Positions 1 through 53,019 of a stretch of 53,019 bases of DNA are shown here, one piece after another; the first letter of the stretch is position 1; each line of letters begins with the position of its first letter. Location of the stretch: assembly GCA_030526195.1 (NCBI GenBank), contig JAUNDG010000017.1:1-53019 (forward strand), written 5' to 3'. The notes under the pieces were generated by a model that saw only the letters and a program-made list of their open reading frames with translations, ran no database searches and had not been told where the DNA came from. A program made the translations under genes and the position numbers. Source of the stretch: Lachnospiraceae bacterium (lineage in GTDB: Bacteria > Bacillota > Clostridia > Lachnospirales > Lachnospiraceae).

Positions 1-1256
1 GGGGCTTCTTCAACAATCGGAGCCTCTGCAACTACCGGTGCTTCTTCGACCACCGGAGTTTCTTCAACCTCCGGCACTTCTTCTTCAACCACACCGGTCT
101 TTTCGAAGACACCGGATGCGATCTCACCGGCCAGAGCATCCTTTGTCTCTGCAAACAGGGCTGACAGGTCAACTTCTGCCACCGGTTTCCTGTAATCATC
201 AAAGGTCATCTGACGACCGTCTTCCTCTTCCGGCATATCGGTCTTCACCGCGCCTTCGGCAATGGATTCCGGTTCCAGGCTTCTGACACGATACTGGGCC
301 ATATTGTCGGACTTGCCGGCAATGTAAGCATCCACATCCGCATCAGAGAACTGCTCAGTCATCTCAATGTCGGTATTTAAGGTCGGGGCCGGTTGCTGCA
401 GACCTGAGAAGACAGCGCGGATAGAATCCGCCAGCTGATCCTTATTGGCATTGGACGCAAAGGTTTCACGGCCTTCACCGCGACGCACGTTAACCCGGGC
501 TGATGAAGGTGCTCTATCCTCCGGAATAGCCTTGGCCGCTGCCGAATCCATCTTATCAATGGCCTCGGACACAATCTGAGCCGGCTTCCGATTATCCTGG
601 GCCGGTTCTTCCTGAACCGGTTCCGGTGTGCTCACCGGAGTCTGGCCGGTCATAGCCTCATATTTCATCTGCTGAGCCGGTGTCAGGGGCCGGATCTGTT
701 TCTTCAGTTCCATGGCCTTCTGCACATATTTGCCTTCAGCAAACCACAGGATCATATCGTCGCAGGTCTCGACACACTTATCTTCCTGACCGTTCTTCAT
801 GTAAAGACGAGCCAGCTCATAAGACCATCTTTCGGTATATTCCCGTTCCTTCATTTCCTCCAGCACACGGATCTGCTCGTCAAGAGAACTGCCTTCCGCT
901 CTCTTGATCTTATAATCCAGAGCAAATCTGGCGGCATCATTGGGTGACAGCTCGGCAAACTCCCGGGCATACCCTCTGGCGGCAGCTGTATCACCGTATC
1001 TTAAGCTCAGTTCAGCAAGACGATACACCACCGTCTTGCTGCCGGAGGATCTTTTGTAGGCATACTTCAGCACTCTGACAGCATCATCAAAACGCTTGTT
1101 GGCTTCATAGATCTCACCAACCATGCACAGTGTGCGGGCGCTCTTAACATGGCGCCAGTCGATAGTATCCACGACCTCCACCGCACCGGCAAAATCGCCT
1201 TCTTCAGCCAGATGATTAATCTCATCAAGCTTTTCTTTATATTCGATCTTATCCAA
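1..1256 (-). CDS. TPR-like protein with acidic Val/Glu/Ala/Pro tail (3' end outside window)
   Basis: The frame opens at a TTG codon (1256-1254) with AGGTGAT just upstream and stays open to base 1, so the C-terminus is missing. There is no ATG near this start, so an ATG-only gene caller would miss or shorten it. The first roughly 190 residues form amphipathic helix pairs of tetratricopeptide type (for example the stretches around ARTLCMVGEIYEA and YELARLYMKNG), which usually mediate protein contacts. The rest is acidic and low in complexity, and the part nearest the window edge is a run of VEEAPVV-type repeats (bases 1-90). No signal peptide or membrane segment is visible. It lies downstream of glgP on the same strand but behind a strong hairpin, so it may be a separate unit. 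Exact function is unknown; scaffold or adaptor is an inference. Confidence 0.75.
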   Translation of the reverse strand, partial: MDKIEYKEKLDEINHLAEEGDFAGAVEVVDTIDWRHVKSARTLCMVGEIYEANKRFDDAVRVLKYAYKRSSGSKTVVYRLAELSLRYGDTAAARGYAREFAELSPNDAARFALDYKIKRAEGSSLDEQIRVLEEMKEREYTERWSYELARLYMKNGQEDKCVETCDDMILWFAEGKYVQKAMELKKQIRPLTPAQQMKYEAMTGQTPVSTPEPVQEEPAQDNRKPAQIVSEAIDKMDSAAAKAIPEDRAPSSARVNVRRGEGRETFASNANKDQLADSIRAVFSGLQQPAPTLNTDIEMTEQFSDADVDAYIAGKSDNMAQYRVRSLEPESIAEGAVKTDMPEEEDGRQMTFDDYRKPVAEVDLSALFAETKDALAGEIASGVFEKTGVVEEEVPEVEETPVVEEAPVVAEAPIVEEA

Positions 1257-1353
1257 TTTATATCACCTCATAGGTGCTGCTAAACGCAGCGTATAAGTAC
1301 CCATATTCATATAAAATATTATCAAACTTACACGCAACTGTAAAGCGACAGAA

Positions 1354-1384
1354 CGGCTGCCGTACCGATTCGATACGGCAGCCG
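1354..1384 (-). terminator. Hairpin 3' of glgP
   Basis: Perfect 11-bp inverted repeat CGGCTGCCGTA / TACGGCAGCCG with a 9-base loop, 37 bases beyond the glgP stop. On the minus strand it is followed by a weakly T-rich stretch (TTCTGTCGCTTTAC), so it is likely a terminator or an RNA 3'-end stabiliser between glgP and the TPR-like gene. Confidence 0.55.
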
Positions 1385-1420
1385 CAGGCTGTTTTTCTCT
1401 TAAATTATTCTGATGAAAGC

Positions 1421-3886
1421 TTATTTCACCTTGATCTTTTCCAGATGCCAGATATCCTCGACATACTGTTCGATTGTTCTGTCGGATGAGAACTTACCGG
1501 CAGAAGCGGTATTGGCCATGGCCTTGCGAGCCCAGCCCATCTTGTCGCGATAAGCGACCTCGACGGCCTTCTGTGCATCGGCATAAGACCAGAAGTCGGC
1601 CAGAATGAAATACTGATCCGGACGACCGTAATGACCTGTCAGCAGTGATTCGTAGATCGGGCGGAACAGGTTGCGGTCTTCGGCATAGGTGCCGTCGATC
1701 AGCTGATCCAGCAGTCTGTGGATGGTCGGATCATTGTTGTAGATCAGAACCGGATCATAACCGCCGTTCTGTTCGAAGCGAATAACTTCGTCAGATGTCA
1801 GACCGAAGATAAACTCATTTTCTTCACCGGCTTCACGGACGATTTCCACATTGGCGCCATCCATGGTGCCCAGTGTCGGAGCACCGTTCAGCATGAACTT
1901 CATGTTGCCGGTACCGGAAGCTTCCTTGCTGGCGGTTGAGATCTGTTCAGACACATCAGCGGCTGCGAAGATGATCTCGCCGTTGCTGACCTTGTAGTCT
2001 TCGATGAAGACAACCTTCAGCTTGCCGTTGAGGCTGCGATCGTTGTTGATCACATCAGCCACGCTGTTGATGAGCTTGATGATCAGCTTGGCGATCTTAT
2101 AACCGGCAGAAGCCTTGGCACCGAAAATGAAGGTGCGCGGGTAGAAGTCGATGGTCGGATCGGCCTTCAGCTTGTCATAGAGATACATGACATGAAGGAT
2201 GTTGAGGAGCTGTCTCTTGTATTCGTGGAGACGCTTAACCTGAACGTCGAAAATGGAGTTCGGGTCAACTTCAACACCGTTGTGCTCTTTGATGTAAGCA
2301 GCCAGACGTTCCTTGTTGGCGTGCTTGATTTCCATGAAGTCGGCCAGAGCCTTTTCATCATCAAGATACGGCTTCAGAGCACCGATGGCGGACAGATCTG
2401 TGATCCAGGCATCGCCGATCTTCTCGGTGATCCACTTGGCCAGACGCGGGTTGCCCTTCAGAAGGAAACGTCTCTGTGTGATACCGTTTGTCTTGTTGTT
2501 GAACTTCTCCGGCATCATATCGTAGAAATCCTTCAGGACGTTGTTCTTCAGGATCTCTGTGTGCAGCTCGGCAACACCGTTGACGGAGTAACCGCCGGCG
2601 ATGGCCAGATAAGCCATACGCACCTGACCATCATAAAGGATAGCCATGTTGCGGATCTTGGATTCATCATTCGGATAGCGGTTGCGGATCTGAGCCTCGA
2701 AGCGACGGTTGATCTCTTCCACGATCTGGTAGACACGCGGCAACAGTCTCTGGAACAGATCGATGGGCCATTTTTCAAGCGCTTCCTGCATGATGGTGTG
2801 GTTGGTGTAAGCACAGCAATGTGTGGTGATATCCCAGGCAGCGTCCCATTCCAGACCGTAATCGTCCATCAGGATACGCATCAGTTCCGGGATGGCTACT
2901 GTCGGATGGGTGTCGTTCATCTGGAAGACAACCTTCTCCGGCAGCTTCCGCAGATCGCCGTACATTTCCACATATTTGCGGACGGCTTCCTGAACAGAAG
3001 CGGAAATGAAGAAATACTGCTGTTTCAGACGCAGTTCCTTACCGGCGGCATGATTATCGTTGGGATACAGCACCTCGGTAATGGTTCTGGCCAGATTTTC
3101 CTGCTCGACAGCCTTGGCATAATCGCCCTTGTCGAAGCTGGACAGCTCGAAATCGTTGATAGCTTCGGCATCCCAGATACGCAGGGTATCCACAACGCCA
3201 TTTTTGTAACCCAGAACCGGAATGTCATAGGGGACAGCCCGGACAGAAGCGTAGTTTTCATGGATGTACATGAGCTTCTGGTGAACCGGATCAAATTCAG
3301 TGCGGGTGTTACCACCGAAACGGACTTCCTTGGCATGCTCGGCTCTCTTAAGCTCGAAGGGGTAAGCTTCCTTCAGCCAGTTGTCCGGCACTTCCTTCTG
3401 GAAACCATTTTCGATTTTCTGCTTGAACATACCGTAATGATAACGGATACCGCAGCCGTAGGCCGGATAGCCCAGTGTGGCCAGAGAATCCAGGAAGCAG
3501 GCTGCCAGACGGCCAAGACCGCCATTGCCCAGAGCCGGATCCGGCTCGCAATCTTCCAGAGCATTAAGGTTAATGTTCATGCTTTCCAGGGCCTCTTTCA
3601 CATCATCATAGGCACCCAGGTTGATGAGGTCATTACCAAGAATACGACCTACCAGGAATTCCATTGACAGGTAATACACTGTCTTCGGCTGTTTTTCCTT
3701 GTACGCCTTACAGTAATCGAGCCACTGATGAACCACCAGGTTCTCCACAACGTGGCCGACGGCGTGATAGAGCTGCTGCTCTGTGGCATCTTCCGGATCG
3801 ACGCGGTACAGTGTTTTGACGACCGCCTTGATCTCGTCACAGAAAGCGGCCTTATCCATGCCTGCTTTGTCTAATAATGTACTCAC
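1421..3886 (-). CDS. glgP: Glycogen/maltodextrin phosphorylase
   Basis: An 821-residue protein of the GT35 phosphorylase family, which uses PLP and phosphate to release glucose-1-phosphate from glycogen or maltodextrin in the cytosol (EC 2.4.1.1). The sequence shows the family landmarks: the N-terminal YYLSMEFLVGR block, the NGGLGRLAACF block, and the PLP-lysine motif EASGTGNMKF with the lysine near residue 663. Length is typical of bacterial enzymes. The start is GTG at 3886, 9 bases after AGGAGAG. No other glycogen gene lies in the window, so it appears to be a stand-alone unit between the ileS terminator and its own 3' hairpin. Preference for glycogen versus maltodextrin cannot be decided from the sequence by eye. 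Confidence 0.95.
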   Translation of the reverse strand: MSTLLDKAGMDKAAFCDEIKAVVKTLYRVDPEDATEQQLYHAVGHVVENLVVHQWLDYCKAYKEKQPKTVYYLSMEFLVGRILGNDLINLGAYDDVKEALESMNINLNALEDCEPDPALGNGGLGRLAACFLDSLATLGYPAYGCGIRYHYGMFKQKIENGFQKEVPDNWLKEAYPFELKRAEHAKEVRFGGNTRTEFDPVHQKLMYIHENYASVRAVPYDIPVLGYKNGVVDTLRIWDAEAINDFELSSFDKGDYAKAVEQENLARTITEVLYPNDNHAAGKELRLKQQYFFISASVQEAVRKYVEMYGDLRKLPEKVVFQMNDTHPTVAIPELMRILMDDYGLEWDAAWDITTHCCAYTNHTIMQEALEKWPIDLFQRLLPRVYQIVEEINRRFEAQIRNRYPNDESKIRNMAILYDGQVRMAYLAIAGGYSVNGVAELHTEILKNNVLKDFYDMMPEKFNNKTNGITQRRFLLKGNPRLAKWITEKIGDAWITDLSAIGALKPYLDDEKALADFMEIKHANKERLAAYIKEHNGVEVDPNSIFDVQVKRLHEYKRQLLNILHVMYLYDKLKADPTIDFYPRTFIFGAKASAGYKIAKLIIKLINSVADVINNDRSLNGKLKVVFIEDYKVSNGEIIFAAADVSEQISTASKEASGTGNMKFMLNGAPTLGTMDGANVEIVREAGEENEFIFGLTSDEVIRFEQNGGYDPVLIYNNDPTIHRLLDQLIDGTYAEDRNLFRPIYESLLTGHYGRPDQYFILADFWSYADAQKAVEVAYRDKMGWARKAMANTASAGKFSSDRTIEQYVEDIWHLEKIKVK

Positions 3887-3961
3887 AATACTACTCTCCT
3901 AATTTACCTTTACCATTCTCGAGGGGCACTACTCCCTCTTCACATTGGGTTTTTTATATAA

Positions 3962-3986
3962 ACAAAAGGCCGTTGTGGCCTTTTGT
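3962..3986 (-). terminator. Rho-independent terminator of ileS
   Basis: Perfect 10-bp stem ACAAAAGGCC / GGCCTTTTGT with a 5-base loop, immediately after the ileS stop. On the minus strand the stem ends in TTTTGT and continues TTATATAAAAAA. Confidence 0.8.
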
Positions 3987-3995
3987 CTATTTCAA

Positions 3996-6900
3996 TTAGT
4001 TTTTCTTAACAGCCAGAGTGACCGCTTCTTTGTTGATCTTCCAGTCTTTGACATAGCCATCTGTTTCACCAAAGACGATGGCATCGGCCAGAACATCGTG
4101 ACGGATCATGTCGCCGTTGTCTTCCATGATCTTGCGGATGGTGTCATTGCCGTTGGCATAGACTGTGATGGTGTCCATAACCTCAAAGCCGGCTTCCTTA
4201 CGCATGGTCTGGATCTTGGAGACGATTTCGCGGACGAAACCTTCTTCGATCAGTTCAGGTGTCATGGTCTTATCCAGAACAACGGTGATGCCGTTGTCGG
4301 TTTCTGTGACATAGCCTTCTGTCTGAGCTGTATCGATGAGGAGATCTTCCTCTGTCAGTTCAACGGCTACGCCGTCGATATCAAACTTCAGACTGCCGGT
4401 GCTCTTAAGTTCAGCCATAGCGGCAGCACCGTCGATCTCGGACAGAACCTTGCGGATACCGCCCAGCTGCTTGCCGTACTTCGGACCCACAGTCTTAAGC
4501 TGCGGCTTGAAGGTGTAGCTCATGAAGCTGTCGGCTGTATCGGTCTGTTCCAAAGCCTTGACGTTCAGCTCGTCCAGGATGATGTCAACGTAGAATGACG
4601 GGATATCGAACTCAGCCTTGACGAACATCTTGCCGATGGGCTGACGGTTCTTGATGGCGGCATCATTTCTGCCGGCACGACCCAGAACAACGATATCCAG
4701 AACGTGGTCCATGTTGGCTTCCAGTTCCTTATCGATGGCGCTTTCGTCAGCCACCGGATAATCGCACAGATGGATACTTTCCGGAGCGGAGGCATCAACA
4801 CTGCGGACGATGTTCTGATAGATTTCTTCTGTCATGAAGGGGATAAGCGGAGCCGCACACTTGCTGACTGTCACCAGTGCAGTGTACAGAGTCATATAGG
4901 CGTTGATCTTATCCTGTTCCATGCCCTTGGCCCAGAAACGTTCACGACCGCGGCGGACATACCAGTTACTCATTTCATCAACGAAGTTTTCAAGAGCAAC
5001 GGAAGCCTCTGTGATCTTGTAGTTTTCAAGGTCCTGATCCACTGTCTTGATCATGGAGTTGAGACGTGACAGAAGCCACTTATCCATAACCGGCAGCTTA
5101 TCATATTCCAGAGCATACTTTGTCGGGTCGAACTGGTCGATCTCGGCATACAGAATATAGAAAGCATAGGTATTCCACAGAGTACCCATGAACTTACGCT
5201 GACCTTCCTGAACAGCCTTGCCGTGGAACTTGTTCGGCAGCCACGGAGCGGAGTTGTTGTAGAAGTACCAGCGGATGGCGTCGGCGCCATAGGTGGCCAG
5301 AGCTTCGAACGGGTCAACGGCATTGCCCTTGCTCTTACTCATCTTCTGGCCATGCTCATCCTGGACGTGGCCCAGAACGATAACATTTTCATACGGAGAC
5401 TTGTTGAACAGGATGGTGGACTCAGCCAGAAGTGAGTAGAACCAGCCACGTGTCTGGTCGACAGCTTCTGAAATGAACTGAGCCGGGAACTGCTGTTCAA
5501 AGAGTTCCTTATTTTCAAACGGATAATGATGCTGGGCGAAGGGCATAGCACCTGAGTCGAACCAGCAGTCGATAACTTCCGGTACACGTCTCATGGTCTT
5601 GCCGCAGTCCGGACATGTGCAGGTGATCTCATCGATGTACGGTCTGTGAAGCTCTGTTGTCAGGGCTCTGTCATCGCCGCTGAGCTTGTGCAGTTCTTCA
5701 CGGCCGCTGATGGCGATCTGCTTGCCGCAGTCTTCGCATTCCCAGACGTTCAGCGGTGTACCCCAGTAACGGTTACGGCTGATGCCCCAATCCTGGACAT
5801 TCTTCAGCCAGTCGCCGAAACGGCCGGTACCGATGCCTTCCGGGATCCAGTTGATGGTGTTGTTGTTGGCGATCAGATCATCACGCACAGCGGTCATCTT
5901 GATGAACCATGACTCGCGGGCATAGTAGATAAGCGGTGTGTCGCATCTCCAGCAGTGCGGATAATCATGCTCGAACTTCGGAGCGTCGAAGAGCTTGCCT
6001 TCGGCATCCAGGTCTTTGAGCACTTCCGGGTCGGCTTTCTTAACGAAGAGGCCGGCATACGGTGTATCTTCTGTCATTTCACCCTTGCCGTTAACGAACT
6101 GGATGAAGGGCAGGTTGTAATTGCGGCCGATACGGTTATCGTCTTCACCGAATGCCGGTGCGATATGAACGATACCGGTACCGTCGCTCATGGTGACATA
6201 GTCATCCACTGTGACGAAATGAGCTTTCTTGCGCTGCTTCTTAGCCACCACATCGGCGCACTCAAACAGCGGCTCATATTCACGGCCTTCCAGGTCGGCA
6301 CCCTTGTAGGTTTCCAGAACCTCATAAGCCGGCTTGCCTTCCTCGGCCAGTTTGCCCAGCACGTTGTCCAGCAGAGCTTCAGCCATGTAATAGGTGTAAC
6401 CGTCGGCTGCCTTTACCTTGCAGTAAGTATCCACCGGGTTAACGCAAAGCGCGGTGTTGGACGGAAGTGTCCACGGTGTTGTGGTCCATGCCAGGAAATA
6501 AGCATCCTCACCCACAGCCTTGAAGCGGACGATGGCAGAACGTTCCTTAACGGACTTGTAGCCCTGAGCCACTTCCTGAGCGGACAGCGGGGTGCCGCAA
6601 CGCGGGCAGTAGGGCACGATCTTGAAGCCCTTGTAGAGCAGACCCTTCTTCCAGATCTCGCTCAGAGCCCACCATTCGGACTCGATATAATCATCCTCGT
6701 ATGTGACATAGGGATGATCCATGTCAGCCCAGAAACCGACAGTACCTGAGAAATCTTCCCACATACCTTTGTATTTCCAGACGGACTCTTTACATTTTTT
6801 GATGAACGGCTCCATGCCGTACTCTTCGATCTGCTCCTTGCCGTTAAGGCCCAGCAGCTTCTCGACTTCCAGCTCAACCGGAAGACCGTGTGTATCCCAA

Positions 6901-7151
6901 CCGGCTTTACGGGGCACCATGTAACCCTTCATAGTGCGGTAGCGCGGGATCATATCCTTGATAACACGTGTCAGCACGTGACCGATATGCGGCTTGCCGT
7001 TAGCTGTAGGCGGTCCGTCATAGAACATATATGTCGGGCAGCCCTTGCGTTCTTCAATACTCTTATTGAAGATGTCATTGTCTTTCCAGAATTTTTCAAC
7101 GAGTTTTTCGCGATCAACGAAATTTAAATTGGTATCTACTTTTTTATACAT
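3996..7151 (-). CDS. ileS: Isoleucyl-tRNA synthetase
   Basis: A 1051-residue class I aminoacyl-tRNA synthetase that charges tRNA-Ile (EC 6.1.1.5). HIGH is at residues 55-58 within GKPHIGHVL, and KMSKS is near residue 602. The catalytic WTTTPWTLPSN and WDTHGLPVE blocks are present, together with several CxxC pairs (CPRCG, CWRCD, CEDCG, CPDCG) that may bind zinc. The length and HIGH context resemble the longer type-2 IleRS, which is known for natural tolerance to mupirocin; that assignment is an inference. The start is ATG at 7151 after an upstream GGAGGA. A consensus promoter lies only about 25 bases upstream, so there is no room for the T-box leader that often controls this gene in Firmicutes. 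Confidence 0.96.
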   Translation of the reverse strand: MYKKVDTNLNFVDREKLVEKFWKDNDIFNKSIEERKGCPTYMFYDGPPTANGKPHIGHVLTRVIKDMIPRYRTMKGYMVPRKAGWDTHGLPVELEVEKLLGLNGKEQIEEYGMEPFIKKCKESVWKYKGMWEDFSGTVGFWADMDHPYVTYEDDYIESEWWALSEIWKKGLLYKGFKIVPYCPRCGTPLSAQEVAQGYKSVKERSAIVRFKAVGEDAYFLAWTTTPWTLPSNTALCVNPVDTYCKVKAADGYTYYMAEALLDNVLGKLAEEGKPAYEVLETYKGADLEGREYEPLFECADVVAKKQRKKAHFVTVDDYVTMSDGTGIVHIAPAFGEDDNRIGRNYNLPFIQFVNGKGEMTEDTPYAGLFVKKADPEVLKDLDAEGKLFDAPKFEHDYPHCWRCDTPLIYYARESWFIKMTAVRDDLIANNNTINWIPEGIGTGRFGDWLKNVQDWGISRNRYWGTPLNVWECEDCGKQIAISGREELHKLSGDDRALTTELHRPYIDEITCTCPDCGKTMRRVPEVIDCWFDSGAMPFAQHHYPFENKELFEQQFPAQFISEAVDQTRGWFYSLLAESTILFNKSPYENVIVLGHVQDEHGQKMSKSKGNAVDPFEALATYGADAIRWYFYNNSAPWLPNKFHGKAVQEGQRKFMGTLWNTYAFYILYAEIDQFDPTKYALEYDKLPVMDKWLLSRLNSMIKTVDQDLENYKITEASVALENFVDEMSNWYVRRGRERFWAKGMEQDKINAYMTLYTALVTVSKCAAPLIPFMTEEIYQNIVRSVDASAPESIHLCDYPVADESAIDKELEANMDHVLDIVVLGRAGRNDAAIKNRQPIGKMFVKAEFDIPSFYVDIILDELNVKALEQTDTADSFMSYTFKPQLKTVGPKYGKQLGGIRKVLSEIDGAAAMAELKSTGSLKFDIDGVAVELTEEDLLIDTAQTEGYVTETDNGITVVLDKTMTPELIEEGFVREIVSKIQTMRKEAGFEVMDTITVYANGNDTIRKIMEDNGDMIRHDVLADAIVFGETDGYVKDWKINKEAVTLAVKKN

Positions 7152-7177
7152 ATGACAGTCCTCCAGACATAACCCAC

Positions 7178-7207
7178 ATTATAAAATGACCCAAAATATT
7201 TTGTCAA
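7178..7207 (-). promoter_or_regulatory. Promoter of ileS
   Basis: Minus-strand TTGACA (7207-7202), 18-base spacer, TATAAT (7183-7178). Both hexamers match the sigma-A consensus exactly and lie just upstream of the ileS SD. Confidence 0.8.
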
Positions 7208-7344
7208 GAAAACCGCATAATTCCGTGCTTTTTCGGCTGTTTTCAACCATTTTCAGTTGGTTTTCATACCCATTTTCAAAACCTCGGACGGTCATCATGG
7301 ATAAGCACCTCCTCGTTTCGCCGGGCCACCCCATTTTTATCCTG

Positions 7345-9525
7345 TCAGAAATACCAGTTCCCGCCGATGGGCACATAGTTGCCGGTCCGGTTGCTGCTGC
7401 GGAAATTCAGATACCCGTGGGACACGGCGCCGCCGTTTAAGCAATCCTGCACCGCCATTTTCACATAGTCCGGCACCTGTCCGCCCAGGCGGCACTGCCA
7501 GAAGGACGGATCCGAGATTTTCGGGGAATAGCAGAACTGCCCGTCCGCCGTCAGCTGGGCCAGCACCCCCGTGCCGTAACCGCCGTAATTCTCCCGCGCC
7601 CGGTTCACCGCGCTGGAAATCACCGCCAACGCCCCCTCGTAGGAGGTGTCATCCTCCTGAGCCGTGATGGCCCAGATGAGTTCTGTTTCTTCCTTATCAT
7701 ATGTGCATCCGTCAATGCAGGTCCCCAGCGCCTCCGCTTCCCCGGCTGCCAGCACCCGCCGCACAGCGCAGACCTTAGTTTCATCGATGTCGGAAATGAC
7801 GATGCCGCTGGCCTTTCCGGCTGCGTTGATCGCCCGGCCGTCCCCCAACGCCAGAAGGACGTGGTAAACCCGTCCATTTTCTCCGTAGAAAATGAGGTCG
7901 CCGGCTTCGATACCGTCCACATTTCCCGCCTCCGCCGGCAGGCCCACACCGCTCTGCTCCCCGGATGTTCTGGGGAGGGCAAGATCATAAAGGCCGAAAA
8001 GGCTCTGGACAAAACCGGAGCAATCGCAGCCCTCCGTAAGACTGGTGCCGCCCCAGACATAGGGATTGCCCAGATAGAGACGCGCTCTTTCGCAAATGGT
8101 CTCCCGCACCAACTGCACAAAGTCATTCACATCCCCGGCGGTGGTTTTGGTAAAGAGGAAAGCCTTGTTTTCTGAAGGCGGCACCAGGATTTCCGCCTCG
8201 AGACAGGCGTTCGGCTCATCGGATCCCGGTTCACCACTTGCCAGACTCACATCAGTGGCGCGGTCAACGGACGCACCACCAACGGTATCGTCCGACAGGC
8301 CATCTGATGTACCGACGATTTCCTTCTCCGAGCCGGGCGCATCCGCCTTGAGATCCGCTTTCAGGACAAAGCCCCGCACACGGCCGGATTCCGCATAAAC
8401 CCAGTTGTCGTCGATATCCTTCAGGATGGCCAGTCGACCATTTTCCGCGAGGCATCCCACCGCCCGGATACCCGCGATCTGACCATCCTCGGTCAAAGTC
8501 AGAGCTTCATCTGACGACGGCAGCTCTTCATAAAAATAAAGCCTCCGATTGGCCCGCTGCCAGGTGGCCTCCACCCGATAGAAATAAAAGGGTTGACCAA
8601 CCTCAAGCGCGCGAGTCCCGCTGCCCGATGACAACCCGGATGCGCCGGCAGAAAAAGAGGCGACGGGTGTGGGCACCGCAGGTGCAGTGGATGTGAGAGC
8701 AGAAGGCGCGACAGGGGCGGGCATGGCAGATGAGCTATCGATGGCTGCACCCCCGCTCGATGAAGATCCGCCGGTTACGCCTATGTCCGATGAGACGCCG
8801 GCCTGCGAGCCGCCTGATGTTGATGAAGAGCCGCCGCTCGGCGAACCGGCAGCCGGGGAATCCCCGCTCGGAATCGTCACGGCTGATGAATCACCGGCTG
8901 GTTGAGTCCCGGCTGCCGACTCCCCGTCAGGAGAAGTCGGCACAAACGGGTCGCTGATCGGCGGTTTCGGGACCAATGAATCGACGGCCGATGAACCAGA
9001 ATCCTCACCATCCTCTGAGGGAGCCGTCGAGGCTCCTGCGTCATCGCTTATATTCTCCCCGGAGCCATCTTCCTCAGAGTCCCCTTTTGCATCTTTGTTT
9101 TCATCGGCAGAAGACGAGTCTGCAGAAGACGACTCATTTTCTGAGGCATCTTCAGCAGACGAGGACTCGGCCCCTGTGGATTCTTCAGCAGACGAGGACT
9201 CATCAGACGGTTGCTCATCCTCTGTGGCATCGCCCTCAGACGAGCTGTCATTTTCCAACACACAGTCATCGCCGGAATCCGCCGATTCATTTTCGGGAAC
9301 GACAGCCGCATTTTCCGAAGGCGCCGGCACCGTATCATTTTCTTCAGCAGAAGGCGACACCTCCCGGAGCGCATCGGGCTCATCGAAGGCAAAGGCCATG
9401 GCGGGAGCGGCAGACTCATTTTCATAAGAAGGAACGATCTCCGCTGCCTCTGCGTTCAGCGTGCCGAGGGACAAAAAAAGACCGGACCCCATCAGGAGTC
9501 CGGCCATTAAATGGCGTTTATGCAT
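7345..9525 (-). CDS. Secreted cell-wall hydrolase with NlpC/P60 and SleB-type domains
   Basis: A 726-residue exported protein. A signal peptide covers about residues 1-27 (MHKRH..., hydrophobic core, AEAAE). It is followed by a 270-residue linker rich in Ser, Glu, Asp, Gly and Pro, an SH3-like region around 310-400, an NlpC/P60 peptidase domain around 475-595 and a C-terminal SleB (Hydrolase_2) type domain around 605-726. The peptidase shows the expected DCSGF nucleophile near residue 500 and the later YHVLLALG histidine. The C-terminal domain has the AQEDDTSYEG...AVNRA pattern of SleB glycosidases. The protein likely cuts both peptide stems and glycan strands. The start has GGAAAGGAG 8 bases upstream. 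It follows the exonuclease gene by 63 bases. Confidence 0.85.
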   Translation of the reverse strand: MHKRHLMAGLLMGSGLFLSLGTLNAEAAEIVPSYENESAAPAMAFAFDEPDALREVSPSAEENDTVPAPSENAAVVPENESADSGDDCVLENDSSSEGDATEDEQPSDESSSAEESTGAESSSAEDASENESSSADSSSADENKDAKGDSEEDGSGENISDDAGASTAPSEDGEDSGSSAVDSLVPKPPISDPFVPTSPDGESAAGTQPAGDSSAVTIPSGDSPAAGSPSGGSSSTSGGSQAGVSSDIGVTGGSSSSGGAAIDSSSAMPAPVAPSALTSTAPAVPTPVASFSAGASGLSSGSGTRALEVGQPFYFYRVEATWQRANRRLYFYEELPSSDEALTLTEDGQIAGIRAVGCLAENGRLAILKDIDDNWVYAESGRVRGFVLKADLKADAPGSEKEIVGTSDGLSDDTVGGASVDRATDVSLASGEPGSDEPNACLEAEILVPPSENKAFLFTKTTAGDVNDFVQLVRETICERARLYLGNPYVWGGTSLTEGCDCSGFVQSLFGLYDLALPRTSGEQSGVGLPAEAGNVDGIEAGDLIFYGENGRVYHVLLALGDGRAINAAGKASGIVISDIDETKVCAVRRVLAAGEAEALGTCIDGCTYDKEETELIWAITAQEDDTSYEGALAVISSAVNRARENYGGYGTGVLAQLTADGQFCYSPKISDPSFWQCRLGGQVPDYVKMAVQDCLNGGAVSHGYLNFRSSNRTGNYVPIGGNWYF

Positions 9526-9588
9526 AGGGTTTGCTCCTTTCCTTTTGGGTAGGGAAAGTATAGCATCGCCCTTATGGCTTTTTTAATA

Positions 9589-10536
9589 TCAATGTTTTCG
9601 CTTTTCGCGGCGCTTCTTCCGCACCTCCGCCTGATGGCGCCGGATTTCCGCCAGCTTCTCCTCGTCGATGAGCTTGGTGGTCTTGACGGCAAACACCCGG
9701 CCGTCCTCCGACTTTTTCACCCGGAGCTTGCTCTGCACGAGGCCGTGATCGGGACACTGGCCCACGGAGATGTACACGCGGCTGTTGAGCGAGAACCACC
9801 GCACCTTTTTACGCACGATCCGGTTGCAGGCGAAGCAATGCACCGCGCTGATCCGCCGATCCTGCACCAGTTCCTCTTTCAGGTCGAAGGGTCTTGAGAT
9901 GAACTTGGTGTAGGTCTTATAATGAATGCTCAGCTCCGCATCCTTTGTCTGCGGCACCTTGAAATAATCAACGGAATAGTTTTCCCGGATGATCTCATCG
10001 GGAATGGTGGCCAGCACCCGGGCGGTGTACATGGCATCGTCCAGGGCATGATGGAAATCCCCGTCCCGGGACAACTTCAGGAAATCAGCGGCGTAGGACA
10101 GCGCCCGCCGGTCATTTTTGGTTTCATAAGTCAGGGCGAACAGTTTCTGCACGTCGTCATAGAAAAGCGGCGCTTCCAGAATATCGTCCATGCCGTAGTA
10201 TTTCAGATTGCGCAGGAGCTCGAAGAGGTCCAGGCTCCCCCAGGTGCAGAAGCGGTAATCATCGCCGCAAAAATCCAGGAATTCCCGGGCCGCATCCACA
10301 AACCGTTTGCCGTGGCGGAGATCCTCCATGGACAGGCCGATGACCTGCTGCGTCCGGAAATGGATCTTCCTGTACACCACCGGCTTCACGTAGGTGTGGA
10401 AGGTATCCAGGATTTCTTTATTTTCATTCATGCGAACAGCGCCGATCTCGATGATCTCAAAAGGCAATTTTTCATTTTCCTGAGATTTTCCGTACGGGCA
10501 CTGGTTCCATTCAAGATCAAATACGATATAATCCAT
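9589..10536 (-). CDS. DEDDh 3'-5' exonuclease (KapD/ExoX-like) with Cys-containing C-terminal region
   Basis: A 315-residue protein. Residues 1-180 form an RNase T/DnaQ-type exonuclease domain: D7 and E9 in VFDLEW, D103 in GSLDLFEL, and the final motif HHALDDA with H162 and D167. Such enzymes remove nucleotides from 3' ends of DNA or RNA; the substrate here is unknown. The C-terminal 130 residues are basic and carry a HCFACN pair and a GQCPDHG element, possibly a metal-binding nucleic-acid contact region. The start was set at ATG 10536, 9 bases after GAAGG, which removes 28 upstream residues with no family likeness. A consensus promoter lies upstream. It is probably cotranscribed with the wall hydrolase gene behind it. 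Confidence 0.85.
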   Translation of the reverse strand: MDYIVFDLEWNQCPYGKSQENEKLPFEIIEIGAVRMNENKEILDTFHTYVKPVVYRKIHFRTQQVIGLSMEDLRHGKRFVDAAREFLDFCGDDYRFCTWGSLDLFELLRNLKYYGMDDILEAPLFYDDVQKLFALTYETKNDRRALSYAADFLKLSRDGDFHHALDDAMYTARVLATIPDEIIRENYSVDYFKVPQTKDAELSIHYKTYTKFISRPFDLKEELVQDRRISAVHCFACNRIVRKKVRWFSLNSRVYISVGQCPDHGLVQSKLRVKKSEDGRVFAVKTTKLIDEEKLAEIRRHQAEVRKKRREKRKH

Positions 10537-10576
10537 AGTTGATGACCTTCTAAAATGGTATATGTCGAACATCATT

Positions 10577-10605
10577 ATTTTACACAGATATGGCGTGTTT
10601 TGCAA
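10577..10605 (-). promoter_or_regulatory. Promoter of the exonuclease gene
   Basis: Minus-strand TTGCAA (10605-10600), 17-base spacer, TAAAAT (10582-10577). The -35 sits inside a near-palindrome GTGTTTTGCAAAATACAC. A second dyad TTGACC-GAAAT-GGTCAA (10623-10639) lies on the yfcE side of the same spacer. Confidence 0.6.
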
Positions 10606-10677
10606 AATACACTTGCCCACATTTGACCGAAATGGTCAATTATTATTATTTTTACGAAAATCAGGAGGCTGAATATT

Positions 10678-11229
10678 ATGAAAAAATTGCTGATCGCATC
10701 CGATATCCACGGCTCTGCCTATTACATGGAGGCCCTGATGACCCGCATTGAAGCCGAGGCACCGGATCGGATCCTGCTTCTGGGTGACCTGCTTTACCAC
10801 GGTCCCCGCAACGATCTGCCGAAGGATTATGCCCCCAAGCAGGTCATTCCGCAGCTCAACAGCCTGAAGGACCGCCTTATGTGCGTCCGCGGCAACTGCG
10901 ACGGCGAGGTGGATCAGATGGTGCTGAACTTCCCCATCATGGCGGATTACATCGCCCTTGACCTGGGCGGCCGGATGGTCTTCGCCACCCACGGGCATCA
11001 TTTTAATGAAAATGATCCGCTGCCCCACTGCCCAGGCGACATCCTGCTCTGCGGCCACACCCACATCCCGGCCTGGCAGGAAATGGAGGATTTCCTCTAT
11101 CTTAACCCCGGCTCCACCTCCATCCCGAAGAATGGCAGCTGCCCCAGCTATATGATCTGGGAAAATGGGACATTCACCTGGAAGGACGTCACCGACGGGT
11201 CTGTTTATCACACACTGACATTAGATTGA
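10678..11229 (+). CDS. yfcE: YfcE-type metallophosphodiesterase
   Basis: A 183-residue calcineurin-like phosphoesterase, close in length and order of motifs to Escherichia coli YfcE. It shows the metal-ligand series SDIHGS (D9, H11), GDLLYHGPR, RGNCDGEVDQM, ATHGHHF and CGHTHIPA, plus the LNPGSTSIPK block. The family hydrolyses phosphodiester bonds in vitro with manganese; its cell role is not settled. The start follows AGGAGGC by 7 bases. The gene is divergent from the exonuclease gene and ends in a 12-bp inverted repeat that is part of the repeat block downstream. Cytosolic; no signal peptide. Confidence 0.93.
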   Translation: MKKLLIASDIHGSAYYMEALMTRIEAEAPDRILLLGDLLYHGPRNDLPKDYAPKQVIPQLNSLKDRLMCVRGNCDGEVDQMVLNFPIMADYIALDLGGRMVFATHGHHFNENDPLPHCPGDILLCGHTHIPAWQEMEDFLYLNPGSTSIPKNGSCPSYMIWENGTFTWKDVTDGSVYHTLTLD

Positions 11230-11238
11230 TGACTGGGC

Positions 11239-11318
11239 AAGTGCCACCCCGGCAATAGTGGGGTGGCACTTACTATTTCCGAAGGGTGGCATTTAGTTTT
11301 ACCGAAGGGTGGAACTTA
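11239..11318. repeat. Three 23-bp tandem repeats plus an inverted copy, like a transposon terminus
   Basis: GGGTGGCACTT-type units start at 11261, 11284 and 11307, exactly 23 bases apart, sharing GGGTGG(C/A)A(C/T)TTA and TTTTACCGAA. An inverted copy AAGTGCCACCCC lies at 11239-11250 and forms a 12-bp hairpin with the first unit. Multiple short repeats of this kind at element ends are known from IS21-family insertion sequences. No transposase gene or second end is present, so a solo remnant is my inference. The hairpin may also terminate yfcE. Confidence 0.6.
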
Positions 11319-11356
11319 GTTTTACAAGTTTTTTTAAAAATTCGTGCAACTTTTGC

Positions 11357-11384
11357 TTGCATTTATTTCTCATAGTGCTATAAT
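11357..11384 (+). promoter_or_regulatory. Promoter of tRNA-Ala
   Basis: TTGCAT (11357-11362), 16-base spacer, TATAAT (11379-11384), placing the start a few bases before the tRNA. Confidence 0.7.
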
Positions 11385-11395
11385 ACCTTTTGCAC

Positions 11396-11468
11396 GGGGT
11401 ATTAGCGCAGTTGGGAGCGCGCCACACTGGCAGTGTGGAGGTCATGGGTTCGAATCCCATATGCTCCA
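11396..11468 (+). tRNA. tRNA-Ala (anticodon GGC)
   Basis: A 73-base cloverleaf. The acceptor stem is GGGGTAT / ATGCTCC with A73 and includes the G3-U70 wobble pair that identifies alanine tRNAs. The D-stem is GCGC/GCGC, the anticodon stem is CCACA/TGTGG around CTGGCAG with anticodon GGC, and the T-arm is ATGGG-TTCGAAT-CCCAT. The 3' CCA is not encoded. It is a single tRNA gene with its own promoter and terminator. Confidence 0.97.
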
Positions 11469-11471
11469 TAG

Positions 11472-11503
11472 AGACCACATTCGAAAGAATGTGGTCTTTT
11501 TTG
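11472..11503 (+). terminator. Terminator of tRNA-Ala
   Basis: Perfect 11-bp stem AGACCACATTC / GAATGTGGTCT with a GAAA tetraloop, followed by a T tract. Confidence 0.92.
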
Positions 11504-11607
11504 TTATCCCGATGAGCCAAGTGAATCCCCATGCTTGCATGAGAGGATTCCGTACCCCCTTCCCTGATATTCGATTATTTACCCCATTTCCAGTGTCATT
11601 TAGACAC

Positions 11608-11633
11608 AAAAAAGCTCCAGCTGACACTGGAGC
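11608..11633 (-). terminator. Terminator of the pyrG-dapL unit
   Basis: On the minus strand GCTCCAG-TGTCAG-CTGGAGC is followed by six T. It lies 120 bases after the dapL stop. A second, imperfect hairpin around CCCCTCAAAAAGAGGGG (11650-11700) sits between it and the stop. The rest of the 11504-11752 spacer shows no gene. Confidence 0.75.
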
Positions 11634-11752
11634 AACGTAATTTTACTCATTATCAGGGTCATCCCCCTCAAAAAGAGGGGTGATATGACACTGATGATGC
11701 TTAATTTCAGGCATTTCCAGGGAACGATCTCAAACACCGCTGCTCCCGCGCC

Positions 11753-12940
11753 TTACTCGGACAACAGAGACAGCATGCGCTTTGCGGCTTCCTCTGTATC
11801 CTCGGCGCTGCCGAAGGTTGAGAAGCGGATGAAGCCTTCACCGCATTTGCCGAAGCCTTCGCCCGGGGTGCCGACCACCTGAATCTCATTGAGCAGGTAA
11901 TCGAAGAACTCCCAGCTGCCCATGCCCTTCGGGCACTTCATCCAGATATAAGGCGCATTTTTGCCGCCGTAGTACTGAATACCCAGTTCATCCAATGTCC
12001 GCATCAGCATGCGGGCATTATTTTTGTAATACTCGATATTGGCCTTGATCTGACGCTGGCCTTCTTCTGAGAAGACAGCCATGCCGCCCTTCTGAAGAAT
12101 ATAAGACACGCCGTTTGTCTTGGTGGTACGGTTACGCACCCACATGGCATTGAAATTCATGCCGCAGCGTTCCAGTGTTTTCGGAATAACGGTGTAGCCA
12201 AGGCGTGTGCCGGTGAAGCCGGCTGTCTTGGACAGAGAGCAAATCTCGATGGCGCAGGTACGGGCACCTTCGATTTCGAAAATGCTGTGCGGGATGCTGT
12301 CATCTTCGATAAAGGCTTCATAAGCCGCATCAAAAAGGATAATAGAATCGTGGGCATTGGCGAAGTCAACCCAGGCCTTCAGCTGCTCACGATTGAAGGT
12401 GGCACCGGTGGGGTTGTTGGGTGAGCAGATGTAAAGCACATCCGCCAGGGCCGCCTCAGAGGGTGCCGGCAGGAAGCCGATGGTTTCATCGGCCGGCAGG
12501 TGAATGATCTCACGACCGGCCATCACATTGGCATCCACGTAAGCCGGGTAAGCCGGTTCCATGACCAACACCTTTGAGGAGCGGTCAAAAAGGTCCAGAA
12601 TATCGCCCAGCTCATCGCTGGCCCCGCTGGATACAAAGACCTCATCGTCCTCAAGGGAAACGCCTCTCTTGCGATAATAATCCGCAATGGTGCTGCGGAG
12701 CGGTGCATCCCCGCATTCCGGCATGTAACCGCGGAAACGGGCCTTGTCGGCCTGATCATCAACAGCCTCATGCAGGGCTGCGATGACAGCGTCAGCCAGA
12801 GGCAGCGTCACATCGCCGATCCCCATGCGATAAAGGCGCTTATCCGGATGCTCCTCCAGATAGCGTTTTGTTTTCTGTGCAATATTGTAAAACAGATAGG
12901 AATCCTTCAGATCCCCGTAATGCGCATTCGGTTTAGCCAT
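11753..12940 (-). CDS. dapL: LL-diaminopimelate aminotransferase
   Basis: A 395-residue fold-type I PLP aminotransferase matching the DapL family (EC 2.6.1.83), which converts tetrahydrodipicolinate directly to LL-diaminopimelate for lysine and peptidoglycan synthesis. The signature start AKPNAHYGDLKDSYLF is visible, as are CSPNNPTGA, the Schiff-base lysine K238 in SLSKTAGFTGTRLG, and the GEGFIRFSTFG end block. Length is typical. The start ATG is preceded by GGAGAGAAG. It follows pyrG by 26 bases on the same strand, suggesting cotranscription. Presence of DapL in Clostridia marks the short aminotransferase route of the pathway. Confidence 0.95.
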   Translation of the reverse strand: MAKPNAHYGDLKDSYLFYNIAQKTKRYLEEHPDKRLYRMGIGDVTLPLADAVIAALHEAVDDQADKARFRGYMPECGDAPLRSTIADYYRKRGVSLEDDEVFVSSGASDELGDILDLFDRSSKVLVMEPAYPAYVDANVMAGREIIHLPADETIGFLPAPSEAALADVLYICSPNNPTGATFNREQLKAWVDFANAHDSIILFDAAYEAFIEDDSIPHSIFEIEGARTCAIEICSLSKTAGFTGTRLGYTVIPKTLERCGMNFNAMWVRNRTTKTNGVSYILQKGGMAVFSEEGQRQIKANIEYYKNNARMLMRTLDELGIQYYGGKNAPYIWMKCPKGMGSWEFFDYLLNEIQVVGTPGEGFGKCGEGFIRFSTFGSAEDTEEAAKRMLSLLSE

Positions 12941-12966
12941 AATCTCTTCTCTCCTGTCTATTTATT

Positions 12967-14760
<1,794 letters not shown>

Positions 14761-14776
14761 TCAATTGTCATCAAAT

Positions 14777-16873
14777 TTATTTCACGCTGAAAAGAATATC
14801 GCCATAGGTCGGGAACGGCCAGTAGCTCTTTTCCGTCAGTGTTTCCGCCTTATCGCAGGGGATACGCAGCTCTTCCATCGCCGGTAGGACTCTGTCGCGG
14901 ATAAGGGCAGCCTCCTCGATCACGTCGGCGGCATCGCCAAGGCCCTTCACAGCCTCTTCAAGAGAAGCGGTCAGATCCTTCATCACATCTGTCAGTTCAG
15001 ATAATGTCACGATAAGCTCGCTTTCGCAGGCGCAGGCCAGCTGCGGGAACAACGTTCTCTTCTCGCTCATCTGATGAGCCAGATCCGCAGTGAAACGAAT
15101 AACGGCGGGCGCGATTCTCTTCCGGACCATGTTGATCATGGTGTTGGCCTCGATGGTCACGGTCTTGCAGTAATTCTCCAGCATGATGTCCCGTCTTGAA
15201 CGGAGCTCATCCTCTGTGAAAATGCCCAGGCTTGTGAGCATCTTGACATTTTTCTCATCCATCAGATGGGGCATGCAGTCCGCTGTGGTGCGGTAATTCA
15301 GCAGGCCTCTGTTTTCCGTCATTTCACGGATCCAGGCATCGTCATAACCATTTCCGTTGAAAATGATGCGTTTATGCTCTTTAATCGTTCTCTTCAGCAG
15401 AGCATGCAGAGCCTCATCAAAGTTATCAGCCTGCTCCAGCTCGTCGGCGAAAACCCGAAGGCTTTCGGTCACGGCAGCGTTCAGCATGATGTTGGTGCAG
15501 GCGATGCTGTTAGAGGAGCCCAGCATACGGAACTCGAATTTGTTGCCGGTGAAGGCAAAGGGTGAGGTCCGGTTGCGGTCTGTGGTGTCCTTTCTGAACT
15601 TCGGCAGAACGGCCACATCCCATTCCATCCGTTCCTGTTCGGTGCCGGCGTAGGGGCTGTCGGTTTCGATGGCCTTCAGCACCTCCTCCAGTTCATCCCC
15701 AAGGAAAATGGAAACAACAGCCGGCGGCGCTTCGTTGGCGCCGAGACGGTGGTCGTTGCCGGCTGTGGCCACCGCGATGCGGAGCAGATCCTGATACTCA
15801 TCCACGGCTTTGATCACGGCGCAAAGGAACAAGAGGAACTGAACATTTTCATAGGGGGTATCGCCCGGCGATAAAAGGTTTTGGCCGTCGTCCGTGGAAA
15901 TGGACCAGTTATTATGCTTGCCGCTGCCATTCACACCTTCAAAAGGCTTCTCGTGAAGCAGACAGACAAGACCGTGTTTAGCGGCGACACGCTGCATGAT
16001 TTCCATTGTGAGCTGATTCTGGTCTGTTGCCGCATTGGTGGTGGTGTAGATCGGCGCCATTTCATGCTGAGCCGGAGCCACCTCATTGTGCTCTGTCTTG
16101 GAGAGAATCCCCAGTTTCCACAGCTCATCATTCAGATCTTCCATAAATGCCGCTACGGTGGGCTTGATCACACCGAAGTAATGATCATCCATTTCCTGAC
16201 CCTTGGGCGGCTTGGCGCCAAAAAGTGTCCGGCCCGTGAATCGAAGGTCCGGGCGCTTATCATACATCTCCTTTGTAATAAGGAAATATTCCTGTTCGGG
16301 ACCCACAGAGGCACTGACGTGTTTGGCCTTCTTGTTGCCGAACAGTCTTAAAATACGCAGAGCCTCGCGGTTGAGGGCTTCCATTGAACGCAGAAGCGGT
16401 GTCTTCTTATCCAGGGCATGACCACCGTAGGAACAGAAGGCTGTGGGGATGCACAATGTTTTGCCCTTGATAAAAGCATAAGATGTGGGATCCCAGGCTG
16501 TGTAACCTCTGGCTTCAAAGGTTGCTCTTAAGCCACCTGACGGAAATGAAGAGGCATCCGGCTCACCCTTAATGAGTTCCTTGCCGGAAAATTCCATAAT
16601 GACGCTGCCGTCCGGTGACGGTGAAATGAAGCTGTCGTGCTTTTCGGCAGTAACACCTGTCAGCGGCTGGAACCAGTGGGTGTAATGGGTCGCCCCTTTT
16701 TCAACAGCCCAGTTTTTCATCGCTTCAGCCACAGCATTGGCTACGCGCAGGTCCAGAGCCTTGCCTTCATCGATGGTCTTTCGTAAGGACTTATACACAT
16801 CGGCTGACAGCCGGGCCCTCATCACACGATCATCGAACACAAGACTTCCAAAATAATCCGCTACAGTCCTCAT
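14777..16873 (-). CDS. glnN: Type III glutamine synthetase
   Basis: A 698-residue GSIII, much longer than the 440-470 residues of the common GSI. It makes glutamine from glutamate and ammonia (EC 6.3.1.2) in the cytosol. Recognisable blocks are [14 protein letters not shown], the GPEQEYFLI metal-site glutamates, [14 protein letters not shown], the [18 protein letters not shown] catalytic loop and [17 protein letters not shown]. The start ATG 16873 follows AAAGGAG; an upstream in-frame codon would add 37 residues. It is divergent from the glutamate synthase genes, so the pair form a GS/GOGAT module. A near-consensus promoter bracketed by inverted TGATTTAC elements lies upstream, suggesting regulated expression. 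Confidence 0.96.
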
Positions 16874-17014
16874 AAGCACAACTCCTTTACTGTATACAAA
16901 CTTTCCTGATAATGACAGACACAGAAGGCTGTGTCTGCCCAATGGTTTCCCGGAGATGGAAACATGTGATTTACTGACGCGCATTCACCACATGCACGCC
17001 TTGGCAATGTAAAG

Positions 17015-17069
17015 GTAAATCATGCACGTTTTTATACGCTAAAGCGGAAAACTTGTCAATATGATTTAC
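17015..17069 (-). promoter_or_regulatory. Promoter of glnN with flanking inverted TGATTTAC elements
   Basis: Minus-strand TTGACA (17059-17054), 17-base spacer, TATAAA (17036-17031). GTAAATCA at 17015-17022 and TGATTTAC at 17062-17069 bracket the promoter in opposite orientation. A third TGATTTAC lies at 16967-16974 in the leader, and CATGCACG occurs at 16991 and 17021. The arrangement suggests operator sites for an unidentified regulator. Confidence 0.65.
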
Positions 17070-17150
17070 CATACCGAAAAAATGCACTAAATCAGCGTTT
17101 TAAAATATTGCAATTTGCCATCCATTTTCTTGACAATCCCTTAAAATTCC

Positions 17151-17179
17151 TTCACTATTGTCCCATCAAAATAGTATAA
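17151..17179 (+). promoter_or_regulatory. Putative promoter of the glutamate synthase operon
   Basis: TTCACT (17151-17156), 17-base spacer, TATAAA (17174-17179), directly upstream of the structured leader. A TTGACA at 17130-17135 is an alternative -35 but has a poor -10. Confidence 0.4.
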
Positions 17180-17193
17180 ATAGCAGAAGAAAC

Positions 17194-17272
17194 GCCTCTT
17201 TTCCCGACTGAAAACGGTCGGGTTCGGTTAAAAAGAGGCCGTGCAGGTGTCCAAAGGCGTCGGCACTGCACG
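17194..17272 (+). promoter_or_regulatory. Structured 5' leader of the glutamate synthase operon
   Basis: Two adjacent hairpins. GCCTCTTTT (17194-17202) pairs with AAAAGAGGC (17231-17239) and encloses an inner CCCGAC/GTCGGG stem. CGTGCAG (17240-17246) pairs with CTGCACG (17266-17272). The start codon follows 55 bases later. It does not match a riboswitch class I can name; an attenuator or protein-binding leader is possible. Confidence 0.5.
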
Positions 17273-17327
17273 TATCACAGCCAGAAAAGCGGCGCCTTCA
17301 CATTTCCGAAAGGATGGTTTGTATACT

Positions 17328-18422
17328 ATGTTAAGAGAAGGACAGGTACGTATCCCCTCCGGTTGTGCCATCGCAGCCGTCATTTCCAAAGAGGGACGTA
17401 TGATTCCGGGCGATCTCATCGCCGATGCCATGGTCCCCATGCATGACCGCAGCAACGGTCTGGGGGGCGGCTTTGCCGGTTACGGCATTTATCCCGACTA
17501 TAAGGATTTCTATGCACTGCATGTGTTCTGCGATTCCCGCGCCAACCGGATTGCCTGCGAGGATTTCCTGAAGGAATACTGCGAAGTGGTGCAGTCCGAG
17601 CGCATTCCCACCCGGACCGTGCCGGAGATCACAGACGAGCCCATTATCTGGCGCTTCTTCGTCACACCGCTCAAATCCGTGCTGGCCAGCCGTCAGCTGG
17701 ACGAGCGGGAATTCATGGCCCGCATCGTCATGAAGATCAACACAAAGATGGAAGGCGTTCACGTCTTCTCCAGCGGTAAGAACATGGGGGCCTTCAAGGC
17801 CGTCGGTTATCCGGAGGACGTGGCCCGTTTCTACAAGCTTGATAAATACGAAGGGTACTCCTGGACGGCTCACGGCCGTTATCCCACCAACACCCCCGGC
17901 TGGTGGGGCGGGGCGCATCCCTTCACCCTGCTGGATTACTCCATCGTGCACAACGGGGAGATTTCCTCCTATGATGCCAACCGTCGGTTCATCGAAATGT
18001 TCGGCTACAAATGCAGCCTGCAGACCGATACGGAAGTCATCACCTACATTTTTGATTATCTGACCCGTCGGCAGGGTCTGACCCTTGAAGAGGCCGCCGC
18101 TGTTGTGGCTGCGCCCTTCTGGAGCACAATCCGCCGCGAAGAGGACGAGGAAATGCGCCGGAAATACACTTACCTGCGCACTGTCTTCTCCAGTCTTCTG
18201 GTCACAGGCCCCTTCTCCATCGTGCTGGGCTTCTCGGGCGGTATCATGGCCTTAAATGACCGTTTGAAACTCAGATCCATGGTGGTGGGTGAAAAGGATG
18301 ACCGCGTCTTCATCGCCAGCGAAGAGGCCGCAATCCGCGTCATGGAACCGGCCGCCGAAAACATCTGGGCGCCGGCCGGCGGCGAGCCCGTCATCATCAA
18401 AGTGAAGGAGGGTGCGTACTAA
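17328..18422 (+). CDS. Glutamate synthase, glutamine amidotransferase subunit (archaeal-type)
   Basis: A 364-residue class II (Ntn) glutamine amidotransferase that releases ammonia from glutamine for the FMN subunit encoded next. The catalytic cysteine is probably C13 in IPSGCAIAAVI, so a 12-residue propeptide would be removed, as known for glutamate synthases. Further family blocks are GLGGGFAGYGIYPDY, HGRYPTNTPGWWGGAHPF and the NGEISSYDANRR oxyanion region. I chose ATG 17328 (AAAGGATGG upstream); the longer frame lacks an SD. The stop overlaps the next start by one base (TAATG), which implies translational coupling. Confidence 0.9.
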   Translation: MLREGQVRIPSGCAIAAVISKEGRMIPGDLIADAMVPMHDRSNGLGGGFAGYGIYPDYKDFYALHVFCDSRANRIACEDFLKEYCEVVQSERIPTRTVPEITDEPIIWRFFVTPLKSVLASRQLDEREFMARIVMKINTKMEGVHVFSSGKNMGAFKAVGYPEDVARFYKLDKYEGYSWTAHGRYPTNTPGWWGGAHPFTLLDYSIVHNGEISSYDANRRFIEMFGYKCSLQTDTEVITYIFDYLTRRQGLTLEEAAAVVAAPFWSTIRREEDEEMRRKYTYLRTVFSSLLVTGPFSIVLGFSGGIMALNDRLKLRSMVVGEKDDRVFIASEEAAIRVMEPAAENIWAPAGGEPVIIKVKEGAY

Positions 18423-19927
18423 TGGGACTTGATTTTATGTATCCGGAATTTGAAGTCATCCGGAATATGGATCGCTGCATCAACTGCCATGTTTGCGAAA
18501 ATGAGTGTGCCAACGGCGTTCATGCTTTTGATGTCAAGCGGGGGATCATCACAGCCGATGATGCCAAATGTGTCAACTGCCAGCGCTGCGTGTCTTTCTG
18601 TCCGACCCGTGCGCTGAAAATCGTAAAGAGTGGCTGCGAGCTGCGCGAAAATGCCAACTGGCACCACTGGACAATCCGTGAAATTTACCGTCAGGCCGCC
18701 ACAGGCGGTGTGCTCCTTTCATCCATGGGCACCCCCAACGCCCTGCCGGTTTACTGGGATAAGATTCTCATCAATGCGTCTCAGGTTACCAACCCGCCCA
18801 TCGATCCCCTCCGTGAACCCATGGAGACCCGGGTCTTCCTGGGCGAAAAGCCGGAGAAGGTCAAACATGATAAAGACGGCCGTCTCATCTGCGAGCTGCC
18901 GCCCCAGGTTGAGCTGTCCATGCCGGTGATGTTCTCCGCCATGAGCTACGGCTCCATCAGCTACAATGCTCATGCTGCTCTGGCCAGCGCCGCTTCCGAG
19001 CTGGGCATTCTTTACAACACCGGTGAAGGCGGTCTTCACGAGGACTTCTATCCCTACGGCCCCAACACCATCGTGCAGGTGGCCAGCGGCCGTTTCGGTG
19101 TCCACGAAGGGTATCTGGCAGCCGGCGCCGCCATCGAGATCAAGATGGGCCAGGGGGCCAAGCCGGGTATCGGCGGTCACCTGCCGGGCTCCAAGATCGA
19201 CGGCGATATTTCCCGGACCCGTATGATCCCCCAGGGTACCGATGCCATCTCACCGGCCCCGCACCATGACATTTACTCCATCGAGGATCTTCGTCAGCTG
19301 GTTATGTCCCTGAAGGAAGCCACCTCTTATGAAAAGCCGATCATCGTCAAGGTGGCGGCCGTTCACAACATCGCCGCCATCGCCAGCGGTATTGCCCGCA
19401 GCGGTGCCGACATCATCGCCATCGACGGTTTCCGCGGCGGCACAGGTGCCGCCCCCACCCACATCCGGAATCAGGTGGGTATCCCCATCGAGCTGGCTCT
19501 GGCCTCTGTGGATAAGCGTCTGCGCGACGAAGGCATCCGCAGCCGTGTCTCCCTTGTGGTCGGCGGTTCTATCCGCAACGCAGCGGACGTCATCAAGGCC
19601 ATCGCCCTGGGCGCCGATGCCTGCTATGTGGCCACAGCACCGCTCCTGGCCATGGGCTGCCATCTGTGCCGCACCTGCCAGACCGGTCTTTGCAACTGGG
19701 GTATCGCCACTCAGCGTCCGGACCTTGTGAAGCGTCTCGATCCGGAAGTGGCCCGCACCCGCCTTGTGAACCTGATGACCGCCTGGCGTCATGAAATCAA
19801 GGAAATCATGGGCGGCATGGGCATCAACTCCATCGAAGCCCTGCGCGGCAACCGCCTGATGCTCCGCGGTGTGGACCTCACAGAAAAAGAACTGGAGATC
19901 CTGGGCATTGCCCACGCGGGTGAATAA
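18422..19927 (+). CDS. Glutamate synthase, ferredoxin-like plus FMN-binding catalytic subunit
   Basis: A 501-residue subunit. Residues about 15-70 carry two [4Fe-4S] motifs (CINCHVCENEC and CVNCQRCVSFC). The remainder is the alpha/beta-barrel GltS domain with PVMFSAMSYGSIS, the GEGG loop, GQGAKPGIGGHLPG and DGFRGGTGAAP. A C-terminal cysteine cluster (CHLCRTCQTGLC) would hold another iron-sulphur cluster. It converts 2-oxoglutarate and ammonia to glutamate. The ferredoxin domain and absence of a pyridine-nucleotide subunit nearby suggest that electrons come from ferredoxin or a separately encoded partner; that is an inference. The following gene is 23 bases downstream. Confidence 0.93.
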   Translation: MGLDFMYPEFEVIRNMDRCINCHVCENECANGVHAFDVKRGIITADDAKCVNCQRCVSFCPTRALKIVKSGCELRENANWHHWTIREIYRQAATGGVLLSSMGTPNALPVYWDKILINASQVTNPPIDPLREPMETRVFLGEKPEKVKHDKDGRLICELPPQVELSMPVMFSAMSYGSISYNAHAALASAASELGILYNTGEGGLHEDFYPYGPNTIVQVASGRFGVHEGYLAAGAAIEIKMGQGAKPGIGGHLPGSKIDGDISRTRMIPQGTDAISPAPHHDIYSIEDLRQLVMSLKEATSYEKPIIVKVAAVHNIAAIASGIARSGADIIAIDGFRGGTGAAPTHIRNQVGIPIELALASVDKRLRDEGIRSRVSLVVGGSIRNAADVIKAIALGADACYVATAPLLAMGCHLCRTCQTGLCNWGIATQRPDLVKRLDPEVARTRLVNLMTAWRHEIKEIMGGMGINSIEALRGNRLMLRGVDLTEKELEILGIAHAGE

Positions 19928-19950
19928 GAAAATACGGGAGGTGCAGCATC

Positions 19951-20670
19951 ATGCTCATCAATGCTAAAAATCTGGATCATCGGGGCATCAACGACGCTCT
20001 GCGCGACACCCACGATGACTGTACAATAGAAAATTGCTGCGGTCAGCGCTTTATCGCCGCCGGTATGTCTGACCGTCACATCACCATCGAAGGGATCCCG
20101 GGCAACGCCCTGGGGGCCTTCATGAACGGCGGTACTGTCACTGTCAACGGCAACGCACAGGATGCGGTGGGCGACACCATGAACGAAGGTGACATCATCA
20201 TCCACGGCAGCATCGGCGATGCCGCCGGTTATGCCATGCGTGGCGGCCGTATCTTCGTCCGCGGCAATGCGGGCTACCGGGCCGGCATTCACATGAAGGC
20301 CTACGAAGATAAAATGCCTCTGCTCGTCATCGGCGGCAAGGCCGGCAGCTTCCTGGGCGAATACCAGGCCGGCGGTGTCATCATCGTCCTCAACCTGGAC
20401 ACACCGGAAGATCGCTGCGTCTCAAACTTCCCCTGCACCGGGATGCACGGCGGGAAGATCTTCCTGCGCTCCGACTGCCGGAACATCATTTTCCCGGAAC
20501 AGGTCAGCACCGCTCCCGCCACCGATGAGGACAAGGCCGAGCTGCGGGCTCATCTGAACGATTACTGCGCTCAGTTTGATCTTGATCTCGACACGATCCT
20601 GGCCGCCGACTTCACCGTCGTCACCCCCAACAGCAGCACACCCTATCGTCAGATGTACGTGGCAAACTGA
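19951..20670 (+). CDS. Glutamate synthase, GXGXG subunit
   Basis: A 239-residue right-handed beta-helix protein with the repeated GXGXG-type pattern (for example GNALGAFMNGGTVTVNG, GDAAGYAMRGGRIFVRG, GKAGSFLGEYQAGG). In classical GltB this is the C-terminal structural domain that helps form the ammonia tunnel; in archaeal and many clostridial forms it is a separate subunit, as here. SD GGGAGGTG lies 9 bases before ATG. It is the last gene of the operon and is followed by a strong terminator. Confidence 0.92.
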   Translation: MLINAKNLDHRGINDALRDTHDDCTIENCCGQRFIAAGMSDRHITIEGIPGNALGAFMNGGTVTVNGNAQDAVGDTMNEGDIIIHGSIGDAAGYAMRGGRIFVRGNAGYRAGIHMKAYEDKMPLLVIGGKAGSFLGEYQAGGVIIVLNLDTPEDRCVSNFPCTGMHGGKIFLRSDCRNIIFPEQVSTAPATDEDKAELRAHLNDYCAQFDLDLDTILAADFTVVTPNSSTPYRQMYVAN

Positions 20671-20713
20671 GGTTGCCTCTTTTCATTTCACGCAATCGGG
20701 TATACGATAAAAA

Positions 20714-20752
20714 GCACAGGATGGCCAACGCTATCCTGTGCCTTTGTTTTTT
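20714..20752 (+). terminator. Terminator of the glutamate synthase operon
   Basis: Perfect 9-bp stem GCACAGGAT / ATCCTGTGC followed by CTTTGTTTTTTT. Confidence 0.9.
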
Positions 20753-20885
20753 TCACCACCCGCTTCTGATACACGGCGTATTTGCTTTTTCACCGAAACG
20801 GCTGCGTCATACGCCGGCCTGACAATTGTTTATGCACTTACCATACCCACCCCGTGCGGTATGTTTCTATCAACCGGAGGTCTCT

Positions 20886-21404
20886 ATGACAGCACAGGAA
20901 AGACGTCAGCAGATCACAGACATTCTGAACAACAGTCCCGATGCCATCAGTGCATCATCCCTCGCCGCCTCCTGCGGGGTGAGCCGCCAGATCATCGTCG
21001 GCGACGTGGCCCTGCTGCGGGCTTCAGGCCTTAACATTCTGGCCACCCCCCGTGGCTATATCCTCGAAAATGAGCCGGTGAAGGCCACCACCCGTATCGC
21101 CTGCTGCCACGATGCTGCCGGCATGCATGACGAGCTTTATGCCATCGTGGACGAGGGCTGCACCATCGAAAATGTCATTGTGGAACACCCCATTTACGGT
21201 CAGCTCACAGCTTCTCTCCAGCTGTCCAGCCGCCATGATGTCGATGAGTTCATGCAAAAAAATGAGTCTGCCGATGCCCGTCCCTTATCTATGCTCACAG
21301 AGGGCATCCATCTCCACACCCTGACCGCTGCCGACGAAGCCGTCTTTGTGCGGGTCAGAGAAAAACTCACACAGCTGGGTATCTTACTGAGTGGAGACAA
21401 ATAA
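20886..21404 (+). CDS. niaR: NiaR-type nicotinate-responsive transcriptional repressor
   Basis: A 172-residue repressor. Residues 1-60 form a winged helix-turn-helix (RRQQITDILNN..., SSLAASCGVSRQIIVGDVALLR). Residues about 75-170 form the 3H ligand-binding domain, with the three conserved histidines visible in CCHDAAGMHDEL and GIHLHT. NiaR of Gram-positive bacteria senses niacin and represses NAD precursor uptake and synthesis genes. No nad or nia target lies in this window, so it acts elsewhere. ATG 20886 was chosen because GGAGGT lies 6 bases upstream; the longer frame adds 20 residues without likeness. Confidence 0.88.
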   Translation: MTAQERRQQITDILNNSPDAISASSLAASCGVSRQIIVGDVALLRASGLNILATPRGYILENEPVKATTRIACCHDAAGMHDELYAIVDEGCTIENVIVEHPIYGQLTASLQLSSRHDVDEFMQKNESADARPLSMLTEGIHLHTLTAADEAVFVRVREKLTQLGILLSGDK

Positions 21405-21444
21405 GATCATCAGAAACGGGTGCCGCAAGGCGCACCACGATAAA

Positions 21445-21478
21445 AAGGGCCGAGGATCCTCCTCAGCCCTTCTTTTTA
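21445..21478. terminator. Bidirectional terminator between niaR and glmS
   Basis: 12-bp stem AAGGGCCGAGGA / TCCTCAGCCCTT with one mismatch, with A-rich flank on one side and CTTTTTAT on the other, so it can end both convergent genes. Two further small hairpins (GGACAC/GTGTCC near 21497 and ATCCGT/ACGGAT near 21524) lie closer to glmS. Confidence 0.8.
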
Positions 21479-21567
21479 TGCTTGTTTAGTAAAGCGGACA
21501 CTCATGCTTGTGTCCCGGGTCATCCGTTCGGTTGTCACGGATTTTCGGTGTGAGCTCATCTCCCGTT

Positions 21568-23421
21568 TTACTCAACCGTAACGGATTTTGCCAGGTTACG
21601 CGGCTTGTCCACGTCTTCGCCTCTGGCCACAGCGCTGTAGTAACCCAAAAGCTGCAGCGGCACAACCGCCAGTGAAGCGGCAAAGTGTTCATCTGTCTTG
21701 GGTACATAGAATGTAACGTCCGCCGTATCCTCCACAGTGTAATTGCCGGCAGTGGTCAGACCCATCAGGAAACCGCCGCGGCTCTTAACTTCCTGCATGT
21801 TGGACAATGTCTTCTCATAGACATTGCTCTGTGTCAGCACACCGATCATCAGTGTCCCCTCTTCTACCAGGGAAATGGTGCCGTGCTTCAATTCACCGGC
21901 AGCATAGGCCTCGGAATGGATATAGCTGACCTCCTTCAGTTTAAGAGAGCCTTCCATACAAATGGCATAGTCGATGCTGCGGCCGATGAAGAAGGCATCA
22001 TGCATTGCGGCAAAGCCGGTGGCGAAACGCTGGACGCGTTCTTTATCTTCCAGGATGGTCTGGATCTTACCGGGGATCGTGCCCATTTCCATAAGCAGAT
22101 CGGACACCTGCCCGGCATCCAGACGGCCCTTTGTTTCGGCACAGGTGATGGCCAGAAGGTAAGAGGCGATCAGCTGGCAGGAATAGGCCTTTGTGGTGGC
22201 CACGGCAATTTCCGGACCGGCATAGGTATAAACCACATGATCGGCTTCACGGGCGATGGAACTGCCCTTCACATTGACAATGGCCACGGTGCGGATACCC
22301 TGAGCCTTGGCTTCACGCAGACCCTCCAGTGTATCGGCTGTCTCGCCGGACTGGCTGATGACAACGACAAGACCCTTCGGATCCAGGATCGGCTTGCGAT
22401 AACGGAATTCGGAAGCCATTTCCACACGAACCGGAATGCGGGCCAGGTCCTCGATCACATACTGCGCCACATAACCCACGTGGCTGGCGGAACCGCAGGC
22501 CACGATATGAATCTGGCTCACATCGGCCAGGATCTCCTTGGTCAGACCGGCTTCGGAGAAATCAATCGTTGACAGGCCATCATCACCCATTTTCACATAG
22601 GCTTTCATAGTGTCCTCGATGGCCTTGGGCTGTTCATGGATTTCCTTGATCATGAAATGCTCATAGCCCTGCTTCTCGGCAGCTTCGGCATTCCACTCGA
22701 TCTTTGTCAGCGGCTTTTCGATGATATCGCCGTTCAGGTCGTAGAATTCGGCATGACCCGGTGTGAGACGTGCCATTTCCAGGTTGCCGATGTAATAAAC
22801 CTGACGGGTGTAATTGAGGATAGCCGGGACGTCGGAAGCCACAAAGGTTTCATCCCCTGTGGTGCCGATAATCATGGGGCTGTCCTTACGAGCCACGTAA
22901 ATTTCACCCGGATATTCCTTGAACATGATGGCCAGCGCATAGGAGCCGCGCACACGGACCAGAGTCTTGGCGATGGCGTCGATGGGGCCAACCTTGTATT
23001 TTTTGTAGTAATAGTCGATCAGGTTAACAACCGCTTCTGTGTCGGTATCTGATGAGAATTCATAGCCTTTATGCGTCAGTTTCTCCTTGATCTCGACATA
23101 GTTTTCGATGATACCGTTGTGAACAGCGATGACATTGTGATCGGCGGAGGCATGGGGATGCGCATTGCGTTCGTTGGCGGCCCCATGGGTGGCCCAACGG
23201 GTATGGCCGATGCCGCACAGACCCTTCAGCGCATGACCGCCGTCCACTTTTTCGGACAGGTTCTTCAGCTTACCTTCGGCTTTCACGACAACGGTATCCG
23301 CTTCGCCGTTGCGCACGGCAAGGCCGGCGGAGTCATATCCGCGATATTCCAGACGGGTCAGACCGCTGAGCAAGACCGGCGCGGCCTGCTGACCTCCGGT
23401 GTAACCGACAATTCCACACAT
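21568..23421 (-). CDS. glmS: Glutamine-fructose-6-phosphate aminotransferase
   Basis: A 617-residue enzyme that makes glucosamine-6-phosphate for cell-wall synthesis (EC 2.6.1.16). The N-terminal Ntn amidotransferase begins MCGIVGYTGG with C2 as nucleophile, and shows RGYDSAG, HTRWATHG and the HNGIIENY block. Two SIS sugar-isomerase domains follow (ACGSASHVGYV, SQSGETADT, GRSIDYAICMEGSLKLKEVSYIHSEAYAAGELKHG). It ends with PRNLAKSVTVE, normal for the family. The start ATG follows AAGGAGAT. The upstream 200 bases do not match the glmS ribozyme core. Confidence 0.97.
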   Translation of the reverse strand: MCGIVGYTGGQQAAPVLLSGLTRLEYRGYDSAGLAVRNGEADTVVVKAEGKLKNLSEKVDGGHALKGLCGIGHTRWATHGAANERNAHPHASADHNVIAVHNGIIENYVEIKEKLTHKGYEFSSDTDTEAVVNLIDYYYKKYKVGPIDAIAKTLVRVRGSYALAIMFKEYPGEIYVARKDSPMIIGTTGDETFVASDVPAILNYTRQVYYIGNLEMARLTPGHAEFYDLNGDIIEKPLTKIEWNAEAAEKQGYEHFMIKEIHEQPKAIEDTMKAYVKMGDDGLSTIDFSEAGLTKEILADVSQIHIVACGSASHVGYVAQYVIEDLARIPVRVEMASEFRYRKPILDPKGLVVVISQSGETADTLEGLREAKAQGIRTVAIVNVKGSSIAREADHVVYTYAGPEIAVATTKAYSCQLIASYLLAITCAETKGRLDAGQVSDLLMEMGTIPGKIQTILEDKERVQRFATGFAAMHDAFFIGRSIDYAICMEGSLKLKEVSYIHSEAYAAGELKHGTISLVEEGTLMIGVLTQSNVYEKTLSNMQEVKSRGGFLMGLTTAGNYTVEDTADVTFYVPKTDEHFAASLAVVPLQLLGYYSAVARGEDVDKPRNLAKSVTVE

Positions 23422-23567
23422 AATCTATATCTCCTTTTTTCTGAAAAGACCGTTTTCACTGTTGGTGAGCGTTCTAAAACGCCAATCTCCGATTGCCACA
23501 GCGCATCAAAGACCCCTTCGATGTCTGATAAGGGTGTCGAAAATGCCGGGCTTCCCGGTTGGGATAT

Positions 23568-23573
23568 ATTGTA
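23568..23573 (-). promoter_or_regulatory. Extended -10 promoter candidate of glmS
   Basis: Minus-strand TGTGGTACAAT gives TACAAT with an adjacent TG element. The leader of about 140 bases includes an imperfect hairpin GACACCCTT / AAGGGGTC near 23510-23545. No good -35 is visible. Confidence 0.4.
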
Positions 23574-23699
23574 CCACACCCGACACGATGCATGTTGAAA
23601 TAAGAGCACTTTTTGCGATAATATAGGTTTATCGATTACTTTTGATTATAAAAATCAGCGCCATTTTCATGACGCTGTTATCACATGGAGGCCATTATT

Positions 23700-24641
23700 T
23701 TGAAATTAACCGCCATTGTGCCTTGTTACAACGAGCAGGAGGTCCTGCCGTTATTTTATGAAGAAGCCACCCGCGTCTTTTCCGGACTGGAGGCCGATTA
23801 TGAGCTGCTTTTTGTGAATGACGGCTCATCGGATCGAACTCTGGCCATTCTGAAGGAGCTGGCCGAAAAAGACGATCATGTCAAATACCTGTCATTTTCC
23901 CGCAATTTCGGCAAGGAGGCGGCCATGTATGCCGGCTTCCGCAATGCCTCCGGCGACTATGTGGCCGTGATGGATGCCGATCTTCAGGATCCGCCGGCAC
24001 TGATTCCGCAGATGCTGGAGATCCTGGCCACCGGGGAGTATGATTCCGTGGCCACCTGCCGCACCACCCGGGAGGGCGAGCCGCCCATCCGCAGCTGGTT
24101 TGCCCGGAAGTTCTATCGGCTCATCAACAAGATTTCCGATGCCGACATCCGTGACGGTGCCCGGGATTTCCGTCTGATGAAACGTCAGATGGTGGAGGCC
24201 ATCCTCGGCATGACGGAATACAACCGGTTCTCCAAGGGTATCATGGGCTGGATCGGTTTCCGCACCTACTGGCTGCCTTACGAAAATGTGGAGCGGGCTG
24301 CCGGTGAAACGAAATGGAGTTTCTGGAAGCTTTTCAAGTATGCACTGGACGGCATCATCAACTTCTCTCAGGTGCCTTTGAATATGGCGTCCTGGTTCGG
24401 CATCGTGATGACGGTGGTGTCTTTCATTTTCATCATCTTTATCGTTGTCCGCCGTCTGATCTTCGGCGATCCCGTGGCCGGCTGGGCGTCCACCATGTGC
24501 GTTATCATTTTCATCGGTGGGATTCAGCTTTTCTGCATGGGCATTATCGGCCGCTATCTGGCCAAGACTTATCTCGAAACGAAGAAACGACCGATCTATA
24601 TCGCGTCGGAAAGCAATATTGAGGAGGCTAAGTTATTATGA
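23700..24641 (+). CDS. Polyisoprenyl-phosphate glycosyltransferase (GtrB/DPM1-like)
   Basis: A 313-residue family 2 glycosyltransferase that transfers a sugar from a nucleotide donor to undecaprenyl phosphate at the membrane. The GT-A domain (about 1-220) shows IVPCYNEQEVLPLF, FVNDGSSD and VMDADLQDPP with the catalytic aspartates. Two C-terminal membrane helices follow (about 225-255 and 263-290) and then the RYLAKTYLETKKRP tail. I placed the start at TTG 23700: GGAGG lies 8 bases before it, whereas the upstream ATG contains that SD. The stop overlaps the next gene by four bases (ATGA). The sugar and acceptor pathway are unknown. Confidence 0.88.
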   Translation: MKLTAIVPCYNEQEVLPLFYEEATRVFSGLEADYELLFVNDGSSDRTLAILKELAEKDDHVKYLSFSRNFGKEAAMYAGFRNASGDYVAVMDADLQDPPALIPQMLEILATGEYDSVATCRTTREGEPPIRSWFARKFYRLINKISDADIRDGARDFRLMKRQMVEAILGMTEYNRFSKGIMGWIGFRTYWLPYENVERAAGETKWSFWKLFKYALDGIINFSQVPLNMASWFGIVMTVVSFIFIIFIVVRRLIFGDPVAGWASTMCVIIFIGGIQLFCMGIIGRYLAKTYLETKKRPIYIASESNIEEAKLL

Positions 24642-25231
24642 TCCGTCATCTGGTGTTCGATGTGGGCGGTGTGCTGCTGGACTATACCTGGTCTCAGATG
24701 CTGGCGGAGTTCGGCATGCCGAAGGATGAGTGTGAGATTTTTGACCGTTTCGTCCTCCGCAGCCCCTGCTGGTCTATGCTGGACTTAGGATTCCTTTCTT
24801 TTGAGGATGTCCGGAAGGATCTGAAGCTGATGTATCCGCAGTATGCCGATGCCCTCGATTATGTGCTGGGTAAACCGGAGCGAATGCCGGTGCCTCGCCC
24901 CCGGGTTGAAGCCAGGATCCGTGAGCTGAAGGCGAAGGGGTATGATGTTTATCTCCTGTCTAATTATTCGGAGTTTTTATTCAACACGCATGCGGCACAG
25001 GCTCATTTCCTTGATCTTGTTGACGGGGCCGTAATTTCTTATGAGGTTCACACGATGAAGCCGGAGCCCCGGATTTATGAGACATTGCTGCAGAAGTATG
25101 ATCTGGATCCGAAAGAGTGTATGTTTTTCGATGATAAGCCCGAAAATGTCGAAGCGGCTGTGGCGCTTGGGTTTGAGGGCGGTGTGATCACCAGCGAGGA
25201 GCGGCTGCTGGAGTTGTTGGAGGATTACTGA
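24638..25231 (+). CDS. HAD-superfamily hydrolase
   Basis: A 197-residue HAD phosphatase of the YihX/epoxide-hydrolase-like subgroup. Motif I is FDVGGVLLDY, with the nucleophile Asp at residue 8. Motif II is LLSNYS, the motif III lysine is in HTMKPEPRIYE, and motif IV is FFDDKPENVEAA. A small alpha-helical cap lies between motifs I and II. The substrate cannot be read from sequence; sugar phosphates are typical. It is translationally coupled to the glycosyltransferase through ATGA, hinting at a shared sugar-phosphate role. Confidence 0.9.
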   Translation: MIRHLVFDVGGVLLDYTWSQMLAEFGMPKDECEIFDRFVLRSPCWSMLDLGFLSFEDVRKDLKLMYPQYADALDYVLGKPERMPVPRPRVEARIRELKAKGYDVYLLSNYSEFLFNTHAAQAHFLDLVDGAVISYEVHTMKPEPRIYETLLQKYDLDPKECMFFDDKPENVEAAVALGFEGGVITSEERLLELLEDY

Positions 25232-25254
25232 TTCAACAGAGTATAAGGATAGAG

Positions 25255-25429
25255 GGCGCTTGTCCGTCCCATGGTGCTCGGCACGCGCGTCGTCCCCTTC
25301 AGCCCTGCGGTCTTCAGGCTCCTTTGGGGTGTGGGGATGCGAAAATGGGGCTGTGAGGCGCTTGTCCGGCCCATGATGCTCGGCACGCGCGTCGTCCCCT
25401 TCAGCCCTGCGGTCTTCAGGCTCCTTTGG
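25255..25429. repeat. Two 73-bp direct repeats in a gene-free spacer
   Basis: Copies at 25255-25327 and 25357-25429 differ at only two positions and are separated by 29 bases that contain one GAAAATG. They contain CGGCACGCGCGTCGTCCCC and CTGCGGTCTTCAGGCTCC. They read through in several frames, but no SD or start fits and I do not call a gene. They fill the 359-base spacer between the HAD gene and the convergent folT. Confidence 0.85.
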
Positions 25430-25510
25430 CGAAGTGTGCCTGCGCAAACATGGGCCGACCAATCGCCAAGTATATTCCCCTGTAAGATGATGCATAGTCT
25501 GAAATTCTAT

Positions 25511-25556
25511 CAAAAAAATCAAAATCCCGGATGTGGCACTAAGCACACTTCCGGGG
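25511..25556 (-). terminator. Terminator of folT
   Basis: On the minus strand CCCGGAAGTG pairs with CACATCCGGG around an apical loop and is followed by ATTTTGATTTTTTT. Confidence 0.8.
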
Positions 25557-25590
25557 TTTGTCTTTTGGTTCTATATGTTTTGCATCGGCT

Positions 25591-26127
25591 TCAGGCCTTC
25601 GCGTCGCGGAGTTCCTGGCCGAAGGTTTTCTTCAGGATGTTGACGAGCATGGGGACTACGAGGGCGAAGATGATGGATTTCGCGACGCAGCTGATGAGGC
25701 GTACAAGGAGGGATCCGAGGACGATGCCTTCGAAGTAGTAGCCATAGATTTTGCTGTCAGCGTAGATGACACCGGAGTTGAGGACGGTGATCATGAGTTC
25801 GCTTAACAGGATGAGGATGGCTGTTTCCATGCGGCCAAGTTTGAAACCACTTTTTTTGGCGTAGATACCGACGACCAGACCGAAGAGGGCATGGGGCAGG
25901 ATCCACAGGAATGTTGTGGCTGAGAAGCCGTAACGGAGCATCTGGTAAATGAAGGTGCCCAGAGCACCGACGGCCAGACCGTCTACCGGCCCGAAGAGAA
26001 GGGCGGCAATGAGTACGGGGACGCTTTCGAATGTCAGCTTGATGGTGGTGAGGTCAATGGCCACATAACCCAGAACCGCACACATGGCGATCAGCATGGC
26101 ATTCATCACTAGTCTTTTTGTTTTCAT
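25591..26127 (-). CDS. folT: ECF transporter substrate-binding component, probably for folate
   Basis: A 178-residue polytopic membrane protein with five or six hydrophobic segments (KRLVMNAMLIAMCAVLGYVAI at the N-terminus through SIIFALVVPMLVNIL). It has the S-component layout of energy-coupling-factor transporters, with conserved FGPVDGLAVGALGTFIYQM. S-components bind a vitamin and dock to a shared ATPase and EcfT module, which is not encoded here. The folate assignment rests on the tetrahydrofolate riboswitch in its leader. The start ATG 26127 follows AAAGGAGGA; the longer frame would run into the riboswitch platform and was rejected. Confidence 0.88.
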   Translation of the reverse strand: MKTKRLVMNAMLIAMCAVLGYVAIDLTTIKLTFESVPVLIAALLFGPVDGLAVGALGTFIYQMLRYGFSATTFLWILPHALFGLVVGIYAKKSGFKLGRMETAILILLSELMITVLNSGVIYADSKIYGYYFEGIVLGSLLVRLISCVAKSIIFALVVPMLVNILKKTFGQELRDAKA

Positions 26128-26204
26128 AAAAAAATCCTCCTTTCGCAGTTTCCCTTTACTATCATAAGGAAGATGCGCCAAGGAGGCTTTTCTTCTTTAT
26201 ACTA

Positions 26205-26301
26205 GCAGCGGGCGCGTTCCGGCACCGCGGATCTTCAAGATCCTTCGTCCAAAGGTCAACTCCCCGTACCTAAGGCACTTGACGCACCGGTTCTACTCTG
26301 C
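26205..26301 (-). promoter_or_regulatory. Tetrahydrofolate (THF) riboswitch
   Basis: Minus-strand aptamer of about 97 bases with the known conserved elements in order: GAGTAGA, GCGTCAAGTG, GGGGAGTTGAC, GACGAAG and CGCGGTG. P1 forms from GCAG (5') and CTGC (3'), P2 from ACCGG and CCGG. In the platform, CCTCCTT (26186-26180) can pair with the folT SD AAGGAGG (26142-26136), which fits ligand control of translation. Confidence 0.93.
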
Positions 26302-26329
26302 TTTGACATATTGTGGCGGATTGTCGGTG

Positions 26330-26356
26330 TTAAGCGATCGCTTGCCCGTCGCTTAA
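26330..26356. repeat. Inverted repeat upstream of the folT riboswitch
   Basis: TTAAGCGA (26330-26337) and TCGCTTAA (26349-26356) form a perfect 8-bp dyad, with a GCGATCGC palindrome nested in the left half. It lies where the folT promoter should be and has no T tract, so an operator is more likely than a terminator. The rest of this spacer shows nothing else. Confidence 0.45.
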
Positions 26357-26462
26357 GATGCTGTGTCTTTGAAGCAGTGGCAGACTTGCTATCGTTTTAA
26401 TCATCAACAATCACCGAAAAAACTTACCATATATTTACGTTGCCGTAAAGTGAATAATGAGC

Positions 26463-26738
26463 TTACTCATCCCATCCTTCAAAGAAGCGATAATGCACTT
26501 CGATTTCCCGGGCCTCCTGGTTCGGCTCGAGCTTCATATCGCTGATATCGGTGATGGTGGGCATTTCGGGATCGTCTTCTTCCAGTTCCACTGTGATCCA
26601 GTTGAAGGCCTCATCCCGGGCCTCGCGAATGGCCAGTTCCATGGTTTCCCCGAAGACTTCAATGCCTTCAAGATCCGGGAAATAACCGGTATAGCCTTTA
26701 TCTGTTTTTGTAAAAATGGCAGGATATGTAAATGTCAT
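26463..26738 (-). CDS. HicB-like protein without partner toxin
   Basis: A 91-residue protein with the HicB RNase H-like fold signature: YPAIFTKTDKGYTGYFPDLEGIEVFGETMELAIREARDEA is the usual sheet-turn-helix order (quoted in full it spans residues 5-44). HicB proteins neutralise the HicA mRNA-cleaving toxin, but no HicA is present and the usual C-terminal DNA-binding segment is short or absent. It is the last gene of a GNAT-esterase-HicB unit, 24 bases after the esterase, with GGAGA before ATG. It may be an orphan antitoxin or a HicB-fold protein of other function. Confidence 0.75.
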   Translation of the reverse strand: MTFTYPAIFTKTDKGYTGYFPDLEGIEVFGETMELAIREARDEAFNWITVELEEDDPEMPTITDISDMKLEPNQEAREIEVHYRFFEGWDE

Positions 26739-26762
26739 AATCTGTCTCCGTTTTCTATTATG

Positions 26763-28070
26763 TTACTCAACATCAAACACCTTGATCTCGCCCGGATTGC
26801 CCCGGAAGACCGGCCAGTCTTTGCCTTCGGGCTCGCCGGTTTTCATGAAGGTGGTCCAGAGATCCAGCATTTTCTCACTGAGGGCTTTATCGGCCTCAGT
26901 GAAGGGACGCCAGCATTTATCCTGGGTACCGAACATGTACCAAAGTTCTGATGAGTGGAAGGCGCCAGACTCATCGCCGGGCAGCTGACGGGCAAAGTCA
27001 TACACATAGACAAAGCCACGGCCAAAGAACCGGATAAGGCCCGCCATGTTGAGGGAACCGTTGTACAGCATACCACGCTCACCTTCAGGTGCTTCTGCTT
27101 CACCCATATCATTTAAGGTGGCCCCGATCATATAGGGGATGGCTTTCACCTTACCAAGTTCAAGGGCACGATCCGGTTTATACGGCACAATCACGCCGTC
27201 CACATAGGGACCGAAGAAGACCCCCAGCGGCAGCCCTTCCTGACAGGCCAACTGAGCCTCCAGCAGTTTTTCACCGGGAAGCGCCCGCAGCTCTTCAATG
27301 GAAGACACGCCGGCTTTTTCCAGGTAGTAAGCCCCCATTTCCTCAGCTTTTTCTGTTGTGGGCAGATCCTTACCGAAGGAGCGATAACCGGCTCCGCTCT
27401 GGAAAATGGCACCGGCGATCATATCCTCGGTTTCCGGTGATGACACCAGAAGCTGACCGCTCAGGGCACCGGCGGACTGGCCGAAAATGGTGATGCGAGA
27501 AGGATCGCCGCCAAAGGCTGCGATATTATCACGGACCCATTTCAGGGCTTCGATCTGATCCAGAAGACCGTAATTACCGGAAATACCTCGCTCGGATTCA
27601 GCTGCCAGTTCCTTATGAGCCAGGAAGCCAAAGACACCGAGGCGGTAATTGATGGTCACCAGGATGACGCCGCGCTTTGCCATGGCGGCTCCGTCAAAGG
27701 CCACGGAATGACCGAAGCCGTGGTTGAAACTGCCACCATGGATCCAGACCGCCACCGGCAGTTTATCATCCGGTTTTTTGGCCGGTGACCAGATATTCAG
27801 ATAGAGGCAATCCTCATCCATGTAGGCATATTCGGCATTGTCGCCGGCCCATTCATGTTCTCTGAAGCTGCCCGGGGCCGGTGTGGCCTGAAGGCACATA
27901 TTGCCCCATTCAAAAGCCTCAAGGATGCCTTCCCAGGGACCAAAGGGAACGGGCGGCTTGAATCGCAGATCGCCCACCGGCGGTTCTGCATAGGGAATGC
28001 CTTTATATAAGGTATAACCGTCTAATTCAAGGCCTTCGATCAGGCCATTTTTTGTTTCAGCTGTTTTCAT
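26763..28070 (-). CDS. Type B carboxylesterase
   Basis: A 435-residue alpha/beta hydrolase of the carboxylesterase/para-nitrobenzyl esterase family. It has the N-terminal GIPYAEPPVGDLRFKPP block, PVAVWIHGGSFNHGFG with the HGG oxyanion hole, and the nucleophile elbow FGQSAGA. A C-terminal histidine is plausible at FHSSELWYMFG. It lacks a signal peptide and is likely cytosolic. The start is ATG 28070 after GCGGAG; the GTG ten codons upstream has no SD. It follows the GNAT gene by 36 bases and precedes the HicB-like gene, all probably under the palindrome-bearing promoter. Substrate unknown; detoxification of acyl compounds is a guess. Confidence 0.92.
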   Translation of the reverse strand: MKTAETKNGLIEGLELDGYTLYKGIPYAEPPVGDLRFKPPVPFGPWEGILEAFEWGNMCLQATPAPGSFREHEWAGDNAEYAYMDEDCLYLNIWSPAKKPDDKLPVAVWIHGGSFNHGFGHSVAFDGAAMAKRGVILVTINYRLGVFGFLAHKELAAESERGISGNYGLLDQIEALKWVRDNIAAFGGDPSRITIFGQSAGALSGQLLVSSPETEDMIAGAIFQSGAGYRSFGKDLPTTEKAEEMGAYYLEKAGVSSIEELRALPGEKLLEAQLACQEGLPLGVFFGPYVDGVIVPYKPDRALELGKVKAIPYMIGATLNDMGEAEAPEGERGMLYNGSLNMAGLIRFFGRGFVYVYDFARQLPGDESGAFHSSELWYMFGTQDKCWRPFTEADKALSEKMLDLWTTFMKTGEPEGKDWPVFRGNPGEIKVFDVE

Positions 28071-28106
28071 TTTTTTATTCTCCGCATAAGATTGTGACAC
28101 TTGATA

Positions 28107-28586
28107 TCAGAGCTTCAGCTGCATGGCGTACCAAACGGCACCACCGTGAGTCGATTCGGAGACGCCCTCCATTTCAAAACCAAAGCGCTGATAGAAGGGG
28201 ATCTTTTCTTCCTTGCAGGTCAGTTTGATGCCCTTTCGGCCGGCAGCGCGGCAATCGGCGATCACCTGATACATCACTCCGGAAGCCAGACCCTTCAGCC
28301 GTTCATCCGGATGGGTGTCCACACCGAAAATCATCAAATAGGCGCCGTCCTCACGATACTTATCATTGGGCTCGTACATATCATCCGACAGAATTTCCTC
28401 GTCGGTGGTCATGCCATTGATAAAGGCCCGGATATGGCCGTTATCATCATCAACCCAAAAACAATGACGGTAAGCCTTCAGTCTGTCCTCCATGCTTTCC
28501 CGTGTTGCGGCTTCAGCCGCAGGGAAGCAGGCGGCCTCAAGTGCCGTGACCGCATCAAGATCGGCCAGTGTTGCCTGTCTGATCAT
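28107..28586 (-). CDS. GNAT-family N-acetyltransferase
   Basis: A 159-residue acetyltransferase. The fold order is visible: IRQATLADLDAVTALEAACFP at the N-terminus, the acetyl-CoA pyrophosphate loop region VDTHPDERLKGLASGVMYQ (a variant of the usual QxxGxG), and ...KEEKIPFYQRFGFEMEGVS with the C-terminal FYxrfGF element. Acceptor unknown. ATG 28586 lies 6 bases after AGAGGA. It heads the GNAT-esterase-HicB unit and its promoter overlaps a perfect 16-bp palindrome. Confidence 0.9.
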   Translation of the reverse strand: MIRQATLADLDAVTALEAACFPAAEAATRESMEDRLKAYRHCFWVDDDNGHIRAFINGMTTDEEILSDDMYEPNDKYREDGAYLMIFGVDTHPDERLKGLASGVMYQVIADCRAAGRKGIKLTCKEEKIPFYQRFGFEMEGVSESTHGGAVWYAMQLKL

Positions 28587-28608
28587 AATCAATCCTCTTC
28601 ACTTTCCC

Positions 28609-28625
28609 ATAATAGGCCTATTATA
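28609..28625 (-). promoter_or_regulatory. Palindromic operator overlapping the -10 of the GNAT operon
   Basis: ATAATAGGCCTATTAT (28609-28624) is a perfect 16-bp palindrome. It overlaps the minus-strand -10 TATAAT (28625-28620), 34 bases before the GNAT start. A dimeric repressor binding here would block transcription. The -35 is unclear because the region carries the upstream terminator T tract. Confidence 0.65.
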
Positions 28626-28638
28626 GCATAAGAAAAAA

Positions 28639-28684
28639 CACCTTTCAGAATCTTCTTTTGGAAAAAAGACAACTCTGAAAGATG
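28639..28684 (-). terminator. Second terminator of the putative RNA
   Basis: On the minus strand CATCTTTCAGA pairs with TCTGAAAGGTG (one G-T pair), with an inner TCTTTT/AAAAGA stem, followed by TTTTTT. It insulates the GNAT promoter. Confidence 0.85.
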
Positions 28685-28716
28685 TTTTCAAAAAAATCCA
28701 TTTTAAAACAAAGAAG

Positions 28717-28752
28717 GAGGGCTATCCGATTTCTTTACACCGAATAGCCCTC
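28717..28752 (-). terminator. First terminator of the putative RNA
   Basis: On the minus strand GAGGGCTATTCG pairs with CGGATAGCCCTC (one mismatch), followed by CTTCTTTGTTTT. Its 5' arm begins directly after the stop codon of the seven-codon ORF, so a terminating ribosome would cover it. Confidence 0.75.
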
Positions 28753-28997
28753 TTAATGAATTTCCAGAAGTTTCACTGTATAACCTCTCTTTCGCTTAAT
28801 GGGTTGGGTTAATAGTTATTCAAGCCATTGGACCGATCCTCCATAAATGCTTGTCAACGATGCAAGTTTGGGGTGTAACTTAACGAGCCATTGGACTGTC
28901 CTCCGTTTCGTTCCCTTTGTGATCAGAGAATTTATTTGAAGAACCCTTCATGTATGAGGTTCGTTTTCGTGAGTGACTTGTGTTTCTTGATGTCATT

Positions 28998-29026
28998 ATA
29001 ATATCTCACACATATTCATATGTCAA
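28998..29026 (-). promoter_or_regulatory. Promoter of the putative RNA
   Basis: Minus-strand TTGACA (29026-29021), 17-base spacer, TATTAT (29003-28998), preceded by a strongly AT-rich tract (29027-29110) resembling an UP element. Confidence 0.75.
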
Positions 29027-29133
29027 CACCTTTTTCAATTAATTTTTAACTTATTTTATAATTGTCTGATTTAAATATAAAATATAAACATTTTGTCAGA
29101 TTGAAAAATTTTTGTAACTGAAACGAATCATCG

Positions 29134-29167
29134 GAAAATGCCGCCCGTATCAACGGGCGGCATTTTC
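29134..29167 (-). terminator. GAAAATG-dyad hairpin at the end of the hypothetical gene
   Basis: Perfect 14-bp stem GAAAATGCCGCCCG / CGGGCGGCATTTTC with a 6-base loop. The stop codon of the hypothetical gene lies in the loop. Both arms begin with the over-represented word GAAAATG. The minus-strand 3' side (GATGATTCG) has no T tract. Confidence 0.6.
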
Positions 29168-29545
29168 AAGTTCAGCAATAAACAATTCGTAGTAATCCTC
29201 TTCGCAGGGCAGAGCCGGTGAATTCTCACCGCCGCCGTTGGTGCTGCGGCGCATGGCGGCATAAGCATCCTCGCCGTAAGAGATCAGATCCATTTCATAA
29301 AGAGGATGACCCCATTCCCGGGCCAGTGTACAGAAAGCGGCAATGGGCTGAGCATCCTGCTTTGTGGCCAGGATGGCGGCCATGGCCTCCGGCTCCCGAA
29401 GGGCTTTCTTTTTCATTGCCTGAAGCATGTCGTAAATATCCATATGTGTGTCTCCGTTTTGTACCGTAAAAATCACAAGACCGCTGCGCTCATGCAGTCG
29501 GTATCCATAAAGCTTCATCCGCGGGATGGGCTTTTTTCCATTCAC
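29150..29545 (-). CDS. Hypothetical protein
   Basis: A 131-residue protein I do not recognise. It is probably cytosolic, with a basic, strand-rich N-terminal half (MKLYGYRLHERSGLVIFTVQ) and helical acidic remainder ending in CEEDYYELFIAELENAAR. It starts with GTG whose G is the last base of the Nudix stop (TAGTG), so translation is probably coupled; an ATG at codon 10 is an alternative start. Its last codons are embedded in a GAAAATG hairpin. A role linked to the Nudix hydrolase is likely from context only. Confidence 0.7.
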   Translation of the reverse strand: MNGKKPIPRMKLYGYRLHERSGLVIFTVQNGDTHMDIYDMLQAMKKKALREPEAMAAILATKQDAQPIAAFCTLAREWGHPLYEMDLISYGEDAYAAMRRSTNGGGENSPALPCEEDYYELFIAELENAAR

Positions 29546-30027
29546 TATGATACCACAGGATCAATGATTTGTCCGTCCAGAACAGCGCCGGTCAGCGCAT
29601 CATTTTCATCATAAATAAGCTTCAGCAGGAAAAAGTCCTCCCGCTCCCCCAGCAGCTTTAAGAAGACCCGATCCCCGGGCCAGAGCTCCAGCTCCGTTAC
29701 CTTATCCTTCGGCACCCACTCAAGCACCCCCTCGTTGCACTCAGTCAGCTCGCCTGTGAAACCGTCAGCGGTAAACAGGAACATGTATTCCGATGCCCCG
29801 CGACCGGAAATGAAGGTTACGAGACCTCTGGGTTTCCAGCGGGTTAACGTCAGGCCCGTTTCCTCAAAGACCTCCCGAATCAGGCACTCTTCAGGGCTTT
29901 CCTCCCCTTCAAAATGGCCGCCGACACCGATCCATTTGCCTTTGTTCAGGTCATTTTTCTTGGAAATGCGATGCAGCATCAGATAGGCGTTGTCTTTCTC
30001 CAGATAGCACAAAGTGGTCATTTCCAT
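29545..30027 (-). CDS. Nudix hydrolase (MutT/YtkD-like)
   Basis: A 160-residue Nudix enzyme. The Nudix box is complete: GHFEGEESPEECLIREVFEETGL fits GX5EX7REUXEEXGU (about residues 37-59). The N-terminal TTLCYLEKDNAYLMLHR and the mention-worthy GGHFEGEE context resemble 8-oxo-dGTP diphosphatases of Firmicutes, but the substrate is not provable here. ATG 30027 was chosen because GAGGAAAA, the likely SD, lies inside the longer frame. It is coupled to the hypothetical gene downstream and divergent from the LysR gene. Confidence 0.88.
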   Translation of the reverse strand: MEMTTLCYLEKDNAYLMLHRISKKNDLNKGKWIGVGGHFEGEESPEECLIREVFEETGLTLTRWKPRGLVTFISGRGASEYMFLFTADGFTGELTECNEGVLEWVPKDKVTELELWPGDRVFLKLLGEREDFFLLKLIYDENDALTGAVLDGQIIDPVVS

Positions 30028-30104
30028 AGTGGTTTTCCTCATTTTCTTTACATTTTTTCTTAATCATATCGTTTTTTTTAAAAAAAGTACCTATTTCTTT
30101 TTAA

Positions 30105-30140
30105 TTTGATATTGCCAACTCTATATCAAATAAATAAAAT
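30105..30140 (+). promoter_or_regulatory. LysR-type operator and promoter
   Basis: TTTGATAT (30105-30112) and ATATCAAA (30123-30130) form a perfect 8-bp dyad with a 10-base centre, which satisfies the T-N11-A rule of LysR sites. It overlaps the promoter TTGCCA (30112-30117), 17 bases, TAAAAT (30135-30140), so autorepression is likely. It may also control the divergent Nudix gene. Confidence 0.65.
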
Positions 30141-30162
30141 ACCCTTGTTAGGAGGAACGCTT

Positions 30163-31107
30163 ATGGATTTTCGCGTTTTGCGGTACTTTATCACAGTGGC
30201 CCAGGAACTGAATTTCACTCGAGCCGCTGAAAAACTCAACATGAGTCAGCCGCCTCTGAGCAATCAGATCAAGCTTCTCGAAGAAGATCTGGGCGTTCAG
30301 TTATTTATCCGCGGCAAACGTCATCTGACCCTGACAGAAGCCGGGTCATTTTTCTATACACGCGCCAACCAGATGCTGGAGCTGGCAGACAAGACACGCC
30401 GGGATCTGGCGTATATGAACAACAATCTGACAGGCAAAATCTGCCTGGGTATCGTAGAAGGCCGACCGCCTTATCTGGCTGCCCGCTGGATCACCGGATT
30501 CCGTGAGGAATTCCCCATGGTCCGCTTTGAAATCTGGAACGGTAGCTCCGATGATGTACTGGATCATCTTCACCGGGGTCTGGCTGACCTGGCCATCATT
30601 GCCAAGCCCTATGATCACGAGCATCTCAATGCCATCGCGGTTGATAAGGAACCCTGGGTGGCCATCATTCCGAAGAACCATCCGCTGGCCCAGCGTGAAG
30701 GCGACAGCATTTCTCTGATGGATCTGAAAGACGAACCGCTGATCACACCGCGCCGGGAATCCCGGGTTGAGGAGATCCGTCAGTGGTTTCGGGATATCGC
30801 CGGACAGGATCCCACCATTCTGTGTGAAATGTCCAGCTACGTGGACGTAGTGGCGCTGGCCGAGCAGAACGCCGGTATCGGTATCTTCCCGCAGACTACT
30901 TATACCCCCAATGAAATGGTGGTGTCGAAAATGATCGTCGACTCCCCCAAGATTCTGGAATATTGTCTGGTGTGGCAGAAATCTCATCCCATCAGCTCCC
31001 TTGTCCAGGAGTTCATCAACTATGTTGAGGACTTTATCGAGGAAGACCGGATGCACTCACAGCGCTTCCAGGTTAAGACGCAGGAATTCGAATTGCCTGA
31101 ACAATAA
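30163..31107 (+). CDS. LysR-family transcriptional regulator
   Basis: A 314-residue regulator. The N-terminal winged helix is classical: FRVLRYFITVAQELNFTRAAEKLNMSQPPLSNQIKLLEEDLGVQLF. A long linker helix and a periplasmic-binding-protein-like effector domain follow (about 90-300). Its sequence resembles the CynR/BenM-like branch that responds to small carboxylates, but the effector is unknown. ATG 30163 lies 8 bases after AGGAGG. It is divergent from the Nudix pair and is followed by its own terminator, so targets could be itself, the Nudix genes or the MATE gene downstream. Confidence 0.93.
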   Translation: MDFRVLRYFITVAQELNFTRAAEKLNMSQPPLSNQIKLLEEDLGVQLFIRGKRHLTLTEAGSFFYTRANQMLELADKTRRDLAYMNNNLTGKICLGIVEGRPPYLAARWITGFREEFPMVRFEIWNGSSDDVLDHLHRGLADLAIIAKPYDHEHLNAIAVDKEPWVAIIPKNHPLAQREGDSISLMDLKDEPLITPRRESRVEEIRQWFRDIAGQDPTILCEMSSYVDVVALAEQNAGIGIFPQTTYTPNEMVVSKMIVDSPKILEYCLVWQKSHPISSLVQEFINYVEDFIEEDRMHSQRFQVKTQEFELPEQ

Positions 31108-31149
31108 TCTCGATATATTGAATTATTTGCTCAATATGTTAAAGTTAAG

Positions 31150-31190
31150 GCGTGCAGCTCCCATCCAGGACTGCACGCTATATTTTTTAT
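31150..31190 (+). terminator. Terminator of the LysR gene
   Basis: Perfect 8-bp stem GCGTGCAG / CTGCACGC followed by TATATTTTTTAT. Confidence 0.88.
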
Positions 31191-31227
31191 CCTGATGGCA
31201 TAACGCAGAATCGGGGGGTACTGAAAG

Positions 31228-31304
31228 AATGCCAATCGGTGGGGTCTTTCCTCCTACGTCTGATGAGCCAGATGACAATCCATACCGATATGGAAATTGG
31301 CATT
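31228..31304 (+). promoter_or_regulatory. Closed-stem leader upstream of the MATE gene
   Basis: AATGCCAAT (31228-31236) pairs with ATTGGCATT (31296-31304), closing a 77-base domain with a further CGGT/ACCG contact inside. It ends 56 bases before the MATE start. It may be an uncharacterised leader element. I cannot match it to a named riboswitch. Confidence 0.4.
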
Positions 31305-31359
31305 TGACGAACGGCCATCGCCGAGATGCCGAAGGGATAATATGCAGGGGGAACACCTT

Positions 31360-32703
31360 ATGGCACGCAATGATTATCTGATGACAGATAAGCCTTTAAA
31401 GGCACTTTTTGTTTTTGCCATGCCGATGATCATCGGCAACATCTTTCAGCAAATCTACAACATCGCCGACTCCGCCATCGTGGGCCGTTATGTCAGCGAA
31501 GGCGCTCTGGCTGCCGTGGGCGACTGTGCCGCGTTGGCCTTTATCTACATTTCCGTTGCCGTCGGCGCGGGTGTAGGCTCGTCGGTTATTGTGAGCCGTC
31601 ACTTTGGCGAAAATGATATGAAGAGCATGAAGACGGCCTTCTCCACTGCCTTCATCACCTTCCTCATCTTCAGTATTCTTCTGGCTGCCGTAAGCTTTGT
31701 CTTCGGCCGGCCACTGATGGTACTGCTTAAAACCCCGGCGGACATTCTCGACATGGTCATGGAATATCTGCAGATCTATTTTCTGAGTCTGCCCTTCCTC
31801 TTTATGTACAATGTCATCGCCGCGATGTTCAACGCCCTGGGGAAATCACGGATTCCGCTTTACTTCCTGATTTTCTCATCTCTGTTTAACATTGTGCTGG
31901 ATATCATCCTGGTGACCCGGTTTAACCTTGGGGTCACCGGTGTGGCCCTGGCCACCCTGATCGCCCAGGGGCTATCCGCTGTGCTGTCCTTCATTTACCT
32001 CATCCGCATCATGAATGAGTTGTGTCCCGAAAAGACACCGCTTTATGACGCAAAGGAATTCAGCGCCATGATGCGCATCGCCCTGCCTTCGATCCTGCAG
32101 CAGAGCACCATTTCCGTGGGCATGCTGATCGTCCAGGTGGTGGTCAACAGTATGGGCTCCGAAGTTCTGGCCGGTTTCTCCGCCGCCTATCGGATCGAGC
32201 AGGTCTGCATCGTGCCCATGGCCCAGATCAGCAACGCCATGTCGGCCTACACTGCCCAGAATCTGGGGGCCAACAAGCCGGAACGTATTCCGCAGGGTCT
32301 GCGCGCTGCCCTCATTATCGACGGCGGATTTGCGCTTTTATGGATCGCCATGTGCACCGGTCTTCGGGTCCCACTGACAAAGCTCTTCCTGGATCCGGCC
32401 GCTTCCGCTGTGGCCTTCGAAACCTCAACCTATTATCTTATGATGATCGGTTTCTTCTTCTTTATCATCGGTGTGAAAATGGCCTTCGACGGCGTTCTCA
32501 GAGGCAGCGGCGACATGACCATGTTCACGGTTGCCAACCTGGTGAATCTGGCGGTACGCATTGTCATCACCTTCACCTTCGGCCCCATCGTCGGCATTGC
32601 TGCCATCGTGTTCTCAGAACCCGTCGGCTGGTTCCTCAATGCCCTCATTTCCGGGCTTGAGTATCGCACCGGCAAGTGGCGTCGGTTAAGCAACCACTCA
32701 TAA
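31360..32703 (+). CDS. MATE-family multidrug exporter
   Basis: A 447-residue inner-membrane exporter with about 12 hydrophobic helices in two homologous halves. MATE landmarks are PMIIGNIFQQIYNIADSAIVG at the N-terminus and PSILQQSTISVGMLIVQ at the start of the second half. These antiporters use sodium or proton gradients to expel cationic drugs; the substrate here is unknown. ATG 31360 follows CAGGGGGA by 7 bases, in preference to upstream in-frame ATGs. The leader has a closed-stem structure. It is convergent with maf. Confidence 0.93.
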   Translation: MARNDYLMTDKPLKALFVFAMPMIIGNIFQQIYNIADSAIVGRYVSEGALAAVGDCAALAFIYISVAVGAGVGSSVIVSRHFGENDMKSMKTAFSTAFITFLIFSILLAAVSFVFGRPLMVLLKTPADILDMVMEYLQIYFLSLPFLFMYNVIAAMFNALGKSRIPLYFLIFSSLFNIVLDIILVTRFNLGVTGVALATLIAQGLSAVLSFIYLIRIMNELCPEKTPLYDAKEFSAMMRIALPSILQQSTISVGMLIVQVVVNSMGSEVLAGFSAAYRIEQVCIVPMAQISNAMSAYTAQNLGANKPERIPQGLRAALIIDGGFALLWIAMCTGLRVPLTKLFLDPAASAVAFETSTYYLMMIGFFFFIIGVKMAFDGVLRGSGDMTMFTVANLVNLAVRIVITFTFGPIVGIAAIVFSEPVGWFLNALISGLEYRTGKWRRLSNHS

Positions 32704-32734
32704 CACGGACAAAGACGGCGCAGGAATCATGCTT

Positions 32735-33319
32735 TCAGTCGTCGGCCAGACACTCCCGGTAAAGGCGGCCCACCGGCAGCCCCACCACATTGTTGTAATC
32801 GCCGGAGATGCGGGTGATGTAACGGGCAAAATAGCCTTGGATGCCATAGGCGCCGGCCTTATCAAAGGGCTCGCCTGTGGCCAGATAATCCTCAATGGCC
32901 TCTGCGCTCAAATCACTCACCGCCACGTCGGTACATTCCGCAAATGAATGCTGTGTCATTTCCGGCACCCGAATCACACAGACCCCTGTATACACCTGAT
33001 GCACCTTCCCGGACAGGCTTTCGAGCATTGTCCGGGCTTTTTCTTTATCACCGGGCTTGCCCAGGATCTGACCCCCGGCCGCCACCACCGTGTCGGCCCC
33101 GATCACCAGAAGTTTTTCCCCGGGATAGGTTTCTTTCATCCGGGCGGCCACATCCGCAGCCTTAACGGAAGCCTGCAGCAGGCAGACCTTCTCCGGATCT
33201 GTTTCATCAAGTTCCTCTTCCTTATCTGAAGTGGCAATATCAAAATGCATACCGATCTGCAGCATCAGTTCCCGGCGACGCGGTGAAGCTGATGCCAGAA
33301 TAATGTGTCGCTTTGTCAT
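32735..33319 (-). CDS. maf: Maf-type nucleoside triphosphate pyrophosphatase
   Basis: A 194-residue Maf protein. The signature start IILASASPRRRELM and the GADTVV and KPGDKEKARTML blocks are present, with GIQGYFARYITRISGDYNNVVGLP at the end. Family members hydrolyse dTTP, UTP and modified nucleotides to monophosphates and can influence septum formation. ATG 33319 lies after AAAGGAG; the longer frame adds nine residues. It sits downstream of the tad operon, 58 bases after TadC, and is convergent with the MATE gene. Confidence 0.94.
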   Translation of the reverse strand: MTKRHIILASASPRRRELMLQIGMHFDIATSDKEEELDETDPEKVCLLQASVKAADVAARMKETYPGEKLLVIGADTVVAAGGQILGKPGDKEKARTMLESLSGKVHQVYTGVCVIRVPEMTQHSFAECTDVAVSDLSAEAIEDYLATGEPFDKAGAYGIQGYFARYITRISGDYNNVVGLPVGRLYRECLADD

Positions 33320-33376
33320 AATCTCGACTCCTTTCACTGCTGTCATTATACGGCAAAATCAGCCTCTGCATAGCCT

Positions 33377-34807
33377 CTAACCGTTCATCGAGATAAAGGC
33401 CGGCACCATCACCATCACAAACACGATTCCCAGCATCATCACCATGGGAATGAGAAGCTTTGACGATGCTTCCTCCCCTTTCACCTTCGCCGCACTCTTC
33501 CGGGCCTCGAAGGCATTCACCGCCTCCCGTTCCAGAATATCCATAAGGTCCCGGGTACCCATGCGCAGGTTCTGAATAAGCAGCACCGAAAATGTCCGGT
33601 AGATGACCGGCGCATCCCGGCCACCCAGAAGCCGATAGGCTTCACACTCCGGCAACCCCCGGTCCATCTCCCGGCACATGGTCACGATCAGCTCATAGCC
33701 GGGCCGTTCGCTCCGCCTTTGCTGCTTCTCCACTTCGTAATCCTGCGCCATTTTATAAAATGCCCCGCGCATGGAAAGACCGGCACTCATCAAAAGCACC
33801 AGCTTGCTTACAATGGCCGGATAATCCCGTTCCATGGCTTTCCGCCGCTGCCGGGCCGCCTCATCTTCCTTCTGCTTCACCCGATACGCCAGCAAAATGG
33901 CCACCGCGATGCCCATCAGAATAAGGGCCGTGCCCCCTTTATCCGCCCCGGAGGACCAGCGCACTTTCTGTCCACCAATGGCCTCCGGCAAAGTAAGCTT
34001 ATCCACAGTGGGATCGGCGCTGTCCACCCAGTCATTCACCGCCTTCTGTAGAGCCTCTTCCTCCGGCACTTTTTTGGGATACACCCGTATCTCAAGGGTC
34101 GCCTCCCGGCTTTCATCCTGGCACACCAACGACGCCTCCAGCACCACATCCTGTCCATCCTCCGGAATCCGATCCGTCAGATGACCTTCATAATCCATGG
34201 CCTGAGGATTCCGGGACAGCCAGGTGATCTTCACCGGTTTATCCGGAAAACGGGTCGGCAGTGTCAGATCCCGGTCAACGTGGGTAAGCGAAATTGCCCC
34301 GTCGTCGGCAGCCCTATTTTCATAAGCGGCCGTGTCGTCGGATGCGGTGTGGCGGGTGTTCTCCTGCTGAGCAGCAGCGGTGGCATCGGGGGTATTGGCG
34401 ACGACATCGGGGCTATTGGCCGCCATCACCAGCGCTTCAAGGCCCGTTTCTGCCTCATTTAGAAAATGCTCCATCTCCTCGGCCGTATAGCGCCGGGGCT
34501 CCACCCGCACCAGCACCTCCTCCGTGCCCGTGTCATTTTCGACGGTGAGATAGGATTCATAGGCCTGACCGCCGTAACCCTCCCGCACAAGATAACCCTG
34601 CCGGGCGGTATCCTCGAGATAAGTCTTCACCATCACCAGAAGACCAAGGCCCGCAAAAACCGCCACGATCAGCAGGCTCTTGCGCAGACGGGGGTTGTCC
34701 ATTATGTCCGGAAGCGTAATTTTCCGCTCTTTTCTGATTTTTCGTGCGCCGTTCAATATATCATTATTCTTTCTCATGCGATTATGATCCATCATCCAGT
34801 TTTCCAT
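33377..34807 (-). CDS. TadC-like type II secretion F-domain protein with long external domain
   Basis: A 476-residue membrane protein. The C-terminal part (about 300-476) matches the TadC platform protein of Flp pilus systems: a membrane helix, a T2SSF cytoplasmic domain (KLVLLMSAGLSMRGAFYKMA, DRGLPECEAYRLLGG, LLIQNLRMGTRDLMDILEREA) and a terminal hydrophobic helix. Unusually, it carries about 210 extra residues between a first membrane helix (about 44-62) and a second (about 293-310), with a bacterial Ig-like look (PVKITWLSRNPQAMDYEGHLTD). That part is probably outside the cell. The start is uncertain (ATG 34807 or the ATG ten codons later). Typical TadC is about 300 residues. Confidence 0.8.
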   Translation of the reverse strand: MENWMMDHNRMRKNNDILNGARKIRKERKITLPDIMDNPRLRKSLLIVAVFAGLGLLVMVKTYLEDTARQGYLVREGYGGQAYESYLTVENDTGTEEVLVRVEPRRYTAEEMEHFLNEAETGLEALVMAANSPDVVANTPDATAAAQQENTRHTASDDTAAYENRAADDGAISLTHVDRDLTLPTRFPDKPVKITWLSRNPQAMDYEGHLTDRIPEDGQDVVLEASLVCQDESREATLEIRVYPKKVPEEEALQKAVNDWVDSADPTVDKLTLPEAIGGQKVRWSSGADKGGTALILMGIAVAILLAYRVKQKEDEAARQRRKAMERDYPAIVSKLVLLMSAGLSMRGAFYKMAQDYEVEKQQRRSERPGYELIVTMCREMDRGLPECEAYRLLGGRDAPVIYRTFSVLLIQNLRMGTRDLMDILEREAVNAFEARKSAAKVKGEEASSKLLIPMVMMLGIVFVMVMVPAFISMNG

Positions 34808-34943
34808 TCATCATCCCGGTTTCCTGATCATCTGTTTCCACTCTTCGCCCCGTTTTCCTGATGATCTGTTTCTCTTTCACCGTCCTGTGTCAGAACTGCA
34901 GCGGCTTAATCACGTGTCGACTTTACCCTTTTTTTGCTGCGAT

Positions 34944-35900
34944 TCAAATATCAATAGCCACAATCCTGGCGCCGATGTAGATGGCCAGGCCATACACCAC
35001 CAGGCACACGGTCATCAGGATCCGGCCCAGGGCCGTCTCGTACATCACATCAAAAAAGCCCGGCGAGGTGATCTGCATGTAAACCAGGATAAAGGCGGGC
35101 ATCACCGCCATGATCTTCTGCTCCAGCTTTTTGGCCGCGAGAGCGCTTTCGATTTCCCGGTTCACTTCGATCCGACCCTGCAGGACCGCTGCCGTTGAGC
35201 CGATCACGGTTGTCATGGAGCCCCCGATGCGACGACCTGCCGTGAAAACGGAAGCAAAATCCCGGATGTCTTCCACACCGCTGCGCATGGCCAGATCCGC
35301 CATCAACACATCCGGCGCCTCGTTCAGGCGGATCCGGGCATTCATATGACGAAACTCCCGGGTGAGGTCCGCTTCTCCGAGAAGAGATTGCAGGTTGCGC
35401 TCCGTCTCGGCAAAGGCATTTTCGACGGAATAACCGGCCTTCATGGCCATAGCCAGACTGTCGAGGGCCTCACGGAAATCATAGCCGAGTCTTTGCCGAC
35501 GTTTCTCATCCAGCTGTCGGTGACGGCTTCGGACCCAAAATGGCAGAAAGGCACACAGCACGGGATAGAGCCACAGACTCCGATAAAACAACAGATCGAT
35601 AACAGCCGCCAGAGCCAGCCATTCCGCGCCCAGTCGGATCGCCGTGGGGCGCGCGAGGGGGCTTTGCCGGTAATCCGGCATCTCCGTGCATATCTCGGTC
35701 ATCCCTCTGCCCTTATCTGAACGTATACGGTGCTTTTTCGGCACACCTTTCCCGGCATCTGTCATCCGCATTCCCGAAGCAATCAATGACTTCTCCCCTT
35801 CCGACGCGCGTGTCCGTGCCTTCACCAGGTCATTTGCTGATGACTTTTTTGAGCACCTTTCTGATGACAATAGCGTGCAATCCAACACATTATGCCTCAT
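34944..35900 (-). CDS. TadB-like type II secretion F-domain protein
   Basis: A platform protein of the Flp pilus machine in the cell membrane. Hydrophobic helices lie around residues 90-120 and in the last 70 residues, with the T2SSF domain between (DFREALDSLAMAMKAGYSVENAF, DVLMADLAMRSGVEDIRDFASVF, GGSMTTVIGSTAAVLQGRIEVNREIESALAAKK). The first 75 residues are basic and unlike the family, and a start further in (for example the Met near residue 67 or 74) is possible. It overlaps the end of tadA by 11 bases if the long start is used. A 136-base spacer separates it from tadC; no gene is evident there, only a short direct repeat around TTTCCTGAT-ATCTGTTTC. Confidence 0.8.
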   Translation of the reverse strand: MRHNVLDCTLLSSERCSKKSSANDLVKARTRASEGEKSLIASGMRMTDAGKGVPKKHRIRSDKGRGMTEICTEMPDYRQSPLARPTAIRLGAEWLALAAVIDLLFYRSLWLYPVLCAFLPFWVRSRHRQLDEKRRQRLGYDFREALDSLAMAMKAGYSVENAFAETERNLQSLLGEADLTREFRHMNARIRLNEAPDVLMADLAMRSGVEDIRDFASVFTAGRRIGGSMTTVIGSTAAVLQGRIEVNREIESALAAKKLEQKIMAVMPAFILVYMQITSPGFFDVMYETALGRILMTVCLVVYGLAIYIGARIVAIDI

Positions 35901-37221
35901 ACCCGAACCTCCTTAACTTATCCCGCCTTTTCAGCTCATCGACTTTCACCAGTTGTCCGCCAAGTCCCGGCTCCCGGCGATACAGATCATGGATGAGGAT
36001 GTCCTCCTCTCCCATGCCCAGCACCTCCGAGATTTGCATGACCCGCCGGGACCGATCCGAGAGTCGCTCAAGATACACAATAAGGTCGATGGCCGAGGCA
36101 ATCTGACGCCGCACCGCTACGAGGGGCATGGGTTGGCCCAGAAGGGTCAGGGTTTCCAAACGAGACAGGGTATCCACCGCACTGTTGGCATGTATGGTGG
36201 AAATGGACCCGCTGTGCCCGGTATTCAGGGCCTGTAACAGCTCCGCTGCCGCCTCATCCCTCACCTCGCCCACGATGATACGATCAGGCCTCATCCGAAG
36301 GGACGTGCGGATGAGATCCCGGATGCTGATGACCGGGCTCCCTTCCATATTCGGGGGGCGAGCCTCCAGCCGCACCAGATTATCAATCCCCTGAAGTCTG
36401 AGCTCCGCGTTATCTTCAATGGTGATGACCCGCTCCTGGGCCCCAACAAAACCGGACAGGGCATTCAGAAATGTGGTCTTCCCCGCAGAGGTGCCGCCGC
36501 TGACCATAATGGAATACCCGCATTGCACAAAGCGGCCAAGATCCTCCGCCGCTTCCCGGGTGAGACTCCCGCCCCTCACCAGCTGAGTCATATCGATGGG
36601 CTGATCCCGAAACCGGCGAATGGTGAGAATGGGCCCGTCCGGGGCAATAGGCGGCAACACCGCATTGACACGACTGCCATTTTCCAGACGGGCATCCACG
36701 ATGGGACGGCTTTCATTGATGACCCGATTGCAGCGCCCCGCGATCCGACGGATCACATCCTCCAGCTCCTCTTTCGAGGCAAACGCTTCCTTTTCTTTGG
36801 AAATGATACCGCGTCTTTCCACAAACACATCCCGGCACCCATTCACCATAATTTCCGACACCTCGTCATCATCGATAAGGGCCTGGATCACCCCGAGCCC
36901 CCGGACGCTGTGAAACAGGCGTGAAGACAGATAACGCTTTTCCCTGATGCTGAGGGTGCCGACCTCCGTCCGCTCCCGGATCAGGTCATCGGCGAGGGCC
37001 CGGATATCCCGGTCACTCAGATCATCCCGCCCCCGAATCGCGTCAGTGAGAGCGGTCAGAAGCCCATCAAACATGTCGGACAGACCATCATCACCCTCTC
37101 CGGCGACAGCTCCCCGACATGCCCCTGCCCTGTCAGACGGAACTCCGGGCGGGCATTTCTCCGTATCGAAACCTGACCCTCCCCGATATTTCTCCATATC
37201 AGAAAGCGAACCGCCCCTCAT
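35890..37221 (-). CDS. TadA/CpaF-type pilus assembly ATPase
   Basis: A 443-residue secretion ATPase. After a variable N-terminus of about 55 residues, the helical domain and RecA-like motor follow: IMVSGGTSAGKTTFLNAL is the Walker A, ITIEDNAELRL the Asp box, PDRIIVGEVRDEAAAELLQALNTGHSGSISTIHANSA the Walker B and His box. It powers Flp pilus assembly from the cytosolic face. ATG 37221 overlaps the TadZ stop in ATGA, which fixes the start and shows translational coupling. Confidence 0.92.
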   Translation of the reverse strand: MRGGSLSDMEKYRGGSGFDTEKCPPGVPSDRAGACRGAVAGEGDDGLSDMFDGLLTALTDAIRGRDDLSDRDIRALADDLIRERTEVGTLSIREKRYLSSRLFHSVRGLGVIQALIDDDEVSEIMVNGCRDVFVERRGIISKEKEAFASKEELEDVIRRIAGRCNRVINESRPIVDARLENGSRVNAVLPPIAPDGPILTIRRFRDQPIDMTQLVRGGSLTREAAEDLGRFVQCGYSIMVSGGTSAGKTTFLNALSGFVGAQERVITIEDNAELRLQGIDNLVRLEARPPNMEGSPVISIRDLIRTSLRMRPDRIIVGEVRDEAAAELLQALNTGHSGSISTIHANSAVDTLSRLETLTLLGQPMPLVAVRRQIASAIDLIVYLERLSDRSRRVMQISEVLGMGEEDILIHDLYRREPGLGGQLVKVDELKRRDKLRRFGYEA

Positions 37222-38252
37222 AAAATTCCACGCCTCTCGGGGCACAAAGCCGGCAGAAGGCTCAGGCGCACCGTCTCCTCACAGACCCGGGAGAGCCGCG
37301 CTTCCCCGGCCTCATCCGGCAACGGCGCTTTGACCCTAAAAAGTCGCTCCTCCTCCAGAAGACGTCCCATCCGCCGATCTCCGGCAAAAGTTCGCCAGGC
37401 CGCCTCTTCATGAGGCGTGCTCCCCACCGGCACCACCACCTTATCGCACAGCATCAGAAGATCTTTAAGGCCGCGGACCCCCTGACCAAAATCCCACACC
37501 AGCACTTCATAGGTAGTCTGATCCCGAATGAGAGCCAGAAGTTCCTCCCACACCCCAGAAGGCGTTTCCCACACATCCTCAAAGCAGCGCATGGGCGGCA
37601 GATAATCCACCGGACCCACGCGGTGCACCAATGCCGCCAGCCGTTCCGGCAACCCGTTGTGATTTTCCAGAAGATCCACCAGAAGGTCTGAAAGATCCCG
37701 CTCATAACGGCAGTCAAACCGCTGCTCAAAACCGGCATAGGCGGCGGTGCACAGATAAAGCACCCGTTTCCGCTCCGCCAGAGCCCGAGCCAGCGCAAGA
37801 CCAAGTTCCGTCAGAGCTCCCCCATTTCCCGGGGCATAAAGTCCGACAAAGAGCATATCCCCTTTGTCAGTGCCTCCGCCGCCCCGTTCCGGTACCAGGC
37901 GGGCGTAGGTTTTCAGGAGCTTCCGCCTGAGGGCCGGCATACTCTGATAGCGGCTGATGCTCTGCCAGCCGGCGCCGTGAAGATTCCCCGCGTGCTCCGT
38001 CAGCAGCATTTTCAAAGCGGCCTTTTCCCAGATCACCTCATTAGCCCGCTCCCGCAAAAGCCGCCCCGCCAGGTCATCCTCCATCAAGAGCACATCCATC
38101 TCATGAGCCGAGGCGAACCGCCGCAGCGCCATTTCCTCGGAAAAGACCACCCACTCCCAGGGCACACTGCTCTCATTTTCCTGCATATACTGTAAAAACC
38201 GGCCCGCATAAAGAGTATCGGTGCAGGCCAGCACCATTTTTCTCCGTTTCAT
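37218..38252 (-). CDS. TadZ/CpaE-like protein with degenerate P-loop
   Basis: A 344-residue protein with the two-part layout of TadZ/CpaE, which positions Flp pilus machinery: an N-terminal receiver-like region (about 5-120) and a MinD/ParA-like ATPase-fold region (about 132-330). The expected deviant Walker A (KGGxGKT) is replaced by GLYAPGNGGALTELGLALA, which has no lysine, so nucleotide binding is probably lost or altered. VWDFGQGV...LCDKVVVPVGS preserves the switch regions in outline. It is coupled on both sides by ATGA overlaps. Confidence 0.75.
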   Translation of the reverse strand: MKRRKMVLACTDTLYAGRFLQYMQENESSVPWEWVVFSEEMALRRFASAHEMDVLLMEDDLAGRLLRERANEVIWEKAALKMLLTEHAGNLHGAGWQSISRYQSMPALRRKLLKTYARLVPERGGGGTDKGDMLFVGLYAPGNGGALTELGLALARALAERKRVLYLCTAAYAGFEQRFDCRYERDLSDLLVDLLENHNGLPERLAALVHRVGPVDYLPPMRCFEDVWETPSGVWEELLALIRDQTTYEVLVWDFGQGVRGLKDLLMLCDKVVVPVGSTPHEEAAWRTFAGDRRMGRLLEEERLFRVKAPLPDEAGEARLSRVCEETVRLSLLPALCPERRGIL

Positions 38253-38725
38253 ATCACACCTCCGGTCACAAGCAAAACACCCATAAAAATCGGCAGACTC
38301 ATGGGGAGCTGCCGGGCTCCGGTTTTATCATAATGGCCCGCAGTCCGGGTCATGAGGCACAGCCGGGCAAAGCGCCCCAGCTTCAGAAACTGCGCGCAGC
38401 CCCCTTCTGTCATGAGCAAAGCAAGCCCCAAAAGGCCACCGATGAAAAGCGCCGCGACCCCGACTCGCCCCGCCGGCACAAGCCCCAGAAGACCGGCCAG
38501 CACCGCCATGAGCTTAATGTCCCCCGCCCCCGCAAGTCTCAGCCGAAACAGCGGCCACAGAACAAGGCACACCAAAAGGATCGCCAGCGGCCCCCGCACA
38601 CCCCGCAAAAGGGACGCGGCGGCCATGAAAATGATCAGACTATTGGGTATCTTCCCATTTTCGAGGTCGCAAAAAACAGCTGTCCATGTGCCCATGGCAG
38701 CGATCAACATATTTCCGTCGTCCAT
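38249..38725 (-). CDS. Prepilin peptidase, TadV/CpaA type
   Basis: A 158-residue membrane aspartic peptidase (A24) that cleaves prepilin leader peptides. The two catalytic aspartates are probably those in FCDLENGKIPN (near residue 23) and in LAGAGDIKLMAVL. Four or five hydrophobic helices are visible. ATG 38725 lies 6 bases after GGGAGGA; an upstream in-frame start would add 65 unrelated residues. It is the first gene of the tad operon, and its stop overlaps the TadZ start (ATGA). Confidence 0.87.
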   Translation of the reverse strand: MDDGNMLIAAMGTWTAVFCDLENGKIPNSLIIFMAAASLLRGVRGPLAILLVCLVLWPLFRLRLAGAGDIKLMAVLAGLLGLVPAGRVGVAALFIGGLLGLALLMTEGGCAQFLKLGRFARLCLMTRTAGHYDKTGARQLPMSLPIFMGVLLVTGGVI

Positions 38726-38798
38726 AGAGTCCTCCCGTCTCGGTACGTGCTCAGGTCGCCGGAAATTGCCCTTAGTCAATTCTCTTTTTCCGGAAATG

Positions 38799-38816
38799 AA
38801 GAATCGAACGATTCTT
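38799..38816. repeat. Palindrome in the tad leader
   Basis: AAGAATCGAACGATTCTT is a perfect inverted repeat (8-bp arms, 2-base centre) about 20 bases after the tad -10. It could be an operator or a small RNA hairpin. Confidence 0.5.
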
Positions 38817-38830
38817 TGAAAGATGAGGCT

Positions 38831-38859
38831 ATTATAAAAGCCGCCCTCCTGTGATTCAA
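38831..38859 (-). promoter_or_regulatory. Promoter of the tad operon
   Basis: Minus-strand TTGAAT (38859-38854), 17-base spacer, TATAAT (38836-38831). The leader is about 100 bases. Confidence 0.75.
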
Positions 38860-38895
38860 GAGAACGGCTGAACGAAAAGAAATTGGATTTTTGAG

Positions 38896-38936
38896 GCAAA
38901 AATATGCCCGCCGGCGGCATTTTCGCACGCGGCGGG
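38896..38936 (-). terminator. Terminator of the DtxR-family gene
   Basis: On the minus strand CCCGCC and GGCGGG close a hairpin with a GCCGCCGGCGGC palindrome alongside, followed by CATATTTTTGCC. One GAAAATG lies in the loop. Confidence 0.6.
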
Positions 38937-38959
38937 ACTGTGTTCTTTTAAGAAAATGG

Positions 38960-39340
38960 TCAGGCCTTGCCGGACATCACATTTTCTAAATAATCGCGCA
39001 GCTTTTCAAAGCTTTCGTCGCTCATGTGATGCTCGATGCGGCAGGCATCCCGGTCGGCTGTTTCGGGGCTGACCCCCAGGCCCTCCAGGAAGGATTTCAA
39101 GGTTTCATGTCTGAAATAGATCCGCTCCGCAATGCGGCGACCCTTGTCGGTCAGGGAAATCAGGTTGTTCTTGTCCATGACCACATAGCCGTCCTCCTTC
39201 AGACGCTTCATGGCGATACTGATGCTGGGCTTTGAATACCCCAGACTGACCGCGATATCAATGGAGCGCACGGCTCCGTTGGCCTTTTGCAGCATCAGGA
39301 TCTGTTCAAGATAATCCTCTGCTGACTGATGAATCTGCAT
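38960..39340 (-). CDS. DtxR/MntR-family metal-dependent regulator
   Basis: A 126-residue regulator made of a winged helix (SAEDYLEQILMLQ..., SIDIAVSLGYSKPSISIAMKRLKEDGYVVMD) and a dimerisation/metal domain with the expected ligands (ERIYFRHETLKSFLEGLGVSPETADRDACRIEHHMSDE). It lacks the SH3-like third domain, so it resembles MntR or short DtxR forms that sense manganese or iron. The start ATG follows GGGGGTCGGAG. No metal transporter is adjacent, so targets lie elsewhere. Confidence 0.92.
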   Translation of the reverse strand: MQIHQSAEDYLEQILMLQKANGAVRSIDIAVSLGYSKPSISIAMKRLKEDGYVVMDKNNLISLTDKGRRIAERIYFRHETLKSFLEGLGVSPETADRDACRIEHHMSDESFEKLRDYLENVMSGKA

Positions 39341-39379
39341 GCTCCGACCCCCTCAGAGTATTATTTTCGAAAATGGTTT

Positions 39380-40150
39380 TTACCAGAACAACACGCCTCG
39401 TCCGCAACAATTGCATAAGATGTTGGCGGCGCAACAGGTCAGACACATACCGGCAGCGGAATTCATGCTGGCGCCGCCGGCACCGCCGTAACCCTGGCCC
39501 TGCTGCTGATACCAGCGACCGCCGCTTTGCAGCTGCTGCAGAAGCTGAGCGTATTCGCCGTTGCCCGGATCCATGTCGCAGGCCTTCTTGGCATCCTCCA
39601 TGGCCCCGATGTTGTTGCCCAGACCTGAATTGGCCACCGCGTGGTAATAATACCAGCGGGCGTTTCGGCTGCCTTCGGCTGTGCCGCTCAGAGCATTGAG
39701 TGCCTCCTGATAATACCCGTTATTGATATAATTGCGGGCGGCCTGCATTTCATTGGTCTCGCCGGCCGTCTGCTGAGCCCGCTGCTGTTCAGAGTACCGC
39801 TGCCACTGATTGAAAAATTCCCCCCAGCCGCCGTAATAGCCGCCGCTGAAATTCCCGTAGCCGTCGCCCTGATCGTAGCCGCTCTGCTGATAACCGCCGT
39901 AGGAATTGCCGTAAGAATTGCCATAGGGATTGCTCTGTGCCTGACCATAGGCACTGGTCCCCTTCTCCCGGGCGGTCATAATCTGATGATAGGCTTCCTG
40001 AACCTGCTTGAACTTTTCTTCCGCCGCTGCCGGATCCTGGGGATTGGCATCGGGGTGATATTTCTTGCTCAGGTCGCGGTAAGCCTTTTTGAGTTCGGCC
40101 TCTCCGGCATTTTCGGAGACGCCCAGTATCTTAAACGGATCAGCGATCAT
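39380..40150 (-). CDS. J-domain protein with Gly/Tyr-rich linker and Cys-rich tail
   Basis: A 256-residue DnaJ-like co-chaperone. The J-domain occupies about 1-62, with [32 protein letters not shown] including HPD. A Gly/Tyr/Gln/Ser-rich linker (about 65-125) precedes a TPR-like region (about 130-215). The last 35 residues include [17 protein letters not shown], a cysteine-dense tail unlike the DnaJ zinc finger. It probably recruits DnaK to a client. It overlaps the upstream DUF5685 gene by 11 bases, so they are cotranscribed. Confidence 0.88.
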
Positions 40151-40985
40151 GCTGTCCTCCTTTTTGTTCCCTCTTTTGTTTGATCATACCATATCGGGTC
40201 CACACGCCGGAGTAGAGAATGTTGCGCAGAATATCAACATCCTGAACAATGGGCAGGATTTCAAAGGCTCTGGCGGCATCTGCCAGCATCATGGTCAGGG
40301 TATTTTCCACCAGCGCATCAAAATCCGGCCGGTCGCTGTAACTCTCCCAGGGATTGTAATTGTGTTTCTTCCGATCCTTTTCCAGATCCTCATAGGCATC
40401 CATAAGATAAATGAATTTGCCCATGAAGAAGCCCATGCGCTTCATTTCGGAAGCCCATTCATCCTCACGATAGCAGAAAAGCTCACCCATCATCATCCCT
40501 GTATAGCCCGCCACCTTATCAAGATCGCTCTCTCCGCTCTTTTCAGCCTTGTCCAGCCGGCGGATGTAGTCGGCAATGGCGGCACTCTGGCGAGGCCATT
40601 TTTCATGGACCAGACGGGCCTGCTTAGTCAGCGCCTTTTCCAGCGCGCGACCTTTCAGGCTCTTCTCATCCATCCAGTCATCCCGGCCCTTATAATAGGC
40701 CAGCAGGATTTCCATGTCCGCCGCGTATTCCGAGATCTCATTGAACCGCATCTCGTGCTTCTCCACGGGATGCATCACGCAGTGGCGCTTTTCAAACTGC
40801 GCCGGCACCTCATAAAGAGCCGTCAGCAGCATGACCAGAAATGTCATATCATAGGACAGTGTCAGCTGCCCCTTCATCCCGAATTTCTTTTTCAGGACGC
40901 GGCAAAGTCCGCAGTAAAAACTGCGGTACCGCTTGATATCTTTCAGTTTTAATTCTTCCTGATTAGCTACGATATATCCAAACAT
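40140..40985 (-). CDS. DUF5685-family protein
   Basis: A 281-residue protein with the look of the DUF5685 family of clostridial genomes. It starts [33 protein letters not shown], with a CxxC (positions about 25-28) and a later cysteine near [10 protein letters not shown]. It is largely helical, with MGELF and [26 protein letters not shown] reminiscent of polyprenyl-synthase-like helices bearing Asp. No activity is established to my knowledge. It lies in an operon between a zinc-ribbon membrane protein and a J-domain protein; this gene order hints at a chaperone-linked membrane or metal function. Confidence 0.8.
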
Positions 40986-40996
40986 AACGTCCCCGT

Positions 40997-41392
40997 TCAG
41001 GTGGTCTTGATGAATTCATGCCGGCATTTCGGACAGGTGATACAGATACGACCCTTGCCCTTCGGGACGCGCACGTCCTGCCGACAGCTCGGACACTTGA
41101 AAAAGCTGTATACGTGGCGCTGTTCGTGACGGCTCTTGCTCACACGAAAGGCTCGTCTGATGCTCTCCGTCCGATTCAGGAACCGCTCATTTTCGGCGCT
41201 GCGTCTGTAAATATCCCGGGACAATGTCCGGTAAATGGAATACAGCAGCACCACTAATCCCAGTAAATACAGGATACCTCTGAAAATGAAGAATGACAGG
41301 ACGAGGAGCACCAGTGCCGTCATGGATAAAAACCGGTTGAACTGGTCATTGCCGTACCGCCCTGCCATAAAGCGATTCAATTTCTCTCTCAT
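40997..41392 (-). CDS. Small membrane protein with C-terminal zinc ribbon
   Basis: A 131-residue protein. Two adjacent hydrophobic helices (about residues 22-52, FLSMTALVLLVLSFFIF and GILYLLGLVVLLYSIY) are followed by a basic segment and a zinc ribbon made of CPSC (about 100) and CPKC (about 121). The ribbon is likely cytosolic. The start ATG is preceded by GAGGTAGATGA. It heads the DUF5685-DnaJ operon behind a good promoter. Function unknown. Confidence 0.8.
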   Translation of the reverse strand: MREKLNRFMAGRYGNDQFNRFLSMTALVLLVLSFFIFRGILYLLGLVVLLYSIYRTLSRDIYRRSAENERFLNRTESIRRAFRVSKSRHEQRHVYSFFKCPSCRQDVRVPKGKGRICITCPKCRHEFIKTT

Positions 41393-41429
41393 TCATCTAC
41401 CTCGTTTATCATGTATTTTAATAAAACAT

Positions 41430-41458
41430 ATGATACCTTTGCCGACTGTCCGTGACAA
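41430..41458 (-). promoter_or_regulatory. Promoter of the zinc-ribbon/DUF5685/dnaJ operon
   Basis: Minus-strand TTGTCA (41458-41453), 17-base spacer, TATCAT (41435-41430). An inverted repeat ACCTCGTTT (41399-41407) / AAACGAGGT (41468-41476) flanks it. Confidence 0.6.
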
Positions 41459-41495
41459 TGATCTCAAACGAGGTTTAATGAAAGTTTTAGAATAA

Positions 41496-42224
41496 TTAAT
41501 CGGCGTATTTTGTAGCTGTCTCCAGCGCGATCAGCATCATTTCATGGAAGGATTCGCGGATTTCCGTCGCTGTCAGCGCTTCGTCGCGGAACATGTGGTC
41601 GGAGATGGACAGAATGCCCAGCGCCTTCTTATTTTCAGCCAGTGCCTGCAGGTAAAGACCGGCGGTCTCCATTTCCACAGCCAGCATACCCAGGTCGCGC
41701 GCCTTCTGAGCCACATCCGGGATCTTGTTGTAGAACATATCGGAGCAGAACACGTTACCCACGCGCACGGTGGCACCCAGTTCCTTCGCAGCGGCCACGG
41801 CATCCTGCAGCATCTCAAAGTTAGCTGTCGGAGCCAGTGTGCCCGGGAACTGATACATATGGGCGAAGTTTGAGTTGGTGCTGGCGCCCATGGCGATGAC
41901 CACGTCCTTGGTGTGCAGCTCATCTCTGAGCGCGCCGGCGGAACCCACGCGGATGATGGATTCAACACCGTAGAAATTGTAAAGTTCATGGGCATACAGG
42001 GCGGCTGACGGGATACCGATACCGTGACCCATCACGGAAATGCGTTTGCCTTTGTAGGTGCCGGTGAAGCCCAGCATGTTGCGGACGGTGTTGAAGCACA
42101 CCGGATTTTCCAGATAGTTGTCGGCGATATATTTGGCTCTCAGCGGATCGCCCGGCATAATGACAACCTTTGCGATTGAACCTTCTTCTGCTTCGATGCA
42201 GGCAGCGGGTGTTTTGATCTTCAT
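41496..42224 (-). CDS. deoD: Purine nucleoside phosphorylase (DeoD type)
   Basis: A 242-residue hexameric-type phosphorylase that splits purine (deoxy)nucleosides to base and pentose-1-phosphate (EC 2.4.2.1). Visible blocks are IAKVVIMPGDPLRAKYIAD, GHGIGIPSAALYAHEL, IRVGSAGAL, the VEMETAGLY site and the SISDH active-site aspartate. The start ATG follows AAAAGGAGA. With mtnA upstream and deoB nearby it supports nucleoside sugar salvage. The gene has no obvious private promoter; a GAAAATG dyad lies in the 169-base spacer from mtnA. Confidence 0.96.
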   Translation of the reverse strand: MKIKTPAACIEAEEGSIAKVVIMPGDPLRAKYIADNYLENPVCFNTVRNMLGFTGTYKGKRISVMGHGIGIPSAALYAHELYNFYGVESIIRVGSAGALRDELHTKDVVIAMGASTNSNFAHMYQFPGTLAPTANFEMLQDAVAAAKELGATVRVGNVFCSDMFYNKIPDVAQKARDLGMLAVEMETAGLYLQALAENKKALGILSISDHMFRDEALTATEIRESFHEMMLIALETATKYAD

Positions 42225-42321
42225 AATTGTTCTCCTTTTATCTTATCTGCCGACGCTGCACAAACGTTTCGCCGGCCGGTTATTCAGATTATTATCGAAA
42301 CCTGTTCGCACAGCACCGCCT

Positions 42322-42340
42322 CATTTTCTTTATGAAAATG
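42322..42340. terminator. GAAAATG dyad between mtnA and deoD
   Basis: CATTTTC (42322-42328) and GAAAATG (42334-42340) form a 7-bp stem with a 5-base loop, 54 bases after the mtnA stop. It could act as a weak terminator or be a dyad of the over-represented word. Confidence 0.4.
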
Positions 42341-42393
42341 GGTCTGCCGGTGGCCTTTTGGTTTTCGCTGACTCATTTCCTTAATGAAGTGGA

Positions 42394-43479
42394 TCACTCC
42401 TCCTCAGCGAACAGTTTCTTCAGATTCACATCGAAGGGCGGATACACAATGCCCTTGTCTGTAACGATGGCGGTGAGCAGCTCATGGTCCGTCACGTCGA
42501 AGGACGGATTGTAGGCCTTGACCTCCGGCAGCGCCATGGGCTCCTTGTACCACATTTCCTTGATTTCATCCGGGTTCCGCAGCTCGATCTTGATATCATC
42601 GCCGGTGGGGCAATTCATATCGATGGTGGATGTGGGGCCCAGTGTGTAGAACGGGATGCCGTAATGCTTGGCCAGGATAGCGACCCCTGAAGTGCCGATC
42701 TTGTTGGCAAAGTCACCGTTGGCGGCCACGCGGTCGCAGCCCACGAAGCAGGCCTGGATCCAGCCGTTCTTCATGACGATGCTGGCCATATTGTCGCAGA
42801 TGCAGGTCACATCCACACCGGCCTTGGCCAGCTCATAGGATGTGAGGCGGGCGCCCTGAAGGAGCGGACGGGTCTCATCCGAGAACACATGGAAATGCAT
42901 CCCCTGCTCTTCCCCCAGAAGGATCGGGCCCAGGGCGGTCCCGAACTTGCTGGTGGCCAGCGGGCCGGCGTTGCAATGGGTCAGAATGCCGTCGCCGTCT
43001 TTCACCAGGGTCAGACCATATTCGGCGATCCGACGGCACATGGCAATATCTTCCTCGTGAATAGCGAGACTTTCCTGTCTCATGGCTTCAATAATGGCCG
43101 GGGTGCTCTCGCCTTCATGCGCGGCGATGACGCCCTCCATTCGGCGCAGCGCCCAGCTTAAATTGACCGCTGTGGGACGGGATGAATTGAGATAGGCGCT
43201 CAGCTCCGCCATTTTCGCTTTGAAATCAGCATAGGGCAGCTCGGCGTAGGGCTGCGCCATGACCACCATGGCATAACCGGCGAAAATGCCGATGCAGGGT
43301 GCCCCGCGGACCTCCAGTTTTTTGATGGCCTCGTAACACTCTTCCGGTGTGCTGACGTCCTTGTAGATCTCACGGTTCGGCAGCTGGGTCTGATCCAGGA
43401 TATGAACCGATTTGGCATCCGGATTCAGCTCGACATGGTCGATGCCCTCGGCATAGGGATTAAAAGCGGTATCTGCCAT
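42394..43479 (-). CDS. mtnA: S-methyl-5-thioribose-1-phosphate isomerase family (MtnA)
   Basis: A 361-residue eIF2B-like sugar-phosphate isomerase (EC 5.3.1.23 family). The diagnostic catalytic Cys is in [12 protein letters not shown] (about residue 168) and the Asp in [20 protein letters not shown] (about 249), with [15 protein letters not shown] and [16 protein letters not shown] near the N-terminus. In methionine salvage it converts methylthioribose-1-P to the ribulose form. Because no other methionine-salvage gene is here while deoD and deoB are, a role on 5-deoxyribose-1-P is also possible. The start ATG follows AAAGGAGG and a strong promoter lies upstream. Confidence 0.94.
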
Positions 43480-43547
43480 AATTGCCTCCTTTTTTATGAA
43501 AATGGTACGGCCTCAGCCGATTGTATTTCGAATTTCACCTTCCTTAT

Positions 43548-43576
43548 ACTATAACGGATTTTCCCGTGTCTTTCAA
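43548..43576 (-). promoter_or_regulatory. Promoter of mtnA
   Basis: Minus-strand TTGAAA (43576-43571), 17-base spacer, TATAGT (43553-43548). On the other strand a TATAAT at 43622-43627 may serve deoB, without a clear -35. Confidence 0.7.
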
Positions 43577-43752
43577 TAAAGCGCCCCGGCCATTGTTCTT
43601 TTCGCCCGCCGACGGGTGTACTATAATAAAGGAAATGTTGCGATACCTGAGTGCTCCGTTTCGTTATCAACAGAGCCATTTTCTTAATAAGAGGATAGGC
43701 ACCATATCCACAGAATTCGTTACCGACAGGCTTCCATAGTAAGGAGAAAAAA

Positions 43753-44949
43753 ATGAATCGATATAAACGCATTTTCGTGGTGGTCATGGACTCCGTGGGC
43801 ATCGGCGATGCCCCGGACGGCGCGGCCTACGGCGATGAGGGCGCCGACACCCTGGGCCACATCACCCGGGAGATTCCGGACCTCAAAATCCCCCATCTGA
43901 CAAAGCTTGGCCTGGCCAACTTAAAGCCCCTCACCGGCATCACCCCGCCGCCTGAACCCGCCGGTCTTTGCGTGCGTCTCATCGAACGCAGCAACGGCAA
44001 AGACACTATGACCGGTCATTGGGAAATGATGGGCATTCACACCACCAGTCCCTTTATCACCTTCACCGACACCGGGTTCCCGCCGGAACTCATTGCGGAG
44101 CTTGAGGCCCGCACCGGCAAGAAGGTCATCGGCAACAAGGCCGCCAGCGGCACCGCCATCATCGATGAGCTGGGCGAGGAGGAAATCCGGGACGGGAAAA
44201 TGATCGTCTACACCTCCGCCGATTCTGTTCTCCAGATCTGCGGTCAGGAGGAAACCTTTGATCTTCAGAATCTTTACCGCTGCTGCGAGATTGCCCGTGA
44301 GATCACCATGAAACCGGAATGGAAGGTGGGCCGCATCATCGCCCGCCCCTACGTGGGCTATCATCCCGGCGAATTTAAGCGCACTTCCAACCGCCACGAC
44401 TACGCGCTGTCACCGCCCTCTCCCACAGCCATGAATGTGCTGAAGGATGCGGGACTTGATGTCATCAGCGTGGGTAAAATCTCCGACATTTTCAACGGGG
44501 AAGGGGTCACGGAAGGCCATCACTCCGACAGCTCCGTTCACGGCATGGAGCAGACCATCGAAGTGGCCCGCCGCGCCAACTGGCAGGGCCTGTGCTTCAC
44601 CAACCTGGTGGACTTCGATGCCCTGTGGGGCCATCGCCGGAATGTCCGGGGCTATGCCGACGAGCTGGAGCGCTTCGATGTAAAGCTGGGTGAGCTGCTT
44701 GAGGTTCTGGGTCCCGATGATCTTCTCATGATCACGGCAGACCACGGCAACGATCCCACCTGGACCGGCACCGACCACACCCGGGAAACCGTGCCCCTCC
44801 TGATGTGGTCACCCTCCCTTAAAAATGGCGCTCTTCTCCCGGACTGCGACACCTTCGGTGTCATCGGCGCCACCGTGGCGGACAACTTTGGATGCCGGAT
44901 GCCGGAAGAAACCATCGGGACCTCGCTGATGGCCATTTTCGAAAGCTAA
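43753..44949 (+). CDS. deoB: Phosphopentomutase
   Basis: A 398-residue alkaline-phosphatase-fold mutase interconverting (deoxy)ribose-1- and 5-phosphates (EC 5.4.2.7). It shows the metal site [14 protein letters not shown] with the early aspartate, the activating threonine in [11 protein letters not shown], and the second metal cluster [19 protein letters not shown]. Length is typical. SD AAGGAG lies 8 bases before ATG. It is divergent from mtnA and, with deoD, completes the step from nucleosides to pentose-5-phosphate. The 214-base spacer after it has no obvious terminator. Confidence 0.97.
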
Positions 44950-45100
44950 ACGTGCCATCAGGCTTTCTGCCCGCTTCGACATAAACATAGCCCTTCGGCA
45001 ACTTTATGACAGGCATCAGGGGGAAAAACAGCGGTTCTATCGGGTACGGATAGCAGGGCAAAACATTTTTTAATTTAACCAAAATATTTTGATTTCAAAT

Positions 45101-45129
45101 TGACAAATGACAGCAATTAGCACAAAATA
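45101..45129 (+). promoter_or_regulatory. Promoter of the DUF1015 gene
   Basis: TTGACA (45101-45106), 17-base spacer, CAAAAT (45124-45129), preceded by an AT-rich tract. Confidence 0.6.
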
Positions 45130-45163
45130 AAGGTATATTGTTCACCTTAAAAGGAGGTCTATT

Positions 45164-46405
45164 ATGAACGCATTTTTACCGGCTGACATTCTTCTGCCGA
45201 AAACCGATTCAATGGAAAAATGGTCTGTTATCGCCTGTGACCAGTTCACATCCGACCAGGCTTACTGGGAAAGAGTAAAGAAGACAGCTGAAGGCGCTGT
45301 TTCCACTATCAACCTGATCCTTCCGGAATCCGAACTGGGTACCGAAATGGAAGCTGAACACACAGCTCTGATCAACAAGACAATGGCTGATTACGTTGCC
45401 AAGGACGTATTCGAAACTTATCCGAACAGCCTCATCTATGTTGAAAGAACACTGGAAGACGGCTCCATCCGTTTAGGTCTTGTCGGTATGGTCGACCTTG
45501 ATGCTTATGATTACAGCATCGGCGCCACATCTCCGATCCGTGCCACAGAACGTACTGTTCCGGAACGTATTCCGCCGCGCCAGAGAGTTCGCCGCGATGC
45601 TCCGATCGAGCTGCCGCACATTCTGATGCTTTGCGACGACCATGACAAACAGCTCATCGAGCCGATCGGCGCTAAGAAAGACAGCCTGAAGAAGGTTTAT
45701 GATTTCGACCTGATGGAAGACGGCGGCCACATCACCGGCTGGCTGGTTGAAGGCAAGGACATCGAAGAATTCAACGCTGTTCTGGCTGAATACTCCGCTA
45801 ACGTTGGCAAGAAATATGAAGGCCTGAACGGTGTCCCGATGGTCTTCGCTGTTGGCGATGGTAACCATTCTCTGGCCACAGCCAAATCCTGCTACGAAGA
45901 ACTCAAGGCTAACAACCCGGGCGTTGACCTTTCCAACCATCCGGCTCGTTACGCTCTTGTTGAGCTCAACAACATCCATGACCCGGCTCAGGTCTTCGAA
46001 CCGATCCACCGCGTCATTTTCGACACAGATCCGAAGAAGCTTCTCGACACACTGAAGGCTGAAGCCTGCGCTGACGGTGGTTTCGAAGTAAAATGGTACA
46101 TCGGCGAAGAATCCGGTACTATCTATCTTGATCGCGCTAAGAGCGAGCTGGCTGTTGGTGTTCTTCAGGGCTTCCTTGATGGCTATCTGAAAGACAATGC
46201 CGGCGACATCGACTACATCCACGATGACGATGCTCTGATCGATCTGGCTAAGAAAGAAAACGCCATCGGCTTCCTCCTTCCGGCTATGGAAAAGAGCCAG
46301 CTGTTCCGCGGCGTTATCGGCGATGGTATCCTGCCGAGAAAGACATTCTCCATGGGCCACAGCCGTGAAAAGAGATATTATCTGGAAGGCCGCAAGATCA
46401 AATAA
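45164..46405 (+). CDS. DUF1015-family protein
   Basis: A 413-residue cytosolic protein of the DUF1015 family, which is widespread in anaerobes and often near serine biosynthesis genes; no activity is firmly assigned to my knowledge. Recognisable blocks are PKTDSMEKWSVIACDQFTSD at the N-terminus, SPIRATERTVPERIPPRQRVRRDAPIELPHILML, and VFAVGDGNHSLATAKSCYEE, the family hallmark (about residue 225). The start ATG follows AAAAGGAGG. Codon use is unlike most neighbours, with many GCT, GTT and GAA codons, suggesting high expression. It is flanked by its own promoter and a strong terminator. Confidence 0.88.
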   Translation: MNAFLPADILLPKTDSMEKWSVIACDQFTSDQAYWERVKKTAEGAVSTINLILPESELGTEMEAEHTALINKTMADYVAKDVFETYPNSLIYVERTLEDGSIRLGLVGMVDLDAYDYSIGATSPIRATERTVPERIPPRQRVRRDAPIELPHILMLCDDHDKQLIEPIGAKKDSLKKVYDFDLMEDGGHITGWLVEGKDIEEFNAVLAEYSANVGKKYEGLNGVPMVFAVGDGNHSLATAKSCYEELKANNPGVDLSNHPARYALVELNNIHDPAQVFEPIHRVIFDTDPKKLLDTLKAEACADGGFEVKWYIGEESGTIYLDRAKSELAVGVLQGFLDGYLKDNAGDIDYIHDDDALIDLAKKENAIGFLLPAMEKSQLFRGVIGDGILPRKTFSMGHSREKRYYLEGRKIK

Positions 46406-46478
46406 GATCCGCGCCGCAGATAGCATCTGATCATCAGAAGGCAATCCCCTCTGGTGTCATCTGAATATAATGCGAACC

Positions 46479-46522
46479 AAGTGCCGCAGTAACGAGTCAA
46501 ATCGTTGCTGCGGCACTTTTTT
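46479..46522 (+). terminator. Terminator of the DUF1015 gene
   Basis: Perfect 11-bp stem AAGTGCCGCAG / CTGCGGCACTT with an inner TAACGA/TCGTTG stem, followed by a T tract. Confidence 0.92.
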
Positions 46523-46631
46523 GCTTTTGGGATAGATCCACCTCCAAATTAGGCTTGCTTTGCATTTCTCATTTATAATATTCACCATAAACCAGATGCT
46601 CAAAATATGAATTTTGACAACACAATAATTT

Positions 46632-46659
46632 TTGACATATGTATAGATTTGAGTATAAT
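46632..46659 (+). promoter_or_regulatory. Promoter of gldA
   Basis: TTGACA (46632-46637), 16-base spacer, TATAAT (46654-46659). Confidence 0.78.
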
Positions 46660-46697
46660 AAGATTGTGTTTTATTTAACAATCAAGGAGGGTTCTCT

Positions 46698-47801
46698 ATG
46701 GCACGTACATTTATCAGCCCGAGCAAATACATTCAGGGTCCGGGCGAACTGAAAAATTTAGGCACCTACGCCGCTGTTTTGGGTAAGAAAATCCTGGTTC
46801 TCATCAGCCCGAATGGTCTGAAGAGATTCGGCGCCGATATCGAAGCAAGCTTCGCCGGCAAAGATATGACCTACATCTTTGAATCCTTCAATGGCGAATG
46901 CTCAAAGAAAGAAATCAACCGCATCATCGACGTATGCAAAGCCAACGATATCGACTGCATGGTTGGTGTCGGCGGTGGTAAGATCTTCGATACCATCAAG
47001 GCTGTGGCTTACTATTTAGATAAGCCGGTCATCATCTGCCCGACAATCGCCGCCACAGATGCTCCGTGCTCAGCCCTGTCCGTTATCTATACAGAAGAAG
47101 GCGCTGTTGAAGAATACCTGTTCTTAAAACAGAACCCGAACGTTGTCCTGATGGACTCCGCTGTTATCGCCAAATCCCCGGTCAGACTGACCGTTTCCGG
47201 CATGGGCGATGCCCTGGCCACCTACATCGAAGCCCGCGCTTCCTACAAGCATGACGGCCCGAACTTCGCCGGCGGCAAAGCGCTGCACACCGGTATCGCT
47301 CTGGCTAAGCTGTGCTTCGACACACTGATGTCAGACGGCGTCAAAGCCAAAACAGCTCTCGAAGTCGGCGCTTTAACACCGGCCGTTGAAGCTGTCATCG
47401 AAGCCAACACCCTGTTATCCGGTTTAGGCTTTGAAAGCGGCGGTATCGCAGCTTCTCATGCCATCCATAACGGCTTCTGCTCATTAGAAGAATGCCACCA
47501 CTATTATCACGGCGAAAAAGTTGCCTTCGGCGTCATTTCCCAGCTGGTTCTGGAAAATGCTCCGGAAGAAGAACTGAATCAGGTTCTTGATTTCTGTATC
47601 GCCGTTGGTCTGCCGGTCACCATGGCCGAAATCGGTGTCACAGAACCCACATGGGAAAAACTGATGCAGGTTGCCACAATCGCCTGCGGCGAAGCCGATA
47701 CAGCCAGAAATATGCCCTTCGACGTCGATCCGGAAATGGTTGCCAATGCCATCCTGGGCGCCGATGCCATCGGCAGAAAAGCTTTAGCTAAGAAAGCCTG
47801 A
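46698..47801 (+). CDS. gldA: Glycerol dehydrogenase
   Basis: A 367-residue iron/zinc-type alcohol dehydrogenase that oxidises glycerol to dihydroxyacetone with NAD (EC 1.1.1.6). NAD-site VGVGGGKIFDTIKAVA is near residues 90-105. The metal ligands fit GMGDALATYIEAR (Asp), ASHAIHNG (His) and YYHGEKVAFG (His). PTIAATDAPCSALSVIYTEEG is the family block. The start follows AAGGAGGG. Codon use (GTT, GCT, GAA) suggests strong expression. No dihydroxyacetone kinase is nearby. Confidence 0.95.
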   Translation: MARTFISPSKYIQGPGELKNLGTYAAVLGKKILVLISPNGLKRFGADIEASFAGKDMTYIFESFNGECSKKEINRIIDVCKANDIDCMVGVGGGKIFDTIKAVAYYLDKPVIICPTIAATDAPCSALSVIYTEEGAVEEYLFLKQNPNVVLMDSAVIAKSPVRLTVSGMGDALATYIEARASYKHDGPNFAGGKALHTGIALAKLCFDTLMSDGVKAKTALEVGALTPAVEAVIEANTLLSGLGFESGGIAASHAIHNGFCSLEECHHYYHGEKVAFGVISQLVLENAPEEELNQVLDFCIAVGLPVTMAEIGVTEPTWEKLMQVATIACGEADTARNMPFDVDPEMVANAILGADAIGRKALAKKA

Positions 47802-47832
47802 TCACTCTTTATTATTCAACCCTATACAAAGA

Positions 47833-47877
47833 AGAGACTGTGATGACCCCTAAGGTCTTTCACAGTCTCTTTTTTTC
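47833..47877. terminator. Terminator between gldA and the radical SAM gene
   Basis: Perfect 11-bp stem AGAGACTGTGA / TCACAGTCTCT followed by TTTTTTT on the plus strand. The radical SAM gene ends at 47876 on the other strand, so one hairpin probably serves both convergent genes. Confidence 0.85.
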
Positions 47878-48985
47878 ACTTCCCCTTCAGCACATCCCGC
47901 ATGCAGATCCTCGGCTCCATCCGATCAAAATCCCAGGAATGAAATGAATCTCCGGCGCAATACCGGTAATCGGCGCAGTCCGCACATTTGCCCGTTTTGC
48001 GGAAATCCGTCCGGTAAATGGCAAACCCATTTTCCCAAATCTCTTTGAAATGGTGCTCCCGGATATTCCCCTCGACGAGCTCCGGCCGCCGGGGCAGATC
48101 CAGACAGCTCACGATGTCGCCGTTGACGGTGATCGACGCAGTGTACACCCCCGCATTGCAGAGAAAATACCAGGGGCGCACCTCCCGCTCCCGATCAACC
48201 CCAAGAAAATGGCTGCAGCCGTAGCCCACCGTCATGGCGCCTTTCGTCCGATGCGCCGCGATAAAATCAAACATCCCCCGGTACTCCTCTGGCGTCAGCA
48301 AAAGCTCGGGATGCTCCAGCGCCCGGCCCATGGGCTCCATGTTGATGACACGCCAGGACCGCACCCCTGTTTTTGAAAATGAGTCGTACATAGCCTCCAG
48401 GGTTTTGAAATTTCGATGATGGACCACCGTGGTGATCTGCACATGTTCAAAACCCACATCCAGCAGGTTTTGAATCCCGGTCATAGTCCGCTGATAACTG
48501 CCGGGGCTTTGACGGAACCATTCATGATCCGCCTCAAGACCATCCACGCTCACCGACACCGTCCGCATGCCCGTAGCCTTCAAAAGCCGCGCCTTCTCCG
48601 GGGTGATCAAGGTGGCATTGCTGGTCATGCCCCAGGAAAAACCGAGACGATGCGCCGCGTCCATGATGTCAAAAAAGTCATCCCGCAAAAGCGGCTCGCC
48701 GCCGGTTACACAAAGACGCAGGCGTGAAATATCAAAATCCTGTTTGATGCCCTTCAAAAATGCCACGATTTCCTCATAGCTTAGCCGATCCGCCCGGTCA
48801 CTGGCATCACACAGACTCCCGCAATGAAGACAATGCTCGTTGCAACGCTGCGTCATTTCAATAAAAAGAGTCCTGAGGATCGGATGTGGCCGCAGCGTCT
48901 CCTCCCGGAATGCCGCCAGCTGCTCCAGATGCTGTTTCTTCTGACGATTTGTCAGACCTGAATTTTTCCCGACTCTTCCTAACAT
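47876..48985 (-). CDS. Radical SAM/SPASM enzyme, probable peptide maturase
   Basis: A 369-residue radical SAM protein. The SAM-cluster motif is CNEHCLHC (C48, C52, C55), followed by GGEPLLRDDF and SVDGLEADHEWFR. The C-terminal third is a SPASM/twitch region with cysteines in FLCNAGVYTASITVNGDIVSCLDLP, CADCADYRYCAGD and a final PRICMRD, enough for auxiliary [4Fe-4S] clusters. Such enzymes commonly install C-C or C-S crosslinks in ribosomal peptides. No RRE-like N-terminal domain is evident. ATG 48985 follows CGGAGGA. It lies 12 bases after the DUF805 protein with VYGPP repeats, which is its likely substrate. Quinohemoprotein-type or other substrates cannot be excluded. Confidence 0.88.
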   Translation of the reverse strand: MLGRVGKNSGLTNRQKKQHLEQLAAFREETLRPHPILRTLFIEMTQRCNEHCLHCGSLCDASDRADRLSYEEIVAFLKGIKQDFDISRLRLCVTGGEPLLRDDFFDIMDAAHRLGFSWGMTSNATLITPEKARLLKATGMRTVSVSVDGLEADHEWFRQSPGSYQRTMTGIQNLLDVGFEHVQITTVVHHRNFKTLEAMYDSFSKTGVRSWRVINMEPMGRALEHPELLLTPEEYRGMFDFIAAHRTKGAMTVGYGCSHFLGVDREREVRPWYFLCNAGVYTASITVNGDIVSCLDLPRRPELVEGNIREHHFKEIWENGFAIYRTDFRKTGKCADCADYRYCAGDSFHSWDFDRMEPRICMRDVLKGK

Positions 48986-48997
48986 CGTATCCTCCGT

Positions 48998-49579
48998 TTA
49001 CTGGGCATTTTCCTCGAACCATTCAGGCGGCCCGTAGACCTCCAACGGCTCATTTTCGGAAGGATCAAAGGTCACGTCCTCGTCAGACAGATCCGTATCC
49101 TCCTCAAACCATTCCGGCGGGCCGTAAACATCCGGCTCCACATTTTCGGACGGATCGTAATCCTCCCAGTCCGGCGGGCCATACACAACCTCGACAAAAT
49201 TGTCCGTCGGATAAAATGCCACGCTCGCCGTTTCCACCGTGCACATCACCAGCAGCACCGCTGCCCCGATTCCCAGCGCCAGAAGCAGGAAAACCCAGGC
49301 ACCGCGCCGGCCCGTGGCATGAAGCCGCCGCACCGTAAGAGCAATGCCCGGCAGGATGGCCAGCACCAGATACGCCGTCAGCGCGATCATCAGCACCGAC
49401 CCCAGCTTCTCCGGCACGTTATTGCCCCACCAGAGAAAATAAAACATCACATCGAGCAGCCCCAAAATGAGATGAAACACAAGCGGCCACAGATATTCGC
49501 CCAGGCTCGCCGTTCCTTTATAATCAAATGTATGCGTCCACATCCGGCCGATGGACCGGAAGAACCCCGTCTTTTCCAT
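48998..49579 (-). CDS. DUF805 membrane protein with three C-terminal VYGPP repeats
   Basis: A 193-residue protein. Residues 1-115 are a DUF805 membrane domain: three hydrophobic helices (about 31-50, 60-82, 95-113), GTASLGEYLWPLVF near the start and LPGIALTVRRLHATGRRG before the last helix. The tail is acidic and repetitive: VYGPP(D/E)W at 132-138, 151-157 and 181-187, with DPSEN at 142-146 and 172-176. The Tyr, Trp and Phe residues in a constant context look like modification sites. ATG 49579 lies 6 bases after GGGAGGTG. The radical SAM/SPASM gene follows by 12 bases. Substrate-maturase pairing is inferred from this context. Confidence 0.85.
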   Translation of the reverse strand: MEKTGFFRSIGRMWTHTFDYKGTASLGEYLWPLVFHLILGLLDVMFYFLWWGNNVPEKLGSVLMIALTAYLVLAILPGIALTVRRLHATGRRGAWVFLLLALGIGAAVLLVMCTVETASVAFYPTDNFVEVVYGPPDWEDYDPSENVEPDVYGPPEWFEEDTDLSDEDVTFDPSENEPLEVYGPPEWFEENAQ

Positions 49580-49618
49580 AGCGCACCTCCCGACACGATC
49601 AATAGCTGCTATCATTGC

Positions 49619-49634
49619 CCATTTTCGAAAATGG
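49619..49634. repeat. Perfect GAAAATG palindrome in the prmC/DUF805 spacer
   Basis: CCATTTTCGAAAATGG is a 16-bp perfect palindrome composed of two abutting copies of the over-represented word. A similar ATTTTCGAAAAT lies at 39363-39374, next to the J-domain gene stop. Confidence 0.7.
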
Positions 49635-49700
49635 TTCTTTCTCTTATTCTACCATGTTGCCGCGCCCCGCGATGCATCATTTTTTCATCTCCGGCAGGAT

Positions 49701-49729
49701 TTGTATCTTAGCCCATAACCATGTATGAT
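49701..49729 (+). promoter_or_regulatory. Promoter of prmC
   Basis: TTGTAT (49701-49706), 17-base spacer, TATGAT (49724-49729), leaving a leader of about 160 bases that shows no clear structure apart from a GGACATGTCC palindrome near 49863. Confidence 0.5.
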
Positions 49730-49894
49730 AGAGGAAACCTTTACGATTTGCAGCCAAAGTGTTTCATTGATGGGGCTTTCAATCTGTCGCAGAAATGGAC
49801 ACAAGACATATGCTGCCGTTCATATGGAAGTAGAAAATCAGACAATGTGCCCTGCGGGTATTGGACATGTCCGCAATACATGATGGAGACCTCT

Positions 49895-50761
49895 ATGACA
49901 CTGCAACAGCTTTTAAAAAATGGTGAACTGACTTTATCCAAGCACGGTGTTCCCGACGCGGACCTTGATGCCTGGCTGCTCTTAAGCCACCTTCTCAACA
50001 TGGACCGGGGCCGCTTTTTTCTGGAGCGGAATCGGGAAGCGACGGAGGCAGAAATAAATCAATATGATGATCTCATCGCCTGCCGGGCTCAGCGCATTCC
50101 TCTACAGCACATCACCGGCACCGCCTGCTTTATGGGCCTTGATATGACCGTCAATGAGCACGTATTGGTACCCCGCCAGGATACGGAAAAGCTGGTGGAG
50201 CTTGTCATCACCGCCCAGCGTCAAAAAAAGCTCCCCTCAGGCGGGAAGCTTCTCGATATGTGCACAGGTTCCGGCTGCATTGCCATTGCCTGTGGAACTT
50301 TAGGTGATTTTTCCGTCGTGGATGCGGTGGACCTGTCCGACGAAGCCCTCAAGGTAGCTCAGGAAAATGCTGCGGCCAACCGCTGCCCGGTTCATTTCCT
50401 GAAGAGTAATCTTTTTGAAAATGTCCCGGCCTGCCGCTACGATGTGATCGTGTCCAATCCGCCTTATATTCCCACAGCGGATATTGCCGACCTCACACCG
50501 GAGGTGCGGGATCACGATCCCATGATGGCCCTTGACGGCATGGCCGATGGCCTTTATTTCTATCGCCAACTAGCCGCGGCCTGCCCGGATTATCTCACGG
50601 ATGAGGGGATGATCTTCTGGGAAATCGGATACGACCAGGGTGAAGCCCTCAAGACGATCCTCACAGAACAGGGCTACCGCAATGTTACCATAGAAAAGGA
50701 TGATAGTGGTCAGGACCGGGTGGTGGTGGCCAGGTGTCCCTTGTCACCGAATATATCATGA
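49895..50761 (+). CDS. prmC: Release factor glutamine methyltransferase
   Basis: A 288-residue SAM-dependent methyltransferase of the PrmC/HemK family, which methylates the GGQ glutamine of peptide release factors (EC 2.1.1.297). The N-terminal helical domain (TLQQLLKNGELTLSKHGVPDADLDAWLLLSHLL) leads to VPRQDTEKLVE. The SAM-binding DMCTGSGCIAIACG and the catalytic SNPPYIPT follow, with the DHDPMMALDGMADGLYFYR end block. ATG 49895 lies 7 bases after TGGAG; the upstream in-frame extension of 58 residues is Cys-rich and unlike the family. prfA, its usual partner, is not in the window. Confidence 0.94.
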   Translation: MTLQQLLKNGELTLSKHGVPDADLDAWLLLSHLLNMDRGRFFLERNREATEAEINQYDDLIACRAQRIPLQHITGTACFMGLDMTVNEHVLVPRQDTEKLVELVITAQRQKKLPSGGKLLDMCTGSGCIAIACGTLGDFSVVDAVDLSDEALKVAQENAAANRCPVHFLKSNLFENVPACRYDVIVSNPPYIPTADIADLTPEVRDHDPMMALDGMADGLYFYRQLAAACPDYLTDEGMIFWEIGYDQGEALKTILTEQGYRNVTIEKDDSGQDRVVVARCPLSPNIS

Positions 50762-50891
50762 GTAAGATGCCAACCTGCCTATGATATATACGGTGATATC
50801 AACATCTCTCAATCAAACCGACGATGATATCAGCAATTTCTACAGACATACCCGGTGATAGACATACTTTGACAAACACCATGATGCTTAT

Positions 50892-50919
50892 AACCCCGCC
50901 TTGTCCAAAGGCGGGGTTT
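50892..50919. terminator. Terminator between prmC and the lipoprotein gene
   Basis: Perfect 11-bp stem AACCCCGCCTT / AAGGCGGGGTT with a short loop, followed by TCTGTAT. The T tract is weak on both strands. Confidence 0.65.
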
Positions 50920-50993
50920 CTGTATCATTCTGTATAATCGATGACCAGTTTTACTTTATCAAAAAATCACCCGGAGAAATAATCCCGAATGAC

Positions 50994-51611
50994 TTACGCA
51001 GCGGGCTGCGGATCGGAAACTGTCACGGTATGATCGTACCACTTGCCTTCCTTACCGATGAGCGCCACCGGGAAATCGGCATCCAGATACGGTACCGGGA
51101 CATCGAAGCCGTAAACCACTTCTTCCCAGCCATCCGGGTAAGTGATGTTGTCTTCTGTCGGCTGGATCCAGACAGCGCCGTCAGCCTTGGCTTCCTCGGC
51201 TGTGCCGGAGAACAGATTGACGATATTCTTGGACACCAGCGGCATATGAACAGTCATCTGACCATCCTTTACGGTCAGGATTGCCCGGCCTTCACAGGTT
51301 TCATTCAGATGGAACATGGGGCTGTGGGTGTCTACGATAACAGAATAAATGCCATCTTCCGGCACTTCACCGGTGGGCACAACGGCTGTTTCGTCTGAAG
51401 CCGCGGCATTTTCGTCAGATACAGCTGCTTCATTTTCTGTTGCATCATCTGTGGGGGCTTCGGCAACTTCATTTTCGGAAGCTGTCTTATCAGCAGCCTC
51501 TGTTGTGGCGGCCTTGTCTGCAGCGGGTGCGGCTGACTCACTGCCACAGCCGACTGTTAAGGTCAGGGTCAGAAGGCACAGCGCCATGAGGGCCGGTATT
51601 TTCTTTTTCAT
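50994..51611 (-). CDS. Lipoprotein, probable tetrapyrrole/metal-associated surface protein
   Basis: A 205-residue lipoprotein. The type II signal peptide MKKKIPALMALCLLTLTLTVGC ends in a lipobox with the lipidated Cys at residue 22. A low-complexity Ala/Glu/Asp/Thr linker (about 25-85) precedes a compact beta-rich domain (about 88-205): DGIYSVIVDTHSPMFHL, RAILTVKDGQMTVHMPLVS, NLFSGTAEEAKADGA and GKEGKWYDHTVTVS. This pattern resembles surface domains of clostridia found near haem, cobalamin or iron uptake genes; that likeness is from memory and unverified. It lies downstream of the CbiK-like gene. ATG 51611 follows AAAGGA. Confidence 0.75.
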   Translation of the reverse strand: MKKKIPALMALCLLTLTLTVGCGSESAAPAADKAATTEAADKTASENEVAEAPTDDATENEAAVSDENAAASDETAVVPTGEVPEDGIYSVIVDTHSPMFHLNETCEGRAILTVKDGQMTVHMPLVSKNIVNLFSGTAEEAKADGAVWIQPTEDNITYPDGWEEVVYGFDVPVPYLDADFPVALIGKEGKWYDHTVTVSDPQPAA

Positions 51612-51739
51612 TGTAATCATTCCTTTCATATTTGAACTCATCTACCACTTATTCATTTTTGCTCAAGCACCGGCTGTGTCGGCCGGTCATGCCTTGAAGT
51701 GGGGAAGATATGCTCTCTAATTTAAATAACGACTCATCT

Positions 51740-51745
51740 ATTATA
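51740..51745 (-). promoter_or_regulatory. -10 of the lipoprotein gene
   Basis: Minus-strand ACTATAATAG contains TATAAT (51745-51740), about 130 bases before the start and just after the upstream terminator. The -35 is weak. Confidence 0.5.
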
Positions 51746-51771
51746 GTACAAAACCCGCCAAAAGTAATGAT

Positions 51772-51808
51772 AAAACCTTCCAACTGTGATGGGCAGTCGG
51801 AAGGTTTT
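51772..51808 (-). terminator. Terminator of the CbiK-like gene
   Basis: On the minus strand AAAACCTTCC pairs with GGAAGGTTTT, with an inner GACTG/CAGTT stem, followed by ATCATTACTTTT. Confidence 0.82.
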
Positions 51809-51909
51809 ATAGGAAAAGGTTATGATTGATGCCGGTGTTGATGGAGGGTCACCGACATCATGGATGGGAGTTTTGAACAACCTGCTGCTTATGAACAGTC
51901 AGATGTGAT

Positions 51910-53019
51910 TCACTTAATAATGGCGCCAGTGTGAGCCACATACAGATCCTGAACGCTCGGGATGCTGCCAAGACCGGCGATCTGAGCATCAACGCTTTCG
52001 AAAGCACCTGAGGCTTCGAACAGTGACTTCCAGGAATCTTCTTCTGCACCGGCCATATCGTTGTTGGCATGGTCACCGGCAACGACCATCAGCGGACGAA
52101 GGACAACCTTTGTGTAACCGGCTTCTTTAACAGCTTCGATCACTTCTTCGCAGGCTGTGCCTTCCGGTTCGCCTTCAACTGTGCCGATGAAAGCATTGTC
52201 GAAACCAAGTCCCTTCATGGCTGTCTGCATCTGGCTGTAGCTGACTTTAGCTGTGTGAGATGTGCCATGGCCAAGGAAGACATAGGCTGTGCCATCTTCT
52301 TTAGCAGCCGCGGCGTCAGCATAACCGGCGTCTTCATTTGTGGCTTCAACAACAGCCTTGGCAACGGCCATCTTGTCATCGTTGATCACGGTTGCATCGT
52401 TACCGACTTCACCAAGAAGCGGAGCGGCAATACCGATGGATTCGAATTTTTCATCATATTTTTCAATAGCGGCGCACATTTCATCATATTCAGCACCGGC
52501 CATCAGATGTGTCGGCTGAACGATCAGATTCTTAACGCCATTGTCAACGGCACGTTCCAGGGCCTGATCCATGTTGTCGATGAATTCGTTGTCACGAGCC
52601 TGAACATGGTTGATGATGATCTGAGCTGTGAAGGCACGTCTGACAGACCATTCCGGATAAGCTTCCTGAAGAGCATCTTCGATACCCTTGATGTCAGCAA
52701 CACGGCTGTCATTGAAAGAAGTACCAAAGCTGACGACCAGAAGTTCATTTTCGCCGATATCATCAGCGTTGCGCGGATCATCCTTGGAAGCATCGCCTGT
52801 ATCACGGCCGAAGTAATCCGGATCGGCTTCTTCGCCTTCAACCAGTTCCTTCTGAGCATCTGTCAGAGCATCCCAGGCTGCCTTGGCTTCAGCGCACTGA
52901 GCATCTGTTTCGTCTGTTCTTTCCTGAACGTAAATAGCATCGATGAGTTCAGCGACGTGATTGGCAGCTGCCTGATCATCAATAGCTTCTTCAACAGCCT
53001 CTTCCACGGCTTCTTCGAC
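51910..53019 (-). CDS. Exported CbiK-type sirohydrochlorin cobaltochelatase (5' end outside window)
   Basis: The frame is open to the window end, so the N-terminus is missing. About 260 residues at the C-terminus match CbiK-type class II chelatases: LLVVSFGTSFNDSRVADIKGIEDALQEAYP at the start, the metal-site histidines in VQPTHLMAGAEYDEM and VFLGHGTSHTAKVSYSQMQ, and LRPLMVVAGDHANNDMAG. CbiK inserts cobalt into sirohydrochlorin, and some homologues act outside the cytosol on haem-like molecules. The N-terminal part here is acidic (EEAVEEA repeats), followed by AKAAWDALTDAQKELVEG, a repeat type common in Gram-positive surface proteins. This makes an exported enzyme likely, but no signal peptide can be seen in the window. 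Confidence 0.85.
   Translation of the reverse strand, partial: VEEAVEEAVEEAIDDQAAANHVAELIDAIYVQERTDETDAQCAEAKAAWDALTDAQKELVEGEEADPDYFGRDTGDASKDDPRNADDIGENELLVVSFGTSFNDSRVADIKGIEDALQEAYPEWSVRRAFTAQIIINHVQARDNEFIDNMDQALERAVDNGVKNLIVQPTHLMAGAEYDEMCAAIEKYDEKFESIGIAAPLLGEVGNDATVINDDKMAVAKAVVEATNEDAGYADAAAAKEDGTAYVFLGHGTSHTAKVSYSQMQTAMKGLGFDNAFIGTVEGEPEGTACEEVIEAVKEAGYTKVVLRPLMVVAGDHANNDMAGAEEDSWKSLFEASGAFESVDAQIAGLGSIPSVQDLYVAHTGAIIK

Follow-up and report, generated by a model that had tools for sequence, protein, structure and literature searches.

Why a gene for a radical SAM/SPASM enzyme should adjoin one for a membrane protein with a repeated VYGPP tail is the question raised by this locus. 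We analysed a 53,019-nucleotide stretch of Lachnospiraceae DNA (the window), together with related loci in other genomes.

The enzyme and its membrane-anchored partner

The enzyme, of 369 aa and belonging to the TIGR04133 branch, is encoded at 47876..48985 on the reverse strand, and is the proposed maturase. Its proposed substrate is a DUF805 membrane protein of 193 aa with an acidic C-terminal tail, encoded at 48998..49579 on the same strand; the spacing of 12 bases given in an earlier note on this DNA is thereby upheld. Pfam profiles detected Radical_SAM (83 bits) and SPASM (34.5 bits) domains in the enzyme, in agreement with the predicted structure model, whose fold is common to SPASM enzymes generally. 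The CxxxCxxC motif corresponds to C48/C52/C55, and six cysteines of the SPASM region (C276, C294, C334, C337, C343 and C361) were invariant across 44 sequences, confirming both sets of cysteines reported earlier. The canonical SPASM motif has one further cysteine (CX3C), which is not present in the window enzyme. Elsewhere in the window, an ORF at 51910-53007 (reverse strand) resembled by eye a CbiK-type cobalt chelatase.

The partner scored 49.7 bits against PF05656 (DUF805), above the Pfam gathering score of 25.7, and matched no NCBIfam family at E 1, TIGR04134 included. The mechanical ORF opens at 49615; position 49579 (MEKTGFF...) was taken as the best start, with GGGAGGTG directly ahead of it. 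Translation placed VYGPP at residues 132, 151 and 181, as the earlier note had described from the valine positions, with (D/E)W after each site. All three sites are on the reverse strand. Site 1 (49172..49186; matched by the codon pattern at 49173-49186, which omits the final wobble base) is followed by DWEDYDPSEN, site 2 (49115..49129; match 49116-49129) by EWFEE, and site 3 (49025..49039; match 49026-49039) by EWFEENAQ and the stop codon.

Hydropathy analysis gave three membrane stretches, two overlapping windows having been merged, and the tail (residues 127-205 of the 205-aa ORF) contains 25 acidic and 0 basic residues. The description of three helices and an acidic tail therefore stood. 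Four basic residues occur in the loop ahead of the last membrane stretch. By the positive-inside rule, basic loops stay on the cytoplasmic side of the membrane, so the acidic tail, having no basic residues, is probably outside the cell, in keeping with the surface display suggested previously. The window partner has no Nif11 or similar leader.

Recurrence of the pairing

The enzyme (E 1e-60 or better) was found in 7/61 genomes of a sample of relatives, the window's genome counted, and all seven belonged to one genus. Every one of them had a neighbouring same-strand YGPP ORF, carried by five lipoprotein-like proteins (3-6 YG[PA]P sites), one double zinc ribbon (1 site) and the DUF805 protein of the window. 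Clusters, defined as at least two occurrences of GTNTAYGGNCCNCC in a 300-base span of the same strand, were present in 6/7 enzyme-bearing relatives vs 0/54 of the others.

A similar pattern was seen in a class sample of 293 genomes, which shares the window's genome with the sample of relatives and in which 12 genomes passed the E 1e-80 threshold for the enzyme. In all 12 an adjacent ORF contained YG[PV]P; one such ORF has YGVP and another (L147) is a fragment. With an open frame required, clustered VYGPP occurred in 8/12 genomes with the enzyme vs 0/281 without it (Fisher p = 4e-13, or 4e-12 if G187 is counted and the comparison becomes 8/12 vs 1/281), both p-values being too small because the genomes in the sample are related. 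G187 was the sole enzyme-negative genome with a cluster by coordinates; no open frame of at least 40 aa covers its four VYGPP matches (267 bases apart). Genomes G088, G180 and G251 each contained two or more VYGPP matches on one strand but no cluster.

When the seven enzymes were used as queries in a scan of named genomes, at least 562 relatives were confirmed, of which the best 80, drawn from Lachnospiraceae, Oscillospiraceae, Ruminococcus flavefaciens and other Clostridia, were analysed further. YGPP ORFs of at least 25 codons were counted, some being cut by contig ends. Among these best 80 of at least 562 loci, 72 had a same-strand YGPP ORF no more than 1.5 kb upstream of the enzyme; the median gap up to where the enzyme match starts was 24.5 bases, and 16 loci had two or more YGPP ORFs within 3.5 kb. 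The recurrence that the earlier note had called for is thus evident in both the class sample and the named genomes, and the case it had named as refuting, VYGPP tails common without the enzyme, was absent from the 281 enzyme-negative genomes in open frame.

The eight loci without an adjoining YGPP comprise L075, which ends at a contig edge, L103, with a zinc-ribbon-like protein bearing VYGSP, and six others; among the eight genomes concerned, the VYGPP codon pattern had no match in G063, G067 and G068. A gene judged by eye to be DJ-1/PfpI-like lay upstream of the enzyme in 6/80 loci (L037, L039, L044, L053, L056 and L063). Five of these six genomes encode a VYGPP-repeat membrane protein, DUF805-like by eye, at another place, and two of the five also hold one-site zinc-ribbon proteins. 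At five of the six loci a common membrane protein gene lies ahead of the DJ-1/PfpI-like gene.

Further short lipoprotein-like YGPP ORFs (L213, L225) were seen in the genome of L095, R. flavefaciens FD-1, on contigs that differ from the contig of the dockerin-YGPP gene L221. Since these ORFs are on contigs away from L221, one enzyme may serve distant targets.

The motif is constant and its carriers vary

The 101 YGPP ORFs of the 80 loci (best 80 of at least 562) contained 312 YGPP tetrads, preceded by V at 202, L at 41 and I at 36. The constant core is [V/L/I]-Y-G-P-P, the second proline sometimes being replaced, mostly by M, A or I. YGPP was not found among 908 YG tetrads of other ORFs of at least 150 aa in the same 80 loci, and the reversed control PPGY occurred 0 or 1 times per locus. 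At the level of bare codons, TAYGGNCCNCC had 29 matches in the window's own genome vs 56 for the reversed control, and in most class-sample genomes the control was at least as common as single pattern matches, so single matches are attributed to chance. On inspection of the 29 places, multiple YGPP sites were confined to the window partner; the other YGPP ORFs of this genome have one site each, and the one in L137 is, as judged by eye, part of a RuvB-like ATP-binding loop.

In a scan of 126 carrier proteins (the window partner, 100 from the 80 loci and 25 from other loci, many of them close kin), 35 matched DUF805, 31 Dockerin_1 and 5 Zn_Ribbon_1 at E 0.01. A crude rule found a lipobox in 42/125 YGPP-type proteins. 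The carriers thus differ widely, from DUF805 membrane proteins to lipoproteins, dockerin proteins and zinc ribbons. Small zinc-ribbon proteins with one CVYGPPP/CIYGPPP between two ribbons were observed in L010 (2147-2452, reverse strand), L120, L133 and L135, with no obvious signal peptide. The zinc-ribbon proteins are likely a cytosolic class of target.

Comparison of downstream ORFs of at least 50 aa near the enzyme end, available in 64 of the 80 loci (best 80 of at least 562), revealed none generally common that might act as a PlpY/RRE partner. The widest group comprised 13 loci of one species group (including L031-L036, L038, L040, L045, L047, L049 and L050), in which a Cys-rich ORF, of 58 aa in L058, lies directly downstream.

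Placement of the enzyme among known families

TIGR04133 was by far the best NCBIfam match of the window enzyme, at 286.5 bits, below the curated cut-off of 425 bits. The score against TIGR04103, which we tentatively take from its name to be the PlpX splicease family, was 125.6 bits (cut-off 725), lower than those of the AhbD, TIGR04053 and NirJ2 models. A sulfatase maturase model was not among the best 25 NCBIfam matches listed. Across 398 genomes of the phylum, TIGR04103 was over its cut-off in none and reached E 1e-60 or better in 2.

Three TIGR04133-type enzymes were taken from plasmid records (Phocaeicola, Parabacteroides and Treponema; 32-36% identity; two so annotated), and their adjoining lipoproteins carry CEYGTP, CEYGSP and CYGMP. 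At L155, which bridges the two groups, the partner passes the TIGR04134 cut-off (52 vs 39.8 bits) and holds MYGPPP. In trees that included few families and no anSME row, the window enzyme and the three plasmid enzymes fell in a TIGR04133/YGPP clade of 18 rows (support 100/99), whose sister group was a TIGR04103-like clade (7 rows, 99/98). Support for this sisterhood was 92/88, or 92/89 with AhbD-model rows added, and we regard it as moderate. AU tests retained the alternatives YGPP+mftC (p 0.093), YGPP+nirJ-like (p 0.057) and TIGR04103+nirJ-like (p 0.087), and rejected TIGR04103+mftC (p 0.013).

The author of the earlier note knew of no described system of exactly this form. This holds in part: in NCBIfam, enzymes of TIGR04133 are already linked to lipoproteins of TIGR04134, but no stated function was found for the pair. 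Open-licence PMC literature yielded no mention of TIGR04133 or TIGR04134, nor of YGPP together with radical SAM, and the term-matched open-licence PMC papers no mention of VYGPP. The NCBIfam pair resembles ours in being the best NCBIfam match, in forming one clade with it (100/99) and in having lipoproteins with YG[TSM]P; it differs in that the window enzyme scores below 425 bits and its partner is a three-site DUF805 protein, not a TIGR04134 lipoprotein.

Substrates beside TIGR04103-like enzymes

A Nif11 precursor lies directly upstream of the Nostoc TIGR04103 enzyme and has the C-terminus ALYGLPPELF; the window tail reads VYGPPEWFEE. Downstream is a 71-aa neighbour where PlpY would be expected from position and size, and a second Nif11 and an NHLP precursor near the enzyme are without YG. 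The DUF1843 neighbours in Azospirillum and Aureibacter contain PYGPA and PYGAG, and also LYAAG, MYAAS and MYMAT, so that some sister-clade substrates have Y-A or Y-M in place of Y-G. No clear X-Y-G site was found in the neighbours of the Tropicibacter and L191 enzymes.

In Agathobacter rectalis, an unannotated frame of 71 codons ending in GPVMYGTGVRM (L190, 2695-2907, forward strand) immediately precedes the gene of a radical SAM enzyme that falls in the same clade as the Nostoc one; from its sequence the frame is a candidate spliceotide precursor. Beside another TIGR04103-like enzyme, the ORF at L192 (2560-3507, reverse strand) combines an Inhibitor_I42 domain (chagasin-type, 37 bits) with following Y-x-[AP]-P repeats, mostly KYAAP; this is another pairing of a maturase with repeats, here headed by a protease-inhibitor domain.

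Proposed activity and alternative explanations

Sequence alone establishes that the two genes are paired, that the pairing recurs, that the motif is conserved on changing carriers and where the enzyme falls in the trees. We propose that the enzyme and its DUF805 partner form a maturase-substrate cassette. In this scheme, the cytosolic radical SAM/SPASM enzyme would recognise, within the acidic tail, sites of the form [V/L/I]-Tyr-Gly-Pro-Pro and excise tyramine at X-Tyr-Gly, with a loss of 135.08 Da per site. Part of the tyrosine would be removed and a ketoamide left in the backbone at X, and the tail, once outside the cell, would bear up to three ketoamides. That the enzyme modifies the YGPP sites is very probable. 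Tyramine excision is the probable chemistry of the YGPP family, and is favoured because the nearest clade is TIGR04103, tentatively PlpX spliceases, and the site is of the X-Y-G type. A two-gene cassette with splicing of the tail is the best overall explanation, one that the balance of the evidence modestly favours.

Published accounts of PlpX-type spliceases describe the excision of tyramine from X-Tyr-Gly to give a ketoamide, splicing without a leader and inside other proteins, and the prediction of 939 further splicease systems (PMC10533398, PMC11002830, PMC10373908). A review of spliceases names IPR026482. The window pair shares with PlpX/PlpY an X-Tyr-Gly site (three VYG), the Radical SAM and SPASM domains and a possible sister clade (92/88), and LYGLPPELF forms the C-terminus of the Nostoc precursor encoded next to a TIGR04103 enzyme. 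In contrast, the window enzyme is below the TIGR04103 cut-off (125.6 vs 725 bits), and its substrate is a membrane-anchored, acidic repeat tail with no leader, for which the chemistry is a proposal. PlpX works with PlpY, whereas the YGPP loci have no generally common downstream gene.

Crosslinking at tyrosine would convert the tail instead into a chain of small rings, with -2 Da per site, by joining Val and Tyr as in mycofactocin, or Tyr and a nearby Trp or Phe. Radical SAM/SPASM enzymes do so in other systems. In mycofactocin, the modified site is at the C-terminus of the short substrate peptide MftA. There a radical SAM/SPASM enzyme acts on adjacent Val and Tyr, oxidatively decarboxylating the tyrosine and joining the valine to it (PMC8326336). 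The YGPP+mftC tree also passes the AU test (p 0.093), but mftC forms a separate clade from the YGPP enzymes and is not the nearest one. Trp occurs two residues past YGPP at all three window sites, and W, F or Y at +4 to +7 in 206/312 YGPP sites; the other 106/312 have no aromatic there, and the constant residues after Tyr are Gly and Pro. The constant aromatic context claimed in the earlier note is therefore not supported, nor is the aromatic crosslinking derived from it, and such a crosslink is doubtful as a general rule. We consider crosslinking in any form unlikely.

Alteration of Tyr, Gly or Pro by epimerisation, oxidation or cleavage, with neither crosslink nor splice, would suit a constant core of just Y-G-P and the varied chemistry of enzymes of this fold. 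No enzyme of that type is nearest in the trees, in which few families were included, and this alternative appears decidedly improbable. The tail might also serve for binding or as a spacer and have nothing to do with the enzyme, their adjacency reflecting inherited gene order, as the DJ-1/PfpI-like gene (by eye) adjoining the enzyme in 6/80 loci (best 80 of at least 562) could suggest. Against this, the motif is common to unrelated carriers beside the enzyme, five of the six DJ-1-type genomes have a VYGPP-repeat membrane protein elsewhere, and open-frame clusters occur in 0/281 enzyme-negative genomes; we consider an unrelated tail highly improbable.

Possible role and significance

If tyramine is excised as proposed, the ketoamides could act as a surface protease trap, a suggestion that we put forward only tentatively. 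Spliceotides are reported to be protease inhibitors (PMC10373908, PMC11117315), and it has been suggested that a dockerin-borne serpin of R. flavefaciens protects the cellulosome from extracellular proteolysis (PMC5301203). The YGPP proteins resemble cellulosomal serpins in bearing dockerins (Dockerin_1 in 31/126), and by analogy there is a hint that ketoamides could reach the cellulosome on the dockerin-bearing members; no serpin domain is among the families listed for them, and their inhibitory role is hypothetical. The Inhibitor_I42 domain joined to repeats at L192, next to a TIGR04103-like enzyme, is a further hint in this direction. A purely extracellular trap fits poorly, since the zinc-ribbon targets look cytosolic. 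A broader form of the idea, in our judgement somewhat unlikely, is that a leaderless, partner-free splicease makes ketoamides at multiple sites before export on widespread surface and cellulosome VYGPP proteins, which would serve as anchored protease-trap combs paralleling serpins.

If the proposal is true, radical SAM backbone editing would also decorate membrane proteins, lipoproteins and cellulosome components, in hosts that are rumen and gut Clostridia, named R. flavefaciens strains included. The TIGR04133/TIGR04134 pair, for which no function was found in open-licence PMC literature, would gain a testable motif and mass shift. R. flavefaciens FD-1 is credited with 118 dockerin proteins with unknown regions (PMC2930009), and for some of these the proposal would offer a possible role.
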